From NCBI RefSeq assembly GCF_000766945.1, contig NZ_KN266212.1:140796-204795 (forward strand): a stretch of 64,000 bases of DNA, read 5' to 3'. Below are positions 1 through 64,000 of this stretch, in pieces. The translations under genes and the position numbers were made by a program. Every line of letters begins with the position of its first letter. Positions within the stretch are counted from its first letter, which is position 1. The stretch comes from Cellvibrio mixtus subsp. mixtus J3-8. GTDB taxonomy: Bacteria; Pseudomonadota; Gammaproteobacteria; Pseudomonadales; Cellvibrionaceae. The notes below the pieces were generated by a model. That model was not told the DNA's origin, searched no databases, and was given only the letters and a program-made list of their open reading frames with translations.

Positions 1-117
1 TTCAGATATTCATCAATCGCTGGTGCTATTTTTTTTAATACAGTGCAAACAGGTCGTTGTCGTTTTGAGGCAGCAGATTTTGTAGATAATTAGTATTCAT
101 AGCGAATTGCTGTATCT

Positions 118-152
118 GGTAAAAAGCAGTTATGAGCTTGGCCCATAACTGC
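118..152 (-). terminator. Intrinsic terminator of the metallopeptidase gene
   Basis: Arms GCAGTTATG (126-134) and CATAACTGC (144-152) are perfect complements around a 9-nt loop. Read on the minus strand the hairpin is followed directly by TTTTT. It lies 15 bp past the stop codon of the minus-strand gene that ends at 167, as expected for its terminator. Confidence 0.75.
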
Positions 153-166
153 ACAGTGACATATTT

Positions 167-1681
167 CTATGGAGCGAGTTCAACGCGAATAGAATGGATA
201 TTGTCATTCAACGCACCGACAAATGAGACGTCGGATGTGTATTGGACACCGGTACCGGAAAGATCAGTGCTGGTAAATAAAGTGACGCGATAACCAGTGG
301 GCACTTTAACGGAAGATACACCTGAATTTGCGCTGTTGGGATCAAACCATGAACCCGGTGCACCGCGCACAATTAAATCATTGGGTGTGTAATTCCCGAC
401 ATCGAGTTTCAACCCAAAACCTTCAAAGTTAGCGTGTTCGAATACCGTAATACCTTGTGTTGCTGGCAGTGGTGCCGGTTGTTCGCCATAGAGCGCGCCT
501 TTTTCAACGGAATAGAAATACCACAAGTGATCTACATCATGGCCGGTCCATTGCACCCAGATATCGTTGGTGTATTGCCCGCTACGTAGCAGTTGATCCA
601 ATTGATCCACGCGTGAACTTCCACCACCCGCGTAATTCGTATCAATCCATTGCAAAAAGCTCGCTGCTACTCCATATCCGTTACTGTAATGTTGGCCGTA
701 GCGATATTGTTGCAATGACCAACCGAGGTTACTCAACCCATATTCATCACGCACAAAATCAGCAATGCCTTCGGTTAGCCAGCCCGGAACATTTCCAAAT
801 GAATAAGCCTGAATAATATGCATGCCTTCGTGAACCATAATATCGGTGTCATGCGGGTTATCGAGCATCCATTGTCTTTTAACGGTAATGCGATCACCGC
901 CAGCGTAGGCTGGTGGGTCTATGTCGCGTATATCCAGATAAACAGTTTGTGGGGCGCTGGTATTAAAACGTGCAAATAATTGCGGATACACTGTATGGAA
1001 TGTACATGCCAGGTTATTTAACGTGTTGTTATTAAATACCCCTTCTACGCTAATGATTAAATTGATATTGCTTTGGCAACCACTTACAGGCTGACCCGAA
1101 AAACGTAAATTATCTACCACAATAGCGCTATTGGTATTGGGGACGCTTAATACCAGTTTGATCACCAGATCCGAATAGTTTTGCTTCAATGCAGTTTCAA
1201 TATTAGCGGGAATTGGAATGGATAATTTATGAAATGTATTTGCGGATAAGTTTGCAAGATTGGCGGAACCAACCCAGGCGCTGTAAAGCCCCAGTGTTGG
1301 ACTGGAAACAGAAAGTTGTACTTGGCCCCAGGAGAATACTGCGGGAAGCTGAACATCAATTTCAAATTCCTGTGAAACATTTGAAAGCGTTGCCAGTGGT
1401 ACAGAACTTAACTGGGTGTAGGAAAAATTATTGATGGCAATAGCAGAGTTGCCTTGTGAATGCACATTGGTGTTTGCCAATGTGCCCGAGCTGGCAGACC
1501 AGTGTTGTGTTGATTCAAAACCCAATATATCCGTTTGTGTTTGTGCCAGTGCGCCTGCTGCAAAAACGGTCGTTATTAACACACTGGTTAATTGAAATAG
1601 CATTTTCCTGGCGCACATTTTTTTCATCGCCGTGTGTGCATGCCTGATTTTTGCAAACAGTTTGCGAATGGTGTACTTCAT
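167..1681 (-). CDS. Secreted basic-secretory-protein-type metallopeptidase with a beta/gamma-crystallin-like C-terminus
   Basis: A predicted exported zinc peptidase. The start at 1681 is preferred because GGAGAG lies just upstream; the ATG at 1693 has no such site. Numbered from the 1693 ATG, the signal peptide ends near ALA-QT (residue 50). A beta-sandwich domain resembling a carbohydrate-binding or jelly-roll fold follows (about 55-200). The catalytic domain has HEGMH at 288-292, followed by GWLTEGIADFVRDEYG, the pattern of the plant/bacterial basic secretory protein (BSP) peptidase family. The last ~95 residues (from ITVFEHANFEGFG) look like a beta/gamma-crystallin domain, often a calcium-binding or stability module. 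The signal peptide n-region is unusually long, so an internal start at M23 or M31 is possible. The gene is monocistronic, with its own terminator. The substrate is not evident. Confidence 0.8.
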   Translation of the reverse strand: MKYTIRKLFAKIRHAHTAMKKMCARKMLFQLTSVLITTVFAAGALAQTQTDILGFESTQHWSASSGTLANTNVHSQGNSAIAINNFSYTQLSSVPLATLSNVSQEFEIDVQLPAVFSWGQVQLSVSSPTLGLYSAWVGSANLANLSANTFHKLSIPIPANIETALKQNYSDLVIKLVLSVPNTNSAIVVDNLRFSGQPVSGCQSNINLIISVEGVFNNNTLNNLACTFHTVYPQLFARFNTSAPQTVYLDIRDIDPPAYAGGDRITVKRQWMLDNPHDTDIMVHEGMHIIQAYSFGNVPGWLTEGIADFVRDEYGLSNLGWSLQQYRYGQHYSNGYGVAASFLQWIDTNYAGGGSSRVDQLDQLLRSGQYTNDIWVQWTGHDVDHLWYFYSVEKGALYGEQPAPLPATQGITVFEHANFEGFGLKLDVGNYTPNDLIVRGAPGSWFDPNSANSGVSSVKVPTGYRVTLFTSTDLSGTGVQYTSDVSFVGALNDNIHSIRVELAP

Positions 1682-1931
1682 ATTGCTCTCCATTGTTCAC
1701 ATTAATGACTCATCTGATACCAAATTTGCTCGAACCAAACAGCATTGAGCCTGGCGATCATCAGCCAGGCCTGTGACAAAAAGAAGATTAAAAGTCGTAT
1801 TGGAAAAAATTTTGTCGGCTGAATTTGTTTGGGGTGATTTTTTCTTGAAAGAATTTTTTAGGCAGAATTTTTGCGCGAAGGTCAGTCACAAAAATACAAA
1901 TTTTTACACTGATGGTTTTTAAACGTATGTG

Positions 1932-2198
1932 TTAACGTAATTGGCTATCTTTGCTGCCGCGACGATTGATGGGTGAGTGAGTGGTTTCTTCTTTGTCGCG
2001 TTCTTCCTGGCATTTAATACATAACCGCACACCGCGGATTGCCAGGCGACGCCCTTCCGGAATAGGTGCATCGCATTCCTCGCAACGGGTCAGGCTTTCT
2101 CCGGCAGGAATACGGCTGCGCGCTTGTTGGACGGCGTCATCAATACTTGCATCTATTTGGTCCTGGACAGCCCCGTCTTTTGCCCAACCTCCAGCCAT
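1932..2198 (-). CDS. ybiI: DksA/TraR-type C4 zinc finger protein, YbiI-like
   Basis: An 88-residue cytoplasmic protein of the DksA/TraR zinc-finger family. It matches E. coli YbiI in length and through nearly all of its sequence as I recall it, including the start (MAGGWAKDGAV), the CEEC...CIKC zinc ligands, and the ending NRRGSKDSQLR. It lacks the long N-terminal coiled coil of DksA, so it is not expected to act through the RNA polymerase secondary channel in the same way. The role of YbiI is poorly defined. GAGG lies 8 nt before the ATG. It sits downstream of the LPMO gene on the same strand, but a strong terminator separates them. Confidence 0.9.
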   Translation of the reverse strand: MAGGWAKDGAVQDQIDASIDDAVQQARSRIPAGESLTRCEECDAPIPEGRRLAIRGVRLCIKCQEERDKEETTHSPINRRGSKDSQLR

Positions 2199-2343
2199 TC
2201 GTTATTCCTCGTTAGCATTTCTATATTGGTGTTGCGATTGCGATAAAAAGCAGCAGGTATATTTTAACTGTCGCCATATGAATTGGTTGGCAGGCGTAAA
2301 ATAAAGTTCAGTTTTTCGTTTGGCGACGATGTGCCTGTAAATT

Positions 2344-2373
2344 AAAAAACGGCAACCAGGGTTGCCGTTTTTT
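2344..2373. terminator. Strong bidirectional terminator
   Basis: A 14-bp perfect stem: AAAAAACGGCAACC (2344-2357) and GGTTGCCGTTTTTT (2360-2373) with a 2-nt loop. Runs of A and T on the two sides make it work on either strand. It lies just past the stop of the minus-strand LPMO gene and separates it from ybiI. Confidence 0.9.
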
Positions 2374-2424
2374 AGGTGTTAATCTGTTCCCTGATTACAT
2401 TTTCCTATTAATTTTGCATATCCA

Positions 2425-3600
2425 TTACTGACAGCTGCGTACTAATGTCCAGGCATTATTCCATGCCCAACCGGTACCCGGTGCATAAGCGCCGCCTTGT
2501 GAACACCAGCCGCTCACAGTACAACGGTACTCGCTACCACCATTTTGTACCAATGCATTATTCGCATAACTTGCGCCGTTGACAAACGCAGGTGATGTGC
2601 AATTGCCAGTAGCAGGTGCAGAAGATGATGAACGTGCACTACTGGTTGAAAGTGGTGATGAACTTGTTGAGACAACAACGGATGATGCACTCGAACCATT
2701 GTCAGTACATGCACCTAAATCCAGCCAATAGTTATAGGCGCCAGAGGTTTCAGCAGGGTTGTTACCCTGGGTCCAATAGTTAGCAGAGTAACGTCTGTTA
2801 TTGTATTGAACTTGCTGCGGGTTGTTATACGCAGTAGTTGCATTCCATACCGGCAAGCCCGCGCACGTATTATTTGATGCGCTTGATGTTGTCCCGGTAG
2901 AAGAGCTCGATGTTACAACAGCAGACGACGCAATAGACGATGAACTGGTTGGTGTGCCGTAGATTACATCAATACATTGATAGAACGCTTCCGGCGCATC
3001 AGCCACTGGATCACGCTGCCAAATACTGTAAACAATATGACGGCCAGTACGCTGCGGCAGGTTCACAATATGAGTAGAAGTTGTTTCACGATCTGCAGGT
3101 GCTGATTGATGGATTTGCTCCAGGTCAGACCATTTCAATGGTGCTGCGCCGGGATTAAAACCTTGTTTGGTAATGTAGTAACGGAAGTACTTGGTTTTGT
3201 GTGCAGCAGTGTTGGTCCAGATAAATGCACGTGGACCTGCGCTAACAGTAGTCGCACTCCAATCATTACGCGCGAGGTTTAAGCCATTCATGCTACCGAT
3301 ATTGGCGCCACACAATTTGCCATCGGGAATCAGGTTCTGGTGATTGTCGTTAGCACCACCAATGCCGATGGATTGTGGTTCATACTGGCTTGAGTTACCT
3401 GCAGCTGAAGCTGCAATACACGCTGCCGAGCTACCACCGCCTTGAGCGGATGTACACAGGAATGCACGGCTTTTAGGGCTCGAAACATAACCGTGTGCAC
3501 TAACTTCTACCGCGCTCAATAACGCAGCAGAACCTATTAACGCCGATAAACTTACAGCGCTAAATGTTTTAACACGGGCAACAACAGAAGGATTATTCAT
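2425..3600 (-). CDS. lpmo10A: Secreted AA10 lytic polysaccharide monooxygenase with CBM5 and CBM73 modules
   Basis: A copper-dependent oxidase predicted to cleave crystalline chitin outside the cell. In the 391-residue product from the 3600 ATG, the signal peptide ends at residue 35. The mature protein then starts with His36 (HGYVS), which with His134 forms the copper histidine brace. The AA10 domain spans about 36-214, with WQRDPVADAPEAF near the axial Phe206. A serine-rich linker (218-243) leads to a CBM5-type chitin-binding module (245-298). A second serine-rich linker (302-330) leads to a C-terminal CBM73-type module (334-391). This domain order is that of Cellvibrio japonicus LPMO10A, which acts on alpha-chitin. 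An in-frame ATG at 3624 is less likely because it would extend the signal peptide. The gene is monocistronic, with a terminator at 2344-2373. Confidence 0.93.
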   Translation of the reverse strand: MNNPSVVARVKTFSAVSLSALIGSAALLSAVEVSAHGYVSSPKSRAFLCTSAQGGGSSAACIAASAAGNSSQYEPQSIGIGGANDNHQNLIPDGKLCGANIGSMNGLNLARNDWSATTVSAGPRAFIWTNTAAHKTKYFRYYITKQGFNPGAAPLKWSDLEQIHQSAPADRETTSTHIVNLPQRTGRHIVYSIWQRDPVADAPEAFYQCIDVIYGTPTSSSSIASSAVVTSSSSTGTTSSASNNTCAGLPVWNATTAYNNPQQVQYNNRRYSANYWTQGNNPAETSGAYNYWLDLGACTDNGSSASSVVVSTSSSPLSTSSARSSSSAPATGNCTSPAFVNGASYANNALVQNGGSEYRCTVSGWCSQGGAYAPGTGWAWNNAWTLVRSCQ

Positions 3601-3959
3601 TATTCTCACTTTCACTCTCCACATTTATCAATGTTGATATGTCGATGGCATTTATCAAAAAGGATTTGATATTTTTGAAAGAATAAAATTTAACAATAAA
3701 AATTTTATTCGGGCGTTGAGTCTACGATGCTCAATTTAAAACACCAGTCTGACTTTTCGCTTTTCCGGGGTTTTAGCGTTCGACTTTACGATGAAAAAAA
3801 ACGCACTTGTTTGAATGGAAATTTATGCGTCATTCAGCATTGCATTACTGCAATAGAAATAACTAATTCATTAGCGTTGGAAAACCAAGCCATTAAATGT
3901 GAACTTAATCTTTTTAGTTGTTTCCTAAAAGATGAATGTTTTTTTTAGGAGTAGGGCAG
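3601..3959. other. Intergenic region upstream of the LPMO, no convincing gene
   Basis: This 359-bp AT-rich stretch should hold the divergent promoters of the LPMO (minus) and the small gene at 3960 (plus). The only clear structure is the inverted repeat at 3681-3710, listed separately. A 73-codon plus-strand reading frame from 3727 has no ribosome-binding site or family resemblance, and I do not call it. Confidence 0.6.
3681..3710. promoter_or_regulatory. AT-rich 11-bp inverted repeat upstream of the LPMO
   Basis: GAATAAAATTT (3681-3691) and AAATTTTATTC (3700-3710) are exact complements, 8 nt apart, about 80-110 bp upstream of the LPMO start codon. The site could be an operator for a regulator or a transcript hairpin. 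No regulator can be named from the sequence. Confidence 0.4.
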
Positions 3960-4184
3960 ATGTCAACTAGTACACAAACCCGATATCAGCATCACCTTCA
4001 GCGTCGCCAAACGGGCGGCGAGCAAACCGACGAGCTCTTTATTAACAATCCTGATCATCCGTTGAAGGCGACGGAACAGGGTAACCAGGTACAAAAAATC
4101 GACTATGTTGAAGGTCAGGATCAAAAGTCGCCCCAAAACCCGGCAGAGCGTATTCCCGATGATATTAATACCCGGGAGCGTTAA
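3960..4184 (+). CDS. Small hydrophilic protein of unknown function
   Basis: A 74-codon frame with AGGAG placed 8 nt before the ATG. The product has no signal peptide or membrane segment. It is rich in Gln, Asn, Asp and Glu and ends in RIPDDINTRER. I do not recognise a family. An opposite-strand frame (3963-4226) covers the same bases, but it lacks a start site this good. Support rests on the ribosome-binding site and on a composition typical of a soluble, possibly disordered protein. Confidence 0.5.
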   Translation: MSTSTQTRYQHHLQRRQTGGEQTDELFINNPDHPLKATEQGNQVQKIDYVEGQDQKSPQNPAERIPDDINTRER

Positions 4185-4744
4185 CCCGGGTTGAGGTGCG
4201 ACCATGAATTGAGCAGGCTTCGGCAATGCAAGCCATTGCTGGGGCAGGGCTGGTTACCAAAATGACATCCACAGAGTTATCCACAGCTTCTGTGGATAGT
4301 CTCACTCTGCATCCGGTTAAATCGGTAAATACTATCGGGCATAGTATTTGCTGAATCATCTCTATCGCTTAACCGCCTAAATCTTTCCAGATAAGTAATA
4401 TTTGGATAAATGTGGCGGAAATCTGGCTGCGGCGGGTAAATCTGCTGTTGGAAAGGTGAAAGTGGCATTAAATTTACGATTTTTATCATCTTGATGGGGG
4501 TGCATTGCATCGGTGCGCTTGCATAGATCCGTGCACCTTATGTAATCTGCGCGCCCGCCCAAAAAGCCCGAATAATCCTAAATGATGCGAGCACCCACTA
4601 AAGGTTTGGGCATGTATTGGTCTGGTTGATAGTGATCCAATCGTCATTTTCTACCTCTTGCCTTGAGTGATGGCGTAGAATGCCGCCCTCTTTTGGTGAT
4701 TCGCTTGTGCGTTTTTTAATCCCTCGATTTGTTGGAGAAGCCTA
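4185..4744. other. Intergenic region before ppc with a DnaA-box-like palindrome
   Basis: A 560-bp stretch without a supportable gene. It includes the palindromic DnaA-box pair at 4278-4298 and the promoter region of ppc. Overlapping minus-strand frames here (4165-4562) have no ribosome-binding sites and no recognisable family. Confidence 0.6.
4266..4298. promoter_or_regulatory. DnaA-box-like palindrome
   Basis: TTATCCACA at 4277-4285 matches the DnaA-box consensus exactly. TATCCACAG (4278-4286) and CTGTGGATA (4290-4298) form a perfect 9-bp inverted repeat with a 3-nt centre, so the second box faces the first with one mismatch. A third related string, CATCCACAG, lies at 4266-4274. It may bind DnaA, or it may simply be a hairpin. 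Confidence 0.4.
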
Positions 4745-7360
4745 ATGTTAAAGCTGCCTGAAACCCTGCGCGAAAACGTCCGCCTGCTAGGGGAACTTCT
4801 GGGTGAAACAATTCACGCCCACGAAGGCGAAGCGCTGTTTTCCAAGGTCGAAGGTATTCGCAAATTAGGTAAGGCAATTACCAAGGCTGAAAATGGTGAC
4901 TCTGCACCGTTGGTTGCGATGCTGAGCAGTTTGAATGACCAGGACATCCTGCCGATTGTACGAGCGTTCAACCAATTCCTTAACCTGGCCAATATTGCGG
5001 ACCAGGAGTACTTCTCCAGTGCCGAAGCCGAGCGCGAGGACAGCTTGCAGACCATGATCCAGGAGTTTTCCCGGGTTCATGGCAAAAGTGCATTAACTGA
5101 AATTATCAATAAATTGCGTATCGAGCTGGTTTTGACCGCTCACCCGACCGAGGTGACCCGCCGCACCCTGATTCGCAAATATGATCAAATCGTAGATACC
5201 CTTGCCGATCGCCAGAACGGTAGCTTACTGACCTTTGAGCAGGATAAATTACGTGGCCGCCTGCACCGTTTGGTCGAGGAAATCTGGTCTACTGACGAAA
5301 TCCGTACTACCCGTCCTACCGCTGTTGACGAAGCCAAATGGGGCTTTGCAGTTATCGAGAACAGCTTGTGGCAAGCGGTTCCTGACTTTATCCGCCATCT
5401 GGACCGTATGTGTACCCGTCATTTGGGGGAATCCCTGCCGGTAGATATTCGCCCCATCAAGTTTTATTCCTGGATGGGTGGCGACCGCGACGGCAACCCC
5501 AATGTGACTCACAAAATTACCCGCGAAGTATTGTTGCTGGGCCGCTGGATGGCGGCCGAACTTTACTCGCGCGATATTTATAGCCTTGGTGGTGATCTGA
5601 GTATGAGCGAAGCGAGCGACGAATTGCGCGCACGCTATCCGGACAGTGCTACTCCTTATCGCGATGCGATGTACGATTTGCGTCGTCGCATCCAGTCCAC
5701 GCTGGAGTGGGCTGAAGCCCGCTTACAGGGGCGTGCGGTGGAAGTGCCTGCGGATCTGATCACCAGCCGCGAAGATTTGTTGTCGCCGTTAATGCTGTGT
5801 TTCCGTTCGTTGAACGAAGTGGGGTTACCACATATCGCCAATGGCCCGTTGGTTGACACTATTCGCCGTATCCACTGTTTCGGCATTAACCTGGTGCCGC
5901 TGGATATTCGCCAGGATGGTGATCGCCACGTACAAGCTATTGATGAATTGGTGCAATACCTCGGCCTGGGTGATTATCGTGCATGGTCCGAAGAAGAGCG
6001 TCAGGCATTTCTGTTGGAATCATTAACCAGTAAGCGTCCGTTGTTACCATCGGTATGGCCGGTGAGTGATGAAACTGCTGAAGTATTGGCGACTTGCCGT
6101 GTAGTCGCGCAAGAACCGCGCGAGATTCTGTCCCACTACATTATTTCCATGGCCCAACAACCCTCGGATGTGCTGGCTGTTGCACTCTTGTTGAAAGAAT
6201 GTGGCATGACCTGGAACATGCCCATTGTGCCGTTGTTTGAGACTCTGGATGATCTTGATCGTGCGCCGGTTGTGATGGAGCGCTTGTGGGGCCTGGAGTG
6301 GTATCAGCAATATTCTGCTCATCAGCAGACAGTGATGATCGGCTACTCGGATTCGGCGAAAGACGCCGGTAAGCTCGCCGCAACCTGGGCGCAATATAAG
6401 GCGCAGGAAAAACTGGTGGCGCTGGCTGATAAGTTTGATGTGTCTCTGGTGCTGTTCCATGGTCGTGGCGGTACTGTTGGCCGCGGTGGCGGCCCGGTAG
6501 AGAAAGCGATGGCATCACAACCACCGGGATCTGTGAAAGGGCGTATCCGTGTGACCGAGCAAGGCGAGATGATTCGCTATAAATTCGGTCTGCCACGGGT
6601 AGCGTTCAGCAGCTTGTCTTCCTATGTCGTGGCAACCCTGCGCGCAACTATGTCGCCCAACGCGGCACCGAAAGATGAATGGCGTGATCTGATTGAACGC
6701 ATGGGTAAAGCCAGTCTGGAAGCCTATCGCAGTGTTGTGCGTGGCCATAAAGACTTCGTGCCTTATTTCCGTAATTTGACACCTGAGCAGGAGCTAAGCC
6801 TTTTGGCGTTGGGCAGCCGCCCGGCCAAGCGTAAATCCACTGGTGGCGTAGAAAGTTTGCGCGCAATTCCCTGGGTATTCGCCTGGACACAAGTCCGCTT
6901 GAATCTGCCGGCCTGGTTAGGTACTCGCCAGTCGTTTGAATATGCATTGGAAAATGATCCGGCGTTGTTGCAGGACATGGTTAGCAACTGGCCGTTCTTT
7001 TCCAGCTTCCTCGATCTTTTGGAAATGGTCATTGGCAAGGCGGATGGTCCGATTTGTACCTATTACGAAGAGCAGTTGGTGCCTGTTGAATACCGTGGCT
7101 TGGGGCAGGAATTACGCGGTGATTTGAAAGCCCTTGAGGGCTTGATAAACCAGATGAAGAAACAGGATACGCTGCTGGCAGATGATCCGATGCTGCGTCA
7201 ATCGCTGGAGGTGCGCAAGCCTTACGTTGATCCGTTGAACTACCTCCAGGCAGAGCTGCTCAAGCGCTATCGCAGCAGTGAAACCATCAGTCCAGACCTT
7301 GAGCGTGCACTTAAAGTGACCATGGCAGGTATTGCCGCAGGTATGCGCAACACGGGTTGA
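4745..7360 (+). CDS. ppc: Phosphoenolpyruvate carboxylase
   Basis: Carboxylates PEP with bicarbonate to oxaloacetate, replenishing the TCA cycle in the cytoplasm. At 871 residues it has the usual bacterial length. The hallmarks are present in order: TAHPTE with catalytic His133, GGDRDGNPNVT, GYSDSAKDAG, the active-site loop FHGRGGTVGRGGGP, VTEQGEMIRYKFG, and the conserved C-terminal MRNTG that takes part in the active and allosteric sites. GGAGA lies 7 nt before the ATG. It stands alone, with no operon partner on either side. A GC-rich hairpin follows the stop codon. Confidence 0.97.
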   Translation: MLKLPETLRENVRLLGELLGETIHAHEGEALFSKVEGIRKLGKAITKAENGDSAPLVAMLSSLNDQDILPIVRAFNQFLNLANIADQEYFSSAEAEREDSLQTMIQEFSRVHGKSALTEIINKLRIELVLTAHPTEVTRRTLIRKYDQIVDTLADRQNGSLLTFEQDKLRGRLHRLVEEIWSTDEIRTTRPTAVDEAKWGFAVIENSLWQAVPDFIRHLDRMCTRHLGESLPVDIRPIKFYSWMGGDRDGNPNVTHKITREVLLLGRWMAAELYSRDIYSLGGDLSMSEASDELRARYPDSATPYRDAMYDLRRRIQSTLEWAEARLQGRAVEVPADLITSREDLLSPLMLCFRSLNEVGLPHIANGPLVDTIRRIHCFGINLVPLDIRQDGDRHVQAIDELVQYLGLGDYRAWSEEERQAFLLESLTSKRPLLPSVWPVSDETAEVLATCRVVAQEPREILSHYIISMAQQPSDVLAVALLLKECGMTWNMPIVPLFETLDDLDRAPVVMERLWGLEWYQQYSAHQQTVMIGYSDSAKDAGKLAATWAQYKAQEKLVALADKFDVSLVLFHGRGGTVGRGGGPVEKAMASQPPGSVKGRIRVTEQGEMIRYKFGLPRVAFSSLSSYVVATLRATMSPNAAPKDEWRDLIERMGKASLEAYRSVVRGHKDFVPYFRNLTPEQELSLLALGSRPAKRKSTGGVESLRAIPWVFAWTQVRLNLPAWLGTRQSFEYALENDPALLQDMVSNWPFFSSFLDLLEMVIGKADGPICTYYEEQLVPVEYRGLGQELRGDLKALEGLINQMKKQDTLLADDPMLRQSLEVRKPYVDPLNYLQAELLKRYRSSETISPDLERALKVTMAGIAAGMRNTG

Positions 7361-7818
7361 TTTATAGACGATGCTGGCGGCTAAATTATGGCCGCCGGCG
7401 ATTGTTACCTCCTGTTTCCTTTCTACCCTCTTGTAAAAACCCCTTATCACGATTTTTTCTATAGGTCGCCTATTTCCACCCGACGGAGTTGGCAGATCTT
7501 CTTAAAAAGCCGTTCGGTATATAATTTGAACTGGTTATCGCAAATTCGCTTGGCATTTAAAGGCTTTGTCGTTAAAGTTTGTTTAAGTGCACACCTGACA
7601 GCGCAGTCATTTAAAAAAACAATAATCCATACCACACAAATAGCTTCGCTCCAGAAGCAATACTACACGACTCATTTTGGACCACGGTCACCTATGGAAG
7701 GTACTGCTTTGAGGCTTATCCCGGCAGCTATCGGAAGGCTTTGTTATTTTTAATAGCTAAAAAATATAGATATTAGTTTTTTATACCTAAAATCAATGTG
7801 TGTTAGAGGTGTTTTACG
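7361..7818. other. Intergenic region between ppc and the pilin operon
   Basis: A 458-bp stretch without a convincing gene. Just past ppc, arms GCTGGCGGC (7373-7381) and GCCGCCGGC (7391-7399) form a hairpin with no T-run, so termination there would be weak or Rho-dependent. TATAAT at 7520-7525 could be a -10 box for the pilin operon, but no good -35 lies at the right distance. A 121-codon frame (7388-7753) looks spurious. Confidence 0.5.
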
Positions 7819-8271
7819 ATGAAATCGATTACCTCAATGAGGGGGAGGTTTGGTTTTCAGCGTGCGTTTACGTTGATCGAACTTATGATCGCGGTAGCTA
7901 TTGTGGCAATCCTTGCTGCTATCGCTTTTCCTGCCTACACCAGTTATATCGCAAAAAGCGAAATTCGCTCAGCCCAGGCTGACCTGCTGGCATTGAGCCT
8001 GAACTTTGAAAACCGCTATCAGCGCACCCTGGTTTATCCCACGTTGACTGCGGCTGAAAAAGCAAATAAAGCGGGTATTCAGGGGTATTTCAAGGGGTGG
8101 ACAACAAGTACCTCCAACTTTGAATTCAAGGTTGACGAGAGCAGTGCTTCAGTTTACAAAATTTCTGCTGTAGGTAGTGGTCGCCAGACGGGATGTACTA
8201 TCAGCCTTAACTATAAAAATGAGCGTACAACCTCTGGTTGCACATATAACCCTGGTAGTTCGTGGTTATGA
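7819..8271 (+). CDS. pilE: Type IV pilin-like protein, PilE type
   Basis: A 150-residue prepilin, probably a minor subunit of the type IV pilus. The N-terminus has a short basic leader and the class III signal (R)A-FTLIELMIAVAIVAILAAIA, with cleavage expected after Ala16 and Glu21 at position +5. The residue before the cut is Ala where Gly is usual; some prepilin peptidases tolerate this. The hydrophobic helix is followed by a pilin head with a C-terminal Cys pair (GCTISL ... GCTYNP), as in PilE of the Pseudomonas fimU-pilVWXY1Y2E cluster. AGAGG lies upstream of the ATG. It is the first gene of a five-gene operon, and its stop overlaps the fimT start (ATGA). Confidence 0.85.
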   Translation: MKSITSMRGRFGFQRAFTLIELMIAVAIVAILAAIAFPAYTSYIAKSEIRSAQADLLALSLNFENRYQRTLVYPTLTAAEKANKAGIQGYFKGWTTSTSNFEFKVDESSASVYKISAVGSGRQTGCTISLNYKNERTTSGCTYNPGSSWL

Positions 8272-8762
8272 AGCAGCAGGGCGTGACTTTAGTTGAGTTG
8301 ATGATTGTTCTTTTAATCATCGGACTTATTGCGGTTGCAGCTTCGCCATTTACTTCTGCCTGGGTGAAGGATGCAAAAGTTTCCGAAGGTGCATCAGCTG
8401 TTGAAGAGGCTATCGGTCGAGCAAAGGCTGCCGCCTTGCGCAACACCGCTCGCGTGACTGGCGACAAACCGGCGAGCAGGGTTTGTTTTAGCTCATCAGA
8501 AGTCAAAGTAGTGGTTCCCGCGACCCCAACCCAGGAAGTTAAATGCGATTTGACCCCTGTGTGGACTGCAAAACTGTCTGATGTTGTTACCGTTAAAACG
8601 TTTAAAGATAAAGACGATACGCCATCAACATGGTCGTGCAGCTGCTTTAACAATAAAGGATTAGCGATAACTGACTCAGCCAATTGCAATGAATGCAGCA
8701 CTAACCTGAATTTTAAATTTGGACACACTGGAGTTGATAGTGATGAACGCAGTTTTTACTAA
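8268..8762 (+). CDS. fimT: Minor pseudopilin, FimT/FimU (GspH) type
   Basis: A prepilin-like protein thought to help prime pilus assembly at the inner membrane. From the ATG at 8268, which overlaps the pilE stop, the leader is MKQQG and the cut would precede VTLVELMIVLLIIGLI, with Glu10 at +5. The head domain contains the GspH/FimT-like segment EGASAVEEAIGRAKAAALRN and several cysteines near the end (CSCFNNKGLAI ... NCNEC). Length and position match FimT/FimU in other pilus operons. Its 3' end overlaps pilV by 20 bp. Confidence 0.8.
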   Translation: MKQQGVTLVELMIVLLIIGLIAVAASPFTSAWVKDAKVSEGASAVEEAIGRAKAAALRNTARVTGDKPASRVCFSSSEVKVVVPATPTQEVKCDLTPVWTAKLSDVVTVKTFKDKDDTPSTWSCSCFNNKGLAITDSANCNECSTNLNFKFGHTGVDSDERSFY

Positions 8763-9228
8763 ATCATCGCAGTTGCATAAAGCGCCTGTTGAGTGCGCCT
8801 CCAAATTCACGCAATTAGGCGGGATGATGATTGAGTCTCTTGTTGGGTTGCTAATCCTTAGTGTCATTGGTGGCGGTGTAATGCATGCAACAGCGCGTAT
8901 GGCAAATACCCAACAGCAGCAGGCAGTGAATAACATTACGGTAAATCAAATGCGCAGTATGTTGGTGAATCGCACTTTTGGCGGCGCAGATTTGTGTGCG
9001 GCAGGTATTAATCCCAAAGTAAAGTTACCGGGCCAAACTGAAGAAACTGCCGTGGTAGTTAAAGGTTGCAACAACGTCAATATGGATATCACTAATGTAA
9101 AAACCGGTACTACTACGATGGTGAAACAAACGGTATCGAGTATGCGCCCTGTAGTTCTGGAGGTCGGCACCGACACTAACAAAGTACGTGTCGGGGGTGT
9201 TGAGGTGCGTGATGCGACCGCTCCATAA
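8743..9228 (+). CDS. pilV: Minor pilin, PilV type
   Basis: A 161-residue prepilin-like protein with an unusually long leader (~26 residues) before LGGMMIESLVGLLILS, where the Glu is at +5 if the cut falls between the two glycines. It resembles PilV: the hydrophobic N-helix is followed by a stretch typical of this subunit (QQQAVNNITVNQMRSML). GGAG lies about 9 nt before the ATG at 8743. The in-frame ATG at 8719 is less well placed. It overlaps fimT upstream and pilW downstream, so translation is probably coupled. Confidence 0.72.
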   Translation: MNAVFTKSSQLHKAPVECASKFTQLGGMMIESLVGLLILSVIGGGVMHATARMANTQQQQAVNNITVNQMRSMLVNRTFGGADLCAAGINPKVKLPGQTEETAVVVKGCNNVNMDITNVKTGTTTMVKQTVSSMRPVVLEVGTDTNKVRVGGVEVRDATAP

Positions 9229-9892
9229 GCAGTTTTTTCTCTTCCAAAAAGGCATATCACTGATTAGTTTGATGGTGGGATTATTACTGGCCATGATCAG
9301 TATTCTCGCCGGTATGTTGCTTTACAAAAATATCGTGCAATCCTCAGTACAGGCACGTAGTGATGCTTTGCAAGATGGCCAGATTGCATCGGCGATGCTT
9401 ACTTTGCAATTGGAGCTGCAAAGTGCAGGCTATGGCATTGCAAAAGACCCCACCACGACGCATGTGCAATTGGTTGATGGCAAGACTCTTTATTGGCGAT
9501 TCAAAGATGGTTCTGCTCAATGCAGAAGTTTCCGTATCGAAGACAATGATGCGGGTACTCATCGCAAATTGGTGTTGCTCAAACTCACATCAGGTTGTGA
9601 TGAAACATCTGCGCTTAATTCATTTAGCTGGAATGATGCCGATAAAGTCGAAATAAATCCGCTTGCCGAGTTTCGTAAATCGGATGCAACTGCAGTGGAT
9701 TTACCGGTTATTACTATTGATTCTGTTGCGCCAGCTTCATGTTTCCCTTACGGCATGGGGACCAAGGGGGTACATCCTCTGGTAACCATCACCGCTGACA
9801 ACGCAGCCATTACTGCAGCTAAGAAAATTGATGCAACAGCGGCAGGGCCTAACGCGCCATTTCGCTATGATTTTTGTTTATCCAACCTTTAA
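9212..9892 (+). CDS. pilW: Minor pilin, PilW type
   Basis: A 226-residue PilW-like protein, expected at or near the pilus tip. The N-terminus reads FQKG-ISLISLMVGLLLAM, so the residue at +5 is Ser, not the conserved Glu. The body has the usual PilW features: LELQSAGYGIA after the helix, a Cys in QCRSFRI, and a later Cys pair. GAGGTGCGTG precedes the ATG. The start overlaps the pilV end by 17 bp and the gene is followed by the large PilX-like gene. The missing Glu5 is noteworthy, because Glu5 normally pairs with the N-terminus of the neighbouring subunit. Confidence 0.78.
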   Translation: MRPLHKQFFLFQKGISLISLMVGLLLAMISILAGMLLYKNIVQSSVQARSDALQDGQIASAMLTLQLELQSAGYGIAKDPTTTHVQLVDGKTLYWRFKDGSAQCRSFRIEDNDAGTHRKLVLLKLTSGCDETSALNSFSWNDADKVEINPLAEFRKSDATAVDLPVITIDSVAPASCFPYGMGTKGVHPLVTITADNAAITAAKKIDATAAGPNAPFRYDFCLSNL

Positions 9893-9915
9893 TTTCCACA
9901 TGTCGAGCAGACGCT

Positions 9916-12234
9916 ATGAAAACGATTAAAGCAGCATTAGGAATTGGTGTTCGTCGTGCGAGTCAGCGCAAGCAATCTGGTGTGGCCACTATTTTGGTCA
10001 TTTTAATGGTGGGGGTAGGCCTGGTCGCAGTGTCAGTCGGCACCATGCATACCATGCGCAACACCCAGGAGCGTCAGTTGGTAGCGCATTCACAGATTAA
10101 TGCACAGGCCGGTGCTTGGGCGGCAGTGGAGACGGTACGCCAGCTGTTGGGTACGTTAACGGCAGACCAACTGGCGGGTTTGGTCATAGATAATGAATGG
10201 ACTATCAGCGGAGTGGGGGTCAATGGCCTAACACAGAAAGCTGTTGTTAAGGCTGTTGTCCCACCGGCTGCCTCCAAGACCGATTATAAAATCAGGGTTT
10301 TGGTTAGTGCGGTGGCTGAAGCTGGACAGTCTTCATCAACTGTTGAGGTGGTTTATGAAGTGGTACCGGGGGCAGCGGCTGACCCCTTTGAGTTGACGGG
10401 GGTACTGGATTTTTACAACGATCTCGAGATGAGTGGCCATATGGATCTCAAGAGTCCTGATGCAGGGTTGAGCTTTAATGTCGATGGAGACTTTAATGCA
10501 ACTAGTCTTAGCATTGGCGGATCAGGGCTCAAAAAAATGGCTGTGACAGGCAATATAACTGTTGGATCAGATATTCGCGTTGAAGAGTTGTGGGCAAAAA
10601 ATGTCACGATCGTCGGTGGCGCAAGTGCTACAAAAGTTTTCGCGTTTGGTGATCCTGATGCAACGGATGATACCTGTTGCGGTAATGTCAAAATGACCGG
10701 AGGAACTGGTGTAACACAAATCAATGCTAATGGATCAGTTGATTCTGGAGGCAGTGGTGTTGATGAAATAAATGCGCGTCGCAATATCAGCATTACTCGT
10801 GGCGGCAGCAATCACAAGCGACTTACTGCTGGCGGTACGGTAACTAATACATCTGGAGGAAACATCACTGAGTTCATTAAATCGATAGGTGATGTAACCC
10901 TTAGTGGTGTGACTATGACTGGCTCTCCAGGTGTTGTTTCAAAGGGAAACGTAACAAATAGTGGTAGTGCGACTGTTAATAAAATTACTGCACTTGGTGG
11001 CGTTACTGTTCATTCAAATGGAACTGTCAATAATATTAAATCAGGCGGCAATGTTTCTCTGAATAACGTAGATACTAAAAACGTCGAAGCCGTAGGTGAT
11101 ATTACATGCCCTCCCGGCGTCTCAACAATCTACGAAAACCTTAAAGCTGGCGGTACAATTAAAGACTGTAAACCCACTTGGGACACTACACCCAAACCTA
11201 CTTGGTTTCAAAAAGCCAAGGTGGACATGCCTGTGGTGGACATCACTATTCCTGACAAAATACCCAAAGTTAAATTAGATCAGCCTAAAGTTAATGCGTG
11301 GTTGTTGCGCTCTCAAGCGAATTACGCACTGGAAATTAATGCTGATGGCGTGCCTCAGGTCACTGTGAAAAGTGTACATGATGTGGCTGATGGAACATAT
11401 TTTTTGCGCCCTGTAAGCGGCTCAGATACCGATAGGGAGTTTTTGTGTAAGACCCTCACCGCAGACCGTAAATTGTGTGCGGCCAAAAGCCCCAGTACTC
11501 CTGTTCATGCATTCTGCTATGGTGAAAGTGATAAGAACTCTTGTATTTCCTTCACTGTTGCCGATGGCACATCTATTGATGCCAAAGGGGAAAAAATACG
11601 CGATAAATTCATTATTGGTGGTAAAACCCTGGTTCCCGGGGTGGTTTGGATTAAAGGTGATGTGGTATTAAATAATGGGACCTACTACAACACCATTATT
11701 GCTACTGGTGATGTATCAACTTCCGGCACTGTAGTTTCTTACGCACTGAATTACGCTGCAGCTTATGAGAAACTAGACTCTGGTGTTTCCAAAAATGCAG
11801 TTTGTAAACTCGAATATGCAAACACTGCTGCTGCTGCGGCATTTTCAGGTCAGTATCCAACTAATTATTGCGTCGAAGGGAAATATGTATCTAATCCCGT
11901 GGGGAATATCGGCATTTTGGCGGGTGGTTACAATCCCGCAGATGCAGATATTTACACCGGTGGATATATCAATCTGGCAGCAAGTAACGCTATTTACGGT
12001 ACTATTGTGTCGGGAAATATTCTGGAAACAGGTGGGAGTACGCACGTCTATGGATACATTTCTGCGGCTGGCTTGAAACAAAACGAGGATGAAAAAAATA
12101 AATTAACGCAAAGTACCACTGTTGATTTAACTAACCTGCCGGAAGGTTATGACCCCACAAAAATTCCTGACATGAGTGGTGGAAGCTCTGGTGCCACCGC
12201 CAAATCCGAAGTCCTCTGGAGCCGCTACCTCTAA
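9916..12234 (+). CDS. Very large PilX-like pilus protein with beta-helix-like repeats
   Basis: From the ATG at 9916 (GAGCAG upstream) the product is 772 residues, against roughly 150-200 for ordinary PilX. The first ~110 residues are PilX-like: a basic leader, SG-VATILVILMVGVGLVAVSVG, then an Arg/Gln-rich helix; the +5 residue is Leu. From about residue 150 to 430 the sequence is a run of short repeats of the type G-N-(V/I)-T-x-x-G, Val/Gly/Asn/Ser rich, like a right-handed beta-helix or bactofilin fold. A segment with several cysteines follows (about 480-690). A second beta-rich repeat ends in IYGTIVSGNILETGG. No PilY1 gene is present, so this protein may serve as the tip adhesin. It is last in the operon, followed by a strong terminator. 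Confidence 0.75.
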   Translation: MKTIKAALGIGVRRASQRKQSGVATILVILMVGVGLVAVSVGTMHTMRNTQERQLVAHSQINAQAGAWAAVETVRQLLGTLTADQLAGLVIDNEWTISGVGVNGLTQKAVVKAVVPPAASKTDYKIRVLVSAVAEAGQSSSTVEVVYEVVPGAAADPFELTGVLDFYNDLEMSGHMDLKSPDAGLSFNVDGDFNATSLSIGGSGLKKMAVTGNITVGSDIRVEELWAKNVTIVGGASATKVFAFGDPDATDDTCCGNVKMTGGTGVTQINANGSVDSGGSGVDEINARRNISITRGGSNHKRLTAGGTVTNTSGGNITEFIKSIGDVTLSGVTMTGSPGVVSKGNVTNSGSATVNKITALGGVTVHSNGTVNNIKSGGNVSLNNVDTKNVEAVGDITCPPGVSTIYENLKAGGTIKDCKPTWDTTPKPTWFQKAKVDMPVVDITIPDKIPKVKLDQPKVNAWLLRSQANYALEINADGVPQVTVKSVHDVADGTYFLRPVSGSDTDREFLCKTLTADRKLCAAKSPSTPVHAFCYGESDKNSCISFTVADGTSIDAKGEKIRDKFIIGGKTLVPGVVWIKGDVVLNNGTYYNTIIATGDVSTSGTVVSYALNYAAAYEKLDSGVSKNAVCKLEYANTAAAAAFSGQYPTNYCVEGKYVSNPVGNIGILAGGYNPADADIYTGGYINLAASNAIYGTIVSGNILETGGSTHVYGYISAAGLKQNEDEKNKLTQSTTVDLTNLPEGYDPTKIPDMSGGSSGATAKSEVLWSRYL

Positions 12235-12255
12235 CACCTGTTCGCATTACCCCCC

Positions 12256-12295
12256 AAAAAGCGCAAATTGATCCCAAATCAATTTGCGCTTTTTT
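12256..12295 (+). terminator. Intrinsic terminator of the minor-pilin operon
   Basis: A 17-bp perfect stem formed by 12256-12272 and 12278-12294 around a 5-nt loop, ending in a T-run. It lies 22 bp after the stop of the PilX-like gene and closes the operon before the chemosensory cluster. Confidence 0.93.
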
Positions 12296-12491
12296 ATTTA
12301 AGTTTTTTCCTCTGATCGTCGCCCTGAATCCCTGTATTTACAGCGAGTTAGCTGAGTAATTTCACTCAGCGGGGGGCTTTTGACACCTCCTTAATCCCCG
12401 TCTATACCTAGAGAACCCTCCTGAGAGCACTGGCGCAGGGATTCCTACACAACAACCTGTGTTTTTGCGATTGATATTGACGGAATAAACC

Positions 12492-13745
12492 ATGAGTAAT
12501 AGCTATTCCAGCGGGAATTCAACCGCATCCTATTCGTCCCCGACAACGGCTGGAAACACATCCTTATTGGGAATAAGTGTTGCAGTGGGTGTGATCGCCA
12601 TAGTGGCATTGGGGGCGATTTTCAGTGGCTCGCTTTCCTTTGTCTGGAAATTACTACTGGCACTGGCAGTAGTTGCGGCGGCGATTTTTACCTGGATACA
12701 GGCATCGGCTGCCCTCAAGCAAGTAGAGGCGCTGCAAGCAGAATTGAAGCGTGCGCAGTTCGAACAGCAACTAACCCAAACCTACAAAACCCTGCTGGAA
12801 AATTACCAACAATTATTAAAAGACTTATTGCCCACCTGGCAGCGCCAAACCGAGCTGGCACGTCATCAACTAGAGTCAAGCATCACTGAACTGGTGGGGC
12901 GTTTTTCAGAAATCCACCAGCGGTTGCAAGCCGCGGTTGCAAGCTCTTCAACTACCGCAAGCAGCATGAAAGGCGATACAGGTTTGGGTGGTGTTATTCA
13001 ATTTGCCAATGCTGAGCTCGGACAAATCACCCAAACCCTGCGCGCGGCGATGGAGCAGCGCGATGATTTACTGACTGAAATTTCCGGTTTATCAAAAATC
13101 ACCGTCGAACTTAGCGGCATGAGTGCGGAGGTTGCGGGCATTGCATCACAAACCAATTTGCTTGCGCTCAACGCGGCAATCGAAGCGGCCCGCGCTGGCG
13201 AATATGGGCGTGGTTTCGCTGTCGTTGCTGATGAGGTTCGCACCTTGTCTACTCGCTCGGGTGAAACCGGTGCGCGCATTGGTAAACGCATTGAGCAAGT
13301 GAATTCCGCTTTGCAAACCACTTTGGATAGAACCACTGAATACGCCGCGCAAGACAGTAATCGCTTGAGTAAATCCGAAGGCTCTATCGCTCAGGTCCTC
13401 GAGCAATTCCAGCACTCCAGTGAAAGCATTTTGCAATCTGCACATGTGCTTGAACAAGAAAGCGCTGCGGTGCAATCCAGCGTGGAGGAAGTATTGGTGA
13501 ATTTGCAATTCCAGGATCGTGTCAGCCAGATCCTGAGTCACGTTACCGATGATATGGAAAAACTGGTAGGCGCTGTCGCTGATCAGGAAACACGTTTGCG
13601 CCATGGTGAATCAGTGACGCTCATTGATATTCAGGAATGGCTGCGCGCTATACAAAAAACCTACACCACGCTCGAACAAGTGGATGTGCATCACGGATCG
13701 CATCACTCTAAAACGCCGAGCAATTCTGAAATTACGTTCTTTTAG
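12492..13745 (+). CDS. Methyl-accepting chemotaxis-type receptor with a CheZ-like C-terminal motif
   Basis: A 417-residue receptor with two close transmembrane helices (about 27-46 and 52-72) and almost no periplasmic loop, so any input is cytoplasmic or membrane-borne. A coiled coil (75-150) leads to the signalling hairpin with the conserved tip at 217-250 ([20 protein letters not shown]). After the hairpin the sequence has [11 protein letters not shown] (338-348). Its D342-x3-Q346 matches the catalytic D-x3-Q of the CheZ phosphatase, whose motif reads FQDLTGQVI. The tail ends in SEITFF after a His/Ser-rich stretch. No separate cheZ exists in the cluster, and cheY starts 9 bp downstream. The phosphatase role is inference. 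The gene position resembles cttP next to the Pseudomonas che2 genes. Confidence 0.8.
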
Positions 13746-13754
13746 GAGCAGTGA

Positions 13755-14117
13755 ATGTCTAAAGTTATTTTGGTTGTTGATGATTCTGCCAGTGTTCGTC
13801 AAGTAGTGGGAATTGCGTTGCGCGGTGCCGGTTATACCGTAGTAGAGGCGAATGATGGCAAAGATGCGTTAACCAAACTGGATGGCCAAAAAATTAACCT
13901 GGTGATTTCTGATGTGAACATGCCAAATATGGACGGCATCAGCTTTTTGAAAGAAATGAAACAAAAAGCCAATTACAAATTTACGCCCGTAATCATGCTC
14001 ACTACTGAGGGTGCCGAAGAGAAAAAACGCGAGGGGCAAGCCGCAGGTGCGAAAGCCTGGATTGTAAAACCTTTTCGCCCCGAGCAAATGCTCCAGGCCG
14101 TTTCGATGCTGATCTAA
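13755..14117 (+). CDS. cheY: Chemotaxis response regulator CheY
   Basis: A 120-residue single receiver domain. Asp9 and Asp10 form the acid pocket, Asp53 is the phosphoacceptor (VISDVNMPNMDG), Thr83/Thr84 the switch residue and Lys105 the invariant lysine (VKPF). It is expected to be phosphorylated by the adjacent CheA and to diffuse to an output target. Since the cluster has no flagellar genes, the target may not be the flagellar motor. AGGAG lies before the ATG, 9 bp after the receptor stop. Confidence 0.95.
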   Translation: MSKVILVVDDSASVRQVVGIALRGAGYTVVEANDGKDALTKLDGQKINLVISDVNMPNMDGISFLKEMKQKANYKFTPVIMLTTEGAEEKKREGQAAGAKAWIVKPFRPEQMLQAVSMLI

Positions 14118-14130
14118 AGGCCGCGCCGCT

Positions 14131-14430
14131 ATGAAAATCGAACGCAAAAAAAGCAAGGATACTTCCACCCTTATTTTTGAAGGTGAGCTGACTATTTATA
14201 ACGTCAGCCAATTGAAAGATGAATTATTTGCCGATTACGACAAGCTCGCCGACAAAATTGCGTTGGATTTACATGCGGTTACCGAAATAGATACCGCCGG
14301 CGTGCAGTTGTTGTTATTTGCAAAGAAATTTTTCAGCGCAATTCATAAGTCCGTATTTATCACAAAAAGCAATGAATCAGTAGAGAGTGTACTGGTCGCG
14401 CTGGATGTGAATAGTCAATTCGCTCGCTAA
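14131..14430 (+). CDS. STAS-domain protein of the chemosensory cluster
   Basis: A 99-residue stand-alone STAS domain (anti-sigma-factor-antagonist fold). The usual phosphoserine loop here reads EIDTAGVQLL, with Thr55 in the phosphosite position. STAS proteins normally bind a kinase or phosphatase partner and switch with phosphorylation. Its place between cheY and cheA, in a tight run of genes, suggests it is a regulator or scaffold of the array. No SpoIIAB-like kinase is nearby. Confidence 0.9.
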   Translation: MKIERKKSKDTSTLIFEGELTIYNVSQLKDELFADYDKLADKIALDLHAVTEIDTAGVQLLLFAKKFFSAIHKSVFITKSNESVESVLVALDVNSQFAR

Positions 14431-14441
14431 AGGAAACCCCT

Positions 14442-16640
14442 ATGAATCTTGACGGTGCCTTGCAGACATTCTTCGCCGAGGCGGAGGACTTATTGAATTC
14501 AATGGAGGCTGCCTTATTGCGTCTGGACGAAGGCGATAAGGATATGGAAACCATCAATGAAATTTTTCGCGCAGCACATACCATTAAAGGTTCTGCGGGT
14601 TTATTTGGTTTGAACGATATCGTGAGTTTTACTCACATCGTGGAAAATGTGCTTGATCGCGCGCGCGATGAAAAAATCACTGTGAGTGGCGATTTACTCA
14701 GCATCTTATTACCTTGTCGGGATCACATTGCCGTACTGGTAGAAAATGCCATGCACGAACGCGCGAATGATGAAACCTGCCTTGCACAAGGGCAAGCGTT
14801 ACTCGATGCATTAAAACCCTGGCTTGGCGTTGCGGCAGCACCTGTCATTGCCAAACAAGAAAGCAATGCAAGCGCGGGTTTTTTTGATGGTAATACGGGA
14901 GGCTCGTCTGATCGCGACTCCTGGCATATTTCGGTGCGCTTTGGGCCGGATCTATTGCGCAACGGCATGGACCCGTTTTCGATTTTGCGTTTTTTACGCA
15001 CGCTGGGTGAAATCACCCACATCACCACTATTACTGAACACCTGCCAGAGTTTAATGATTTTGATCCGGAGCAACTGTACCTGGGTTTTGAAATTACTTT
15101 GGGCAGTAATGCCAGCCAGCAGCAAATTGAAGATGCGTTTATGTTTGTGCGCGAAGAATCTTCAATCAAAATTATTCCACCGCGCAGTAATATCTATGCT
15201 TTTGTTAATTTAATCCAGTCATTGCCGGAAAATGCCCAGCGGCTTGGTGAAATCCTGGTGAAAAGCCATGCAATCACTTATCAGGAGCTTGAGGCTGCAT
15301 TAGCCACCCAGAAAAACCAGGCGAAAGCACTTGGTAAAGTGGGCATGCTTGGCGATATTTTAATTGAAGAACAGGCGGTGGCCCCGGAAATTGTCAATGC
15401 CGCATTGGATAAACAGAAAAAAAACAACGAGAAAAAATCCAGTCCTGAAAATCGGTTTATTCGTGTTGACGCCGAGCGTTTGGACAAATTAATTAATTTG
15501 ATTGGCGAGTTGGTGATCAATCGCCAGCGTGTTGATTTGCTCGCGTCCAAAATGGGTAATCCAACCCTGATTGAAGCGGTAACGTCCATGGGGAATTTTA
15601 CCGAGGCAATTCGCGATGCGGCACTTACGCTACGCATGGTGCCAATTGGCGATACCTTCCAGAAATTCAAACGCGTAGTGCGCGATACCGCCAAATCGCT
15701 TAACAAAGAAATTGAATTGGAAATTGAAGGTGCAGAGACCGAGCTGGACCGTTCAATGGTGGAAAAATTAAATGATCCGCTAATGCATATTGTGCGTAAT
15801 GCAATGGATCACGGTATTGAATCCATTTCCGTGCGGCAAGCGCGTAACAAGCCGGATAGCGGTACCATCAAACTGACTGCGCGCCACGATGCAGGCAATA
15901 TTGTGATTGGTATTCACGACGATGGTGGTGGCCTTGATGTGGAAAAAATTCGCAAGAAAGCGATCACTAATGGTTTGATCGAAGAGGGTGTGCATCTTTC
16001 ACGGCAGGAATTGTTCCAGTTGATTTTCCATCCCGGTTTATCAACCGCCGAACAAGTGACTAACTTGTCAGGGCGGGGTGTCGGCATGGACGTCGTAAAA
16101 CGCAATATCGAAGAGCTGCAAGGCGGTATTGAAATTGAAAGTGAAATGGGGGTGGGAACGAGCTTGAGTATTCGCTTGCCGCTTACGCTGGCGATTATTG
16201 ATGGCTTTCATGTTACGGCGGGTAATATTGATTTTATTGTGCCGCAAAATACGATTCTCGAATGTGTGGACTTAAATTCGCTGAATCATGTGCAGGGGCA
16301 AAATTGTGTAAATCTGCGCGGCGACCAGGTTCCTTATATTCGCTTGCGTGAAATTTTTTCGTTGCAACCGGGTAACCACAGCCGTGAAAAAATTGTAGTT
16401 GTTCAATTTGGTGAAAAACGTGCGGGCATTGTTGTCGATGAATTGCACGGTGAAATTCAAACCGTTGTAAAGCCCATGGGCCCTATTTTCCAGGCGCTGA
16501 AGGGGATCGGCGGTTCAAGTCTTTTAGGCACAGGTGCGGTTGCACTGATTTTGGATATCCAGCAATTAATCAGTTTTGCAATTAACCGCGAACATCTCCG
16601 TAACAATGCCTTTTCAGTCAACATCCAGGAGCAGGAATAA
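14442..16640 (+). CDS. cheA: Chemosensory histidine kinase CheA with a tandem MshEN-like motif
   Basis: A 732-residue kinase. The Hpt domain is at 1-110 with phosphorylated His46 (AAHTIKGSAGLFG). A CheY/CheB-binding-like region follows (160-248). The stretch 267-325 holds two copies of a 24-residue pattern: RLG..LV at 267-273 with Leu283, Leu287 and Gln290, then LG..LI at 303-308 with Val318, Leu322 and Gln325. This matches the MshEN consensus of c-di-GMP-binding secretion ATPases except that the mid-motif Gly is His or Gln. Next come the dimerisation helices (~337-415), the ATPase core (N-box with Asn453, DDGGG at 493-497, GRGVGMD at 544-550) and the CheW-like regulatory domain (~585-725). 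Its stop abuts the cheW start. c-di-GMP binding is inference. Confidence 0.93.
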   Translation: MNLDGALQTFFAEAEDLLNSMEAALLRLDEGDKDMETINEIFRAAHTIKGSAGLFGLNDIVSFTHIVENVLDRARDEKITVSGDLLSILLPCRDHIAVLVENAMHERANDETCLAQGQALLDALKPWLGVAAAPVIAKQESNASAGFFDGNTGGSSDRDSWHISVRFGPDLLRNGMDPFSILRFLRTLGEITHITTITEHLPEFNDFDPEQLYLGFEITLGSNASQQQIEDAFMFVREESSIKIIPPRSNIYAFVNLIQSLPENAQRLGEILVKSHAITYQELEAALATQKNQAKALGKVGMLGDILIEEQAVAPEIVNAALDKQKKNNEKKSSPENRFIRVDAERLDKLINLIGELVINRQRVDLLASKMGNPTLIEAVTSMGNFTEAIRDAALTLRMVPIGDTFQKFKRVVRDTAKSLNKEIELEIEGAETELDRSMVEKLNDPLMHIVRNAMDHGIESISVRQARNKPDSGTIKLTARHDAGNIVIGIHDDGGGLDVEKIRKKAITNGLIEEGVHLSRQELFQLIFHPGLSTAEQVTNLSGRGVGMDVVKRNIEELQGGIEIESEMGVGTSLSIRLPLTLAIIDGFHVTAGNIDFIVPQNTILECVDLNSLNHVQGQNCVNLRGDQVPYIRLREIFSLQPGNHSREKIVVVQFGEKRAGIVVDELHGEIQTVVKPMGPIFQALKGIGGSSLLGTGAVALILDIQQLISFAINREHLRNNAFSVNIQEQE

Positions 16641-17150
16641 ATGAATCAGGCAAGTAAACAAAAAAAGACCGGTTCCCCAGAAGTGATCAAGCAATACCTG
16701 ACGTTTCGTATTGGCAATGAGCATTACGGCCTGGAGTTGTCGCAAACCCGCGAAATTATTGAATACAGTGGCATTACCGAAGTCCCATTGATGCCAAATT
16801 TTTTGCGCGGTGTGATTAATTTGCGCGGTGAAGTCGTGCCGGTTATTGATTTGGCTGTGCGCTTGGGGCGCAAGTCCATTGAAGTACAAAAGCGTACCTG
16901 CATTATTGTGGTGGAGTTGCAAAACAATGAGCAAAACCATGTGCTGGGTTTGCTTGCAGATGCCGTCAGTGAAGTGATCGAAATGGATGACGAAAACATT
17001 GAAGATGCACCATCTTTTGGAGCTAATATCCGCGCCGAGTTTATTCAAGGTATTGCCAAGCGCGAGGATGAATTTGTGGTATTGCTGGATGCAAATAATG
17101 CCTTGTCCATCCGCGAGCTGGCGCATTTGGTAGAAGCCCAGTTGCAATAA
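16641..17150 (+). CDS. cheW: Chemosensory adaptor CheW
   Basis: A 169-residue single CheW domain that couples receptors to CheA. Typical segments are [38 protein letters not shown] and [13 protein letters not shown]. The ATG follows the cheA TAA without a gap, so translation is likely coupled. A charged tail of about 18 residues ([15 protein letters not shown]) ends the protein. The cluster has one cheW for three receptors. Confidence 0.95.
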
Positions 17151-17178
17151 CCTAATTTATTGTTGTGAGGGAGTTACC

Positions 17179-18849
17179 GTGTTAGCCAATTTAACCTTGA
17201 GGTCCAAAATATTGTTGCTCAGCGCCCTGATTATTATAGGGTTGTGTGTGCTGGGTGGCTCCGCCTACTTACAACTTCGCCAGTTCAACGCAATTGTTGA
17301 TGAGACCAATGTGCACGTGCAGCGTCGCGCGGATATTTTGGGTGAGATTCAAGGTTCCGCTATCACGTTTAAAACCCAGGTACAGGAATGGAAAAATATC
17401 CTTATCCGCGGTAACGAACCGGAACAGTTTGTGAAATATGCCGATGGTTTTAACCTCGCCGAAAAAACTGTACAAAACCATTTGTCCAAGGCGATGGCAT
17501 TGCAAAAAGCAGAGGGCATTGCAACGGAAGCGATTGAAAAACTGCAGGCAGAGCATGCGAACCTCGGAAAAAATTACCGTAATGCATTAAGCAATTTTGA
17601 ACAGGATCAACCCAATACCGGCAAAGCAGTTGATAAACAAGTCAGTGGAATGGACCGCGAGACAGCGTCCCAGATGGAAGCGCTGGCCGCTGCAACCAAA
17701 ACCGGTTTTGAGCAGTATTTGCATGATTCGGATAACAAAACCGAAGCCGTTTATAACAGGACCGTAAATATTCTGGTCATCATTTGTGTTGTCGCATCGG
17801 CCACTATTATCGGGACTATGGTAATTATTTTTCGCGATATGTTTAAAACCCTTGGCGGCGAACCTGCGTATACAGCTGATGTAGTGTCGCAAGTGGCCAA
17901 TGGTTATCTCAATATTGATATCCAGCTCAAGCACGGTGACCAAAGTTCATTGCTGGCCAGTGTGGCCAATATGCGCAAACAACTTGCTGAAATTATTGGC
18001 GATGTGCGCAGTTCGGCCGACGCCTTGTCATCGGCCTCGGAAGAAGTGAACGCAACCGCGCAATCGCTGGCAAAAGGCGCGTCGATACAAGCGGCGAGTG
18101 TCGAAGAAACGTCTGCGTCAATGGAACAAATGTCAGCATCTATTTCACAAAACAGTGAGAACGCAAAAATTACCGATGGCATGGCTCAAAAAGCGGCGAA
18201 CGATGCCGCAACTGGCGGTGAAGCGGTAATGAATACAGTGCAAGCCATGCAAAAAATTGCCGAGCGTATCAGTGTGGTTGATGACATTGCTTACCAAACT
18301 AATTTGCTCGCCTTGAATGCGGCGATTGAAGCCGGGCGTGCAGGTGAACATGGCCGCGGGTTTGCTGTTGTAGCGTCTGAAGTTCGCAAACTCGCCGAAC
18401 GCAGCCAGGTTGCAGCACAGGAAATCGGGACCTTGGCATTAGATACGGTGAGACGCGCTGAAACAGCGGGAACAATGCTTAACAATATGGTGCCAGCGAT
18501 TCGCAAAACTGCCGATCTGGTACAAGAAATTGCGGCCGCTTCTTCCGAACAAAACGCTGGCGTTGCACAAATTAACGGAGCCATTGGCCAGGTAAGCCAA
18601 ACCTTGCAACAAAATGCCGCAGCATCGGAAGAACTCAGTTCGACTTCCGAAGAGATGAGCGCGCAGGCAATCCGGCTGCAGGAATCGATGACCTATTTCA
18701 AGTTACACGCGGGAGCGGCTAAGAATTCATTTAAAAAAACATCTTCCACGACATCACCCAAACCATCCGGTCCTGGCCCTAAAAAAATCACTGCACAACG
18801 TGTAGCCAGTGGTGATGACCTGGATGATAACTTTGTACGCTTTAACTGA
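17179..18849 (+). CDS. Methyl-accepting chemotaxis receptor, four-helix-bundle type, first of a tandem pair
   Basis: A 556-residue receptor with a GTG start behind GGGAG. The first transmembrane helix is at about 12-32 and the second at 193-215. Between them is a mostly helical periplasmic domain of ~160 residues, probably a four-helix bundle; the ligand is unknown. A HAMP-like linker starts at [12 protein letters not shown]. The signalling hairpin tip has the conserved segment [20 protein letters not shown], with methylation helices on either side. A Ser/Pro/Lys-rich linker ends in [11 protein letters not shown]. The cytoplasmic half is almost the same as in the next gene, while the sensor domains differ. 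Confidence 0.93.
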
Positions 18850-18909
18850 TAAAAATTGCCTGATTAATGTATCGGGAATTTGTGATCAAAGATCTTAATG
18901 GAGCTAAAC

Positions 18910-20544
18910 ATGACTGTTGCAAAAAAAATGCTATTGCTGGTCGCTACTGCGGTGCTGGGAATAATTATTCTGTCTGGCGCTGCCCAGGTGCAAATTAACA
19001 CTGTGTTTGAACAAGCAAATTACAGCAATGAAAATGTTATACCAAGTATGAGTTTGCTCGCGGAAATTCAAAGCAGTGTTTATCGTTTCCGGATTCGCCT
19101 GAGTCGCTTTGTATTAAATACGGATCAAACGCAAATAGAAAAGCTGGAAATCGACTTAAATAAAGCGATGGCCGATGCACGCAATGGTTTAAAAAAATAT
19201 GAAACCTATTTGTCCTCGGATAAGGATCGGGAGCTGTTTTCGGCCGATAAAAAATTCTTCGATAGTTTTGTAGGACACTTGCCGGAAATTCTCGCCGCTG
19301 CAAAAAAAGGCCAAACCGATGCCGCGCTCGCATTAATGGAAAAATCCGGAGATGATGCACGAGCTCTCGCTACGGCATTGGAAAATCACTCTGCGTATAA
19401 TATGGAATTGGCTGATAATGCCAAAAATAATGCATTGGCAACCAAATCAAAAGCGGCATTAATTTCAATCATTATTTCTATCGTTACACTACTTGCTATT
19501 GCACTAATCGGTTTTTTCATTGCGCGCAACCTGCTTCGCCAGCTTGGCGGTGAACCTGATTACGCAGCGGCAGTTGTGGCCAAAATTGCCAGTGGCGATT
19601 TAACCCAGCAAGTGAACACCAGGCCGGGTGATACTACCAGCATGCTCGCGGCGATTCGGGAAATGTCGACGTCCTTATCGCAAGTGCTGGGGGAAGTGCG
19701 CAGTTCGGCTGATGCGTTGGCTTCGGCTTCCGAGGAAGTAAATGCAACCGCGCAATCGCTGGCGAAAGGCGCCTCGGTTCAAGCGGCGAGCGTGGAGGAA
19801 ACCTCGGCATCAATGGAACAAATGTCAGCGTCCATTATGCAAAACAATGAAAACGCCAGTATCACTGATGGCATGGCCCAAAAAGCGGCGGCAGATGCAG
19901 CAACCGGTGGCAGCGCTGTTGCCAGCACCGTAGAGGCAATGCAGAAAATTGCGGATCGTATCAGCGTCATTGATGACATTGCCTATCAAACCAATTTGCT
20001 TGCGCTGAACGCCGCGATTGAAGCAGGGCGCGCGGGCGAGCACGGCCGTGGTTTTGCGGTGGTTGCCTCGGAAGTGCGCAAGCTTGCTGAGCGCAGCCAG
20101 GTCGCCGCACAGGAAATTGGTTCGCTGGCTGGTGAGACCGTTAGCAAAGCCGACAATGCGGGCAAACTCTTGCAGGAAATGGTGCCGAGTATTCGTAAAA
20201 CGGCTGATCTGGTACAGGAAATTTCCGCAGCTTCGTCCGAGCAAACAGCGGGAGTTAATCAAATTAATGCCGCGATTGGCCAGGTAAGCCAAACCATGCA
20301 ACAAAACGCAGCGGCTGCCGAAGAATTAAGTTCAACCTCGGAGGAACTGAGTTCACAGGCGATGCGACTGCAAGATGCAGTGAGTTATTTCACATTGTCT
20401 GTTGAAGATTCCCGCAGCAATTTTGCACGTAGTTCGCGCGCTACGCCTGCACAACCTGTTACGCCAACCCGTGCAAAAAAACCTGCAACAAAACCGACAC
20501 CGAGTGACGATGACCTTGACAAGGATTTTGTGCGTTATACCTGA
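18910..20544 (+). CDS. Methyl-accepting chemotaxis receptor, second of a tandem pair
   Basis: A 544-residue receptor from the ATG at 18910, which has GGAG 8 nt upstream; the ATG at 18898 lacks a site. Transmembrane helices are at about 5-25 and 185-207, flanking a helical periplasmic domain rich in charged residues and unlike that of its neighbour. The HAMP-like segment [20 protein letters not shown] is followed by the signalling hairpin ([20 protein letters not shown]). A Pro/Thr/Lys-rich linker ends in [12 protein letters not shown]. The gene clearly arose with its upstream neighbour by duplication, followed by replacement or divergence of the sensor. Confidence 0.93.
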
Positions 20545-20611
20545 CGCGCGGTGTTTATGATGAGCAGAATAAAAATATTATGTATAACGATCAGCAGGGG
20601 TGATGGTGATT

Positions 20612-21433
20612 ATGTCCGCGGATAACGCAACTCCAATTCCTACTGATCAGGAGTTCCAATTATTCCAGCAGCTCATTCAGCAAAAGCTGGGTATTTTTTT
20701 GCCCGTGCAAAAAAAAGCGTTATTGAGCAACCGTTTGTGGAAGCGGTTGCAGGCCTGCGATTTAAAAGGTTTTGGTGAATATTATCGTTTTATCCAAAGT
20801 CCGCAGGGGCGTGGTGAATTAAGCACAGCGCTGGAATTAATTACTACTAACGAAACGTATTTTTTTCGCGAACAAAAACATTTTGATTATTTGCAGGATG
20901 AAATCCTGCCCAATTATCGCCCTGGCCATAGTTTCCGGGTTTGGAGTGCAGCGTCGTCAACCGGTGAAGAACCTTACAGTATTGCAATGGTATTGAAAGA
21001 CCGTTGCAACTGCGATTGGGAACTACTGTGTTCCGATGTAAATCGTACGGTAGTAGAGCAGGCGAAAATCGGGATATACCCGGATATGCGCGTGCGCAAT
21101 ATTCCGCCGGAATATTTGCGCCGTTTTTGCCGTAAAGGTGTTGGCCCGCAAACTGGCAATGTAAGGGTGATTGCCGAATTGCGCCAGGCAGTGCAGTTTT
21201 TTACGCTCAACCTGCATGAAGATTTCCCTGATCTGGGGAAATTCGATCTGGTATTCCTGCGCAACGTTTTAATTTATTTTGAAAATGACAACAAAACCAA
21301 AATCCTGGAGCGGATTGCTGACAAGCTGAATCCTGGTGGCATTTTATTTGTGGGTCACTCCGAGAGCCTGCACGGAATCAGTAACCGCTTTGTTCCTGTA
21401 AAACCGGCTATTTACAGGCTGGTCGGGCGTTAA
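20612..21433 (+). CDS. cheR: Chemotaxis protein methyltransferase CheR
   Basis: Methylates receptor glutamates with S-adenosylmethionine. The product is 273 residues from the ATG at 20612; an in-frame ATG lies at 20600. The N-terminal helical domain is followed by the catalytic domain, with TTNETYFFRE at the start, the SAM-binding segment RVWSAASSTGEEPYSIAM, and LVFLRNVLIYFE. The end (LFVGHSESLHGISNRFVPV) is characteristic of the family. It has no TPR extension. cheD starts three bases after its stop. Confidence 0.95.
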   Translation: MSADNATPIPTDQEFQLFQQLIQQKLGIFLPVQKKALLSNRLWKRLQACDLKGFGEYYRFIQSPQGRGELSTALELITTNETYFFREQKHFDYLQDEILPNYRPGHSFRVWSAASSTGEEPYSIAMVLKDRCNCDWELLCSDVNRTVVEQAKIGIYPDMRVRNIPPEYLRRFCRKGVGPQTGNVRVIAELRQAVQFFTLNLHEDFPDLGKFDLVFLRNVLIYFENDNKTKILERIADKLNPGGILFVGHSESLHGISNRFVPVKPAIYRLVGR

Positions 21434-21436
21434 TGA

Positions 21437-21919
21437 ATGATTGCTGCTCCTGAATCAAAACCGCTGCACAGTATTCATCCCGGTGAGTGGTATTTCGGTA
21501 CTGAATATGAGCGCTTGCACACCGTGCTGGGCTCTTGTGTAGCTTTGACTGCCTGGCACCCGAAGCTGAGGCTGGGAGGGCTTTGCCATTATCTGCTGGC
21601 AAAAATGCCCGAGCAAAAATTACCGGGACGCGATTGTCGCTACGCGGCCAATGCCCTTGAGCAGATGAAACTGGCGATGATGTCGTTTGCCAATCCTTCA
21701 GAATTTGAGTTGGGCGTGTTTGGTGGCGGTGATATGTTTGCTTACATCACTGCCACTTCCATCGGTACAGACAATATCCAATTTGCACGCAATTGGTTGA
21801 TGCGCGAAAAATTAAAACCATTGCATGTGGATGTCGGTGGAAAGATTTCGCGTTCCCTCACGCTGATTATATCTACCGGGGAAATCCAGCTAAAACATTA
21901 TCAAATGAATGCCGGTTAA
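21437..21919 (+). CDS. cheD: Receptor glutamine deamidase CheD
   Basis: A 160-residue CheD. It deamidates receptor glutamines to methylatable glutamates and in some bacteria activates CheC. The catalytic Cys sits in TVLGSCVALTAW and the His in GGLCHYLL; a third family motif is FGGGDMF. The gene follows cheR with a 3-bp gap. No cheC is present. The 118-bp gap to cheB contains no evident gene. Confidence 0.93.
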   Translation: MIAAPESKPLHSIHPGEWYFGTEYERLHTVLGSCVALTAWHPKLRLGGLCHYLLAKMPEQKLPGRDCRYAANALEQMKLAMMSFANPSEFELGVFGGGDMFAYITATSIGTDNIQFARNWLMREKLKPLHVDVGGKISRSLTLIISTGEIQLKHYQMNAG

Positions 21920-22036
21920 GTTGTTGAAAAGCCGCGCTTATCGACAATACTTGGTGAAGTCGCGCAGCGTGAGTATTAACACGCGCAAGCCAATTTGTGT
22001 AAGCACAAGCCAAACCTATGTAGAAGTTGAGATGCT

Positions 22037-23083
22037 ATGACTATTAATGTGCTGGTGGTGGATGATTCAGCCGTGGTGCGCCAGGTACTGAGCGGTGTTC
22101 TCAACGAGGCACCGGATATCAGTGTCTATGCCACTGCGTCTGATCCCATATTTGCGCAGCAACAGATGCAAAAAAAATGGCCGGATGTGGTGTTGCTGGA
22201 TATAGAAATGCCGCGCATGGATGGCCTGACATTTTTGCGGCAATTAATGCAGGAGCGGCCAACACCGGTAATTATTTGTTCTTCGCTGGCCGAAAAAGGT
22301 GCAGAGCTAACGTTGCAAGCATTGGCCGCCGGCGCCATTGATATCATCACCAAACCGCAATTGGGTGTGAAAGATTTTTTACTCGAAGCCAAGCATTTGT
22401 TGTGGCAAACCGTACGCGGTGCAGCGGGTGCCCATGTATCGCGCCGTGCATCGGTAGCCGATAAAAAACCGGCTGCGGTTGCTGCACCAGCGGCTGATCT
22501 GGTCGCTATGACGGCGACTACCGATACTATTATTGTCATCGGCACATCGACTGGTGGTACCCAGGCGCTGGAAGAAATCCTTAGTAAGATTCCGCGTACT
22601 TGTCCGGGCATCGCTGTGGTGCAACACATGCCGGAAAAGTTCACCGCTGCGTTTGCAAAACGCCTTGATGGGCTCTGTGAAGTGGATGTAAAAGAAGCGG
22701 AGAGCGGTGATCGTTTAATTCCCGGGCGTGTATTAATTGCACCAGGCGGGCATCACCTGGAGGTACAGCGTTCGGGGGCCCAGTATATTGCCAAGGTTTT
22801 TCGCGGACCGAGTGTGAATCGCCATTGTCCTTCTGTGGATGTGTTGTTTCGTTCGGCTGCGCGCTACGCAGGTCGCAACGCCATGGGAATTATTATGACC
22901 GGCATGGGTGATGATGGCGCGCGCGGGCTATTGGAAATGCGCCAGGTTGGTTGCAGGACTATTGCACAGGATGAGCAATCCTGTGTTGTATTTGGGATGC
23001 CCAAAGAAGCGATTAACATGGGCGCCGCAAAAGAAATTATGCCATTGTCGCAAATCCCGGCAGTGTTGGGAGGCAAGGCATGA
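22037..23083 (+). CDS. cheB: Chemotaxis response regulator protein-glutamate methylesterase CheB
   Basis: A 348-residue two-domain enzyme that removes receptor methyl groups. The receiver domain has Asp9/Asp10 and phosphoacceptor Asp55 ([12 protein letters not shown]). After an Ala/Pro linker (~128-160) the methylesterase domain has Ser171 in [10 protein letters not shown], His197 in VVQHMPEKF and the catalytic Asp in [11 protein letters not shown]. The stop overlaps the start of the REC-EAL gene (ATGA), which indicates co-expression. Confidence 0.96.
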
Positions 23084-24303
23084 AGTCTGTGATTTCCGAA
23101 TTGAGCGTGCTGGTGACTGACGACAGCCTCACCCAGCGCCAGTACGCCATGGACCTGTGCCAGGAACTGGGCGTGCAAGCTTTATTTGATGCAGCCAATG
23201 GTGTCGATGCATTGGACGTGTTGGATACAAACAGCGTCGATGTTGTATTAATTGACCTGGAAATGCCGATCATGGATGGGGTGGAATTAATTCGCTCCAT
23301 CGCGCAAAAAAAATTAAATAGCAGTGTCATTATCCTCAGTGCAAAAGATCCTATTCTTATCGCCAGCGTAGGCACTATGGCCGAGGCTGATGGTCTGCAT
23401 GTGTTGGGAACTTTTCAAAAACCATTGTTGCCTGATGCCCTGGAGTGCAGTTTGTTGCGCTTTATCCAGGACACTAAAGTGGCGGCAGAGCCAAAAAAAT
23501 CAAACGATACAGAAGTTACCGCCCTGGAACTCAGCCATGCGTTGGCGAACAACGAATTAACCCTTGCGTTTCAGCCCAAGTTGACCGTGCATGGATTATT
23601 ATTGCGCGGCGTAGAAGCATTGGCCCGCTGGCGCCATCCTGCCAAGGGCATGATATCGCCGGTAGTATTTATTGAATTGGCAGAACGCCACGGGATGATC
23701 GATGCGCTTACGCATTTTTTATTAGAAGAAGCATTCAAACACAAACGCACCTGGCAACAGTATGGATTGCGTTTCCATCTCGCATTTAATTTATCGCCAT
23801 TGTCGCTCGCCGATTCTGACATGGTAGATTGGTTGTGCAAGATGGCTGAAAAGTACGGTATTGCGCCTGCCGAAATTACCTTTGAAGTGACCGAGAATGC
23901 CTTATTGGGCGAATTGGCCAGTGCGATACGTACGCTCGCGCGTTTGCGGTTAAAAGGTTTCCATATCGCTATTGATGATTACGGCACTGGTTTTGCGAAC
24001 GCCCAGCAATTATCGCGCGTGCCGGCCACAGAATTAAAAATTGATCGCTCTCTGGTTCATCGCGCTGCAGCCCGACCACAACAGCGAACCATTCTTGCGA
24101 GCACCATCGACCTGGCCAAAAACCTGAATCTCACTACGGTTGCGGAAGGTGTGGAGACCGCAGAAGATTTCAAAATCCTCTACGATTTGGGTGTAGATCT
24201 GGTACAAGGTTATTATTTTTCCAAACCGCTTTTCGCTGATGATCTATTGAATTGGGTTAAGAATGATTTGAGTCAGCTGCGCCGCCAACAGGAACAAAAA
24301 TAA
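23080..24303 (+). CDS. Response regulator with EAL c-di-GMP phosphodiesterase domain
   Basis: A 407-residue output protein. The receiver domain (~8-130) has phosphoacceptor Asp59 ([11 protein letters not shown]) and the conserved Lys in FQKPL. The EAL domain (~148-400) keeps the catalytic and metal-binding signatures: GVEAL with Glu179, [39 protein letters not shown] and QGYYFSKP. I therefore predict active hydrolysis of c-di-GMP to pGpG. It overlaps cheB by 4 bp and is the last gene of the cluster. CheA is the probable phosphodonor, so the array may control c-di-GMP. The activity is inferred from intact motifs. Confidence 0.92.
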
Positions 24304-24647
24304 TTTTTTTATCCGCTCAATCCCGGTTATAACCGCCGTTACCATTTTTGGGTAATAGTTTGTCCATTCGGCACATGGGTCGCTTCTATCTGCCTGTTGC
24401 CGGCAGTTTTGCCCCCCGCAGCGGGGAAATCATCACAAAGACGGGTTAATATAAGGCCTCCAGGCAAATCCGGTGGGGTTCTCTCGCCGGATTTGGTTTA
24501 GTATCCGCTGTGGCTTTATTCATGATGGGTACAGCCTCGCCGTCGCAGCATAAGCCGCAACTGGCAAGTGTTCGCTGCAATGTTCCCCGATTAACCCTGG
24601 CGGCTGCCATTAATTGTGCAATGGCCATTAACCATAGGGCTATAGCT
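24304..24647. other. Intergenic region after the chemosensory cluster
   Basis: A 344-bp stretch. It holds a 9-bp inverted repeat, CAAATCCGG (24465-24473) and CCGGATTTG (24487-24495), and a short GC-rich hairpin near 24414. Neither has a T-run, so I cannot name a terminator. The reading frame running into the glyoxalase-fold gene from 24510 is open, but the family's usual start is at 24648. Confidence 0.5.
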
Positions 24648-25067
24648 ATGAACAACGTGCAACCCAAACTACATGCTGTACACCACGTTGCCCTGATTTG
24701 TTCGGATTATGAAAAATCCAGACATTTTTATGTAAATATCCTGGGGCTTGAGGTGTTGGCAGAAAATTACCGTGCCGAGCGTGCATCCTGGAAATTGGAC
24801 CTGGCGTTACCCAACGGTACCCAACTGGAGCTGTTTTCATTCCCTAACCCACCGGCGCGGTCGTCGCAACCAGAGGCTTGCGGTTTGCGCCATCTGGCAT
24901 TTGTAGTGCGCGACCTGAATGCGCTAATTGATTGGCTGGTGAGTCATCACATAGACGTGGAGCCAGTACGCGTGGATGAATACACACACAAACGTTTTAC
25001 GTTTTTCAAGGATCCCGATGGTTTGCCGTTGGAACTTTATGAATTACCGGCAATATCGCACAACTAA
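24648..25067 (+). CDS. yaeR: Glyoxalase-fold (VOC) metalloprotein, YaeR/GloA2 type
   Basis: A 139-residue VOC-superfamily protein closely resembling E. coli YaeR/GloA2. It has HHVALI, a central RASWKLDLALPN, LELFSFPNPPARS, EACGLRHLAFVV and a C-terminal KRFTFFKDPDGLPLELYE. The two His and two Glu metal ligands (HH, ELF, RHL, LELYE) are in place. The true substrate of YaeR is not settled; lactoylglutathione lyase activity is only assumed. The start at 24648 has AGGG upstream and matches the family length. The extra upstream codons are not part of the family. The next gene starts 30 bp on. Confidence 0.9.
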   Translation: MNNVQPKLHAVHHVALICSDYEKSRHFYVNILGLEVLAENYRAERASWKLDLALPNGTQLELFSFPNPPARSSQPEACGLRHLAFVVRDLNALIDWLVSHHIDVEPVRVDEYTHKRFTFFKDPDGLPLELYELPAISHN

Positions 25068-25097
25068 TTCCTATCAATTGCAAAGTGAGATGCGCTT

Positions 25098-26030
25098 GTG
25101 TTGAAACGCGTTTATTCGTTAATGGCTTTGGGATTGTTCTGTTGCCTCGGCGCCAATCAGGCAGGCGCACGCGAACTGGTGTTAGCATTTGAAAATACAT
25201 TACAGGAGTCTACCTCACTGGATGCTATGGCGCGTTCACAAATGCTGGTGCGCAATTTGGCAATTGCCGGTGTTCCGCAAGCGATGTTTTTAATTAAAAC
25301 GGAAAATATGGGCGCTAAGAACAGTGACCGTGTTGCGTTGTATAGTGATAAAGGGCACTTGCTGGTAAATGCTGGTCACAATCACAGTTTGGTGAGCAAA
25401 AGTGACCTCTATGCGTATGAGATTGGCATACTCAAGGCCAATCGTATTCTGGAGCAATTTTCCGGGTACAAAAAACATATTCATTTTTCTACGTTGCATG
25501 AAGTGGCTGATACAGGAATTCAGCGCGGACTGATTGAATTCTTGCGCGAGCGCGATTACCAACCAGCCTTCACCGGTTTTAATAACGCGCGTGGAATTGA
25601 TGCGTATATTGATCAGCTTTACCAAAAGAAAATTCGCAACAATCGCCGCGTAGATATGGCAGCGCTGGAAAAAACCTATGTCGAATTAATGTTGCAACCC
25701 TTGCAGCGACAAGATGAATATCTTTTCAACATGCTCGGTTATTCCCCGCGCCAGGTACTGGTGATTCAGGAGAATGATTTGGCGGCGTATTTTATTGTGG
25801 CGTTGGTAGATGAATTGGTTGCGCAAGGCTGGACCATGATCGCTGCCGAAAAAGCGATGAATGACCCCCTGGTCAATCCTATCGCACAAGGTGGCTGGGG
25901 TGCGAATAGTTATCTCCACGGCTTAACCGGTTTGCCTGAATTACCGGTGGCTTACCCGCGTGTAATTGGCGAGCGGCAAGCGGGCGTTGATCGCTTGTTG
26001 CAACTACAGGTTCCGGGTTTTATTGAATAG
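25098..26030 (+). CDS. Secreted divergent polysaccharide-deacetylase-like protein
   Basis: A 310-residue exported protein with a GTG start and a signal peptide cut near QAGA-RE (residue 24). Segments line up with the NodB deacetylase fold: LVLAFENT where TFDD is usual, NAGHNHSLVSK in place of the metal-binding H-x3-H loop, and QENDLAAYFIVALVDELVAQG, like the HENDLNA...LV..L segment of such enzymes. The catalytic Asp pair is replaced by Glu-Asn, so activity is doubtful or altered. It may act in the periplasm on cell-wall or exopolysaccharide. It is followed at 70 bp by another secreted protein on the same strand. The family assignment is tentative. Confidence 0.6.
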   Translation: MLKRVYSLMALGLFCCLGANQAGARELVLAFENTLQESTSLDAMARSQMLVRNLAIAGVPQAMFLIKTENMGAKNSDRVALYSDKGHLLVNAGHNHSLVSKSDLYAYEIGILKANRILEQFSGYKKHIHFSTLHEVADTGIQRGLIEFLRERDYQPAFTGFNNARGIDAYIDQLYQKKIRNNRRVDMAALEKTYVELMLQPLQRQDEYLFNMLGYSPRQVLVIQENDLAAYFIVALVDELVAQGWTMIAAEKAMNDPLVNPIAQGGWGANSYLHGLTGLPELPVAYPRVIGERQAGVDRLLQLQVPGFIE

Positions 26031-26099
26031 TTTTTGTTTCATCGTTATCCATTTTTTTCATATTATTGAATTTATTTTTATCAGGTAGTAGAGGCAAGC

Positions 26100-27617
26100 A
26101 TGCTGAAAAATACATCCCGTTTGATCGCACTCTTCGTTGCCAGTGCAATAGCGACGGGTGCCATGGCGCAACAAAAATCAGTGATTTTTAAAAACGGTTT
26201 TGATTCTGAAGCCGATACCAAAAAAATTGCTTTGTTGTATGGCGCAAAAACAGTAACCGAACAAGTACGCAACGGTACCGGTGCGGTGCAAATTGAAGAG
26301 GGCGAAGCGTCAATCCGTTCCCGCGTAAACTTAAGCGAGCAAGGCACACTGGAATTCTGGCTTAAAACTTCCACGCCTGCCACCCAATATAAAGTGACGG
26401 TACTGGTGGCGACCAGCCAGAATACAGATACCGGGTGGGTGCAAGTAGGGCAGGTAACCGGCAGCAATGCGTCGGCCGAATACCATGCCAAACGTATTTC
26501 CATCGATGATCCGGGCAAAAAATATTTGCGCCTGGATTTTGAAGTCACTAATGGGCAAGTGTGGATTGATGACCTGAGCGTAGAAAAAATCCTGCTGGAC
26601 ACCGCGTTGCAAAAAAACCAGGAAAAAGTTATTGCCGAAGTATTGGGCAAATTGCGCGATGATAAAAACTATCAGGTCCAGGCTGATGCGTTGCGCACAT
26701 TGGGTAAAAATTACGCGGCCCAAATTGATGTGCAACGCCAGTACCTTGAATATGCGAATGGTATTTACTCCAGTGTTACGCTGGTTCTCGCCACGTCCGA
26801 GCGCGGAAAAATGGCCAACCCTTTGGGTTATCAAACTTTTAAAGGAATTGTAAATGATGTTCGCACTGTGGCATCGCCTATACAAAAATCGCGTATGGAA
26901 TCATTGCTGAAACCGTTGGGGGATATTGCCACTGCGACTTTGAATGTGATGACGCAAGGTGCCTATCAGGCATTTGCCGAACCCTTTAAAACCATTGTGG
27001 CTACAACGTTTGATCGGGTTTCCTACGAAAATGCCGGTGTTGATCGCAAAGCGCGCAAATTTGCGGAAGAGAATGGTTTGAAAACATTTGCCAAGGCCGA
27101 GGGCTTCCTCGGTGAAGTAGAGAAAGAACTCAATACCGTAGTTGCGTTGGATAAAGACCTGATTGATATCCAGCGCGAAGTGGATAAATTCCGTAAAGAC
27201 CTGGACAAGCATTTAAAAGAGTCGCTTATCGCCGGTGGCATGGGGCGCGGCCAGGAAAATTACAATCGTGTTATGAGTAAGGATGAGCCAACGCGCAACG
27301 AAGCATTGCAGGAAATTAACAATTATTTCACCCTGCAAGCGGAAAGCTATCAAAACCATTCCAGTTCAAACACCGAGTTTGTACAGTTTATGATGAAGGC
27401 GACTGGCACTATGGAAGAGACGCAAGTCTTTAAAGAGCGTTTCAATGTGATTGCGTCTTCGGTGATTACTTTCTACGATAAATTTGATCGTTCTGTCGCC
27501 AAAGACCAAAATCCCTTTTCCGATGACAAAGATCGCGCGCTCTGGGAATCCCACGCAGTAAAAGTTCGCGCGTATATTCAGGAATCCAAAGCCGCTTTTG
27601 CAAAAGCCTATATGTAA
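26100..27617 (+). CDS. Large secreted protein of unknown function
   Basis: A 505-residue protein with a clear Sec signal peptide (cut near GAMA-QQ, residue 23). Residues ~28-160 look like a beta-sandwich ending in YLRLDFEVTNGQVWIDDLSVE, the usual end of carbohydrate-binding-type modules. The remaining ~340 residues are mainly helical with long charged stretches (for example KDLIDIQREVDKFRKDLDKH), suggesting coiled coils. No catalytic motif or known family is recognised. It may be an adhesive or scaffold protein that binds a polysaccharide. It shares direction with the deacetylase-like gene and ends at a strong terminator. Confidence 0.7.
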   Translation: MLKNTSRLIALFVASAIATGAMAQQKSVIFKNGFDSEADTKKIALLYGAKTVTEQVRNGTGAVQIEEGEASIRSRVNLSEQGTLEFWLKTSTPATQYKVTVLVATSQNTDTGWVQVGQVTGSNASAEYHAKRISIDDPGKKYLRLDFEVTNGQVWIDDLSVEKILLDTALQKNQEKVIAEVLGKLRDDKNYQVQADALRTLGKNYAAQIDVQRQYLEYANGIYSSVTLVLATSERGKMANPLGYQTFKGIVNDVRTVASPIQKSRMESLLKPLGDIATATLNVMTQGAYQAFAEPFKTIVATTFDRVSYENAGVDRKARKFAEENGLKTFAKAEGFLGEVEKELNTVVALDKDLIDIQREVDKFRKDLDKHLKESLIAGGMGRGQENYNRVMSKDEPTRNEALQEINNYFTLQAESYQNHSSSNTEFVQFMMKATGTMEETQVFKERFNVIASSVITFYDKFDRSVAKDQNPFSDDKDRALWESHAVKVRAYIQESKAAFAKAYM

Positions 27618-27641
27618 CCCGCTTGTTAACGTAGCAATGTT

Positions 27642-27675
27642 AAAAACGCCCCATTCTTTAATGGGGCGTTTTTTT
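27642..27675 (+). terminator. Intrinsic terminator
   Basis: A 14-bp stem, AAAAACGCCCCATT (27642-27655) and AATGGGGCGTTTTT (27660-27673), with a 4-nt loop and a T-run. It closes the unit that contains the two secreted proteins. Confidence 0.93.
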
Positions 27676-27834
27676 AACGTCGTCGCCAGTATTGGTGCTC
27701 TTGTGAAAACTTGTCGCGCGTATACCCAAATAGTCATTAACAAGCTATGCTTCCCCGAGCGATAATTTTCGCGCCGCTGTCGTTAGCGGTGAAAAATTTG
27801 TAACACGCTCACTCCTTTAATAAGACCTAATACA

Positions 27835-30171
27835 ATGCTGACGTTACCCGGACGGTCATCAAATTTTTTTATTGCATGGCGAATTTCGCCAGAGCCCTTT
27901 CGTGTGGCTGTTTGTGCGTTGCTTTTGGCGACATTGCTGGTTTTTGTCCCCAGTGTTGCTTTCGCGCTGGATAAACAAAAAATAACCGTTTCCTATCTCT
28001 ATAACTTCGCGAAAAATATTGAATGGCCTAATCAACAGGCTATGACTTCATTTGATATTGGTGTGTACGGCTCATACAGCCCGGCACTGATGGATGAGCT
28101 CAACGTATTAAAACAACGTGTCAAATTGCGCAACCTGCCTATTACAGTCACCCAGGTCAACCGCGTTGACTCCCTGGGAAAATATCACCTGGTGTATGTG
28201 GAGCAGGTGAGCGCCAAAACGATTAGTGATATTTACGATGCCCTTGAAGGCAAACCGATATTGCTGGTTACCCACGCGTATGACAATAAACAACTGGTGA
28301 TGATTAACCTGGTTCCCACCGGGGATGATCGCCTGAAGTTTGAAGTGAATAAATCCAACATTATCAATCACGGGCTAACACCCTTACCTGAGTTGATTTT
28401 GAATGGTGGCACTGAAATTGATGTGGCCCGTTTGTATCGGGAAGGGCAGGCGTCGTTAGTCGCGTTACAAAAACAATTGCAAGGGCGTGAAAAAGCCCTG
28501 AATGAATTAACCCTTTCTATCCAGAAGCAGCAGGCTGCGACTGACCAGTTGCAAGCGCAAATGACCACGCTCAACCAAAATATCCAAAAGAGCGATGCGC
28601 TGATTGCCGAACAAAAACTGCAATTGCAAAACCAGCAAACACAAATTGAAGCCAGCACCCTGGAGCGTGAAAATTTATTGCGTGAAGTGGCACAGCGCAC
28701 GCAGGAATTGGATGAACAGCAACAGCATTTGAATACAATTCGCGCAGAGATTGATACGCGCGAGAAGCGTCTGACGTATCTCAATAACACTATCCAATCG
28801 CAGGAAGACATAATCCATAAACAAAAAGCAGCGATTGTTGATCTGGATGAATTGGTTGATTCGCAAAAAGTCGCCCTGCGTTATTTGTGGGGGTCGGTTA
28901 TTCTCGGTGCGCTGTTAATTGTTACTGTCCTGATTGCGTACACGGTCAAACGCCGCGATAACCAACGCCTGGCTGCACACAGCCAGGATCTACAAATGGC
29001 GCGTGACCGGTTGGCAATTGCCAAACGCAAAGCCGAAGACGCGAGCCAGGCAAAAAGTGAATTCCTGTCGTTAATGAGCCATGAATTACGTACGCCCTTG
29101 CAGGCCATTATTGGTTATACCGAAGTGGTTATCGAAGAATTGAATCTGATCGATGACGAACATCATGTAAAAGATTTAACACGTGTAATTACCAACAGCG
29201 AACGGTTGTTAAAGTTAATTAACGGGGTGTTGGATCTGGCCAAAATTGAATCTGGCCGTATGGATCTGGATTTAACCGAGGTGAAATTATCCAGCCTGGT
29301 TGATGAAGCGGTCGGGACGGTTGCGCCGCTGCTTGAACGCAATGCTATCCGGTTGTTGATGGATGTCGATGACGGTGAGTTTTTACCCAAGGCAGATCCG
29401 GAAAAACTGTTGCACATATTGATTAATTTATTGGGTAATGCGATCAAATTTGCGCCGAACGGCCAGGTGCGTATCAAGGCATATCATCAGCCCAAACGTA
29501 TTTATATCAGCGTGGCGGATAGCGGCATTGGCATTTCTGCAGAACAACAAGCTGGAATTTTTGACCCATTCAAACAAGCGGATTCAGGTACGACCCGTAA
29601 ATTCCAGGGCAGTGGCCTGGGGCTTTCCATTACCCGCCAATTGTGTGAATTGATGGGGGGGAGTATCCGTGTAGAAAGTGAGTTGGGGGCAGGTGCGAAA
29701 TTTATTGTGGAGCTGCCGTTACCAATCAGTCCGGTAGCCGCCAACAAAATTAAAAATGATGTTGACGATATATTACCGCTCGCACCGACAACGCCCGCCG
29801 TTACAGAAGGTGAGCATGTAGTGATGATTGATGATGACCCGGCATTCCTGGATATCATGGCGCGCACGATTCGTGCTGAAGGTTATGAAGTGCATACGGC
29901 GAGTGATGCGGAAAGTGGCTGGCGTTTAATCCAGTCAGTCAAACCGCAAGTCATCACACTGGATTTATTATTGCCCGATCAGCACGGCTGGATTTTATTT
30001 GAACGTATTAAAGATGATCCGGATGTCCGTGATATTCCTGTAATCGTGGTATCAATGATCGAAGAGCGTAAACGTTTTAATCGCCAACCTGCTGAGGAAT
30101 ATTTAACCAAGCCGGTTAAACGCGAAACCTTGAAGTTGGCAATCCAGCGTCTCGCACCCCGTAAAAGTTAA
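27835..30171 (+). CDS. Hybrid sensor histidine kinase with a periplasmic YfiR-like domain
   Basis: A 778-residue membrane kinase. A signal/anchor segment (21-44) is followed by a YfiR/DUF4154-type domain (about 46-205) with the usual KITVSYLYNFAKNIEWP start and LVMINLV...FEVN...I...GL end. A long coiled coil (205-345) leads to a transmembrane helix (352-371). Then come the HisKA domain with His416 (LSLMSHELRTP), the ATPase (LLGNAIKFAPNG, DSGIGIS, GSGLGLSI) and a C-terminal receiver (~660-775) with Asp in VITLDLLLPDQHG. YfiR domains are periplasmic regulators of diguanylate cyclases. The substrate sensed here is unknown. A TonB-dependent receptor follows 204 bp downstream. Confidence 0.88.
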   Translation: MLTLPGRSSNFFIAWRISPEPFRVAVCALLLATLLVFVPSVAFALDKQKITVSYLYNFAKNIEWPNQQAMTSFDIGVYGSYSPALMDELNVLKQRVKLRNLPITVTQVNRVDSLGKYHLVYVEQVSAKTISDIYDALEGKPILLVTHAYDNKQLVMINLVPTGDDRLKFEVNKSNIINHGLTPLPELILNGGTEIDVARLYREGQASLVALQKQLQGREKALNELTLSIQKQQAATDQLQAQMTTLNQNIQKSDALIAEQKLQLQNQQTQIEASTLERENLLREVAQRTQELDEQQQHLNTIRAEIDTREKRLTYLNNTIQSQEDIIHKQKAAIVDLDELVDSQKVALRYLWGSVILGALLIVTVLIAYTVKRRDNQRLAAHSQDLQMARDRLAIAKRKAEDASQAKSEFLSLMSHELRTPLQAIIGYTEVVIEELNLIDDEHHVKDLTRVITNSERLLKLINGVLDLAKIESGRMDLDLTEVKLSSLVDEAVGTVAPLLERNAIRLLMDVDDGEFLPKADPEKLLHILINLLGNAIKFAPNGQVRIKAYHQPKRIYISVADSGIGISAEQQAGIFDPFKQADSGTTRKFQGSGLGLSITRQLCELMGGSIRVESELGAGAKFIVELPLPISPVAANKIKNDVDDILPLAPTTPAVTEGEHVVMIDDDPAFLDIMARTIRAEGYEVHTASDAESGWRLIQSVKPQVITLDLLLPDQHGWILFERIKDDPDVRDIPVIVVSMIEERKRFNRQPAEEYLTKPVKRETLKLAIQRLAPRKS

Positions 30172-30375
30172 GTCAATGGGCTTTGCTTTCATGCGAAGTT
30201 AAACTAGTCTTACGATTTCTTAGTGCAAAAAGTACTTACTCGCTATTTTTAGTGTTGAACAATAGCGATTGGGCAGTGTTACGGCTTATTGGTGTAGTTG
30301 GGTAGTAGTGGATTAGCAGTAGTGAGTGATTCAGTCAGCGGAGTGACGCAAGCCCTTTTTTAATAGGTTGTCATT

Positions 30376-32535
30376 ATGCGCTTGTCATCCATGGCAAAAT
30401 TTTCGCTGACGTTGCTCTCGGCTGCTATTTCATATGCAGCCGTTGCATCTACTGCTTCACCTCCCTCGTCATCTGAAGATTTTTATAATCTTTCCCTCGC
30501 CGAATTAGGGCAAATTCAAATTTCCATTGCGACGGGCAACAGTATTTCGTTAGACCGTGCACCAGCGGTAGCTACTGTAATTACCGCCAGCGAAATCCAG
30601 GCAATGGGCGCGCGCAATTTAAATGAAATATTGGAAACGGTGCCCGGTTTGCATGTTTCGCTGTCCAGTTTAAGCCGCCTGGATTCGGTGTATTCCATTC
30701 GTGGTATCCACACCGGATTTAATCCGCAAGTGTTGTTAATGATGAATGGTGTTCCGGTGCAATCCAGTTTGCAGGGCGGCCGGCCATCATTACTCCGTGT
30801 TCCCACTACCGGTATTGAACGTATTGAAATTATTCGCGGGCCTGGTTCAGCCGTATATGGGGCTGATGCTTATGCGGGCGTTATCAATGTTATTACCAAG
30901 GATGCCTCTTCAATCGATTCCACCCGTATGGGTGGCGGTGTAGGTTCATTTGGTGGCAGGGATGTATGGTTAACGACTGCCACTGAATTACATAATTGGA
31001 ATGCGTCGCTAAGCCTCAGTTACCAGGAAAGCAATGGCGATAACAATCGTATGGTTACAACGGATATCCAATCAACCCTGGATAGGGTTTTTGGAACCAA
31101 TGCATCGCTTGCCCCGGGCGCTTTATCAACACGCTATCAAATCCTGGACACCCATCTGGCACTCACACGCGAGCGAACCCAGATTAATATGTGGAGCTGG
31201 GTTTCCAACGACGCTGGCATCGGTGCCGGTGGAGCCCAGGCGCTGGATTTTAATGGCAACGATGAAAGCAATCTTTTTCTAATCGATGGAACACACCATT
31301 TTGATAACGCCGATGGCGAGTGGGACAACAGTGTTCGCTTGAGTTATCTCTATTACGATTTACAAACACGGTTTTCTTTATTTCCCGAAGGCGCCGTGAT
31401 ACCCATTGGTGGCGACGGCAATGTCAACGCGGTTGACCCAGTGGGTATTGTGTCATTTCCTGATGGGTTAATCGGGCAGCCCGGGCAGGAATCGGCGGAC
31501 ACCCAAATAGATATGATTTCCATCTATTCCGGTTGGGAATCACATCGCCTGAGAATTGCTGCCGGCTCTAAACATCAAACACTCGAAGCGCGCGAATATA
31601 AAAATTTCGGCCCGGGTGTGATTGATGGCAGTATTCCGGTGATCTCCGGCAATGTCACCGATGTGAGCAATACTGATTATGTTTTCCTGGCGAAAAGTTC
31701 ACGCACCATTGGTTATCTTTCATTGCAAGACGAGTGGCAAATTACGTCTGCATTGGAGCTGACAACCGGTGTTCGTTATGACGATTATTCTGATTTCGGC
31801 GGCACCACTAATCCGCGTATTGCGCTGGTGTGGTCGGGCACCGAACAATTGACTACCAAGTTGCTATACGGCAGTGCTTTCCGTGCACCTTCGTTTATGG
31901 AGCAGGGCTCAAAAAATAATCCGGTGCTGCTGGGGAATCCGGATTTGGATCCGGAAAAAATAAATACACTCGAACTTTCATTTAATTACCTGGTAACACC
32001 AGACCTGCAAACGTCACTGACACTATTCAATTATGAAGCTCGCGATATGATCGAGTTTGTGTCGGAAAGTGTGGTCAATATTAAAACTGCACAAAACGTG
32101 CGCGATCAGGATGGTGAAGGTTTTGAATTGGAATTCAATTGGAAACCTAAACCCTCATTGCATTTTTCAGGCAGTTATTCCTACCAGGATGGGCGCGATG
32201 TTGCCACTAACCGCCCGGTTGCCGACGCGCCCGGGCAACAAATAAAAATGAATATGAATTGGGAGTTCGCTCCGTCCTGGACTGCAAATGGCCAATTGAT
32301 TGTTATTGCTGACCGCGAACGCCGTGAAGGAGATTTGCGCCCTGCAATTGATGATTACGCGTTACTGGATTTTGCAATAAAGCGTGAAAATATTTTTCCG
32401 CAGCTGGATGCTGCCCTCGTATTTAAAAACCTGGCTGATGCCGATGCCCGCGAGCCCAGCAGTGGTGAAATTGCGGATGATTATCCGCTGGAGTCGCGCA
32501 GTGTCTGGTTACAATTAAGTTATCAATTCGATTAA
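30376..32535 (+). CDS. TonB-dependent outer-membrane receptor
   Basis: A 719-residue outer-membrane transporter with a signal peptide ending near residue 25. The plug domain (~55-175) contains APAVATVITASEIQAMGARN, a PGLHVS segment, RGIHTGFNPQVLLMMNGV and RIEIIRGPGSAVYGADAYAG, and the beta-barrel ends in LQLSYQFD. The plug most resembles receptors for siderophores, colicins or vitamin B12, but the ligand cannot be told. AGG lies before the ATG. It follows the YfiR-domain kinase and precedes two citrate-synthase-fold genes by 24 bp, so it is likely co-transcribed with them. Confidence 0.9.
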   Translation: MRLSSMAKFSLTLLSAAISYAAVASTASPPSSSEDFYNLSLAELGQIQISIATGNSISLDRAPAVATVITASEIQAMGARNLNEILETVPGLHVSLSSLSRLDSVYSIRGIHTGFNPQVLLMMNGVPVQSSLQGGRPSLLRVPTTGIERIEIIRGPGSAVYGADAYAGVINVITKDASSIDSTRMGGGVGSFGGRDVWLTTATELHNWNASLSLSYQESNGDNNRMVTTDIQSTLDRVFGTNASLAPGALSTRYQILDTHLALTRERTQINMWSWVSNDAGIGAGGAQALDFNGNDESNLFLIDGTHHFDNADGEWDNSVRLSYLYYDLQTRFSLFPEGAVIPIGGDGNVNAVDPVGIVSFPDGLIGQPGQESADTQIDMISIYSGWESHRLRIAAGSKHQTLEAREYKNFGPGVIDGSIPVISGNVTDVSNTDYVFLAKSSRTIGYLSLQDEWQITSALELTTGVRYDDYSDFGGTTNPRIALVWSGTEQLTTKLLYGSAFRAPSFMEQGSKNNPVLLGNPDLDPEKINTLELSFNYLVTPDLQTSLTLFNYEARDMIEFVSESVVNIKTAQNVRDQDGEGFELEFNWKPKPSLHFSGSYSYQDGRDVATNRPVADAPGQQIKMNMNWEFAPSWTANGQLIVIADRERREGDLRPAIDDYALLDFAIKRENIFPQLDAALVFKNLADADAREPSSGEIADDYPLESRSVWLQLSYQFD

Positions 32536-32559
32536 CGTATTCCCCCCAAGTGAATGTAA

Positions 32560-33378
32560 ATGCAAGAACCCAAACACGATCAGGTGCGCAGCCGCAATGA
32601 ACCTTTTGTGGCCAAAACTGTTACCCGCATATGGCATGAAACGCCGGATGCTGATAATCCATACATCGCTCAAGCGGCTTCCTGCCATGGGTACGATTTG
32701 CTGGAGCTGATGGATAAGCGTTCATTTGCCGATGTGTTTTATTTGTTATTTCGCGGCGAATTACCAACACCGGCGGAAGTGCAACTATTCCAGGCGCTGA
32801 TGATTGGTTTGATAAATCCCGGTCCACGCCACCCTGCAACGCGCGCTGCCATGAATGTAGGGGTGGGTAAAACGAATCCCCTGCATATTTTACCAATCGC
32901 CAGCGCGGTGCTTGGGGGCGATTACCTCGGCGGTGGTGAAATAGAAAATGCCATGCGTTTTTTGCGCAAACATCATTCCACACCGGCACAGGAATTTTGT
33001 GCGCAATGGCGCGATGCAGGCGCATCGCCCGAGAGCCTGGCTACACACGGCATTTATGGTTTTGGCCAAAAAAATGGTGGTGTGGATTTATTAACCCGAT
33101 CAATCGCAGAACATTTACTCTCATTGCCGGGCGCAGGCAAATGTTTGCGGTGGGGGCAGCAATTGGCAAATAGTTTACAGTCTTTTGGAATGGGTTGGTT
33201 AAGTACGGGCGTTGCCGCTGCCGTGTTTGCCGATTTGGGTTTTCATCCGCGTGCGGGCGGTAGCTTGTTTCAATTACTCGGTGCGCCCGGTTTGGTTGCC
33301 CACGGTTTGGAATTAGCCAACAAGCCTATTACAGCAATGCCTTTTGTGAGTGATGACAATTATGTTATCGAACGCTAA
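32560..33378 (+). CDS. Citrate-synthase-fold protein lacking catalytic residues, subunit 1
   Basis: A 272-residue cytoplasmic protein with the citrate synthase fold: GYDLLELMDKRSFADVFYLLFRGELPT matches the start of the family's large domain. The three catalytic positions seem lost. The HGGAN segment reads YLGGGE (Leu for His), the GFGHRVY...DPR segment reads GFGQKNGGVD (Gln for His), and the Asp of the NVDFYSG segment falls in GMGWLSTG, where no Asp is present. I conclude it is a pseudoenzyme or has a new activity, from alignment by eye. Translation probably couples to the next gene, which starts before this one ends. The upstream TonB receptor suggests a joint function. Confidence 0.72.
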   Translation: MQEPKHDQVRSRNEPFVAKTVTRIWHETPDADNPYIAQAASCHGYDLLELMDKRSFADVFYLLFRGELPTPAEVQLFQALMIGLINPGPRHPATRAAMNVGVGKTNPLHILPIASAVLGGDYLGGGEIENAMRFLRKHHSTPAQEFCAQWRDAGASPESLATHGIYGFGQKNGGVDLLTRSIAEHLLSLPGAGKCLRWGQQLANSLQSFGMGWLSTGVAAAVFADLGFHPRAGGSLFQLLGAPGLVAHGLELANKPITAMPFVSDDNYVIER

Positions 33379-34225
33379 TACCCCGCCTGTGGTTTCGTCC
33401 AACACCGACACAAATGTTGTCGAATTCCTCGATCAGCAACGCGGAAGAATTGTCAGCAACACTGGCGGCTGGTTTCCCGGCAAAGGCGTCTTCGCCCACG
33501 GTTATTCCATGCTGGAAGAATTGGTCGGCGTGAAATCGTATTTCCAGATTTTAATTCTCAACGCGACCGGAAAATTAGTCAGCAAGGAATTAGCAGATTG
33601 GGTTGAGGCAATTTATGGTTGTTTAAGTTGGCCTGACCCGCGCATTTGGTGCAATCAAATTGGTGCATTGGCCGGTGCTGCACGTACCTCGGTTGTAGCC
33701 GCCACCACGATCGGCTCACTTGCTGCTGATTCCCGCTCCTATGGCCCTTACACATTGCTGGATGGTTTGCGCTTTATCCAGGATGCGCACGCACAATTTT
33801 TAGCGGGCGCGACCGCTGAAGAAATTGTGCAGCGTATTACCGCGGCCAATCGCGGCAAACCCTATATTGTTGGTTATATTCGTCCTATCGCCAAAGGTGA
33901 TGAGCGCCTTGAAGCGATGGAACGCTACGCAAAAAAATTGGGTTTTGCTATCGGCTCGCATCAAACACTGGCTTATGACATCGAAAAAATATTAATGCGC
34001 GAGTTTGACGAGGGCATGAATATTAATGGTTATATGTCCGCCTTTTTATCGGACCAGGGATTTACGCCGGAAGAGGTGTATCAAATGTTTGCCGCGATGG
34101 TGGCGAGTGGTGTGACCGCTTGTTACCTGGATACTTACCGTCGTCCACCCGATACTTTTTTACCGTTGCGCTGTGACGATATTGATTACCAGGGGCCGGC
34201 AGCGCGTAGCGTCCCCCAACCTTGA
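33362..34225 (+). CDS. Citrate-synthase-fold protein lacking catalytic residues, subunit 2
   Basis: A 287-residue relative of citrate synthase (from the ATG at 33362; an in-frame ATG is at 33350). Family marks are GYSMLEEL near the start and a C-terminal IDYQGPAARSVP, like the Y-x-GP-x2-R-x3-P ending of citrate synthases. The first catalytic His region reads YGPYTLLDG, the second GYIRPIAKGDER and the third NINGYMSAF, so neither His nor the Asp is present. The two products may form a heterodimer. Overlap with the preceding gene is 17 bp. A perfect 13-bp hairpin overlaps the stop codon and separates it from the convergent gene. Confidence 0.7.
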   Translation: MLSNANTPPVVSSNTDTNVVEFLDQQRGRIVSNTGGWFPGKGVFAHGYSMLEELVGVKSYFQILILNATGKLVSKELADWVEAIYGCLSWPDPRIWCNQIGALAGAARTSVVAATTIGSLAADSRSYGPYTLLDGLRFIQDAHAQFLAGATAEEIVQRITAANRGKPYIVGYIRPIAKGDERLEAMERYAKKLGFAIGSHQTLAYDIEKILMREFDEGMNINGYMSAFLSDQGFTPEEVYQMFAAMVASGVTACYLDTYRRPPDTFLPLRCDDIDYQGPAARSVPQP

Positions 34226-34251
34226 GTGATAGCAGCGTTGCTATCACTCAA
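34222..34251. terminator. Hairpin between convergent genes
   Basis: Arms TTGAGTGATAGCA (34222-34234) and TGCTATCACTCAA (34239-34251) are perfectly complementary with a 4-nt loop. It lies between the convergent genes ending at 34225 and 34263 and includes the upstream gene's stop codon. It has no T-run, so termination is likely but less certain than for the other hairpins. Confidence 0.6.
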
Positions 34252-34262
34252 TGCGCCCTAAC

Positions 34263-36797
34263 TTATGCTTGGGACGCTTCGGTTTTGTTGTGCTGCAGTA
34301 GTATTTTTTCCACCGGCAATGGATGCCCGATGTGATAACCCTGCACAAAATCCACACCCATATCTTTCAGTATTTCCAGGATTGCTTCGTTTTCGACATA
34401 TTCGGCCACGGCTTTTTTGCCGAGCGCCTGGATAACCTGGATCATGGATTTCACTAACGTCTGGTCAATTTGATCGCGGTGCAAATTCTGGATAAATGAG
34501 CCATCAAGCTTGATGTAATCTGCAGGCAAATCTTTTAAATACGCAAAGCTGCTAAAGCCTGAGCCGAAATCATCCACCGAAAAACTGCAACCGAGCTTGT
34601 GTAAATCAGCAATCACTTTCTGGGTGATGTGTAAATTGAACAAGCTGGCGCTTTCCGTTAATTCAAAGGTAATGCGCTTGGGGTTTACGCCGGTTGCATT
34701 GAGGTTTTCCAGAATGCTCGGCGTGAGGTTTTCATCTTTAAATGCCTGCGCCGATAAATTGATGGCGATATGATTCAGTTCCGGGTGTTTATGCAAAGTG
34801 TGGATGGCTAGCTTGATGATCCAGCGATCCAGCAAATGCATTTCACCGGCGGATTCCAATGCGGGAATAAATGTATCCGGCCCTACAATACGCCCATCGG
34901 TTTCCCGCAGGCGCACCAGCGCTTCATAATAGGAAACGCGATTATTTTTAATATCAAAGATTGGCTGGAAGTAGAGCACCATGCGATCTTCCATAATCGC
35001 TTTGCGAATTTTTTGCGAGGTGTTAACCGAGTGACGCAACTCGTCGCTCTCGCTGTCGAGTGGATCGTATTGGTGAATCAGGTTGCGCCCACGCCCTTTG
35101 GCAACGTAGAGCGCAATATCGGCGCGCATTAAGTGTTCTTCAGGATTATTGGTGCTGCCATCAATCAGTGTTAAACCAATACTGCTGCCCAGGCTGATGC
35201 GTTGCTCCTGCAACTGGAATGTAAATTCCGCCACAATTTGCTGGATATTGCGCGCAAATTCGTACACTTCATTAGCTTTAATATCGCGCAATAAAATCGC
35301 AAATTCGTCGCCGCCCAGGCGACATAAAATATCGGTGCCGCGAATACGTTTGCTGAGCAAGTGCGACATTTCCCGCAGCACTTCATCGCCTTTCTGGTGG
35401 CCGAATGTATCGTTAATCACCTTAAAATGATCGAGATCCAGATACACCAGCGCATGCTGGCGATTATTGCGCACGGAATCGGCAGTGAGTTGCGCGAGTG
35501 TGGATTCAAAGAAATGGCGATTGTATAAACCGGTTAATGAGTCGTGCATCGCCAGGTATTTTAATTGCTCCTGGGATTCGCGCCGCTCGGTAATATTGTC
35601 CAGGCAGATAGTGAGGTTTTCGGAACCTTGTAATTTGGTGGAGCGGCTGATCTTGAGTTGCACCCATAATTTTTGGCCGCGGTAATTGCTCAGGCACAAT
35701 TCAAATTCAGGGCAGGGTTTATTGTGTTGCAAGGATTTACGGATTTTGCTTTTAAATAACGTGTATTGGCTAAAGTCTTCGTTAGAGACAAATGTTTCCA
35801 GTGGTTTTCCCAGGCATTCGCTGATTGAAAATCCCATCATGGTTTCCCATGCCTGGTTTAGGTATTGGATATTAAAATCCGCATCCAGCTCCATGACTAC
35901 CGATTGCAAATCGTTGAGCAATTGGTGATGGCTTTCATAGAGTGCGCGATATTCGCGCTCGCGTTCCTGCACGGTTTTTACCCGCTCGGCAAACTGCGCG
36001 TTGCTAACTAAATAGTCATCGCGGTGAATGGCGATATCGCACACTTTGCGCAGTTGTTCGGCGCGAAATGGTTTGGGCAGAAAATCTACCGCGCCTAGCA
36101 GCATTAATTCCTCGGCCTGGTCGATGGTGGTATGTGCAGTCATCATCACGATCGGTTGGTTTGGATCTATGTTCTGGATTTCTATCAGGATATCGCGCCC
36201 GGATAGCTTGGGCAGCATTACATCCAGCAGGATTAAATCCTGGCGGCCTTGTATCCAGGCTTGCAAGCCGACATCACCTTCGCTGGCAAATTCAATATCA
36301 AATGATGCGGAGAGAAAACGCCGAATTAATTCGGCGGTATCAGGTTCATCCTCTATAACTAACAAGCGTGGTTTTGCTGTTCCGGCCTGTTGCTTGCGCG
36401 TTAAGCTTTTCACCAGCGGGGGTAGTTGGGCAATGTGTTCGAGTGGTAATAATTGGTTGATGCCATATTCGCGCGCAGTCACTTCGGCAATGCGTTCACA
36501 CCAGGTCTGCGCAGTGATGACGATGGGCAAATCGATGCGGCATAATAAAATCCCGCTGCGTACCAAACGTGAAAGCCTCCAGCCATCCAGGTCGGGAATA
36601 TCAATATCCACAATCAATAAATCGATGGTTTGCTGGCGCAATACACGCAGGGCTTTTTGAGCGGAATCGACACAAATGGTGGTGGCTTGTGCAAGTACTT
36701 GCAGGCTGGCATCAATGGTGGCCAGCGCTTGGGAATCGTTATTAACGATGAGTATGTTAATAGGCGAGTCAGGTTGATTGGTGTTATTGGGTAACAC
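34263..36797 (-). CDS. Dual c-di-GMP signalling protein, REC-REC-PAS-GGDEF-EAL
   Basis: An 844-residue protein. The first receiver (~12-125) has a phosphoacceptor Asp (LIVDIDIPDLDG) but an incomplete acid pair (NND). The second (~143-262) is complete (VIEDEPD, LILLDVMLPKLSG, LPKPF). A PAS domain (~285-405) leads to a GGDEF domain with intact LCRLGGDEFAILL and an I-site RGTD five residues before it, typical of product feedback inhibition. The EAL domain (~585-838) keeps YYEALVRL, FELTESASL, DDFGSGFSS, LDGSFI and QGYHIGHP. Both activities are predicted possible. No kinase is adjacent; the 28 bp before the start hold no clear ribosome-binding site. Confidence 0.9.
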   Translation of the reverse strand: MLPNNTNQPDSPINILIVNNDSQALATIDASLQVLAQATTICVDSAQKALRVLRQQTIDLLIVDIDIPDLDGWRLSRLVRSGILLCRIDLPIVITAQTWCERIAEVTAREYGINQLLPLEHIAQLPPLVKSLTRKQQAGTAKPRLLVIEDEPDTAELIRRFLSASFDIEFASEGDVGLQAWIQGRQDLILLDVMLPKLSGRDILIEIQNIDPNQPIVMMTAHTTIDQAEELMLLGAVDFLPKPFRAEQLRKVCDIAIHRDDYLVSNAQFAERVKTVQEREREYRALYESHHQLLNDLQSVVMELDADFNIQYLNQAWETMMGFSISECLGKPLETFVSNEDFSQYTLFKSKIRKSLQHNKPCPEFELCLSNYRGQKLWVQLKISRSTKLQGSENLTICLDNITERRESQEQLKYLAMHDSLTGLYNRHFFESTLAQLTADSVRNNRQHALVYLDLDHFKVINDTFGHQKGDEVLREMSHLLSKRIRGTDILCRLGGDEFAILLRDIKANEVYEFARNIQQIVAEFTFQLQEQRISLGSSIGLTLIDGSTNNPEEHLMRADIALYVAKGRGRNLIHQYDPLDSESDELRHSVNTSQKIRKAIMEDRMVLYFQPIFDIKNNRVSYYEALVRLRETDGRIVGPDTFIPALESAGEMHLLDRWIIKLAIHTLHKHPELNHIAINLSAQAFKDENLTPSILENLNATGVNPKRITFELTESASLFNLHITQKVIADLHKLGCSFSVDDFGSGFSSFAYLKDLPADYIKLDGSFIQNLHRDQIDQTLVKSMIQVIQALGKKAVAEYVENEAILEILKDMGVDFVQGYHIGHPLPVEKILLQHNKTEASQA

Positions 36798-36911
36798 GCA
36801 TAAATCTCCGAATTAATATCCCTTTAGCCTAGCATAAACCGCTGTTTTCTTTTTTATTCTGGGACAAACTGCCCGCGGATTCTTCCTTGCAGAAAACGGT
36901 TTGACCGGGTG

Positions 36912-38720
36912 CTAACCACCCGGTGTTGCAGAGCCATTGACTGCCAGACCTTTGATTCGGTCACCCATCGGGGGGACTTCATTGCGGTCTATGCGTACAT
37001 CCAGAAGTGTAGGCCCTTTTTTACTAAAAAGCGCCTGATAATCCACTTGATCGAGCTGCGTCGGGCAATCGATAACGATACCGTCCACGCCCATGGATTT
37101 GGCCATTAGCGCATAATCAACGGTATTCAATTCCCAGCCGATAGATTCCTGCTGGCCCAGGCGTTGGCCGTGCATCACCATGCCCATGGCGGCGTCGTTT
37201 AAGACCAGGAATACAACCGGTAATTGTTGTTGGGCGGCAACAGTAATTTCTTGCGCGCTCATCAGGTAAGAACCATCGCCCACGATGCACAGGGTAGGGG
37301 CCATGCGGTTGCCAATGGCAGAGCCGATAGCGGCACCAATTGACCAGGCCATGGAACCATAACCCATTGCAATGCGATACAGGCCGGCACTGTTGCTGCG
37401 ACTCAGGTAGTGGGTGGCCCAGGACCAGCCGTTACCGGCATCGACGAATATGCGGGTGTCTTCAGGTAACTGGCGGGATAAATGGCTCATCAGGCGCTGG
37501 GGCTTTACCGGGCGCTCATCGGAGTAACATTTGCTTTCATCGGCGAGGGTAAAAAAGCCGCCGTTGGCATTGGGGGTGGAACTGGTTCCCGGCAGGGTTT
37601 CCCATTTGCGGCCCCACTTGCGTGCTTCGCGCACTTTTTCCAATAAGCGCGTGAAAATCACATCGATATTGCCGAACACATGCAAATTCGCCATGGGCGA
37701 ACGGGTGAAGTGTTCAATGGAAGAATCTATATGTACCAGCTTGGTGTTGAGCAGGTCATCTTTCCAGCCGCTGGTGCCCAGCTCGCCCAGTTCGGTACCG
37801 ACCGCGAGGATCAGGTCCACGTCTTTGCTTTGCAGCAGGTTTTTGGCGCTTTCATGGCCGGCAAAACCATATACACCGCGATAGAGCGGGTGGTGTTCAT
37901 CCACCCAGGTTTTACCCATAGGGCCAGTCACAAAGGCGGCGCCAGTCAGTTCGATAAACTCCATAATCTGCGCGCTGGCTTTACCAACGCCATTGCCGAT
38001 ATACATGACCAGATTGTCGACCCGACCCAATTTTTCACCGAGGCGGGCAATGGCAGAATCATCGGCCATGGCGAAATCGTGGACGAGCAGATCGCTGTGA
38101 ATATGAGCCTTGATCGTTGCCGGTGAGCGCAACACGTCGGCTGGAATACTGATATGTACCGGCCCGTTAGGTTTACGATGCGCGGCCATAATGGCGGAAA
38201 CCAGTTTGCTTTCCAGCTGTTCGTGATGGGATACCAACGTATTGAACTGGGTTACGTAGCGGAACATGCCGACAGTATCAATCGCGGTGCAGCTGGATTC
38301 CTGCAACGCGCGCTTGCCGAATTTGGGCAGCGGTGTCTGGGCGGTAATCACCAGCATTGGCACTTCATCAGCCAGTGCAGACGCAACACCGGTAATCAGG
38401 TTGGTTGCGCCCGGGCCTGTGGTGGCGCACACCACGCCCATTTTTCCGGTTTCGCGCGTGTAACCGTCGGCCATAAACGCAGCACCGCATTCATGGCGGG
38501 CAACAACCAGGCGCGGCCCACCACGCCTTTCGCTACGGGCTAATGAATTGAGCAGAGGCTCAATAGCGCCTCCCGGCACACCAAATACGGTATCGATACC
38601 CATTTGATGCAGGTAATCAACGATCAAATCAGCGTAGGTGGTGGTGATTCCAGGTTGGGTGAGCGACTCTGTATCAGGTAATTCAGGGGCAAGATAAGGG
38701 ATGTTAACGAGCTGTAGCAT
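36912..38720 (-). CDS. Thiamine-diphosphate-dependent enzyme, acetolactate-synthase-like
   Basis: A 602-residue ThDP enzyme of the acetolactate synthase / pyruvate oxidase superfamily. The start at 38720 (M14 of the longer frame from 38759) is preferred because AAGG lies upstream. The N-terminal domain has FGVPGGAIEPLL and catalytic Glu in RHECGAAFMADGY. CATTGPGATNLITG follows, and the C-terminal domain carries the ThDP motif GDGSYLMSAQEI...LNDAAMGM. A long N-terminal extension precedes the first domain. It lacks a neighbouring regulatory subunit gene, so biosynthetic acetolactate synthase is not certain; a related decarboxylase or ligase is possible. It lies downstream of the nitrate importer, but a terminator separates them. 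Confidence 0.8.
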   Translation of the reverse strand: MLQLVNIPYLAPELPDTESLTQPGITTTYADLIVDYLHQMGIDTVFGVPGGAIEPLLNSLARSERRGGPRLVVARHECGAAFMADGYTRETGKMGVVCATTGPGATNLITGVASALADEVPMLVITAQTPLPKFGKRALQESSCTAIDTVGMFRYVTQFNTLVSHHEQLESKLVSAIMAAHRKPNGPVHISIPADVLRSPATIKAHIHSDLLVHDFAMADDSAIARLGEKLGRVDNLVMYIGNGVGKASAQIMEFIELTGAAFVTGPMGKTWVDEHHPLYRGVYGFAGHESAKNLLQSKDVDLILAVGTELGELGTSGWKDDLLNTKLVHIDSSIEHFTRSPMANLHVFGNIDVIFTRLLEKVREARKWGRKWETLPGTSSTPNANGGFFTLADESKCYSDERPVKPQRLMSHLSRQLPEDTRIFVDAGNGWSWATHYLSRSNSAGLYRIAMGYGSMAWSIGAAIGSAIGNRMAPTLCIVGDGSYLMSAQEITVAAQQQLPVVFLVLNDAAMGMVMHGQRLGQQESIGWELNTVDYALMAKSMGVDGIVIDCPTQLDQVDYQALFSKKGPTLLDVRIDRNEVPPMGDRIKGLAVNGSATPGG

Positions 38721-38900
38721 GGACTTCGCACCTTGTTCCAAAAGTGAGTGGTCCATCACAGTTGATAGGTTCTAAGTATGCTGCACAATATATACCAATG
38801 ATGAACTATGTGCCACTCATTTAATGATCATTTAGTATAAAAGATGAACTTTTCACGAATAAAGGTGCTAAAGAACTGCAAATAGGGGGCAAAGGGGCAT

Positions 38901-38923
38901 AAAAAAGCCCTGGCAAGCAGGGC
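38901..38923 (-). terminator. Intrinsic terminator of the nitrate-importer operon
   Basis: On the minus strand, GCCCTG and CAGGGC (38907-38912, 38918-38923) form a stem with a 5-nt loop followed by six T's (38901-38906 complement). It lies 90 bp past the ATPase gene of the nitrate importer. Confidence 0.85.
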
Positions 38924-39012
38924 AAACAGAGGGTGTTTTCGCACTGGCCTGGCTTTTACAGAATCGGGGAGGCACCATCGATGTGCAGGAACGCCAAATG
39001 CATGTTACGAAA

Positions 39013-39873
39013 TCAGGCGACGCTTTTAGCCTGTGCAGGCGTGTCTTGTTCACGGTGCTTATCAGCGCGTTTGGCCGCAATGGGTTCAACTTTTTTTTGT
39101 TTCTCATGGAGAAAGCGCAGTACCGCCGAGCGATAGCCGTTGTACCCGGCATTGTCGGCCAACTCCAGGCGATTGCGCGGGCGAGGCAGTGTTACTTCAA
39201 GGATTTCCCCCACGGTTGCCGCCGGGCCGTTGGTCATCATCACAATGCGGTCCGAGAGCAATACCGCTTCATCCACATCATGGGTAATCATAATCACGGT
39301 ATTGCCCAGTTCGTTCTGGATTTCCATCAGCGAATCCTGCAAATGGGCGCGGGTCAATGCATCCAGCGCACCGAAGGGTTCATCCATTAATAATACTTGT
39401 GGTTCCATCGCCAGGGCGCGGGCGATACCTACGCGCTGCTTCATACCGCCGGAAATCTCATCCGGGCGTTTGTGCATCGCATGGGTCATGTGGACGAGCT
39501 CCAGGTTGTGTTCAATCCAGTCGCGCATCTCTGCTTTGGTTTTCTTGCCTTTGAATACGCGCTTCACGCCCAGCTCTACATTTTCGTACGCGGTTAGCCA
39601 GGGCAACAATGAATGGTTTTGAAAAACAACGGCGCGTTCGGGGCCGGGTTCATTCACTTCGCGGCCATTCAGTACTACACCGCCGGTGGTGGCCTGGTAC
39701 AAGCCGGCAACAATATTAAGCACCGTAGATTTGCCGCAACCCGAATGACCAATCAGCGATACAAATTCGCCTTTTTTAATTTTTAAATCGACATCGCGCA
39801 ATGCACAAAACGGACCTTTGGGGGTGGGGAATTCGATTCCTACTTTCGTCAATTCCAAATGAATCTGGCTCAT
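39013..39873 (-). CDS. nrtD: Nitrate/sulfonate-type ABC transporter ATPase, NrtD-like
   Basis: The ATP-hydrolysing subunit of a nitrate/taurine-type importer. The start at 39873 has GAGG upstream; the longer frame to 39993 would overlap nrtB. Its 286 residues hold Walker A GHSGCGKST, signature ISGGMKQRVGIARAL, Walker B VLLMDEPFGALD and His-switch MITHDVDEAVLL. The C-terminus has an extra Lys/Arg-rich tail (~25 residues). Substrate nitrate is assigned from the match of the whole operon to NrtABD, but bicarbonate, cyanate or sulfonate cannot be excluded. Confidence 0.88.
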   Translation of the reverse strand: MSQIHLELTKVGIEFPTPKGPFCALRDVDLKIKKGEFVSLIGHSGCGKSTVLNIVAGLYQATTGGVVLNGREVNEPGPERAVVFQNHSLLPWLTAYENVELGVKRVFKGKKTKAEMRDWIEHNLELVHMTHAMHKRPDEISGGMKQRVGIARALAMEPQVLLMDEPFGALDALTRAHLQDSLMEIQNELGNTVIMITHDVDEAVLLSDRIVMMTNGPAATVGEILEVTLPRPRNRLELADNAGYNGYRSAVLRFLHEKQKKVEPIAAKRADKHREQDTPAQAKSVA

Positions 39874-39965
39874 GGGATTTCCTCTGTTCAATCCTGTTTT
39901 TTGAAAATAATGTATGGAATGTTTCTGAAGCAATTTATGCAACGCAATTGGTTGGCCGGTTGCGA

Positions 39966-40943
39966 TCAGCGCACTACCGCACTCTTGTCCCAATTCACAT
40001 AGGTTTGCAGCATTAAAATGGCGCGATCAAGTAAAAAACCGATCAAACCAATCACTAAAATGGCGAGGCAAATGCGACTGAGTGATTCGGATGAGCCATT
40101 CTGGAATTCATCCCACACAAATTTTCCAAGGCCTGGATTTTGTGACAACATTTCAGCGGCGATCAACACCATCCAGGCGATCCCCAGTGAAATACGCAAA
40201 CCGGTAAACATCATTGGAATTGCGGAAGGCAATACAATTTTCACCACATGAGTGAACCAACCCAAACGCAAAACCCGGCTCACATTAATTAAATCCTTGC
40301 TAACACCGGCTACACCGACTGCGGTGTTAATCATAGTGGGCCACAGCGAACACAGGCTTACGGTAAATAATGAAATGATGTAGGACTTGGAGAACGCCGG
40401 TGAATCAGAAACATACACGGCGCTGACAACAATAGTTACCAATGGCAACCAGGCGAGTGGTGATACGGGTTTAAATAATTGGATCAGCGGGTTGATCGCA
40501 CTGTAAAGTGTTTGGCTCAAACCAATCATGATACCAATAGGGATAGCGATAATTGTCGCTACTAAAAAACCGGATAATACCGTGATCAAACTGGTTTTGA
40601 TTTTATCGAAAAACGTCGGACGCCCACTGAATTCGCGTGTGTCCACTTTTGCTGCGGGATCTTTTGCCAGTAATTCTGCGTTGCGTTTTTCCTGGCGCTC
40701 ATAAAATTGCGTAGCGCGATCTTGTTCTGATTGATATTCATCGACCAAATTTCCCCATTGTGCGAAGACCTGTTTGGGTTGGGGAAATTCACCGAGTGAT
40801 GTTTTGATGTTAGGCGCAACGCTGTGCCATAGCGCCAGAAAAACCAGCAAGCCGATCATTGGCATACTCACACCGATAATCAACTCGCGCCATTTAATTT
40901 CTTTCAGCTGTTCAAATTTCAGGGTGGCGAGTTTGTTACTCAT
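39966..40943 (-). CDS. nrtB: Nitrate/sulfonate-type ABC transporter permease, NrtB-like
   Basis: The membrane-spanning subunit, 325 residues. The first helix (~25-43) is followed by a periplasmic insertion rich in charged residues (~50-105), longer than in shorter permeases of the family. Five more helices carry the conserved EAA-type loop between them (VSKDLINVSRVLRLGWFTHV and nearby). GAGG lies upstream of the ATG. It lies between the binding-protein and ATPase genes, with gaps of about 95 bp on both sides. Confidence 0.88.
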   Translation of the reverse strand: MSNKLATLKFEQLKEIKWRELIIGVSMPMIGLLVFLALWHSVAPNIKTSLGEFPQPKQVFAQWGNLVDEYQSEQDRATQFYERQEKRNAELLAKDPAAKVDTREFSGRPTFFDKIKTSLITVLSGFLVATIIAIPIGIMIGLSQTLYSAINPLIQLFKPVSPLAWLPLVTIVVSAVYVSDSPAFSKSYIISLFTVSLCSLWPTMINTAVGVAGVSKDLINVSRVLRLGWFTHVVKIVLPSAIPMMFTGLRISLGIAWMVLIAAEMLSQNPGLGKFVWDEFQNGSSESLSRICLAILVIGLIGFLLDRAILMLQTYVNWDKSAVVR

Positions 40944-41039
40944 GACAATTTCCTCTGAGGATGCCTGCCGGGCCGCAACCCGGTAAGTTATGGTCTTTAA
41001 TGCTGACTGAATTTATAACGACGAAATGTTTTAACGTGA

Positions 41040-42437
41040 TTAAATTTTTTCGTTGCCTTTCAAACCAATTTTAAATTTGGTGAGGTAATCGTTGGGTTTG
41101 GTTGCGTCAAATTGAATACCGTCAATCCATACGGTTTCATCAACTTTGCGAATACCATTGAAGACTTTGAAATCGGGAAAATCGCTGGCTTTTGCTTTGC
41201 CTTCTTCAACCAGGTCCGCAACCGCTTTTTGATAAACATCAGGTGCTACCGCTTTTTTCGCCATATCCAGATACCAACCATCCGGTTTGGCTTCAGCAAT
41301 TTGCCCCCAGCGACGCATTTGGGTGAGATACCAGACCGCATCAGAAACGTGAGGGTATGAAGCGTTGTAACGGAAGAAGGTATTGAAATCCGGTGCGGGG
41401 CGAACATCTTTGCGTTCGTACTCAAAAATGCCGGTCATGGAGTTAGCGATAACTTTGTAGTCGGCACCCACATAATGCGCAGCAGAAATCATTTTTGCTG
41501 CCGCATCGCGATTTGCATGGTTCGCTGCATCAAGCCACATGGCGGCACGAATTAATGCTTTCACCACTCGCACACTGGTGTTGGGATTTTTCTCAACAAA
41601 ATCTTTACGCATGCCGAACACTTTGTCAGCCATTTTGTTGGAGACTGCAATGACCGGCACACCAATTCCACGAAATACGGCTTGTTGATTCCAGGGTTCG
41701 CCTACGCAATAACCTTGAATAGTCCCCGCTTCCATTGTGGCGGGCATTTGCGGTGGTGGCGTTACGGATAACAAAACGTCGGCATTAATTTGCCCGAGTG
41801 TGTCACCTTTAAGCGGTGCATAAAAACCGGGGTTAACACCGCCAGCAGCGAGCCAGTAACGCAAACCCATATTGTGGGTAGATACCGGGAACACTACGCC
41901 CATGTTGATCGACTTTCCTGCATCCTTCATTGCATCGACAACAGGTTTCAATGCTTCTGCGCTAATCGGATGAACCAGTTTTCCATCTGCGCCTACAGGA
42001 ACATTTTTTTTCATTTTTTTCCAAATTTCATTGGAAACTGTAATCGCATAAGTGTTTTGGGTCATGGTAAATGGAAACACCAATTCCGCTGGAGTGCCGT
42101 AACCAATATTCGCTGCTACCGGTTGTGCTGCCAACATGTGTGAGCCATCCAGCTCGCCGGAAATTACGCGGTCCAACACCACTTTCCAGTTGGCTTGTGC
42201 CTCCAGTTCTACGGTTAAACCTTCATCGTCGAAATAACCATTTTCGTAAGCAACGGCCAGATCAGCCATGTCGGTTAATTTAATAAAACCAAATTTCAAA
42301 TCAGTTTTTTCTGCGGGACCAGTCGCTGCATGCGCGCTGGTAATCAAAGAAATACTTGCTGCTATGGCACAGGTTAACTTTGTTAATGGTCTTAAGAATG
42401 CGGAAATTTTTTTCGTTTTAGTAAAAGACACGTTCAT
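41040..42437 (-). CDS. nrtA: Nitrate/bicarbonate-type ABC transporter substrate-binding protein, NrtA-like
   Basis: A 465-residue periplasmic binding protein with a Sec signal peptide (cut near SAHA-AT, residue 38). It has no lipobox. The start at 42437 has AGGAG upstream; a longer frame opens at 42521. The mature sequence matches NrtA/CmpA proteins: KFGFIKLTDMADLAVAYENG, GELDGSHMLAAQPVAANIGYG, the inserted helix regions, and CVGEPWNQQA. Nitrate is the most likely ligand; NrtA and CmpA differ only by a few residues, which I cannot judge. The gene heads the operon and is preceded by a 490-bp divergent region. Confidence 0.88.
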   Translation of the reverse strand: MNVSFTKTKKISAFLRPLTKLTCAIAASISLITSAHAATGPAEKTDLKFGFIKLTDMADLAVAYENGYFDDEGLTVELEAQANWKVVLDRVISGELDGSHMLAAQPVAANIGYGTPAELVFPFTMTQNTYAITVSNEIWKKMKKNVPVGADGKLVHPISAEALKPVVDAMKDAGKSINMGVVFPVSTHNMGLRYWLAAGGVNPGFYAPLKGDTLGQINADVLLSVTPPPQMPATMEAGTIQGYCVGEPWNQQAVFRGIGVPVIAVSNKMADKVFGMRKDFVEKNPNTSVRVVKALIRAAMWLDAANHANRDAAAKMISAAHYVGADYKVIANSMTGIFEYERKDVRPAPDFNTFFRYNASYPHVSDAVWYLTQMRRWGQIAEAKPDGWYLDMAKKAVAPDVYQKAVADLVEEGKAKASDFPDFKVFNGIRKVDETVWIDGIQFDATKPNDYLTKFKIGLKGNEKI

Positions 42438-42927
42438 CTCTGGCTCCTGGCTTTGGTAGTGCTTGGCAATGTAATTTTTTCTGTGCTTGTTTAATTTTTT
42501 TAAAATGAAATTTCGGCACAAGGAATTTTTTTGAATCGATACAAGAGGGCTTATTCAAACACTATGCCAAGTTAAGTGACGCACATTTTTAGCGCAGGGA
42601 TTTTGCAATGGTTGTATATATTTTTATGGGGTTTGCACATTGCTGATACACACCAAAAGCGCTTGCGTTTTTTTGGTGCTGCAAATTGCAGGAGGTTCGT
42701 GCGCTGATTGCAAACGACATTTTGAAAACGCGCACTTTTTTTGCGCAATAGTATTTTTGTAGCAGTTAAATCTGTCGCAGATGTTTAGCCTCTCGTATTC
42801 CAATGTTCCCCTTAAGGTAAAAATAACCTTATATATCTGTGGCTTAGCGTGACATTTGTGACGCGCAAGTTTGTTTTTGCCGGCCTATACTAAAAGCGGA
42901 TTCCATTTCCCTTATCTGGATAAGCCC
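42438..42927. other. Divergent promoter region between nrtA and the TPR lipoprotein
   Basis: A 490-bp AT-rich region with no gene. It should contain the promoter of the nitrate importer (minus) and that of the lipoprotein gene (plus). An imperfect hairpin with arms CACCAAAA and TTTTGGTG lies around 42650-42683. I looked for a sigma-54 site on the minus strand and did not find a good one. Confidence 0.55.
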
Positions 42928-44088
42928 ATGAAATTACCCGCTTTGGCCATGGTTTTTATGATTTTGCTGTTTAGTGGCTGTTCTTCCGTGGTGCAAAAAA
43001 CACCGTTTGCAACGGATAAAAGCCTTTTAACCAAAGCTTTATCCGGGGAATTGATTTTAGGGCGCGCCTATAAAAACGATGAGTTGCCCAATGTGGATTT
43101 GTTTGGCCTTACCCCTGAAATGCGTCAGTTTGCCGAAACTGTAACCACTTCAGCCAAACGCAAAGAGGCCAAAGCGGAAGCCCTTCATCAGGCACTAATG
43201 ACTTCCCGGACCCACGGCGGCCGCGGCATTACCTATACCGCTTACATCACTAATACAGGCATCGACGCTTTCGAGCAGCGACAGGCTAACTGCTTGAGTT
43301 ACACATTGTTGTTCGTCTCCATGGCGCGCCATCTCGGTCTAAATGCTGAAGTGAATGAGGTCATGTTGCCGCCCACCTGGGATATGCGCGATAGCGATAC
43401 CTATTTATTTATGCGGCATGTGAATGCAAAGGTATTTATGCCGCGCAAGCATATGTTTTCCTGGGTGCGTGTGACAGAAACGGCCGATGTGGGCGATATA
43501 GTTGTGGATTTGGAAATGCGTCGATTTCGCCCGCATTACAAACAAAAAGTGATTGGTGCAGATCTGGTTGCGGCACAATTTTATTCCAATCGCGGAATGG
43601 AATTATCTGCAGAAGGTGATGCGCGTGCGGCATTTTTATATTTGCGTAAGGCCTTGCTGATGAGCGCTGAACCCAGTTATATCTGGAGCAATTTCGGCAG
43701 TTTTTATCGCCGCCAAAAAATGTTCGCCGAAGCTGAAGCGATTTATCTTCATGGGCTAGCGATTAACCCGCGCGATTACACCATCATGCATAATTTAGCT
43801 GGCCTGTATCTTGAACTGGGCAATACGGCAAAGCATAAGGAATATCAACAGCGAGTGCGTCAACATCGCAATGCCAATCCATACTATATGTTCAAATTGG
43901 CTGAAGAATTCGCGCAGCGTAATGAAGATGACAAAGCGCTGGATTTACTGCGAAAATCCATCAAAAAAGAAAAAGACGAGGTGCGTTTTTATAAGCTGGC
44001 CGCTGAAATATACGAGCGCACCGGCGACAGCGAAAACGCCAAACTGATGCGCGATAAAATTTATCAGCTCGATACGATACGTTTCTAA
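42928..44088 (+). CDS. TPR lipoprotein with transglutaminase-like N-terminal domain
   Basis: A 386-residue lipoprotein. The signal peptide has the lipobox LLFSGC-SS. Residues ~60-200 contain RQANCLSYTLLFVSMARHLG with a conserved Cys, resembling the transglutaminase-like core (Cys-His-Asp), but a His/Asp partner is less clear. From ~210 on there are four or five TPR-like repeats (for example YSNRGMELSAEGDARAAFLYLRKAL and LLRKSIKKEKDE). It probably acts as a periplasmic scaffold or peptidase-like protein. The ATG at 42928 starts the lipoprotein signal; the upstream frame is not supported. Confidence 0.72.
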   Translation: MKLPALAMVFMILLFSGCSSVVQKTPFATDKSLLTKALSGELILGRAYKNDELPNVDLFGLTPEMRQFAETVTTSAKRKEAKAEALHQALMTSRTHGGRGITYTAYITNTGIDAFEQRQANCLSYTLLFVSMARHLGLNAEVNEVMLPPTWDMRDSDTYLFMRHVNAKVFMPRKHMFSWVRVTETADVGDIVVDLEMRRFRPHYKQKVIGADLVAAQFYSNRGMELSAEGDARAAFLYLRKALLMSAEPSYIWSNFGSFYRRQKMFAEAEAIYLHGLAINPRDYTIMHNLAGLYLELGNTAKHKEYQQRVRQHRNANPYYMFKLAEEFAQRNEDDKALDLLRKSIKKEKDEVRFYKLAAEIYERTGDSENAKLMRDKIYQLDTIRF

Positions 44089-44206
44089 TATCCATAAAGG
44101 TAAAGGACTGTAATTGTCCTTCTGCCTATATGGACTCATGGTTCCGCTCCGCCTAGGCTTCGCGTCTATTACAACAACGACTACAGCAATAACGCGAGGA
44201 ATGATA

Positions 44207-45022
44207 ATGAAACCACTGCTCCTGGGACTTTCTTTATGCGGCCTTCTGGCCAGCACGTCGGTTTTTGCCGGCGAATGGAAAAACCTGTTTAACGGTAAGG
44301 ATCTTACTGGCTGGGAAACTTATGTCAGTTACCAGCCGGAGACCAACGCTTACAATCTTGTTTCCAAACACAAGCCGCGCGGGGTGAATAACGACCCTAA
44401 AAAAGTATTCACGGTAGTTGATGGTTTGCTGCGTGTTTCCGGAGAAGAGTGGGGCGGTATCACCACCTTTGAAGAATTTGAAAATTTCCATTTGAAATTT
44501 GATGTGAAATGGGGCGTAAAAAAATGGCCACCGCGTCTGGATGCCCGTCGCGATAGCGGCATTCTGTATTTTGCCGTTGGGCCCCATGGTGCCCAGAGTA
44601 CTCACTGGATGCGCAGCCATGAATTCCAGGTGCAGGAAGGCGATAGCGGGGATTATCACAGCCTTGATGGGGTGATTATCGATGTGCACGCCGGTGATGC
44701 GAATGAGGGTGACTGGAAATTTTATGCCTATGATCCCAAGGCTCCGTTGCGCAAAGATATCGCCGCGCGCGTATTGAAACGCGGCCTTTATGAAAAACCG
44801 TCCGGCGAATGGGACACCATGGAAGTCATCACCGATGGCAAAACCCTTATCCACAAAGTCAACGGTAAAGAAGTATTCCGCGGTTTTAATTCCCGCGAAA
44901 AAGTGGATGGTAAATACGTACCCTTAACCCGTGGAAAATTGCAGATACAATCGGAAGGTGCGGAAACTTTCTATCGCAATATCCAGATCAAAACCCTGGA
45001 TAAACCTGCTGATCAATACTGA
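44207..45022 (+). CDS. Secreted DUF1080 (3-keto-disaccharide hydrolase-like) protein
   Basis: A 271-residue exported protein with a signal peptide cut near VFA-GEW (residue 22). GAGG lies upstream of the ATG at 44207. The fold is a concanavalin-like beta-sandwich of the DUF1080 family: EWKNLFNGKDLTGWE at the start, FHLKFDVKWG, DARRDSGILYFA, and a conserved EFQVQEGDSG with Glu that would line the cleft. The family includes 3-keto-glycoside hydrolases. The true substrate here is open. It lies in the same direction as the TPR lipoprotein gene and the glutathione peroxidase. Confidence 0.85.
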   Translation: MKPLLLGLSLCGLLASTSVFAGEWKNLFNGKDLTGWETYVSYQPETNAYNLVSKHKPRGVNNDPKKVFTVVDGLLRVSGEEWGGITTFEEFENFHLKFDVKWGVKKWPPRLDARRDSGILYFAVGPHGAQSTHWMRSHEFQVQEGDSGDYHSLDGVIIDVHAGDANEGDWKFYAYDPKAPLRKDIAARVLKRGLYEKPSGEWDTMEVITDGKTLIHKVNGKEVFRGFNSREKVDGKYVPLTRGKLQIQSEGAETFYRNIQIKTLDKPADQY

Positions 45023-45126
45023 TAAAAAAGCTGTTAAATCTGCACAAAACAGTTGAATTAGCCCGTTCGCGCGGGCAGTCTGGGCTCATGTCACCCCCCT
45101 CCATTGCCAGGTTACCGGAGTTGCGC

Positions 45127-45609
45127 ATGAGCCCTTTCTATTCTTTCACTGCCGAACGATTGAACGGCCAGTTGCAAAACCTGTCTGATTACGCAGGGAA
45201 ACTGGTGTTGGTTGTTAATACCGCCAGTAAATGCGGATTTACTCCCCAATACGCCGGCCTTGAAAATCTATACCAACAGTTTAACGATCAGGGATTGGTA
45301 ATTCTCGGTTTTCCGTGCAACCAATTTGGCAACCAGGAGCCGGGCGGCGCGGAGCAAATTGCCCACACCTGCGAAATTAATTACGGTGTAACTTTTCCCA
45401 TATTTGCCAAAGTGGATGTGAATGGCCCTGCGGCACATCCGTTATTCCAATGGTTGACGGGTGAGTTGCCCGGATGGTTGGGAAAATCGATTAAATGGAA
45501 CTTTACCAAATTTTTAATTGGCCGCGATGGCAAGCCCATCAAACGTTTTGCCACTATTACCAAGCCGGAACAGATGGCAACGTTTATCCAAAAAGAACTT
45601 GCACGCTAA
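45127..45609 (+). CDS. gpx: Glutathione peroxidase (thioredoxin-type)
   Basis: A 160-residue thiol peroxidase. The start at 45127 has GGAG upstream; the frame from 45088 would add 13 residues of no family sense. The catalytic Cys lies in NTASKCGFTPQY, the Gln in FPCNQFGNQEPG and the Trp-Asn pair in KWNFTKFLI, all as in bacterial GPx/BtuE-like enzymes. A Cys in the middle (EQIAHTCEINYG) could form the resolving disulphide, so reduction by thioredoxin is likely. It has no signal peptide. Confidence 0.94.
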   Translation: MSPFYSFTAERLNGQLQNLSDYAGKLVLVVNTASKCGFTPQYAGLENLYQQFNDQGLVILGFPCNQFGNQEPGGAEQIAHTCEINYGVTFPIFAKVDVNGPAAHPLFQWLTGELPGWLGKSIKWNFTKFLIGRDGKPIKRFATITKPEQMATFIQKELAR

Positions 45610-45643
45610 TTTTATTTCGCAAAATAGTTAAATCAAAATAACG

Positions 45644-46753
45644 ATGAGCCTTCAAAAAAATATTTTTATTGCCGCCGCCGCATTCGGGTTGGGTTTTTAT
45701 GCCAGCGAGTATCGCCATGCGCAACAACAAGCTACGCTTGCTGATACCTTCGAACCAGTGGATCAAATTGTTGCACCGCAAGCGATTGTAAATGTGCCAG
45801 TAGAAGTCGCACCGGTAGCACAACATGCTCCGGTACCTACTACGTCTATTACCGCGTTGCCACACGAATTATCACCGTTGGAACGTGCACAACAGCTTAT
45901 CGCCAATAATGCATTTCCTGGTGCAGTACAGGCGCTGAACGAAATCTTGAAAAATAATCCGAACGATACTGAAGCATTATTGCTACTCGCACGCGTGCTG
46001 GAAAAGCAGGGCAAACATGAAGATGCTGTCACTACCTGGTTTCGCTATTTGAATATCGAAGTAGATGCAAAAAAATTCCAGGACGCTGTCACTTATCTAT
46101 CGCGTTACCTGATTCGCCTGGTCAATAATCCGGGAATTTTTGGTGCAAGCCGTGAATGGTTGATGGCGCAATTAAATGACCTGATTAAACTCACCCCGGA
46201 TAACGGCGAGCTGCATTTACTATTAGCCGATATGCATGCAAAGGTGAATGATCAAGAGCAGGCGCAATACCATGCGCTTATGGCGGCGAATCAGGATGGA
46301 ACCCGTTTGCGAGCGGAAGAATTTCTCGCGAAGCTGACTGATAATGCTATCGCAGAGCAAACCGATGACCAGGAAAGTAAAGTACAGCTGATTCGTTTTG
46401 GAAAACAATTTCTGGTTCCGGTTTCTGTGGAAGGTAAAACCGTAAAACTGCTATTGGACACCGGCGCATCTATTAGCGGATTAACCTCCAGCTTTATCAA
46501 CCGCAATTACAGTGTTGTAAAATCCCCCAAGCCCATCCAGCTCAACACGGCCAGTGGTACTGTGGATAGTTTTCTATTTGTCGTGGATTCGCTGCAATTT
46601 TCCGGTGTGACTTTCAATAAGCATATGCTCGCTCGTTTGCCTATGGATAATTATGATAGTTTCGACGGGTTGCTGGGCGTTGATATTCTAGGGCGCTTTG
46701 ATTTTGTTATCGATCAGGAAAAAGCAGAGTTGCGGTTGCGCAAACGGCAATAA
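45644..46753 (+). CDS. Membrane-anchored TPR protein with retropepsin-like aspartic protease domain
   Basis: A 369-residue protein with an N-terminal membrane anchor (IFIAAAAFGLGFYAS). A Gln/Pro/Ala-rich spacer follows, then TPR-like helices (~85-235), and a clan-AA aspartic protease domain (~245-365). The catalytic motif is LLLDTGASISGL and the domain ends with LLGVDILGRFDFVIDQ, a typical retropepsin-like signature. The protein would act as a dimer in the periplasm. TPR-retropepsin proteins are uncommon and their role is not settled; control of cell-envelope processing is one guess. The gene lies 35 bp after glutathione peroxidase. Confidence 0.83.
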   Translation: MSLQKNIFIAAAAFGLGFYASEYRHAQQQATLADTFEPVDQIVAPQAIVNVPVEVAPVAQHAPVPTTSITALPHELSPLERAQQLIANNAFPGAVQALNEILKNNPNDTEALLLLARVLEKQGKHEDAVTTWFRYLNIEVDAKKFQDAVTYLSRYLIRLVNNPGIFGASREWLMAQLNDLIKLTPDNGELHLLLADMHAKVNDQEQAQYHALMAANQDGTRLRAEEFLAKLTDNAIAEQTDDQESKVQLIRFGKQFLVPVSVEGKTVKLLLDTGASISGLTSSFINRNYSVVKSPKPIQLNTASGTVDSFLFVVDSLQFSGVTFNKHMLARLPMDNYDSFDGLLGVDILGRFDFVIDQEKAELRLRKRQ

Positions 46754-46805
46754 ATTTTAACCTCCTGGCGAAATTCCATTCTTATTACCCCACGTCAGCT
46801 GCCCC

Positions 46806-46835
46806 CAGGTTTTTACTAATCAGGTTTTTACTAAT
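46806..46835. repeat. 15-bp tandem direct repeat
   Basis: CAGGTTTTTACTAAT occurs twice head to tail (46806-46820 and 46821-46835) in the gap between the retropepsin and CPBP genes. It looks like a recent replication-slippage duplication. Confidence 0.85.
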
Positions 46836-47047
46836 AAAGGTTCGCCCGGGAGTTGTGAAACCCAATTTCATTGGTTTCCCATTTGCGCTGCCAGAATTCT
46901 GCTTCCATCGTTATTTCCTGCAATTGGTCATGTGCTGTAATTTTTTAATGGTGGCGCTTAAGTTAATATTTAGGGTGCGGGTTCCAGTGATGGAGTTTTA
47001 TCGGCAATTGACTGCAATACTCTAGAAACGAGCTGTACAGGTGAATA

Positions 47048-47638
47048 ATGAATAATAAACCGCAAACCCCCGGTTTGGGTGTGGTATTGGTCAGTCAAGC
47101 GGCAATTCTTGTGTTGGGGCTTGCTGGTATCTGGATATTGGATGTATCGCTTCCTGAAGCGAAGCTCGACGCGATAGTTGCAAGTGCTTTTGGAATAATC
47201 CTCGCTGTTGTTACGTTCGCCATTTTTTTAGCCATCTATCGTTTTGGTGGGCGCTTTGCCCAAATGTTGTTGGCGGATCTCCAGCGAGTGTGGGGACTGT
47301 TTCATGGATATTCATGGGGCAAAATTATTTTTGTAGCCGCGTTAGCGGGTATTGGCGAAGAATTATTATTTCGCGGGTTTTTTCAAACCTTGATGAGTGG
47401 CTATCTGCCGATAGGCTGGGCGATTTTAATTACATCGCTGGTGTTCGCTGCGTTGCATTATTTATCCCATGCGTATTTTATTTGCGCTGTGTTAATGAGT
47501 ATTGTTTTTGGTGTTGTGTATTACCTGTCTGGCAGCTTGGTGATGGTGATGGTGTGGCATGGGGTGTATGACTTGATTGCGCTTGCAGTACTGGTTAAGT
47601 ATCGTTATTTGATAAGCGCAAAGAAAGCGGGCTTATAA
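47048..47638 (+). CDS. CPBP-family intramembrane metalloprotease (Abi type)
   Basis: A 196-residue membrane protein with about six helices. The CPBP motifs are all present: Glu-Glu and Arg in GIGEELLFRGFF, His in FAALHYLSHAY and His in MVWHGVYDLIAL. Relatives include CAAX prenyl proteases and bacteriocin-immunity or stress proteins. The substrate is unknown. It lies alone on the plus strand; 294 bp upstream hold no gene other than the tandem repeat. A bidirectional terminator follows. Confidence 0.9.
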   Translation: MNNKPQTPGLGVVLVSQAAILVLGLAGIWILDVSLPEAKLDAIVASAFGIILAVVTFAIFLAIYRFGGRFAQMLLADLQRVWGLFHGYSWGKIIFVAALAGIGEELLFRGFFQTLMSGYLPIGWAILITSLVFAALHYLSHAYFICAVLMSIVFGVVYYLSGSLVMVMVWHGVYDLIALAVLVKYRYLISAKKAGL

Positions 47639-47777
47639 ACTATATAAATCGAAAACAAAACCAGGGATGTTTCGTAAAATTGTTTGCTGGCTAATGTTTT
47701 GTTGTCGTTCAAGCTTTATGCGGCCAATGTGAAAACCAATAAAGAACAGAAAACGAGGGAATAAACGTTTAAAAAAG

Positions 47778-47807
47778 AAAAAGCCGCAGTTAAATTTGCG
47801 GCTTTTT
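47778..47807. terminator. Bidirectional terminator between convergent genes
   Basis: AAAAAGCCGCA (47778-47788) and TGCGGCTTTTT (47797-47807) form an 11-bp stem with an 8-nt loop; T-runs exist on both strands. It sits between the plus-strand CPBP gene and the minus-strand hydroxylase gene. Confidence 0.93.
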
Positions 47808-47835
47808 GGTTTTACGTGAGCATTACTACGGTGGC

Positions 47836-48735
47836 TTAAAAGAAAATCAGGTAAATCAACCCGAGGTATAAACCGTATTGCAGGATGTAATACAACGGTT
47901 TGTTAAACGCTTTGATCTTCTTACCCACAATACGTACTTGATACAAATACGCAAACGCACGGTTTAAAAATCCAACTTTATCGCCTTGCACGTTTTTGGT
48001 CGCGGCGCCAGCGACAACCAGGCGTGAAAAAATCTCGTTAATCCAGTCTACCCATACAAAATCGACCGGGCGTTTTACGTCCAGAAACAGGATGATGCGG
48101 TTGTGATCAGTTTTGTTTTCGGCATAGTGGATGAAGGTTTCATCAAACATAACCGCTTCACCATCGCGCCAGGAATATTTCTGGCCATCGACCGAGATAT
48201 AGCAGTCATCATTGTTTGGAGTCACCAAGCCCAGGTGATAGCGCAGTGAGCCTGCATAGGGGTCGCGATGTTTGCCCAGGCGTGAACCGGGTGGCAGCAT
48301 CGTAAACATTGCACCTTTTACATTGGGCAATTGGCTAATCAGCTCTACCGTTTTCGGGCACAACTGCTCGGCTGATTTCAAATTCGCGCCGTACCATTTC
48401 AGGTAAAAACGCTTCCAGCCGGTGCGGAAAAATGAATTAAAGCCAAGGTCATCAAGGTCAGCGGACGCTTTGATATGGGCTTCTTTATTGAGGTTAATCG
48501 CCTCATCGCGGATCACTTCCCAATTGTCCTGCAAAACCTTCAGCTCGGGGAATTTCTCCACATCGATGTAAGCCGACTGGGTATCTTTGGAGAAAAAGTA
48601 GAACAGACAGTTGATCGGTGCGAGGAAATTGGAGTGATCAGTTAACTTGCGGGTGAACTTATCGTGTTGGACTACACCCCGGTTCTGAACATAAAGGGCG
48701 GCGAGGATAAATACGGCGAGAACGATTAATCCCAT
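47836..48735 (-). CDS. lpxO: Aspartyl/asparaginyl beta-hydroxylase family protein, LpxO-like
   Basis: A 299-residue Fe(II)/2-oxoglutarate dioxygenase-type membrane protein. The length and layout match LpxO, which hydroxylates a secondary acyl chain of lipid A. A transmembrane helix (1-22) precedes the catalytic domain with HRDPYAGSLRYHLGL and HYAENKTDHNRIILFLDV, which hold the His-x-Asp...His iron site and the Arg for 2-oxoglutarate. The C-terminus has another hydrophobic stretch (LYYILQYGLYLGLIYLIFF). The start at 48735 has GGGAG upstream; the frame extends to 48813. Aspartyl hydroxylase activity cannot be excluded. Confidence 0.85.
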   Translation of the reverse strand: MGLIVLAVFILAALYVQNRGVVQHDKFTRKLTDHSNFLAPINCLFYFFSKDTQSAYIDVEKFPELKVLQDNWEVIRDEAINLNKEAHIKASADLDDLGFNSFFRTGWKRFYLKWYGANLKSAEQLCPKTVELISQLPNVKGAMFTMLPPGSRLGKHRDPYAGSLRYHLGLVTPNNDDCYISVDGQKYSWRDGEAVMFDETFIHYAENKTDHNRIILFLDVKRPVDFVWVDWINEIFSRLVVAGAATKNVQGDKVGFLNRAFAYLYQVRIVGKKIKAFNKPLYYILQYGLYLGLIYLIFF

Positions 48736-48968
48736 AGGTAAAACTCCCGTTGGACTTAGGCAAGCGGGAACGATACCGACTGGTATGTAAAAACACAAGC
48801 TGATTAATGTCACCTTTTGCTGCTAATTGTATCCATTTGTAACACGGAACTTTCCTGAAAGAGGGAAGGTTTAAATGGCAGGTAACACAACCATTAATAA
48901 TTTAATGAAGCCTGGGGTTTCATTTTAATGCCATAAAGCTATTGAAAATTATAACCATACCGATCTGT

Positions 48969-49880
48969 CTAAGCTTTGCTCATGCATTTAATAGCGATTG
49001 CGGCCGCCGATGTACGATTCTCAACACCCAGCTTTTTAAAGATTTGCTCCAGGTGCTTATTCACAGTCCTTGGGCTCATCTCCAATATCTGGCCAATTTC
49101 GCGGTTGGTTTTACCGTTAGCAATCCACAGTAATACATCCGCTTCACGCCCCGTCACAGAAAATTGCTGCTTGAGGGCGAGGGTATCCCTGGCGGGCTCG
49201 TGGCAATGGCTCAGGCGTAGCAGATACTCCTTGCCATCAATAAGGTTGAGCATTTCCACATTCATCGCCTGGTTTAATCCGGCCAGTGTCAATTGACGGC
49301 CCGCCTCGGGTTTGTGGCTGAGCCAATCGCGTAACTGGTTATTAATGGAGTTGCTCAATAACGTGGATGCGTCCAATACACCGGCAGCATTCAGTAATTC
49401 ATAGACCTGCGGTGTTGCCCAGAGCAATTGCCCCTGTGCATTGAGCGTTAATAAATTCTGCCCTGCGGTATCCAGGGCCGCGCGTGCACTTTGGCTAATG
49501 CGTGCGTTCGCCAAATGCACGCGCATGCGTGCAATCAGTTCTTCGGGGTTAATCGGTTTGGTGATGTAATCCACACCGCCGGCACCCAGCCCCATGACAA
49601 CATGTTCGGTATCGCTTAAGCCGGTCATAAAGATAATCGGCACATCGGCGAGTTGCGGGTTTTGCTTCAAGCGCTTACAGGTTTCAAAACCATCCATGTT
49701 CGGCATGACTGCATCCAGCAAAATAATATCGGGGCGAATATTTTTTGTAATAGTGAGCGCCTGGGTTCCTTCCAATGCAACAAGTACGGTGAATTTTGCA
49801 TCTTCCAGCACATCGTTCAGCATATGAATACTGTCGATTGAGTCATCAACTACCAGTACTACATTCGTGGTGCTCATCAT
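48969..49880 (-). CDS. Response regulator with receiver and LuxR-type DNA-binding domains
   Basis: A 303-residue regulator. The receiver (~6-125) has VVDDS and phosphoacceptor Asp in ILLDAVMPNMDG, and Lys in ITKPINPEEL. A middle region (~140-230) resembles a degenerate PAS domain (LNAQGQLLWATPQVYELL). The LuxR/GerE helix-turn-helix is at the end: VTGREADVLLWIANGKTNRE ... MSPRTVNKHLEQIFKKLG. GGAGA lies before the start. It lies 14 bp downstream of the permease-fused kinase gene, its probable partner. Confidence 0.93.
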   Translation of the reverse strand: MMSTTNVVLVVDDSIDSIHMLNDVLEDAKFTVLVALEGTQALTITKNIRPDIILLDAVMPNMDGFETCKRLKQNPQLADVPIIFMTGLSDTEHVVMGLGAGGVDYITKPINPEELIARMRVHLANARISQSARAALDTAGQNLLTLNAQGQLLWATPQVYELLNAAGVLDASTLLSNSINNQLRDWLSHKPEAGRQLTLAGLNQAMNVEMLNLIDGKEYLLRLSHCHEPARDTLALKQQFSVTGREADVLLWIANGKTNREIGQILEMSPRTVNKHLEQIFKKLGVENRTSAAAIAIKCMSKA

Positions 49881-49894
49881 AATCGTCTCCAGTC

Positions 49895-52800
49895 TTAAAA
49901 TGGCTCAGCGGCGGCGGTGTACTGATCAATCAATTCGAGTATTTTTTCAAATTGAAAATTGGCGCTGTAGCTGGCGAGTTGTTGTAGTAATTGCGCATCC
50001 TGTTGCGGATAATGTCCATGGTGTTGTAGTTGTCGGATTTTTTCCTGCAACCCTTTTTTATGGCCGATGGCTGCAAGCCTGACTAATTCATCTAAATCAG
50101 AATCGTGTAGTGTGATGATGTTATTGCTTGCATCAGTTGCAATAATATTTTTTTCGCCAATTGTATTAATGTGCGTTTCAATATCCTTTTTCGTTTCGTT
50201 TTCATAACGCCAATTTATATTTAGCAGGCGCCCGATGTGATCCAACAGGAGCTGAATTCGCACGGGCTTAATAACGTAGGCATTGTGTAGCGGTAGTTCT
50301 TCGTCATCGTGTTCTGTTGGCAACTCTTTTCCTTCGCTGGCATCTGCAGAAACCATAATGATCGGCAATGCGTAATGGTTGTCGCGAATGGCTTGCGCCA
50401 GTTGCCAGCCATTCATACCTGGCATGGACACATCCAGCATGATTAAATCCGGCGCTGTTTCATTCTTGAATTCCTGGGCGAGGCGGGCAATAACATTGAG
50501 CGGATTATCCATTTCGATAATATCGAAACCGAGCGGTGTTAGCATGGCGCGCATCAGTTGCCGGTGTGATAACTCATCATCCACTAACATAATGCGTTGT
50601 ACAGGGCCGCGATAACCGTAAATAGTTTGCACCGGTGCGGTAATGGATTCAGTGTGCGGTTTATTGATGCTGGACAACATCAAGCTCGCTTTAAAAATAC
50701 TGCCTTTACCGGGAGTGCTGGAAACGGAAATATCACCGCCCATAATTTCGCTGAGCAAACGAGTGATGGTTAAACCGAGACCCGTTCCGGTCGCCGTAGA
50801 ACCGGGGCGACGCACACGTTCGAAGGGGCGAAAAATACGTTCAATATTTTCAGTGGCGATACCCTCGCCAGTATCGGTCACGGTAAATTCGGCAACCTGG
50901 CTGCGGTAGCGAATTTTAAAAGTGACACTGCCCTTATCAGTGTATTTAATCGCATTGGATAATAAATTAATTAAAATCTGGCGCAGGCGTTTTTCATCGG
51001 TGCGCACAAATTCCGGTAAGCGATCATTGCATTCAAAAATAAATTGCAAACCTTTGGCTTCAGCTTGCAGGCGAAACATGTGTACCAATTGTTCCAACAA
51101 TAAGGCGATGCGCACCTGATCCTGGTGTAAATCCAGGCGGCCCGCTTCGATTTTGGAGATATCCAGCAAGCCTTCGATTAAATCTGCCAGATGTTCGCCG
51201 CTGCGACGAATTACGCCCAGCGCATCGCGCCGGTGCGCAGGCATGCTGGGATCTTTTTCCAATAATTGTGCATAACCCAAAACTGCATTCAGCGGCGAAC
51301 GTAATTCGTGGCTGATACCGGTAAGGTAACGGCTCTTTGCAAGGTTCGCAGCTTCAGCTTCTTCTTTTGCCGCTTGCAATGCGCGGTCAGTGCGTTCGTG
51401 CGCATCAATTTCTTCCATTAATAAACGGGTTTGCCGCTGGGTTTCTTCCTGTGCAACAACACGGCTTTCATGGGCGAGCACAAATAACCAGCTCACTACA
51501 CCTGTCACAATGACTAATAGGAAAAATACTTTCCACAATGTTGCCTCCAGCAATGCGGCAGTCTCGGGTGCGTCTATCGGTGTCTGGAAATAAATCAGCG
51601 ATAGTAAAATTGCAGAAAGGCCATTAATGACCAGCACCAGAATTAAAAAATGGCCGAGGCGGGAATTGATATTATCGGTAATCGAGTGAGGTAGAAATTT
51701 TTTGAAAAAAATGCCGACTTGTTCAGTGTAATTCGCGCCCGGTTTGCAGTGATCATTACAGCGCGCATCCAGTGAGCAACACAGTGAGCAAATATGCCCG
51801 GCATACGCCGGGCAATATGTCATATCTTCCAATTCAAATTTGTGTTCGCAAATACAACAGGAAAGGCATGCATGTTTTTTGTCTTGCAAATTATGTTCGG
51901 CGGCCAAATTAACTGCAGGACGTGCGAGATAGTAGCGGCCTTTTGTTGCCCATGCGATTAACGGCGCGCATAAGAGCGCAACACCGAGCGCAATAAAATG
52001 TGAGAGCGCTTGCGCAATATCGCCCAACAGTCCGCTGTGGCAGGTGATGCCGGCAACAGAGGCAATCAGCATGGAACCGAAACCCACCGGGTTTATGTCA
52101 TAGAGATGCGCGCGTTTAAATTCAATATGTGGTGGGCTGAAACCCAGTGGTTTATTGATTACCAGGTCGGCCACTAATGAACCCAGCCAGGCAACAGCCA
52201 CTATGCCGTAGTAACCGAGCGTTTGTTCCAGTGCGCGGTAAACCCCCAGCTCCATCAGCAATAATGCAATCGCCACATTAAACACCAACCATACAACCCG
52301 TCCCGGATGGCTATGGGTTAAGCGTGAGAAAAAATTCGACCAGGCGATTGAGCCCGCGTAAGCATTGGTTACGTTAATTTTTAATTGGCTGATGATGACA
52401 AAAATACCGGCAACCGATAACGCGACCTCCGGTGAATTGGCGATATAGCTGAATGCCACCATGTACATGCGCGTGGGGTCGGCCGCTTCTTGCATGCCGA
52501 TGCCATGGTTAATCGCCAATACGGCAAGGAATGATCCCGCCAGGATTTTTATAGAGCCAATAACAATCCAGCCCGGACCACCGGCAATCAACGCCGCCCA
52601 CCAGCGCCATTTTTTTTCCGGTTGTGGTGCGGGCATAAAACGCAAAAAATCCACTTGCTCACCAATTTGCGCAATTAACGAAAACACCACAGCGGATGCC
52701 GCACCAAATAATAGAATGCTTATTCCCTGCGTATTTTCCGGCGGCAAACTGCCGGAAAATTCAGTCCAGCTTTCTACTGCACTGGCATCGGCATAAATAA

Positions 52801-53377
52801 TAAAAACAAATGGCAATAGTTGCAGCACAATCCACAGTGGTTGGCTCCACAATTGGAAGCGACTGATAAACGTAATGCCGTGGGTCACTAGCGGGATGAT
52901 CACCACTGAACTGATCAGATAACCCCATACCAGCGGAATTTTAAAAAGCAGGTCCAGCGCCATCGCCATAATGGCGGCTTCCAGCGCGAAAAAAATAAAG
53001 GTGAACGAAGCGTAAATCAGCGAGGTAATCGTTGAACCGATGTAACCAAACCCTGCACCGCGCGTCAGCAGGTCAATATCAACACCGTATTTGGCAGCGT
53101 AATAACTGATGGGGATTGCGGTTAAAAAAATAATCAGGCTTACCGCACAAATAGCGGCAACGGCATTATCAAATCCGTAGTGCAATGTAATCGCACCGCC
53201 AATCGCCTCTAATGCAAGAAATGAAATTGCGCCCAATGCTGTCGTTGCGACGCGCGCAGCCGACCATCGCCGTGCGCTTTTGGCGGTAAAGCGCAAGGCG
53301 TAATCTTCCAGTGTCTGGTTCGCGACCCACTGGTTGTAATTGCGCCGCACGCGAAAAATATGTTGCTTGGCGGTCAT
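49895..53377 (-). CDS. Hybrid sensor histidine kinase fused to an NCS1-permease-like domain
   Basis: A 1160-residue protein from the ATG at 53377, which has GGGGA upstream; a TTG-started frame opens at 53422. About 40-490 form an NCS1 (cytosine/purine/allantoin) permease-like domain with ~12 helices. At 504-544 a Cys-rich segment holds ten Cys in ~41 residues (SCCICEHKFE ... CPAYAGHICSLCC), suggesting metal binding. Two more helices (~576-595, 614-636) and a linker lead to HisKA with His690 (YLTGISHELRSPLNAVLGYAQ region), the ATPase, a receiver (~935-1055, LIMLDVSMPGMNG) and a helical tail. The permease may sense a nitrogenous ligand. The neighbours are an LuxR-type regulator and the amide importer. 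This is inference. Confidence 0.9.
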   Translation of the reverse strand: MTAKQHIFRVRRNYNQWVANQTLEDYALRFTAKSARRWSAARVATTALGAISFLALEAIGGAITLHYGFDNAVAAICAVSLIIFLTAIPISYYAAKYGVDIDLLTRGAGFGYIGSTITSLIYASFTFIFFALEAAIMAMALDLLFKIPLVWGYLISSVVIIPLVTHGITFISRFQLWSQPLWIVLQLLPFVFIIYADASAVESWTEFSGSLPPENTQGISILLFGAASAVVFSLIAQIGEQVDFLRFMPAPQPEKKWRWWAALIAGGPGWIVIGSIKILAGSFLAVLAINHGIGMQEAADPTRMYMVAFSYIANSPEVALSVAGIFVIISQLKINVTNAYAGSIAWSNFFSRLTHSHPGRVVWLVFNVAIALLLMELGVYRALEQTLGYYGIVAVAWLGSLVADLVINKPLGFSPPHIEFKRAHLYDINPVGFGSMLIASVAGITCHSGLLGDIAQALSHFIALGVALLCAPLIAWATKGRYYLARPAVNLAAEHNLQDKKHACLSCCICEHKFELEDMTYCPAYAGHICSLCCSLDARCNDHCKPGANYTEQVGIFFKKFLPHSITDNINSRLGHFLILVLVINGLSAILLSLIYFQTPIDAPETAALLEATLWKVFFLLVIVTGVVSWLFVLAHESRVVAQEETQRQTRLLMEEIDAHERTDRALQAAKEEAEAANLAKSRYLTGISHELRSPLNAVLGYAQLLEKDPSMPAHRRDALGVIRRSGEHLADLIEGLLDISKIEAGRLDLHQDQVRIALLLEQLVHMFRLQAEAKGLQFIFECNDRLPEFVRTDEKRLRQILINLLSNAIKYTDKGSVTFKIRYRSQVAEFTVTDTGEGIATENIERIFRPFERVRRPGSTATGTGLGLTITRLLSEIMGGDISVSSTPGKGSIFKASLMLSSINKPHTESITAPVQTIYGYRGPVQRIMLVDDELSHRQLMRAMLTPLGFDIIEMDNPLNVIARLAQEFKNETAPDLIMLDVSMPGMNGWQLAQAIRDNHYALPIIMVSADASEGKELPTEHDDEELPLHNAYVIKPVRIQLLLDHIGRLLNINWRYENETKKDIETHINTIGEKNIIATDASNNIITLHDSDLDELVRLAAIGHKKGLQEKIRQLQHHGHYPQQDAQLLQQLASYSANFQFEKILELIDQYTAAAEPF

Positions 53378-53735
53378 GGTTTCCCCGTTAAACAGTTGTT
53401 CATCCGGGAACGTCTCGGTCAAAGTAAAAAGGCCTTTAAAATGCGCTTTGTTTGTGCAGCATCGGTAATAGCTATTGTGTTTTGGTGCATTTGATCTTTG
53501 CGCCTGCTCATAAATGCTGATAATTGCTGACGTTTAAAGCTTCCTCGCTTTATCCAGTCAATCACCGTACCAACTTTCACCTGTGAAGGGCCTTGGGAAA
53601 GATAGCGAAAGGCCACCAGTAACCCTTTTGTCAAAGTTTGCCAAATATGGACATGAGTGATAGCCTTGCCAAAATGTTGTTTTGGATATTGATATGTGCC
53701 TGGATGGCTTATTAACTTTCTGACAGGTGGTTTTA

Positions 53736-53969
53736 ATGAATATCAGCTTTACTGAAAAGCAGCAGCAATATATTGCTACACAAGTCAGCGGCGGCGATTA
53801 TCAGAATGCCAGTGAGGTTGTGCGGGATGCATTGCGACTCCATGAAATTTACCGTCATCGGATTGTCGAAGAGCTGCGTGCAGAAATTGCCAAAGGTTGG
53901 GATGGCCCGACCAGTAATAAAACCGTACAAGATATTATTGCCGCTAAAGGGAAAATCAAACCGAAGTGA
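53736..53969 (+). CDS. parD: ParD-type antitoxin
   Basis: A 77-residue antitoxin. The N-terminus (NISFTEKQQQYIATQV) is a ribbon-helix-helix DNA-binding domain, and GDYQNASEVVRDALRLHE is the ParD/CopG hallmark. AGGTGG lies before the ATG at 53736. The tail binds the toxin. The stop codon overlaps the parE GTG start. Expected to repress its own promoter together with the toxin. Confidence 0.93.
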   Translation: MNISFTEKQQQYIATQVSGGDYQNASEVVRDALRLHEIYRHRIVEELRAEIAKGWDGPTSNKTVQDIIAAKGKIKPK

Positions 53970-54271
53970 GATCACGGACGATTACGCATTACCTGCTATC
54001 AGCGCAGGCTGAAACAGACCTGGGAACAATTTTTGACTACACCGAAAAGGAGTTTGGCAAGGCTCAAGCATCGCGTTACCTGATGGCGCTTGATGCTATC
54101 TTTAATGATTTAATTAGTAATCCAACGTCAGGGCGTGAGCGCCCTGAAATACGCGCAAACCTGCGCAGTATTATTCACTCCTCGCATATCATTTTTTACC
54201 GGGTGCGCACCGACCATATTCGTATTGTTCGTGTGCTTCACGCCAGCCGCGATCTCTCTCGTGCCTTTTAA
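53966..54271 (+). CDS. parE: ParE/RelE-superfamily toxin
   Basis: A 101-residue toxin, with a GTG start overlapping the parD stop. The pattern YLLSAQAETDLGTIFDYTEKEFG, then LISNPTSGRERPEI and IIFYRVRTDHIRIVRVLHAS, is that of ParE. Known relatives inhibit DNA gyrase. It has the full length of the family. The module sits between the kinase gene and the amide importer, each facing away, which suggests insertion between them. Confidence 0.93.
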   Translation: MRSRTITHYLLSAQAETDLGTIFDYTEKEFGKAQASRYLMALDAIFNDLISNPTSGRERPEIRANLRSIIHSSHIIFYRVRTDHIRIVRVLHASRDLSRAF

Positions 54272-54556
54272 ACTCTGACCATAAATCCTTATGGATTTGT
54301 TCTCCATGCGTCAAATGACGTAGTGGTCTGTGTTATTTATCGAATGGTTTAAGCCGTCCCTCCCGCCTAGATTGGGAAGTGTGAAATCGCTTCCGCTGAC
54401 AAGCAATTTCCCCACGAACCTCACATTGGAAAGCCACTTGATTTGAATCACGGCAATATTGAACGAAACAATTCAGTGGTAACAGCTCGCAACTATTTCC
54501 ATCGTTAAATTTTTTTAGATCGGGATTTGCCACTCTTAATTACTTGAGGAAAGACC

Positions 54557-55813
54557 ATGAAAATGATCAAGCACAATAGATTGCATCTGGGCCGGCCCGC
54601 CAAAGCGGCCAGCACCTGGAAAAAATGTTTGCTAACACTTGCGGCATCCCTGGCCATTGGTAGTGCGCATGCTGCCGATGTAAATACCACCGGTTTGGCA
54701 GTGACTGATACCACCGTAAAAGTGGGCATCCTTCACTCGGTAACCGGCACTATGGCAATCAGTGAAACAGGTTCAGTGCAAGCAGAGAAATTGGCGATTG
54801 ACCAGATCAACGCAATGGGCGGTGTGTTGGGCCGCAAAATCGAATTTATCCAGGAGGATGGTGCGAGTGACTGGCCAACCTTCGCAGAGAAATCCAAAAA
54901 ATTGTTGGTGAACGATAAAGTTGCTGCGGTATTTGGTTGCTGGACTTCCGCATCGCGCAAAGCGGTATTGCCCATTTTCGAGCAGTACAACGGCATGCTT
55001 TATTACCCGACCTTTTACGAAGGCCTGGAGCAATCACCCAATGTGATTTACACCGGTCAGGAAGCGACGCAACAAATTATTGCGGGTATTGATTGGGTAG
55101 TGAAAACCAAAGGTGCGAAATCGTTCTACCTGCTCGGTTCAGATTATATTTGGCCGCGCACTTCCAACAAAATTGCGCGCAAGCACATTGAAAAATTAGG
55201 TTTGAGTGTAGTAGGTGAGGAATATTATCCACTGGGTCACACGCAATTTAACTCGGTGATCAACAAAATAAAATTGAAAAAACCGGATGTGATTTACGCA
55301 ATTGTTGTAGGCGGCTCTAACGTGGCTTTCTACAAACAATTGAAAGCGGCCGGTATCGATATGACCAAAGAGAAACCACTGGTATTGACCATCTCCGTAA
55401 CCGAAGACGAAATCCTTGGCATCGGCGGTGAAAACATGGTGGGTGCTTACGCGGCGATGAAATATTTCCAAAGCTTGCCGAACGACAATAACAAGAAATT
55501 TGTTGCTGACTTTAAAGCGAAATACGGTAAAGACATCGTGATTGGTGACGTAACCCAAGCGGCTTATCTCGGTCCCTGGTTGTGGAAAGCCGCAGTGGAA
55601 AAAGCCGGCTCATTTGATATCGATAAAGTTCGCGCTGCATCACCCGGCATAGAGTTGACTACTGCACCGGAAGGTTACGTAAAAGTTCACCCGAACCATC
55701 ACCTCTGGTCCAAAACCCGTATCGGCCACGCCCGTACCGACGGTCAGTATGACGTAGTGTTCGAGACTAAAGATTTGATCGAGCCGGATCCATTCCCGAA
55801 AGGTTATCAATAA
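54557..55813 (+). CDS. urtA: Urea/short-chain amide ABC transporter substrate-binding protein
   Basis: A 418-residue periplasmic binding protein, with a long Sec signal peptide ending at SAHA-AD (~40). The type I binding fold starts at VKVGILHSVTGTMAISE. GCWTSASRKAVLP, YYPTFYEG and GSDYIWPRTSNKIAR are typical of UrtA and the FmdD/amide group. GAGG lies before the ATG. With fmdA and fmdB downstream, the ligand may be formamide or another short amide, or urea. A hairpin right after the stop may favour higher levels of this subunit than of the membrane genes. Confidence 0.92.
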   Translation: MKMIKHNRLHLGRPAKAASTWKKCLLTLAASLAIGSAHAADVNTTGLAVTDTTVKVGILHSVTGTMAISETGSVQAEKLAIDQINAMGGVLGRKIEFIQEDGASDWPTFAEKSKKLLVNDKVAAVFGCWTSASRKAVLPIFEQYNGMLYYPTFYEGLEQSPNVIYTGQEATQQIIAGIDWVVKTKGAKSFYLLGSDYIWPRTSNKIARKHIEKLGLSVVGEEYYPLGHTQFNSVINKIKLKKPDVIYAIVVGGSNVAFYKQLKAAGIDMTKEKPLVLTISVTEDEILGIGGENMVGAYAAMKYFQSLPNDNNKKFVADFKAKYGKDIVIGDVTQAAYLGPWLWKAAVEKAGSFDIDKVRAASPGIELTTAPEGYVKVHPNHHLWSKTRIGHARTDGQYDVVFETKDLIEPDPFPKGYQ

Positions 55814-55821
55814 TAAAAATT

Positions 55822-55847
55822 ACAGCCAGCTGAAAAGCTGGCTGTTT
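55822..55847 (+). terminator. Hairpin after urtA, partial terminator or transcript stabiliser
   Basis: ACAGCCAGCT (55822-55831) and AGCTGGCTGT (55836-55845) form a 10-bp stem with a GAAA tetraloop. The T-run is short (TTTGAATTT), so termination would be partial. This position, between the binding-protein and permease genes, is common for stabilising or attenuating hairpins. Confidence 0.7.
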
Positions 55848-55876
55848 GAATTTACGAAAATGGTGATGAGTGAGGA

Positions 55877-56017
55877 GTAGAGTTCAATTTAAAACCATAT
55901 GAGGCATGGACGACCCACAGGGATGTGGGAAGTTTCTCGAAGCGCCGGGAGCGCGAAGAGAAGGCCGATTTGAGCCTACATGGACGTATTTACGGCGTGT
56001 TTTAAATTGAACTCTAC
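55877..56017. repeat. Palindromic intergenic repeat, copy A
   Basis: GTAGAGTTCAATTTAAAAC (55877-55895) and its exact complement (55999-56017) bracket a 141-bp element. Inside are a CCCACA/TGTGGG hairpin (55914-55929) and the segment GAGCCTACATGGACGTATTT (55972-55991) continuing to ACGGCGTG, shared with copy B at 61676-61781 with three mismatches in 28 bases. Non-autonomous mobile or REP-like element; no coding frame. Confidence 0.85.
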
Positions 56018-56074
56018 GCATCACTCCTGCGATGAAATAGCTAATTTTTTAAACGAGATGATGAGGATACAGCC

Positions 56075-57001
56075 ATGTTTGCTGAATACAGTACCTCGGA
56101 ATTGTTATCGATCTTTGCCATGCAAGGCGTAGCGGGATTGATTTTATTTTCAGTGTTTGTCCTTATGGCCCTCGGGCTCGCCATTATTTTCGGGCAAATG
56201 GGCGTAATCAATATGGCGCACGGCGAATTTATGATTCTCGGCGCCTACGTGACTTATTTAACCTCGCACGTTTTTTCCACGTACTTGCCAGATTTTTTCA
56301 GCATCTACTTTATTCTCGCGATGGTGCTCGCCTTTATTGCCGCAGGTGCGCTAGGCGCATTAGTGGAATGGGCGATGATTCGCCACTTATATCACCGACC
56401 ACTGGATACATTGCTCGCCACCTGGGGTTTGAGTTTGATCCTGCAACAGCTTTATCGCACCGTGTTTGGTGCACGCGAAGTCGGTGTGACGTTGCCGGAT
56501 TGGTTAATGGGTTCGTATCAATTAACCGATTCAATCGAATTGCCGATTAATGGTTTATTTGTGATGAGCCTTGCGATAGGAATTTCACTCGCCGTTGCAA
56601 TTTTAATGTACCGCTCCCGCTGGGGCACCCAAGTGCGCGCAGTGGTGCAGAATCGTGCAATGGCCGGCGCAGTGGGAATTAATACCGCAAAAGTGGACCG
56701 CGTAACCTTTGCCTTGGGTTGCGGCATTGCCGGTGTGGCCGGTAGCGCATTTACCATGATCGGTTCAACCGGGCCAACATCCGGCCAACTTTATATTGTG
56801 GATACTTTCCTGGTAGTTGTGTTTGGCGGTGCATCCAGTTTGCTCGGCACAATCGCATCAGCCTTCACCATTTCACAAGCGCAATCGACCATGGAATTCT
56901 TTATGAGTGGTTCCATGTCCAAAGTGCTCACGTTGTTATTCGTGGTGTTTATCCTGATGTTGCGCCCGCAAGGTTTATTCACCTTGAAAGTGCGTCGTTA
57001 A
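56075..57001 (+). CDS. urtB: Urea/amide ABC transporter permease UrtB
   Basis: A 308-residue LivH-type membrane protein with about eight helices. ALGLAIIFGQMGVINMAHGEFMILGAY is the family signature at the start, and NRAMAGAVGINTAKVDRVTFALGCG marks the conserved cytoplasmic loop. GAGG lies before the ATG. The gene follows urtA after 261 bp, which contains a hairpin and repeat copy A, and precedes urtC by 15 bp. Confidence 0.93.
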   Translation: MFAEYSTSELLSIFAMQGVAGLILFSVFVLMALGLAIIFGQMGVINMAHGEFMILGAYVTYLTSHVFSTYLPDFFSIYFILAMVLAFIAAGALGALVEWAMIRHLYHRPLDTLLATWGLSLILQQLYRTVFGAREVGVTLPDWLMGSYQLTDSIELPINGLFVMSLAIGISLAVAILMYRSRWGTQVRAVVQNRAMAGAVGINTAKVDRVTFALGCGIAGVAGSAFTMIGSTGPTSGQLYIVDTFLVVVFGGASSLLGTIASAFTISQAQSTMEFFMSGSMSKVLTLLFVVFILMLRPQGLFTLKVRR

Positions 57002-57016
57002 GAGGAGTAACTGATT

Positions 57017-58228
57017 ATGTCTTATCAAGGTTTTGGTGCACTCTTTCCGAAAAAAGAAATGCTGGGTTTTCTGGTGCTGGCAATTATCCTTGCGGTGATA
57101 TTGCCACTCACACTGGATATTTTCCGCCTCAATCTCGTCGGCAAATATTTAACTTACGCATTCGTTGCTGTTGGTCTGGTGTTGTGTTGGGGTTACGGTG
57201 GGATTTTAAGTTTAGGGCAGGGCGTGTTTTTTGGCTTGGGCGGTTATGCCATGGCGATGTTTTTAAAGCTGGAAGCGTCTGATCCCGAAAGCACTAAAAT
57301 CCAATCCACACCCGGCATTCCCGATTTTATGGACTGGAACCAGCTCACTGAATTGCCCTTTTTCTGGGAGCCCTTCCACAGTTTCGGTTTTACGCTGGCG
57401 GCGATTATTTTGTTGCCGTGCATTTTCGGTTACATCATCGGCGTAGCCATGTTTAAACGTCGTGTGGGCGGTGTGTATTTCGCGATTATCACGCAAGCAC
57501 TGGCCGCAATCCTCACGATTTTAATTATCGGCCAGCAAGGTTATACCGGCGGCGTGAATGGTATGACAGATTTGCGCACGCTCCACGGTTTTGATATCCG
57601 CACCGATAGCGCCAAATATTTCTTCTACTTCTTGTGTGTTGCTTTGTTATTTGCCTGCCTCTTTGCCGCACAATTTATTCGCAAAAGTAAATTGGGCCGC
57701 TTATTGGTGGCGATGCGCGATAAAGAAGATCGAGTGCGTTTCTCCGGCTATGACGTTGCCAATTTTAAAATCTTTGTGTTCTGCATTGGCGGTGTTTTCG
57801 CTGCAATCGGCGGTGCGATGTTTACTTTGCAAGTGGGCTTCATGTCGCCAACGCTAGTAGGAATTGTACCTTCGATTGAAATGGTAATTTTCTGCGCCGT
57901 GGGTGGCCGCCTCTCAATCATCGGTGCGGTATACGGTGCATTGATTGTTAACGCCGCAAAAACATCTTTTTCCGAAAGTTTCCCCGAATTATGGTTGTTC
58001 GCGATGGGCGGATTGTTTATCGCCGTAGTAATGGCATTCCCCAATGGTTTGGCGGGTTTGTATAACACTTATGCGGCACCCAAGGTGGATGCGCTTTTTG
58101 CGAAAGTTTTCAGCAAAAAGCCGGCGGTAGCTGCGGCACCACCGCCGCCCGCTACGCCCCTCGTAAATAAGCCCGTTGCAACCAAAACGGAAACCCCGGT
58201 TATCCCACAAGGAGCACTCCATGAGTAG
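57017..58228 (+). CDS. urtC: Urea/amide ABC transporter permease UrtC
   Basis: A 403-residue LivM-type permease, with about nine to ten helices. VLCWGYGGILSLGQGVFFGLGGYAMAMF is the usual signature region, and LLVAMRDKEDRVRFSGYDVANFK marks the cytoplasmic loop. The C-terminus has a ~35-residue Pro/Ala-rich tail (VAAAPPPPATPLVNKP) not needed for transport in shorter relatives. AGAGGAG precedes the ATG. The end overlaps urtD by 8 bp. Confidence 0.93.
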   Translation: MSYQGFGALFPKKEMLGFLVLAIILAVILPLTLDIFRLNLVGKYLTYAFVAVGLVLCWGYGGILSLGQGVFFGLGGYAMAMFLKLEASDPESTKIQSTPGIPDFMDWNQLTELPFFWEPFHSFGFTLAAIILLPCIFGYIIGVAMFKRRVGGVYFAIITQALAAILTILIIGQQGYTGGVNGMTDLRTLHGFDIRTDSAKYFFYFLCVALLFACLFAAQFIRKSKLGRLLVAMRDKEDRVRFSGYDVANFKIFVFCIGGVFAAIGGAMFTLQVGFMSPTLVGIVPSIEMVIFCAVGGRLSIIGAVYGALIVNAAKTSFSESFPELWLFAMGGLFIAVVMAFPNGLAGLYNTYAAPKVDALFAKVFSKKPAVAAAPPPPATPLVNKPVATKTETPVIPQGALHE

Positions 58229-58967
58229 CAATACAGATTTTGTGCTTGCTGTTGAAGGGCTCACGGTTTCCTTCGATGGTTTCAAGGCGGTAAATGACTT
58301 AACGTTTTACGTGGATGAAAATGAAATCCGCGTAATTATCGGGCCTAATGGTGCGGGCAAAACGACCGTGCTGGATTTAATTTGCGGCCGCACCAAAGCC
58401 ACTGACGGCTCGATCAAATTCCGCAATCGCGAATTAACCAAATTGCGCGAACACGAAATTGTCAAAGCCGGTGTTGGCAGGAAATTCCAGAATCCGTCTA
58501 TTTACGGTGATCTCACTGTATTTGAAAACCTGGAAATTTCCTTTCCCCGTGGCCGTTCCGTATTTGGAGCGCTCGCCTTCAAGCGCGATGAAGAAGTCAT
58601 CAGCAAGGTCCATGAAGTGGCCAACATGATTTTCCTGGGCGACCAGTTGGACCGACAAGCCGAGTTGCTCAGCCATGGACAAAAGCAGTGGTTGGAAATC
58701 GGCATGTTGCTTATGCAAGACCCTGATTTGCTAATGCTCGATGAACCGGTTGCAGGCATGTCGGTTGGCGAGCGCCAGCAAACAGCGGAATTGTTACGCA
58801 GCATTATTAAAGACCGCTCGGTGATTGTGATTGAACACGATATGCAATTCGTTGCGCAAATCGCTGACAAGGTCACGGTATTGCACCAGGGGAAAATTCT
58901 CGCCGAAGGTTCAGTCGATAAAGTGAAGAATGATCCGAAGGTGATTGAAGTCTATCTTGGTCACTAA
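58221..58967 (+). CDS. urtD: Urea/amide ABC transporter ATPase UrtD
   Basis: A 248-residue LivG-type ATPase. The start at 58221 has AAGGAG upstream and overlaps the urtC end. Walker A is GPNGAGKTT, and the signature loop reads LLSHGQKQWLEIGMLL, with SHGQK in place of SGGQ, as is usual in UrtD. Walker B is LLMLDEPVAGMS and the switch His lies in IEHDMQFVAQIA. The protein pairs with UrtE. Confidence 0.94.
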   Translation: MSSNTDFVLAVEGLTVSFDGFKAVNDLTFYVDENEIRVIIGPNGAGKTTVLDLICGRTKATDGSIKFRNRELTKLREHEIVKAGVGRKFQNPSIYGDLTVFENLEISFPRGRSVFGALAFKRDEEVISKVHEVANMIFLGDQLDRQAELLSHGQKQWLEIGMLLMQDPDLLMLDEPVAGMSVGERQQTAELLRSIIKDRSVIVIEHDMQFVAQIADKVTVLHQGKILAEGSVDKVKNDPKVIEVYLGH

Positions 58968-58987
58968 TTACTTATGAGGAATTAATT

Positions 58988-59677
58988 ATGTTAGCTGTAT
59001 CTGATTACCGCGTAAGTTATGGCCAAAGCGAAGTGTTGCACGGATTGAATTTTAAAGTGAAGCCGCGCGAAATTGTGGCGGTGATGGGGCGCAATGGCAT
59101 GGGCAAAACCACCTTGATGAAATCATTAATGGGTGTTATTCCCAGCTCCGGTGGCAGCGTTAAACTGGATGGTAAAGAAGTCAGCCAGTTGAAAAGTTTT
59201 CAGCGAGTTGCTAACGGTTTTGGTTTTGTGCCGCAAGGGCGTATGATTTTTTCCAGTATGACCGTGAAAGAAAATATTGAAACCGGATTAACCACTACCA
59301 AAAAACGTTCGGTACCAAAAGAACTTTACGATATGTTCCCGGTATTGCAGGAAATGCGCAGCCGTCGCGGTGGAAATTTATCGGGCGGGCAGCAGCAACA
59401 ATTGGCTATCGCGCGCGCCTTAGCAAGTGATCCCAAATTGTTATTCCTGGATGAACCCACCGAAGGAATCCAGCCATCAATCATTCGCGAAATGGGGCGC
59501 ACCCTGAAAGCCATTCGTGACCAACGTGGACTTTCAATTGTTGTTTCCGAACAGGTATTAAGTTTTGCACTGGATATTGCCGATAGAATCCTGGTGATTG
59601 AGAAAGGCCAGATTGTGCATGAAGAATTACGGGAGACAGTAAACGAAGCGAAAGTGGCTTCCTATTTGTCAGTGTGA
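58988..59677 (+). CDS. urtE: Urea/amide ABC transporter ATPase UrtE
   Basis: A 229-residue LivF-type ATPase. Walker A GRNGMGKTT, signature LSGGQQQQLAIARALA, Walker B LLFLDEPTEGIQPS and SEQVLSFALDIADRILVIEKG are complete. It completes the five-gene importer. A hairpin terminator follows at 59729-59769, so fmdA and fmdB form a separate transcript. Confidence 0.94.
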   Translation: MLAVSDYRVSYGQSEVLHGLNFKVKPREIVAVMGRNGMGKTTLMKSLMGVIPSSGGSVKLDGKEVSQLKSFQRVANGFGFVPQGRMIFSSMTVKENIETGLTTTKKRSVPKELYDMFPVLQEMRSRRGGNLSGGQQQQLAIARALASDPKLLFLDEPTEGIQPSIIREMGRTLKAIRDQRGLSIVVSEQVLSFALDIADRILVIEKGQIVHEELRETVNEAKVASYLSV

Positions 59678-59728
59678 TTTTTTATCGACATAGTTTTTAA
59701 TGTAGACCCTGGATGATACTTCAGCTTC

Positions 59729-59769
59729 AGCCAGCTTTCGCTAAGTCTCGGGCGATCGCTGGCTTTTTT
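59729..59769 (+). terminator. Intrinsic terminator of the urt operon
   Basis: AGCCAGC (59729-59735) pairs with GCTGGCT (59758-59764); an inner TCGC/GCGA stem strengthens the structure, and six T's follow. It lies about 50 bp past urtE. Confidence 0.85.
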
Positions 59770-59801
59770 CCTCCTATTGATAGCGTAAATCACGTCATTG
59801 C

Positions 59802-60134
59802 TTAATCATTTCTATCCGGCGGTGGTTCGCGCCCATCTTGCCCGCCTTCGGGCGGCTCCGGCATATTATCTGGCTTGCACGCCAGTGTTGCTGTTTCACC
59901 GCGTCGCGGAGGCAAGCTACAGATACCATTAATTAATTCATCATTGCGTCCTGCAAAACTGCATGGATCATTTTCCACCAACCCTTTGCACGCCAGCAGT
60001 GCTTCTTCCGGTGGGCCAACACGTTTTCCATCCCGTTCCGGTTGCTGGTTTTCAACGGCATATACCGGTTGCAACACTATATGTAAAAAAATGCCGGCAA
60101 TACCAGCAGTTTTAAGTAGTTGGGATGATGCCAT
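59802..60134 (-). CDS. Small secreted cysteine-containing protein of unknown function
   Basis: A 110-residue protein with a signal peptide ending near VYA-VEN (residue 26). GAGG lies before the ATG. The mature part has four Cys in a C-x8-C-x14-C-x11-C pattern (ACKGLVENDPCSF, GICSLPPR, LACKPDN), probably two disulphides, and a Pro/Glu/Arg/Asp-rich tail. Similar small exported proteins occur in this group, but no function is known to me. It is divergent from fmdA and may share its regulatory region. Confidence 0.72.
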   Translation of the reverse strand: MASSQLLKTAGIAGIFLHIVLQPVYAVENQQPERDGKRVGPPEEALLACKGLVENDPCSFAGRNDELINGICSLPPRRGETATLACKPDNMPEPPEGGQDGREPPPDRND

Positions 60135-60395
60135 AGGTACCTCGTACAGATTACTTTATTAACGTTACCCATGAGATAAATCAAACGGTTGTTGGTTCAG
60201 CAGAATCAGTGTGTATCACAGTCTTTGCACAATTGATGAGTGCGCGCGCGCACCTGAAATTTGGTTATGTATGTTTGTCTATGGGGTGAATGACGTATAG
60301 GCGCGCGCTATTTGTCGTATTGAGAGTATGCGCCTTGCGCCAGATACTGACCCTGTTCCGCGACGAATTGTCCAACCTACACCAGGAGTCAGACC

Positions 60396-61625
60396 ATGGC
60401 TGAAACGATTATCAAAATAGATTTAAAAAAAACTCCCTACGAGAATGAAAATATCCACAATCGCTGGCATCCGGATATTCCCATGGCGGCGACGGTAAAA
60501 CCTGGTGCGGATTTTATTATCGAATGCTACGACTGGACCGGTGGGCAAATCGCTAACAATGACAGCGCGGATGACGTGCGCGATGTGGATTTGTCACAAG
60601 TACATTTCCTTTCCGGCCCGGTGGGTGTGGAAGGCGCAGAGCCTGGCGATTTACTGGTGGTGGATATTCTGGATATCGGCGCATTCCAGGAAAGCCTGTG
60701 GGGCTTTAACGGATTTTTCTCCAAGCAAAATGGCGGCGGGTTTTTAACAGAACATTTTCCGGAAGCGCAAAAATCGATTTGGGATTTTAATGGTATGTTT
60801 ACCAAATCCCGCCATGTGCCCAATGTGGAATTTGCGGGCTTAATCCATCCCGGTTTGATTGGTTGCTTGCCCTCCAAAGAAATGCTGCTGGAGTGGAACA
60901 AACGCGAAAAAGAACTTTACGATACCGAACCTGAGCGTGTGCCTGCATTGGCAACATTGCCTTACGCCGATACGGCACACATGGGCAAATTAAGTGGTGA
61001 TGCGGCCAAGGCCGCTGCCGCTGAAGGTGCGCGCACTGTACCGCCGCGTGAACACGGTGGTAACTGCGATATTAAAGATTTATCGCGCGGCTCAAAAATT
61101 TATTTCCCGGTGTATGTGAAAGGTGGCGGGCTCTCGGTCGGCGATTTGCATTTCAGTCAGGGCGACGGTGAAATTACGTTTTGCGGCGCAATCGAAATGG
61201 CGGGCTGGATTCACTTGCGTGTAAATTTAATTAAAGACGGTATGGCGAAATACGGGATCAAAAATCCTATCTTCAAGCCGAGCCCAATCGCACCCAAATA
61301 CGACGATTACCTGATCTTTGAAGGTATTTCTGTCGATGAATATGGCGAGCAACATTATCTGGATGTTCATGTTGCCTATCGCCAGGCGTGTTTGAATGCA
61401 ATTAATTATTTAACCAAATTTGGTTACAGCAAAGCCCAGGCATACGCGATCCTTGGTTGTGCGCCGGTGCAAGGGCATATTTCCGGTGTGGTGGATATTC
61501 CGAATGCCTGTGCAACATTATGGTTGCCCACAGATATTTTTGATTTCGATGTGAATCCTACGGCGGAAGGCCCGACGAAAAAGGTTACACCGGGTACTGA
61601 TGTCCCGCTTTCGAAAGATAAATAG
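60396..61625 (+). CDS. fmdA: Formamidase FmdA
   Basis: A 409-residue enzyme of the FmdA/AmdA family that hydrolyses formamide (and perhaps other short amides) to ammonia and the acid. The length fits Methylophilus FmdA. Characteristic segments are HNRWHPDIP near the start, GDLLVVDILDIG, PGLIGCLPSKEML and a central HGGNCDIKDLSRGSKIYFPV. CAGGAG lies before the ATG. The importer upstream and fmdB downstream match the fmd gene set. The porin gene fmdC of Methylophilus is not in the window. Confidence 0.95.
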   Translation: MAETIIKIDLKKTPYENENIHNRWHPDIPMAATVKPGADFIIECYDWTGGQIANNDSADDVRDVDLSQVHFLSGPVGVEGAEPGDLLVVDILDIGAFQESLWGFNGFFSKQNGGGFLTEHFPEAQKSIWDFNGMFTKSRHVPNVEFAGLIHPGLIGCLPSKEMLLEWNKREKELYDTEPERVPALATLPYADTAHMGKLSGDAAKAAAAEGARTVPPREHGGNCDIKDLSRGSKIYFPVYVKGGGLSVGDLHFSQGDGEITFCGAIEMAGWIHLRVNLIKDGMAKYGIKNPIFKPSPIAPKYDDYLIFEGISVDEYGEQHYLDVHVAYRQACLNAINYLTKFGYSKAQAYAILGCAPVQGHISGVVDIPNACATLWLPTDIFDFDVNPTAEGPTKKVTPGTDVPLSKDK

Positions 61626-61675
61626 TGGTGAGATAGAGTCACTTTTATTTTTTCGATGCAGGTAGGATCTGTTGA

Positions 61676-61781
61676 GGTGGGATCCGGCATTTGCTTCGGG
61701 ACCGTGCGCAGCATGGATGCTGCGCCCGAGCCTACAGGGATGTATTCACGGCGTGTCCCGAAGTGAATGACGGAGCCCGCC
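61676..61781. repeat. Palindromic intergenic repeat, copy B
   Basis: An imperfect 27-bp inverted repeat (61676-61702 and 61755-61781, five mismatches) encloses a perfect hairpin, GCGCAGCAT and ATGCTGCGC (61706-61725), and the 28-base core starting GAGCCTACAGGGATG (61729) shared with copy A. The element lies between fmdA and fmdB. Confidence 0.85.
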
Positions 61782-61816
61782 CTGCGAAAATCTAATTATG
61801 CCAGTGAGGTTTTGTA

Positions 61817-62185
61817 ATGCCTGTTTACGACTACAAATGCGCCGACCATGGGTTGTTTTACGAATTAGCCGCAATGGAAGATTCCAGCAAACCCATGGCG
61901 TGCCCGGAGTGTGCAAAATTATGCGCGCGGGTAATTATGCTCGCACCGGAATTCCTGGATATGAAAAAAGAAAACCGCATGGCCCATCAACGCAATGAAA
62001 CGGCGATGAATGCCCCGGTTTTTTCGACGCCTGACTATCGCGCTGAACAACAAGCGCGACGCGAGCATAAACACGGTAAAGGCTGCGGTTGCGGTGATAA
62101 GCCGATTCGCAAATCCAACCTGATGTACACCGCTGGCGGGAATAAAATGTTTCCCTCCATGCGCCCGTGGATGATTAGCCATTAA
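61817..62185 (+). CDS. fmdB: FmdB-family zinc-ribbon protein
   Basis: A 122-residue protein. MPVYDYKCADHGLFYEL, then ACPECAKLCARVI, gives the usual FmdB zinc ribbon; the first pair is C-x2-H rather than C-x2-C. The middle and tail are basic, with GKGCGCGDKP as a second Cys cluster. FmdB is described as a regulator of the formamidase genes in Methylophilus, though direct proof is limited. GAGG lies before the ATG. Confidence 0.9.
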   Translation: MPVYDYKCADHGLFYELAAMEDSSKPMACPECAKLCARVIMLAPEFLDMKKENRMAHQRNETAMNAPVFSTPDYRAEQQARREHKHGKGCGCGDKPIRKSNLMYTAGGNKMFPSMRPWMISH

Positions 62186-62189
62186 TTAA

Positions 62190-62220
62190 TTCTTGCTGCG
62201 TTTTTTTCACGCAGCAAGAA
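62190..62220. terminator. Hairpin between fmdB and the convergent receptor gene
   Basis: TTCTTGCTGCGT (62190-62201) and ACGCAGCAAGAA (62209-62220) make a perfect 12-bp stem with a T-rich 7-nt loop. It lies between convergent genes. It lacks a T-run after the stem, so its strength is uncertain. Confidence 0.6.
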
Positions 62221-62237
62221 ATTATGTTGCTTGTCGA

Positions 62238-64000
62238 TTAAAAGAATTTGCTACTCAAGCTCACGCCGATCCAGCGCGGCTCGCTGGGTGAAAAACTGTT
62301 CCAGTCGTAAAGGCTGCCGTACTCCACCTCAAACAGGTTGCGCACAATCAGGGTGAAATCGACTTTACGATTATTGGTGGCGATACCAATGGCGAGGTCC
62401 GTCAATCCATAACCATCCTGTTTTGCATAACGGGATAACGAGGTATTGGGATTAAAACTGCTCACATAGTTGTAATTGATATTGCCGTGCAATTCGTTAT
62501 CCCCGAAAACCAATTCGGTATGCTCAAGTGAAATATTGAACGAGACTTTGGAGGCACCGGCGATGGTTTTGCCGCTGACATCGTAATAGGGCGGGGCCGA
62601 TAGCAGGCCACCTAATTCCGGTGGTTTAGCCGCGTACTGGAAATCTTTATAGCGGGGGTCGCTGTACGCGCCGGCAAAACGCAGCGTAGTGTTATTGAGT
62701 GTATAGGCTGCATCAAACTCAATGCCCCTGGCAGTAATTTTTGGAACATTACCCAAGCCTGCGGTATAAGCCGGTTTGCCATCGTCATTAATCCGGGTCT
62801 GTTCAGCATCGTAATAATAAAGTGATTGGATGTAATTATTGATATCCAGATAATAGATGCTGGTGCTGAGGATTAAATTATCGTTCAGTAAATTAGCTTT
62901 CCAGCCCAAATCATAGTTATCCGTTTTTTCTGCTTTCGTCAGCGCCGATTTTCCGCCTTCCTTGGTCGCTCCCACAATTTGTGAAACCCCGGCTTTTTCT
63001 CCGTGCTGCCAGGAAAAATAAACCGTGTGGTTATCATTGAGTTGAAAGCTCGGGCTTATATTGGCCCCGGTTAATACATCATCAAAGGGTTCTGCGGCTG
63101 TAGTTTGATAAACACCGCCGATTCGCGCGGCACGTATCGCTTTGGCTTGCGCCACCTGATTTTTTTGTATGGCATTAAGGCTCCCATAATTGGGTACTTT
63201 AAAATATTTGAGTGCAACGGAATCCGCCAGGGCTAATTGCGCGAGCGAATTTTTTGTTAGATCTATATCACCTTTAGCGTCGCTATCAAATCCGCCAAGT
63301 TGCACGTTGTTTACCGAAACCGGATTTAATTCGGGCGCATAACCTTGATGGGAAATATAACTGGCAGATTGCAATTGATGCGATTTTTCATCTGACACAC
63401 GTAAACCAAAATTAATGCTGATACGTTCAGTAGGGCTCCAATCAATATTGCCAAACCAGGCTAATTTATCGCCATCAGTTTTTGTATGTGCTGCGATATT
63501 CAAACGGTCAACGGAGTTAAGTAACAAATAACGGCCAGCGGCGTCGGTATCCAATGCCTTGTATTGAGTTACAGTGGCATAGTAAGCGCCTGCGTCTGAA
63601 CCAAAACGGGTTCCCCACCCGGGTTGCCCGGTGCGTGCTTCTGTATGCAAATAAAAAATACCGGTTTTGTAATTAAACTTCCCGAAATCTGTTTCAATAT
63701 CAGAGGAGGAAATACTGAATTCTTCACTCAGTTGTTTGTAATTGTTCCAGGCTTGCGAAGGCTCGCGCATGATGTCGAAGATATCGCGTAACCCGGTATT
63801 TTTACCGTGCCAGGCAAACGTAAAATCGCGTGCAGCGGTAATCGAATTCAAGGTGTAATTGCCTAATTTCCAATTGAGTTCAAGAGATGCGCCGCCGGTG
63901 TCGCGCTCTTGTGGTGGGCCATCGCTGCGTTCAACGCGATTTTTTGTTCCATCGGGATCAAGGTAATTATAACTTTGGTCTTGTTTAAACCAACGCCGCT
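62238..64000 (-). CDS. TonB-dependent outer-membrane receptor, 3' part only
   Basis: The frame is open from 62238 to the window edge. The start at 63851 would be a TTG inside the gene, since the reading continues upstream with coherent sequence (LELNWKLGNYTLNSITAARD). The visible ~587 residues are beta-barrel: alternating amphipathic strands, long loops and a C-terminal Phe (VSLSSKFF) needed for outer-membrane insertion. The plug domain and signal peptide lie beyond the window. The ligand cannot be deduced; sugar-derived oligomers are typical in this group. Confidence 0.85.
   Translation of the reverse strand, partial: RRWFKQDQSYNYLDPDGTKNRVERSDGPPQERDTGGASLELNWKLGNYTLNSITAARDFTFAWHGKNTGLRDIFDIMREPSQAWNNYKQLSEEFSISSSDIETDFGKFNYKTGIFYLHTEARTGQPGWGTRFGSDAGAYYATVTQYKALDTDAAGRYLLLNSVDRLNIAAHTKTDGDKLAWFGNIDWSPTERISINFGLRVSDEKSHQLQSASYISHQGYAPELNPVSVNNVQLGGFDSDAKGDIDLTKNSLAQLALADSVALKYFKVPNYGSLNAIQKNQVAQAKAIRAARIGGVYQTTAAEPFDDVLTGANISPSFQLNDNHTVYFSWQHGEKAGVSQIVGATKEGGKSALTKAEKTDNYDLGWKANLLNDNLILSTSIYYLDINNYIQSLYYYDAEQTRINDDGKPAYTAGLGNVPKITARGIEFDAAYTLNNTTLRFAGAYSDPRYKDFQYAAKPPELGGLLSAPPYYDVSGKTIAGASKVSFNISLEHTELVFGDNELHGNINYNYVSSFNPNTSLSRYAKQDGYGLTDLAIGIATNNRKVDFTLIVRNLFEVEYGSLYDWNSFSPSEPRWIGVSLSSKFF

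What the first reader, a model, noticed from the sequence alone, without database searches (positions are those of the whole stretch)
15240..15416. Tandem MshEN-like (c-di-GMP-binding) motif inside CheA
CheA residues 267-290 and 302-325 each fit the 24-residue pattern RLGxxLVxxGxxxxxxLxxxLxxQ of MshEN domains, which bind c-di-GMP in pilus and secretion ATPases. All key positions of the first copy match except Gly (His here). The second has Leu-Gly, Leu, Ile, Val, Leu and Gln, with Met at the first position and Gln for the Gly. The spacer is 11 residues, against about 5 in known proteins. I do not know of a chemosensory kinase described with this domain. It would let the array read c-di-GMP, while the same operon encodes a c-di-GMP phosphodiesterase.
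Basis: partly seen in the sequence, partly recalled or inferred. Interest (0 to 1): 0.78.

Follow-up and report, generated by a model that had tools for sequence, protein, structure and literature searches.

The report
MshEN-type c-di-GMP domain inside CheA
A chemotaxis control kinase from a Cellvibrio-like bacterium carries a domain related to known receptors for the messenger c-di-GMP; relatives across several phyla share it, the pairing was listed in print in 2016, and whether it really binds the messenger is untested.

Summary
CheA (window 14442-16640, 732 aa) has two MshEN-type half-motifs at residues 267-290 and 302-325, with an 11-residue spacer, between a P2-like domain and the P3 dimerisation domain. 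Pfam's MshEN model misses it, but NCBIfam NF053729 (c-di-GMP_motif) passes its cut-off (50.3 against 38 bits) and matches 80 of 80 aligned CheA fragments at E <= 0.001. A profile of these fragments finds PilF (2e-20), PilB (3e-9) and MshE (3.5e-7) in the PDB. The predicted fold's first four matches are c-di-GMP-bound PilF and MshE, though with Foldseek E of 0.3-0.6. Among 80 CheAs exactly five of 59 columns are invariant, all five ligand contacts in MshE. The Arg of motif II is mostly gone (R in 7 of 80), here too. Most likely this is a genuine c-di-GMP-responsive module in a class of CheA; binding is inferred, not shown. My searches found no follow-up, and a 2023 CheA domain survey does not mention it in its main text.

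The parts
14442..16640 (+). cheA, 732 aa, MshEN-bearing chemosensory histidine kinase
   Evidence: ORF; Pfam Hpt, H-kinase_dim, HATPase_c and CheW all over cut-off
14460..14702 (+). P1 (Hpt) domain, residues 7-87
   Evidence: PF01627 E 1e-16
14922..15155 (+). P2-like domain, residues 161-238 (sub-threshold)
   Evidence: PF07194 E 0.059, 13.9 bits against cut-off 23; model has strands and helices here; Foldseek rows are mostly ferredoxin-like folds (fold name recalled)
15240..15311 (+). MshEN half-motif I, residues 267-290; contact set R L G L L Q complete, turn Gly is His
15312..15344 (+). 11-residue spacer, residues 291-301
   Evidence: 5-22 in 80 rows
15345..15416 (+). MshEN half-motif II, residues 302-325; contact set M L G V L Q (Arg lost, one Leu to Val)
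15453..15626 (+). P3 dimerisation domain, residues 338-395, after a short linker of lower model confidence
   Evidence: PF02895 E 7.4e-13
15774..16187 (+). P4 kinase domain, residues 445-582
   Evidence: PF02518 E 7.1e-16
16206..16574 (+). P5 (CheW-like) domain, residues 589-711
   Evidence: PF01584 E 4.7e-23
12492..13745 (+). chemoreceptor-like protein upstream (MCPsignal)
   Evidence: a protein matching it lies somewhere in 77 of 80 named loci, upstream of cheA in most printed rows but in a few only downstream
13755..14117 (+). cheY-like receiver gene
   Evidence: PF00072
16641..17150 (+). cheW
17179..20544 (+). two chemoreceptor genes (17179-18849, 18898-20544)
20600..23083 (+). cheR (20600-21433), cheD (21437-21919), cheB (22037-23083)
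23080..24303 (+). REC-EAL response regulator, likely c-di-GMP phosphodiesterase; start overlaps the cheB stop
   Evidence: PF00563 E 2e-70 and PF00072 E 5e-16; sequence keeps EAL, DDY, K and E motif residues (read by eye, motif roles recalled)

Best explanation
The pair is a true MshEN N-subdomain (four-helix c-di-GMP module) built into the P2-P3 junction of one of the genome's four CheA-type kinases. I propose that c-di-GMP binds across the two half-motifs: motif I holds one guanine canonically, and motif II holds the other with Leu, Gly, Val, Leu and Gln but without the stacking Arg. Binding would change the packing or freedom of the P1-P2 arm relative to the P3 dimer and so tune autophosphorylation or phosphotransfer. 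Since the operon encodes a REC-EAL protein, CheA could also set local c-di-GMP and read it back. Shown here: domain homology, predicted fold, conservation of contact residues across the nearer part of the class, operon content. Inferred: binding, direction of the effect, feedback.
For: NF053729 over cut-off in the window protein and matched by 80 of 80 fragments at E <= 0.001. Profile hits to PilF 2e-20, PilB 3e-9 and MshE 3.5e-7 (the MshE stretch covers motif I only). AF2 model with short-long-short-long helices (pLDDT 76, block means 85-93 there); the first four Foldseek rows (three entries) are c-di-GMP-bound PilF and MshE, probability 0.99-1.00, with 1.4 A over 62 columns to MshE. Five of five invariant columns (of 59) are MshE ligand contacts, G11 L29 Q32 G40 Q61 (hypergeometric 1.6e-4; the same five in 57 representatives under 70% identity; contact roles from PMC5013675 passages). 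The two Gln keep 80 of 80. In a tree of 51 CheAs most pair-bearing rows form one clade that also holds three rows without the pair at separate places, as expected of an accessory regulatory module. 45 of 45 genomes searched, of the 80 named loci, hold EAL proteins. REC-EAL follows cheB in 14 of 20 regions round relatives' CheA.
Against: No binding data. Motif II Arg is R in only 7 of 80 rows and Met here; the turn Gly is lost in both motifs of the window. Pfam MshEN (PF05157) matches 0 of 80 fragments. Foldseek E-values were 0.3-0.6, none at or below 0.001, and for the P2-MshEN-P3 model no MshEN structure is among the 50 rows shown. Related short-spacer CheAs have lost the end of helix 2 and the first Gln (28 of 60 rows), so the fold can persist without a full site. 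REC-EAL is absent near the CheA in 3 regions that reach far enough (L193, L195, L196) and in named loci with 1.4 kb or more beyond cheB such as L138, L155 and L162. The hypergeometric test treats columns as independent, and the rows were chosen by similarity to the window protein (best 80 of 585).
Confidence: 0.62

Rival explanations
1. A degenerate MshEN fold that no longer binds c-di-GMP and serves as a spacer or protein docking surface between P2 and P3, as XpsE/GspE of Xanthomonas kept the fold but lost binding.
For: Motif II position 1 is not Arg in 73 of 80 rows and the turn Gly is variable. In short-spacer CheAs the first Gln and helix end are gone in 28 of 60 rows while the fold core stays. 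PMC5013675 section 12 warns that such changes abolish binding in some MshEN domains.
Against: In the nearer 80 CheAs both Gln, both Gly and one Leu contact are invariant. Of the XpsE losses at contact positions (G11V, L29R, R38G, G40L, L54H, L58C, Q61V) the window has none as such; R38 is Met and L54 is Val. PMC5013675 section 10 reports that changes of Arg9, Asp12 and Gln32 did not seem to change affinity more than fivefold.
Confidence: 0.28
2. Chance resemblance: helical leucine-rich linker that happens to fit a loose pattern.
For: Pfam finds nothing significant in the window fragment.
Against: NF053729 E 1.6e-13, 80 of 80 fragments, PDB profile hits, matching fold.
Confidence: 0.02
3. A nucleotide receptor for a ligand other than c-di-GMP, such as 3',3'-cGAMP.
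For: PMC5013675 passages report weak cGAMP binding by MshEN; the altered motif II could relax the need for a second guanine.
Against: Backbone contacts that read guanine come from the Gly positions, invariant in both motifs. No cGAMP enzyme was searched for.
Confidence: 0.06

Closest known systems
MshEN_N domain of Vibrio cholerae MshE (PDB 5HTL; PMC5013675)
   Same: two 24-residue half-motifs, four helices, both Gln, both RLG-type Gly, hydrophobic clusters; profile E 3.5e-7 and 1.4 A over 62 columns
   Different: host protein is a kinase; spacer 11 not 5; motif II Arg is Met and one Leu is Val; only 12 residues lie between motif II and P3, so no room for a MshEN_C subdomain there
GSPII domains of Thermus PilF (PDB 6f8l, 8pkz, 9glg)
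   Same: best profile match, E 2e-20, and first Foldseek rows, c-di-GMP bound
   Different: repeated domains of a pilus ATPase
MshEN-CheA fusions listed by Wang et al. 2016 (PMC5013675 section 12)
   Same: MshEN domain in chemotaxis kinase CheA
   Different: one line in a list; the supplementary table was not open to me, so I cannot say which CheAs or whether this subclass is among them
CheA domain classes of Berry et al. 2023 (PMC10782961)
   Same: P1-P2-P3-P4-P5 core
   Different: auxiliary domains named in section 11 are P2, CheY-like and CheC/CheX; MshE, T2SSE and c-di-GMP occur 0 times in the main text
CheA-Pch of Pseudomonas aeruginosa (review PMC10212136, passages only)
   Same: a CheA coupled to a c-di-GMP phosphodiesterase
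   Different: there CheA recruits and controls the enzyme; no c-di-GMP-binding domain in CheA is mentioned in the passages seen

Membership tests
MshEN c-di-GMP-binding domain | significant match to a curated MshEN/c-di-GMP motif profile | tested here: met
   NF053729 50.3 bits, cut-off 38. Against: Pfam PF05157 not matched
MshEN c-di-GMP-binding domain | tandem pair of 24-residue half-motifs | tested here: met
   residues 267-290 and 302-325 (two stretches)
MshEN c-di-GMP-binding domain | spacer of 5 residues between half-motifs | tested here: not met
   11 here; 5-22 in 80 related CheAs, 5 in two of them. A loop length, not a ligand contact
MshEN c-di-GMP-binding domain | contact residues R, L, G, L, L, Q in both motifs | tested here: inconclusive
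   10 of 12 identical, Val for Leu 54 conservative, Met for Arg 38 not
MshEN c-di-GMP-binding domain | four-helix MshEN_N fold | tested here: met
   helices; first four rows MshE/PilF, probability 0.99-1.00, but E 0.3-0.6; prediction, not a solved structure
MshEN c-di-GMP-binding domain | binds c-di-GMP | not testable with these tools
   needs protein and ITC, DSF or DRaCALA
CheA | P1, P3, P4 and P5 core domains | tested here: met
   all four over Pfam cut-offs
CheA | genetic setting with MCP, CheW, CheY, CheR, CheB | tested here: met

The most novel reading that the evidence does not exclude
A whole class of chemosensory kinases, seen here in Proteobacteria and in single or paired records labelled Spirochaetes, Thermodesulfovibrio and Virgisporangium, is itself a c-di-GMP receptor: an Arg-less second half-site tunes its affinity, and in Cellvibrio and Duganella-like bacteria the same array drives a REC-EAL phosphodiesterase, which would make a closed chemosensing/c-di-GMP feedback loop.
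Probability: 0.33. Interest if true: 0.7.

Novelty: new member of a known kind. Interest (0 to 1): 0.48.

Why it matters
The links between c-di-GMP and chemotaxis that I know of act through adaptors, receptors or the motor (recalled; a c-di-GMP-binding receptor title in the listing, and adaptor-CheR titles in reference-list passages). A receptor module in the kinase itself would let the cell's c-di-GMP level gate a whole array at one point. The conservation found here makes that testable with one protein fragment and a few substitutions. It also shows that Pfam's MshEN model is blind to this version of the domain (0 of 80).

Tried and rejected
Chance similarity was rejected. TAL-effector rows at the top of the single-sequence PDB search were rejected: they are sums of many sub-threshold repeat matches, and none is among the 15 sequences of the profile search. 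DUF4388, matched by 21 of 80 fragments at best E 3.9e-5 in Pfam, was noted and not followed up. The VIA-align library was not available, so there is no second structural score. The P2-MshEN-P3 model search printed mostly ferredoxin-like folds and did not help with the MshEN part. I tried to tie the domain to a neighbouring EAL gene across the class. In the named loci a CheB match is present in only 34 of 80 and few reach far beyond it, so 9 of 80 loci with an EAL match is a lower bound and not a test; L138, L155 and L162 reach 1.4 kb or more past cheB without one. A search of 45 of the 80 named loci's genomes for EAL showed only that all 45 have EAL proteins. Rows dropped before counts: L076 (the frame recovered lacks the region) and L171 (it lacks the pair).

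Full report
What is there. The window holds a chemosensory operon: MCP (12492), CheY-like receiver (13755), CheA (14442-16640), CheW, two MCPs, CheR, CheD, CheB and a REC-EAL protein (23080-24303). CheA has P1, P3, P4 and P5 over Pfam cut-offs and a sub-threshold P2. The genome has three other H-kinase_dim matches. The nearest named relative is Cellvibrio sp. 79, 99% over the queried stretch (which notes that records of the window's own genome may be left out), so the organism is probably a Cellvibrio.

The observation. NCBIfam NF053729, 'cyclic di-GMP-binding domain-containing protein, MshE-related', scores 50.3 bits against a cut-off of 38 with two stretches. Pfam's MshEN model gives no hit in this CheA nor in any of the 80 aligned fragments at E <= 0.01, whereas NF053729 matches 80 of 80 at E <= 0.001. 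In the same genome PF05157 finds three other places and NF053729 finds nine, two of them in this CheA.

Homology and fold. A profile of the 80 fragments against PDB sequences gives Thermus PilF 2e-20, PilB 3e-9 and 1.1e-8, MshE 5htl 3.5e-7 (stretch over motif I only) and the PilF c-di-GMP-binding domain 7.1e-6. AlphaFold2 on residues 255-345 gives helices short-long-short-long (pLDDT 76.3). The first four Foldseek rows, from three entries, are c-di-GMP-bound PilF-GSPIIB and MshE, probability 0.99-1.00, 1.4 A over 62 columns with MshE; but E-values are 0.3-0.6. In a larger model (residues 155-400) the same helices are predicted with block means of 85-93, with a drop to 61 in the linker before P3. 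That model's Foldseek list shows mostly ferredoxin-like folds, matching the P2 part, and no MshEN row among the 50 printed.

How widespread. A profile of the pair plus P3 was run over 398 genomes of the phylum. By my count of the printed rows, 59 matches in 55 of 398 genomes cover the profile from position 1-6 to 157-158, while the other printed rows start at position 26 or later, mostly 54-78, i.e. P3 without the full pair; not all rows are printed. Named loci include Aeromonas, Pseudomonas, Duganella, Dechloromonas, Methylobacter, two Spirochaetes MAGs, a Thermodesulfovibrio MAG and Virgisporangium. A tree of 51 P3-P5 sequences that I picked puts 40 rows (29 long-spacer, 8 short-spacer, 3 without the pair) in one clade (support 100/97). 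The three without the pair (L037, L039, L171) sit at separate places inside it, which reads as three losses, though not every fork there is well supported; two further pair-bearing rows (L093, L095, spacer 6) lie outside it with ordinary CheAs. The module thus seems old in one CheA class and dispensable for the kinase.

Is the ligand site kept? From PMC5013675 (passages; sections 10 and 12 read) the contacts are R, L, G of the first turn, two Leu and the last Gln of each motif. In 80 rows (79 named loci plus window; L171 left out) five of 59 columns are invariant: Gly 269, Leu 287, Gln 290, Gly 304, Gln 325, all contacts. The chance of five out of five is 1.6e-4 if columns are exchangeable, 4.6e-4 within the 48 motif positions, and the same five are invariant in 57 representatives below 70% identity. 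The window scores 11 of 12 contact positions when Leu may be Ile, Val or Met and Arg may be Lys. Against a full site: position 1 is R in 60 of 80 in motif I but in 7 of 80 in motif II (Pro 35), and the motif II turn Gly is kept in 30 of 80. In a broader set of 60 pair-bearing CheAs, motif I lacks positions 22-24, Gln included, in 28 of 60; motif II keeps Gln in 60 of 60. So I expect the window's subclass to bind and many short-spacer members not to.

Operon link. In 20 fetched regions round the CheA of relatives, a REC-EAL relative follows cheB in 14, is absent in 3 that reach at least 3.9 kb past cheB (L193, L195, L196), and cannot be judged in 3 that end too early (L181, L183, L194). In the named loci it also follows cheB in L111, L116, L117 and L123 (Duganella, Rugamonas), while L138, L155 and L162 reach 1.4 kb or more past cheB without it.

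What is known. [quoted passage not shown] its supplementary tables were not open to me. Searches: MshEN with CheA (27 papers, 20 listed), with c-di-GMP added (12 of 12 listed), CheA with c-di-GMP binding and arrays (62 papers, 15 listed), 'cyclic di-GMP' with 'binds CheA' (none), MshEN with chemotaxis and kinase (24 papers, 15 listed) and T2SSE_N with CheA (4 of 4 listed). Among what was listed I saw no experimental study of such a CheA. These cover open-licence papers only; of PMC12943098, PMC10212136, PMC12564702, PMC10519070, PMC7288161, PMC5812497 and PMC11656802 I saw passages, of the rest the listing. The 2023 CheA survey PMC10782961 (outline, sections 11 and 15, passages) names P2, CheY-like and CheC/CheX as auxiliary domains and has 0 occurrences of MshE, T2SSE or c-di-GMP in its main text.

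Verdict. The feature is real and correctly recognised; the fusion was already listed in print. Binding and regulation remain to be shown.

Noticed in passing
window 7819-12234: A run of type IV pilin-like genes (prepilin-type N termini in several ORFs, read by eye) lies directly upstream of the chemosensory operon; not analysed.
   Followed up: no
L006:46-1605 (-) and L009:1465-2307 (+), same genome: Two other proteins (519 and 280 aa) match only NF053729 among NCBIfam families at E <= 1e-4; both have a motif II without Arg and a spacer that I count as 17-18 residues, so long-spacer, Arg-less pairs are not confined to CheA.
   Followed up: partly
short-spacer rows (for example L067, L082): CheAs in which the two half-motifs are joined almost without spacer and the first Gln is missing (28 of 60 rows); probably a non-binding relic or a different use.
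   Followed up: partly
L037, L039, L171: CheAs of the same clade in which the module is eroded or gone, including one from the window's own genus (L039).
   Followed up: yes
L093, L095: Two pair-bearing CheAs (spacer 6) outside the main clade: possible second acquisition.
   Followed up: partly
L176: The CheA in a Virgisporangium (actinomycete) record sits among proteobacterial ones in the tree, suggesting horizontal transfer.
   Followed up: no
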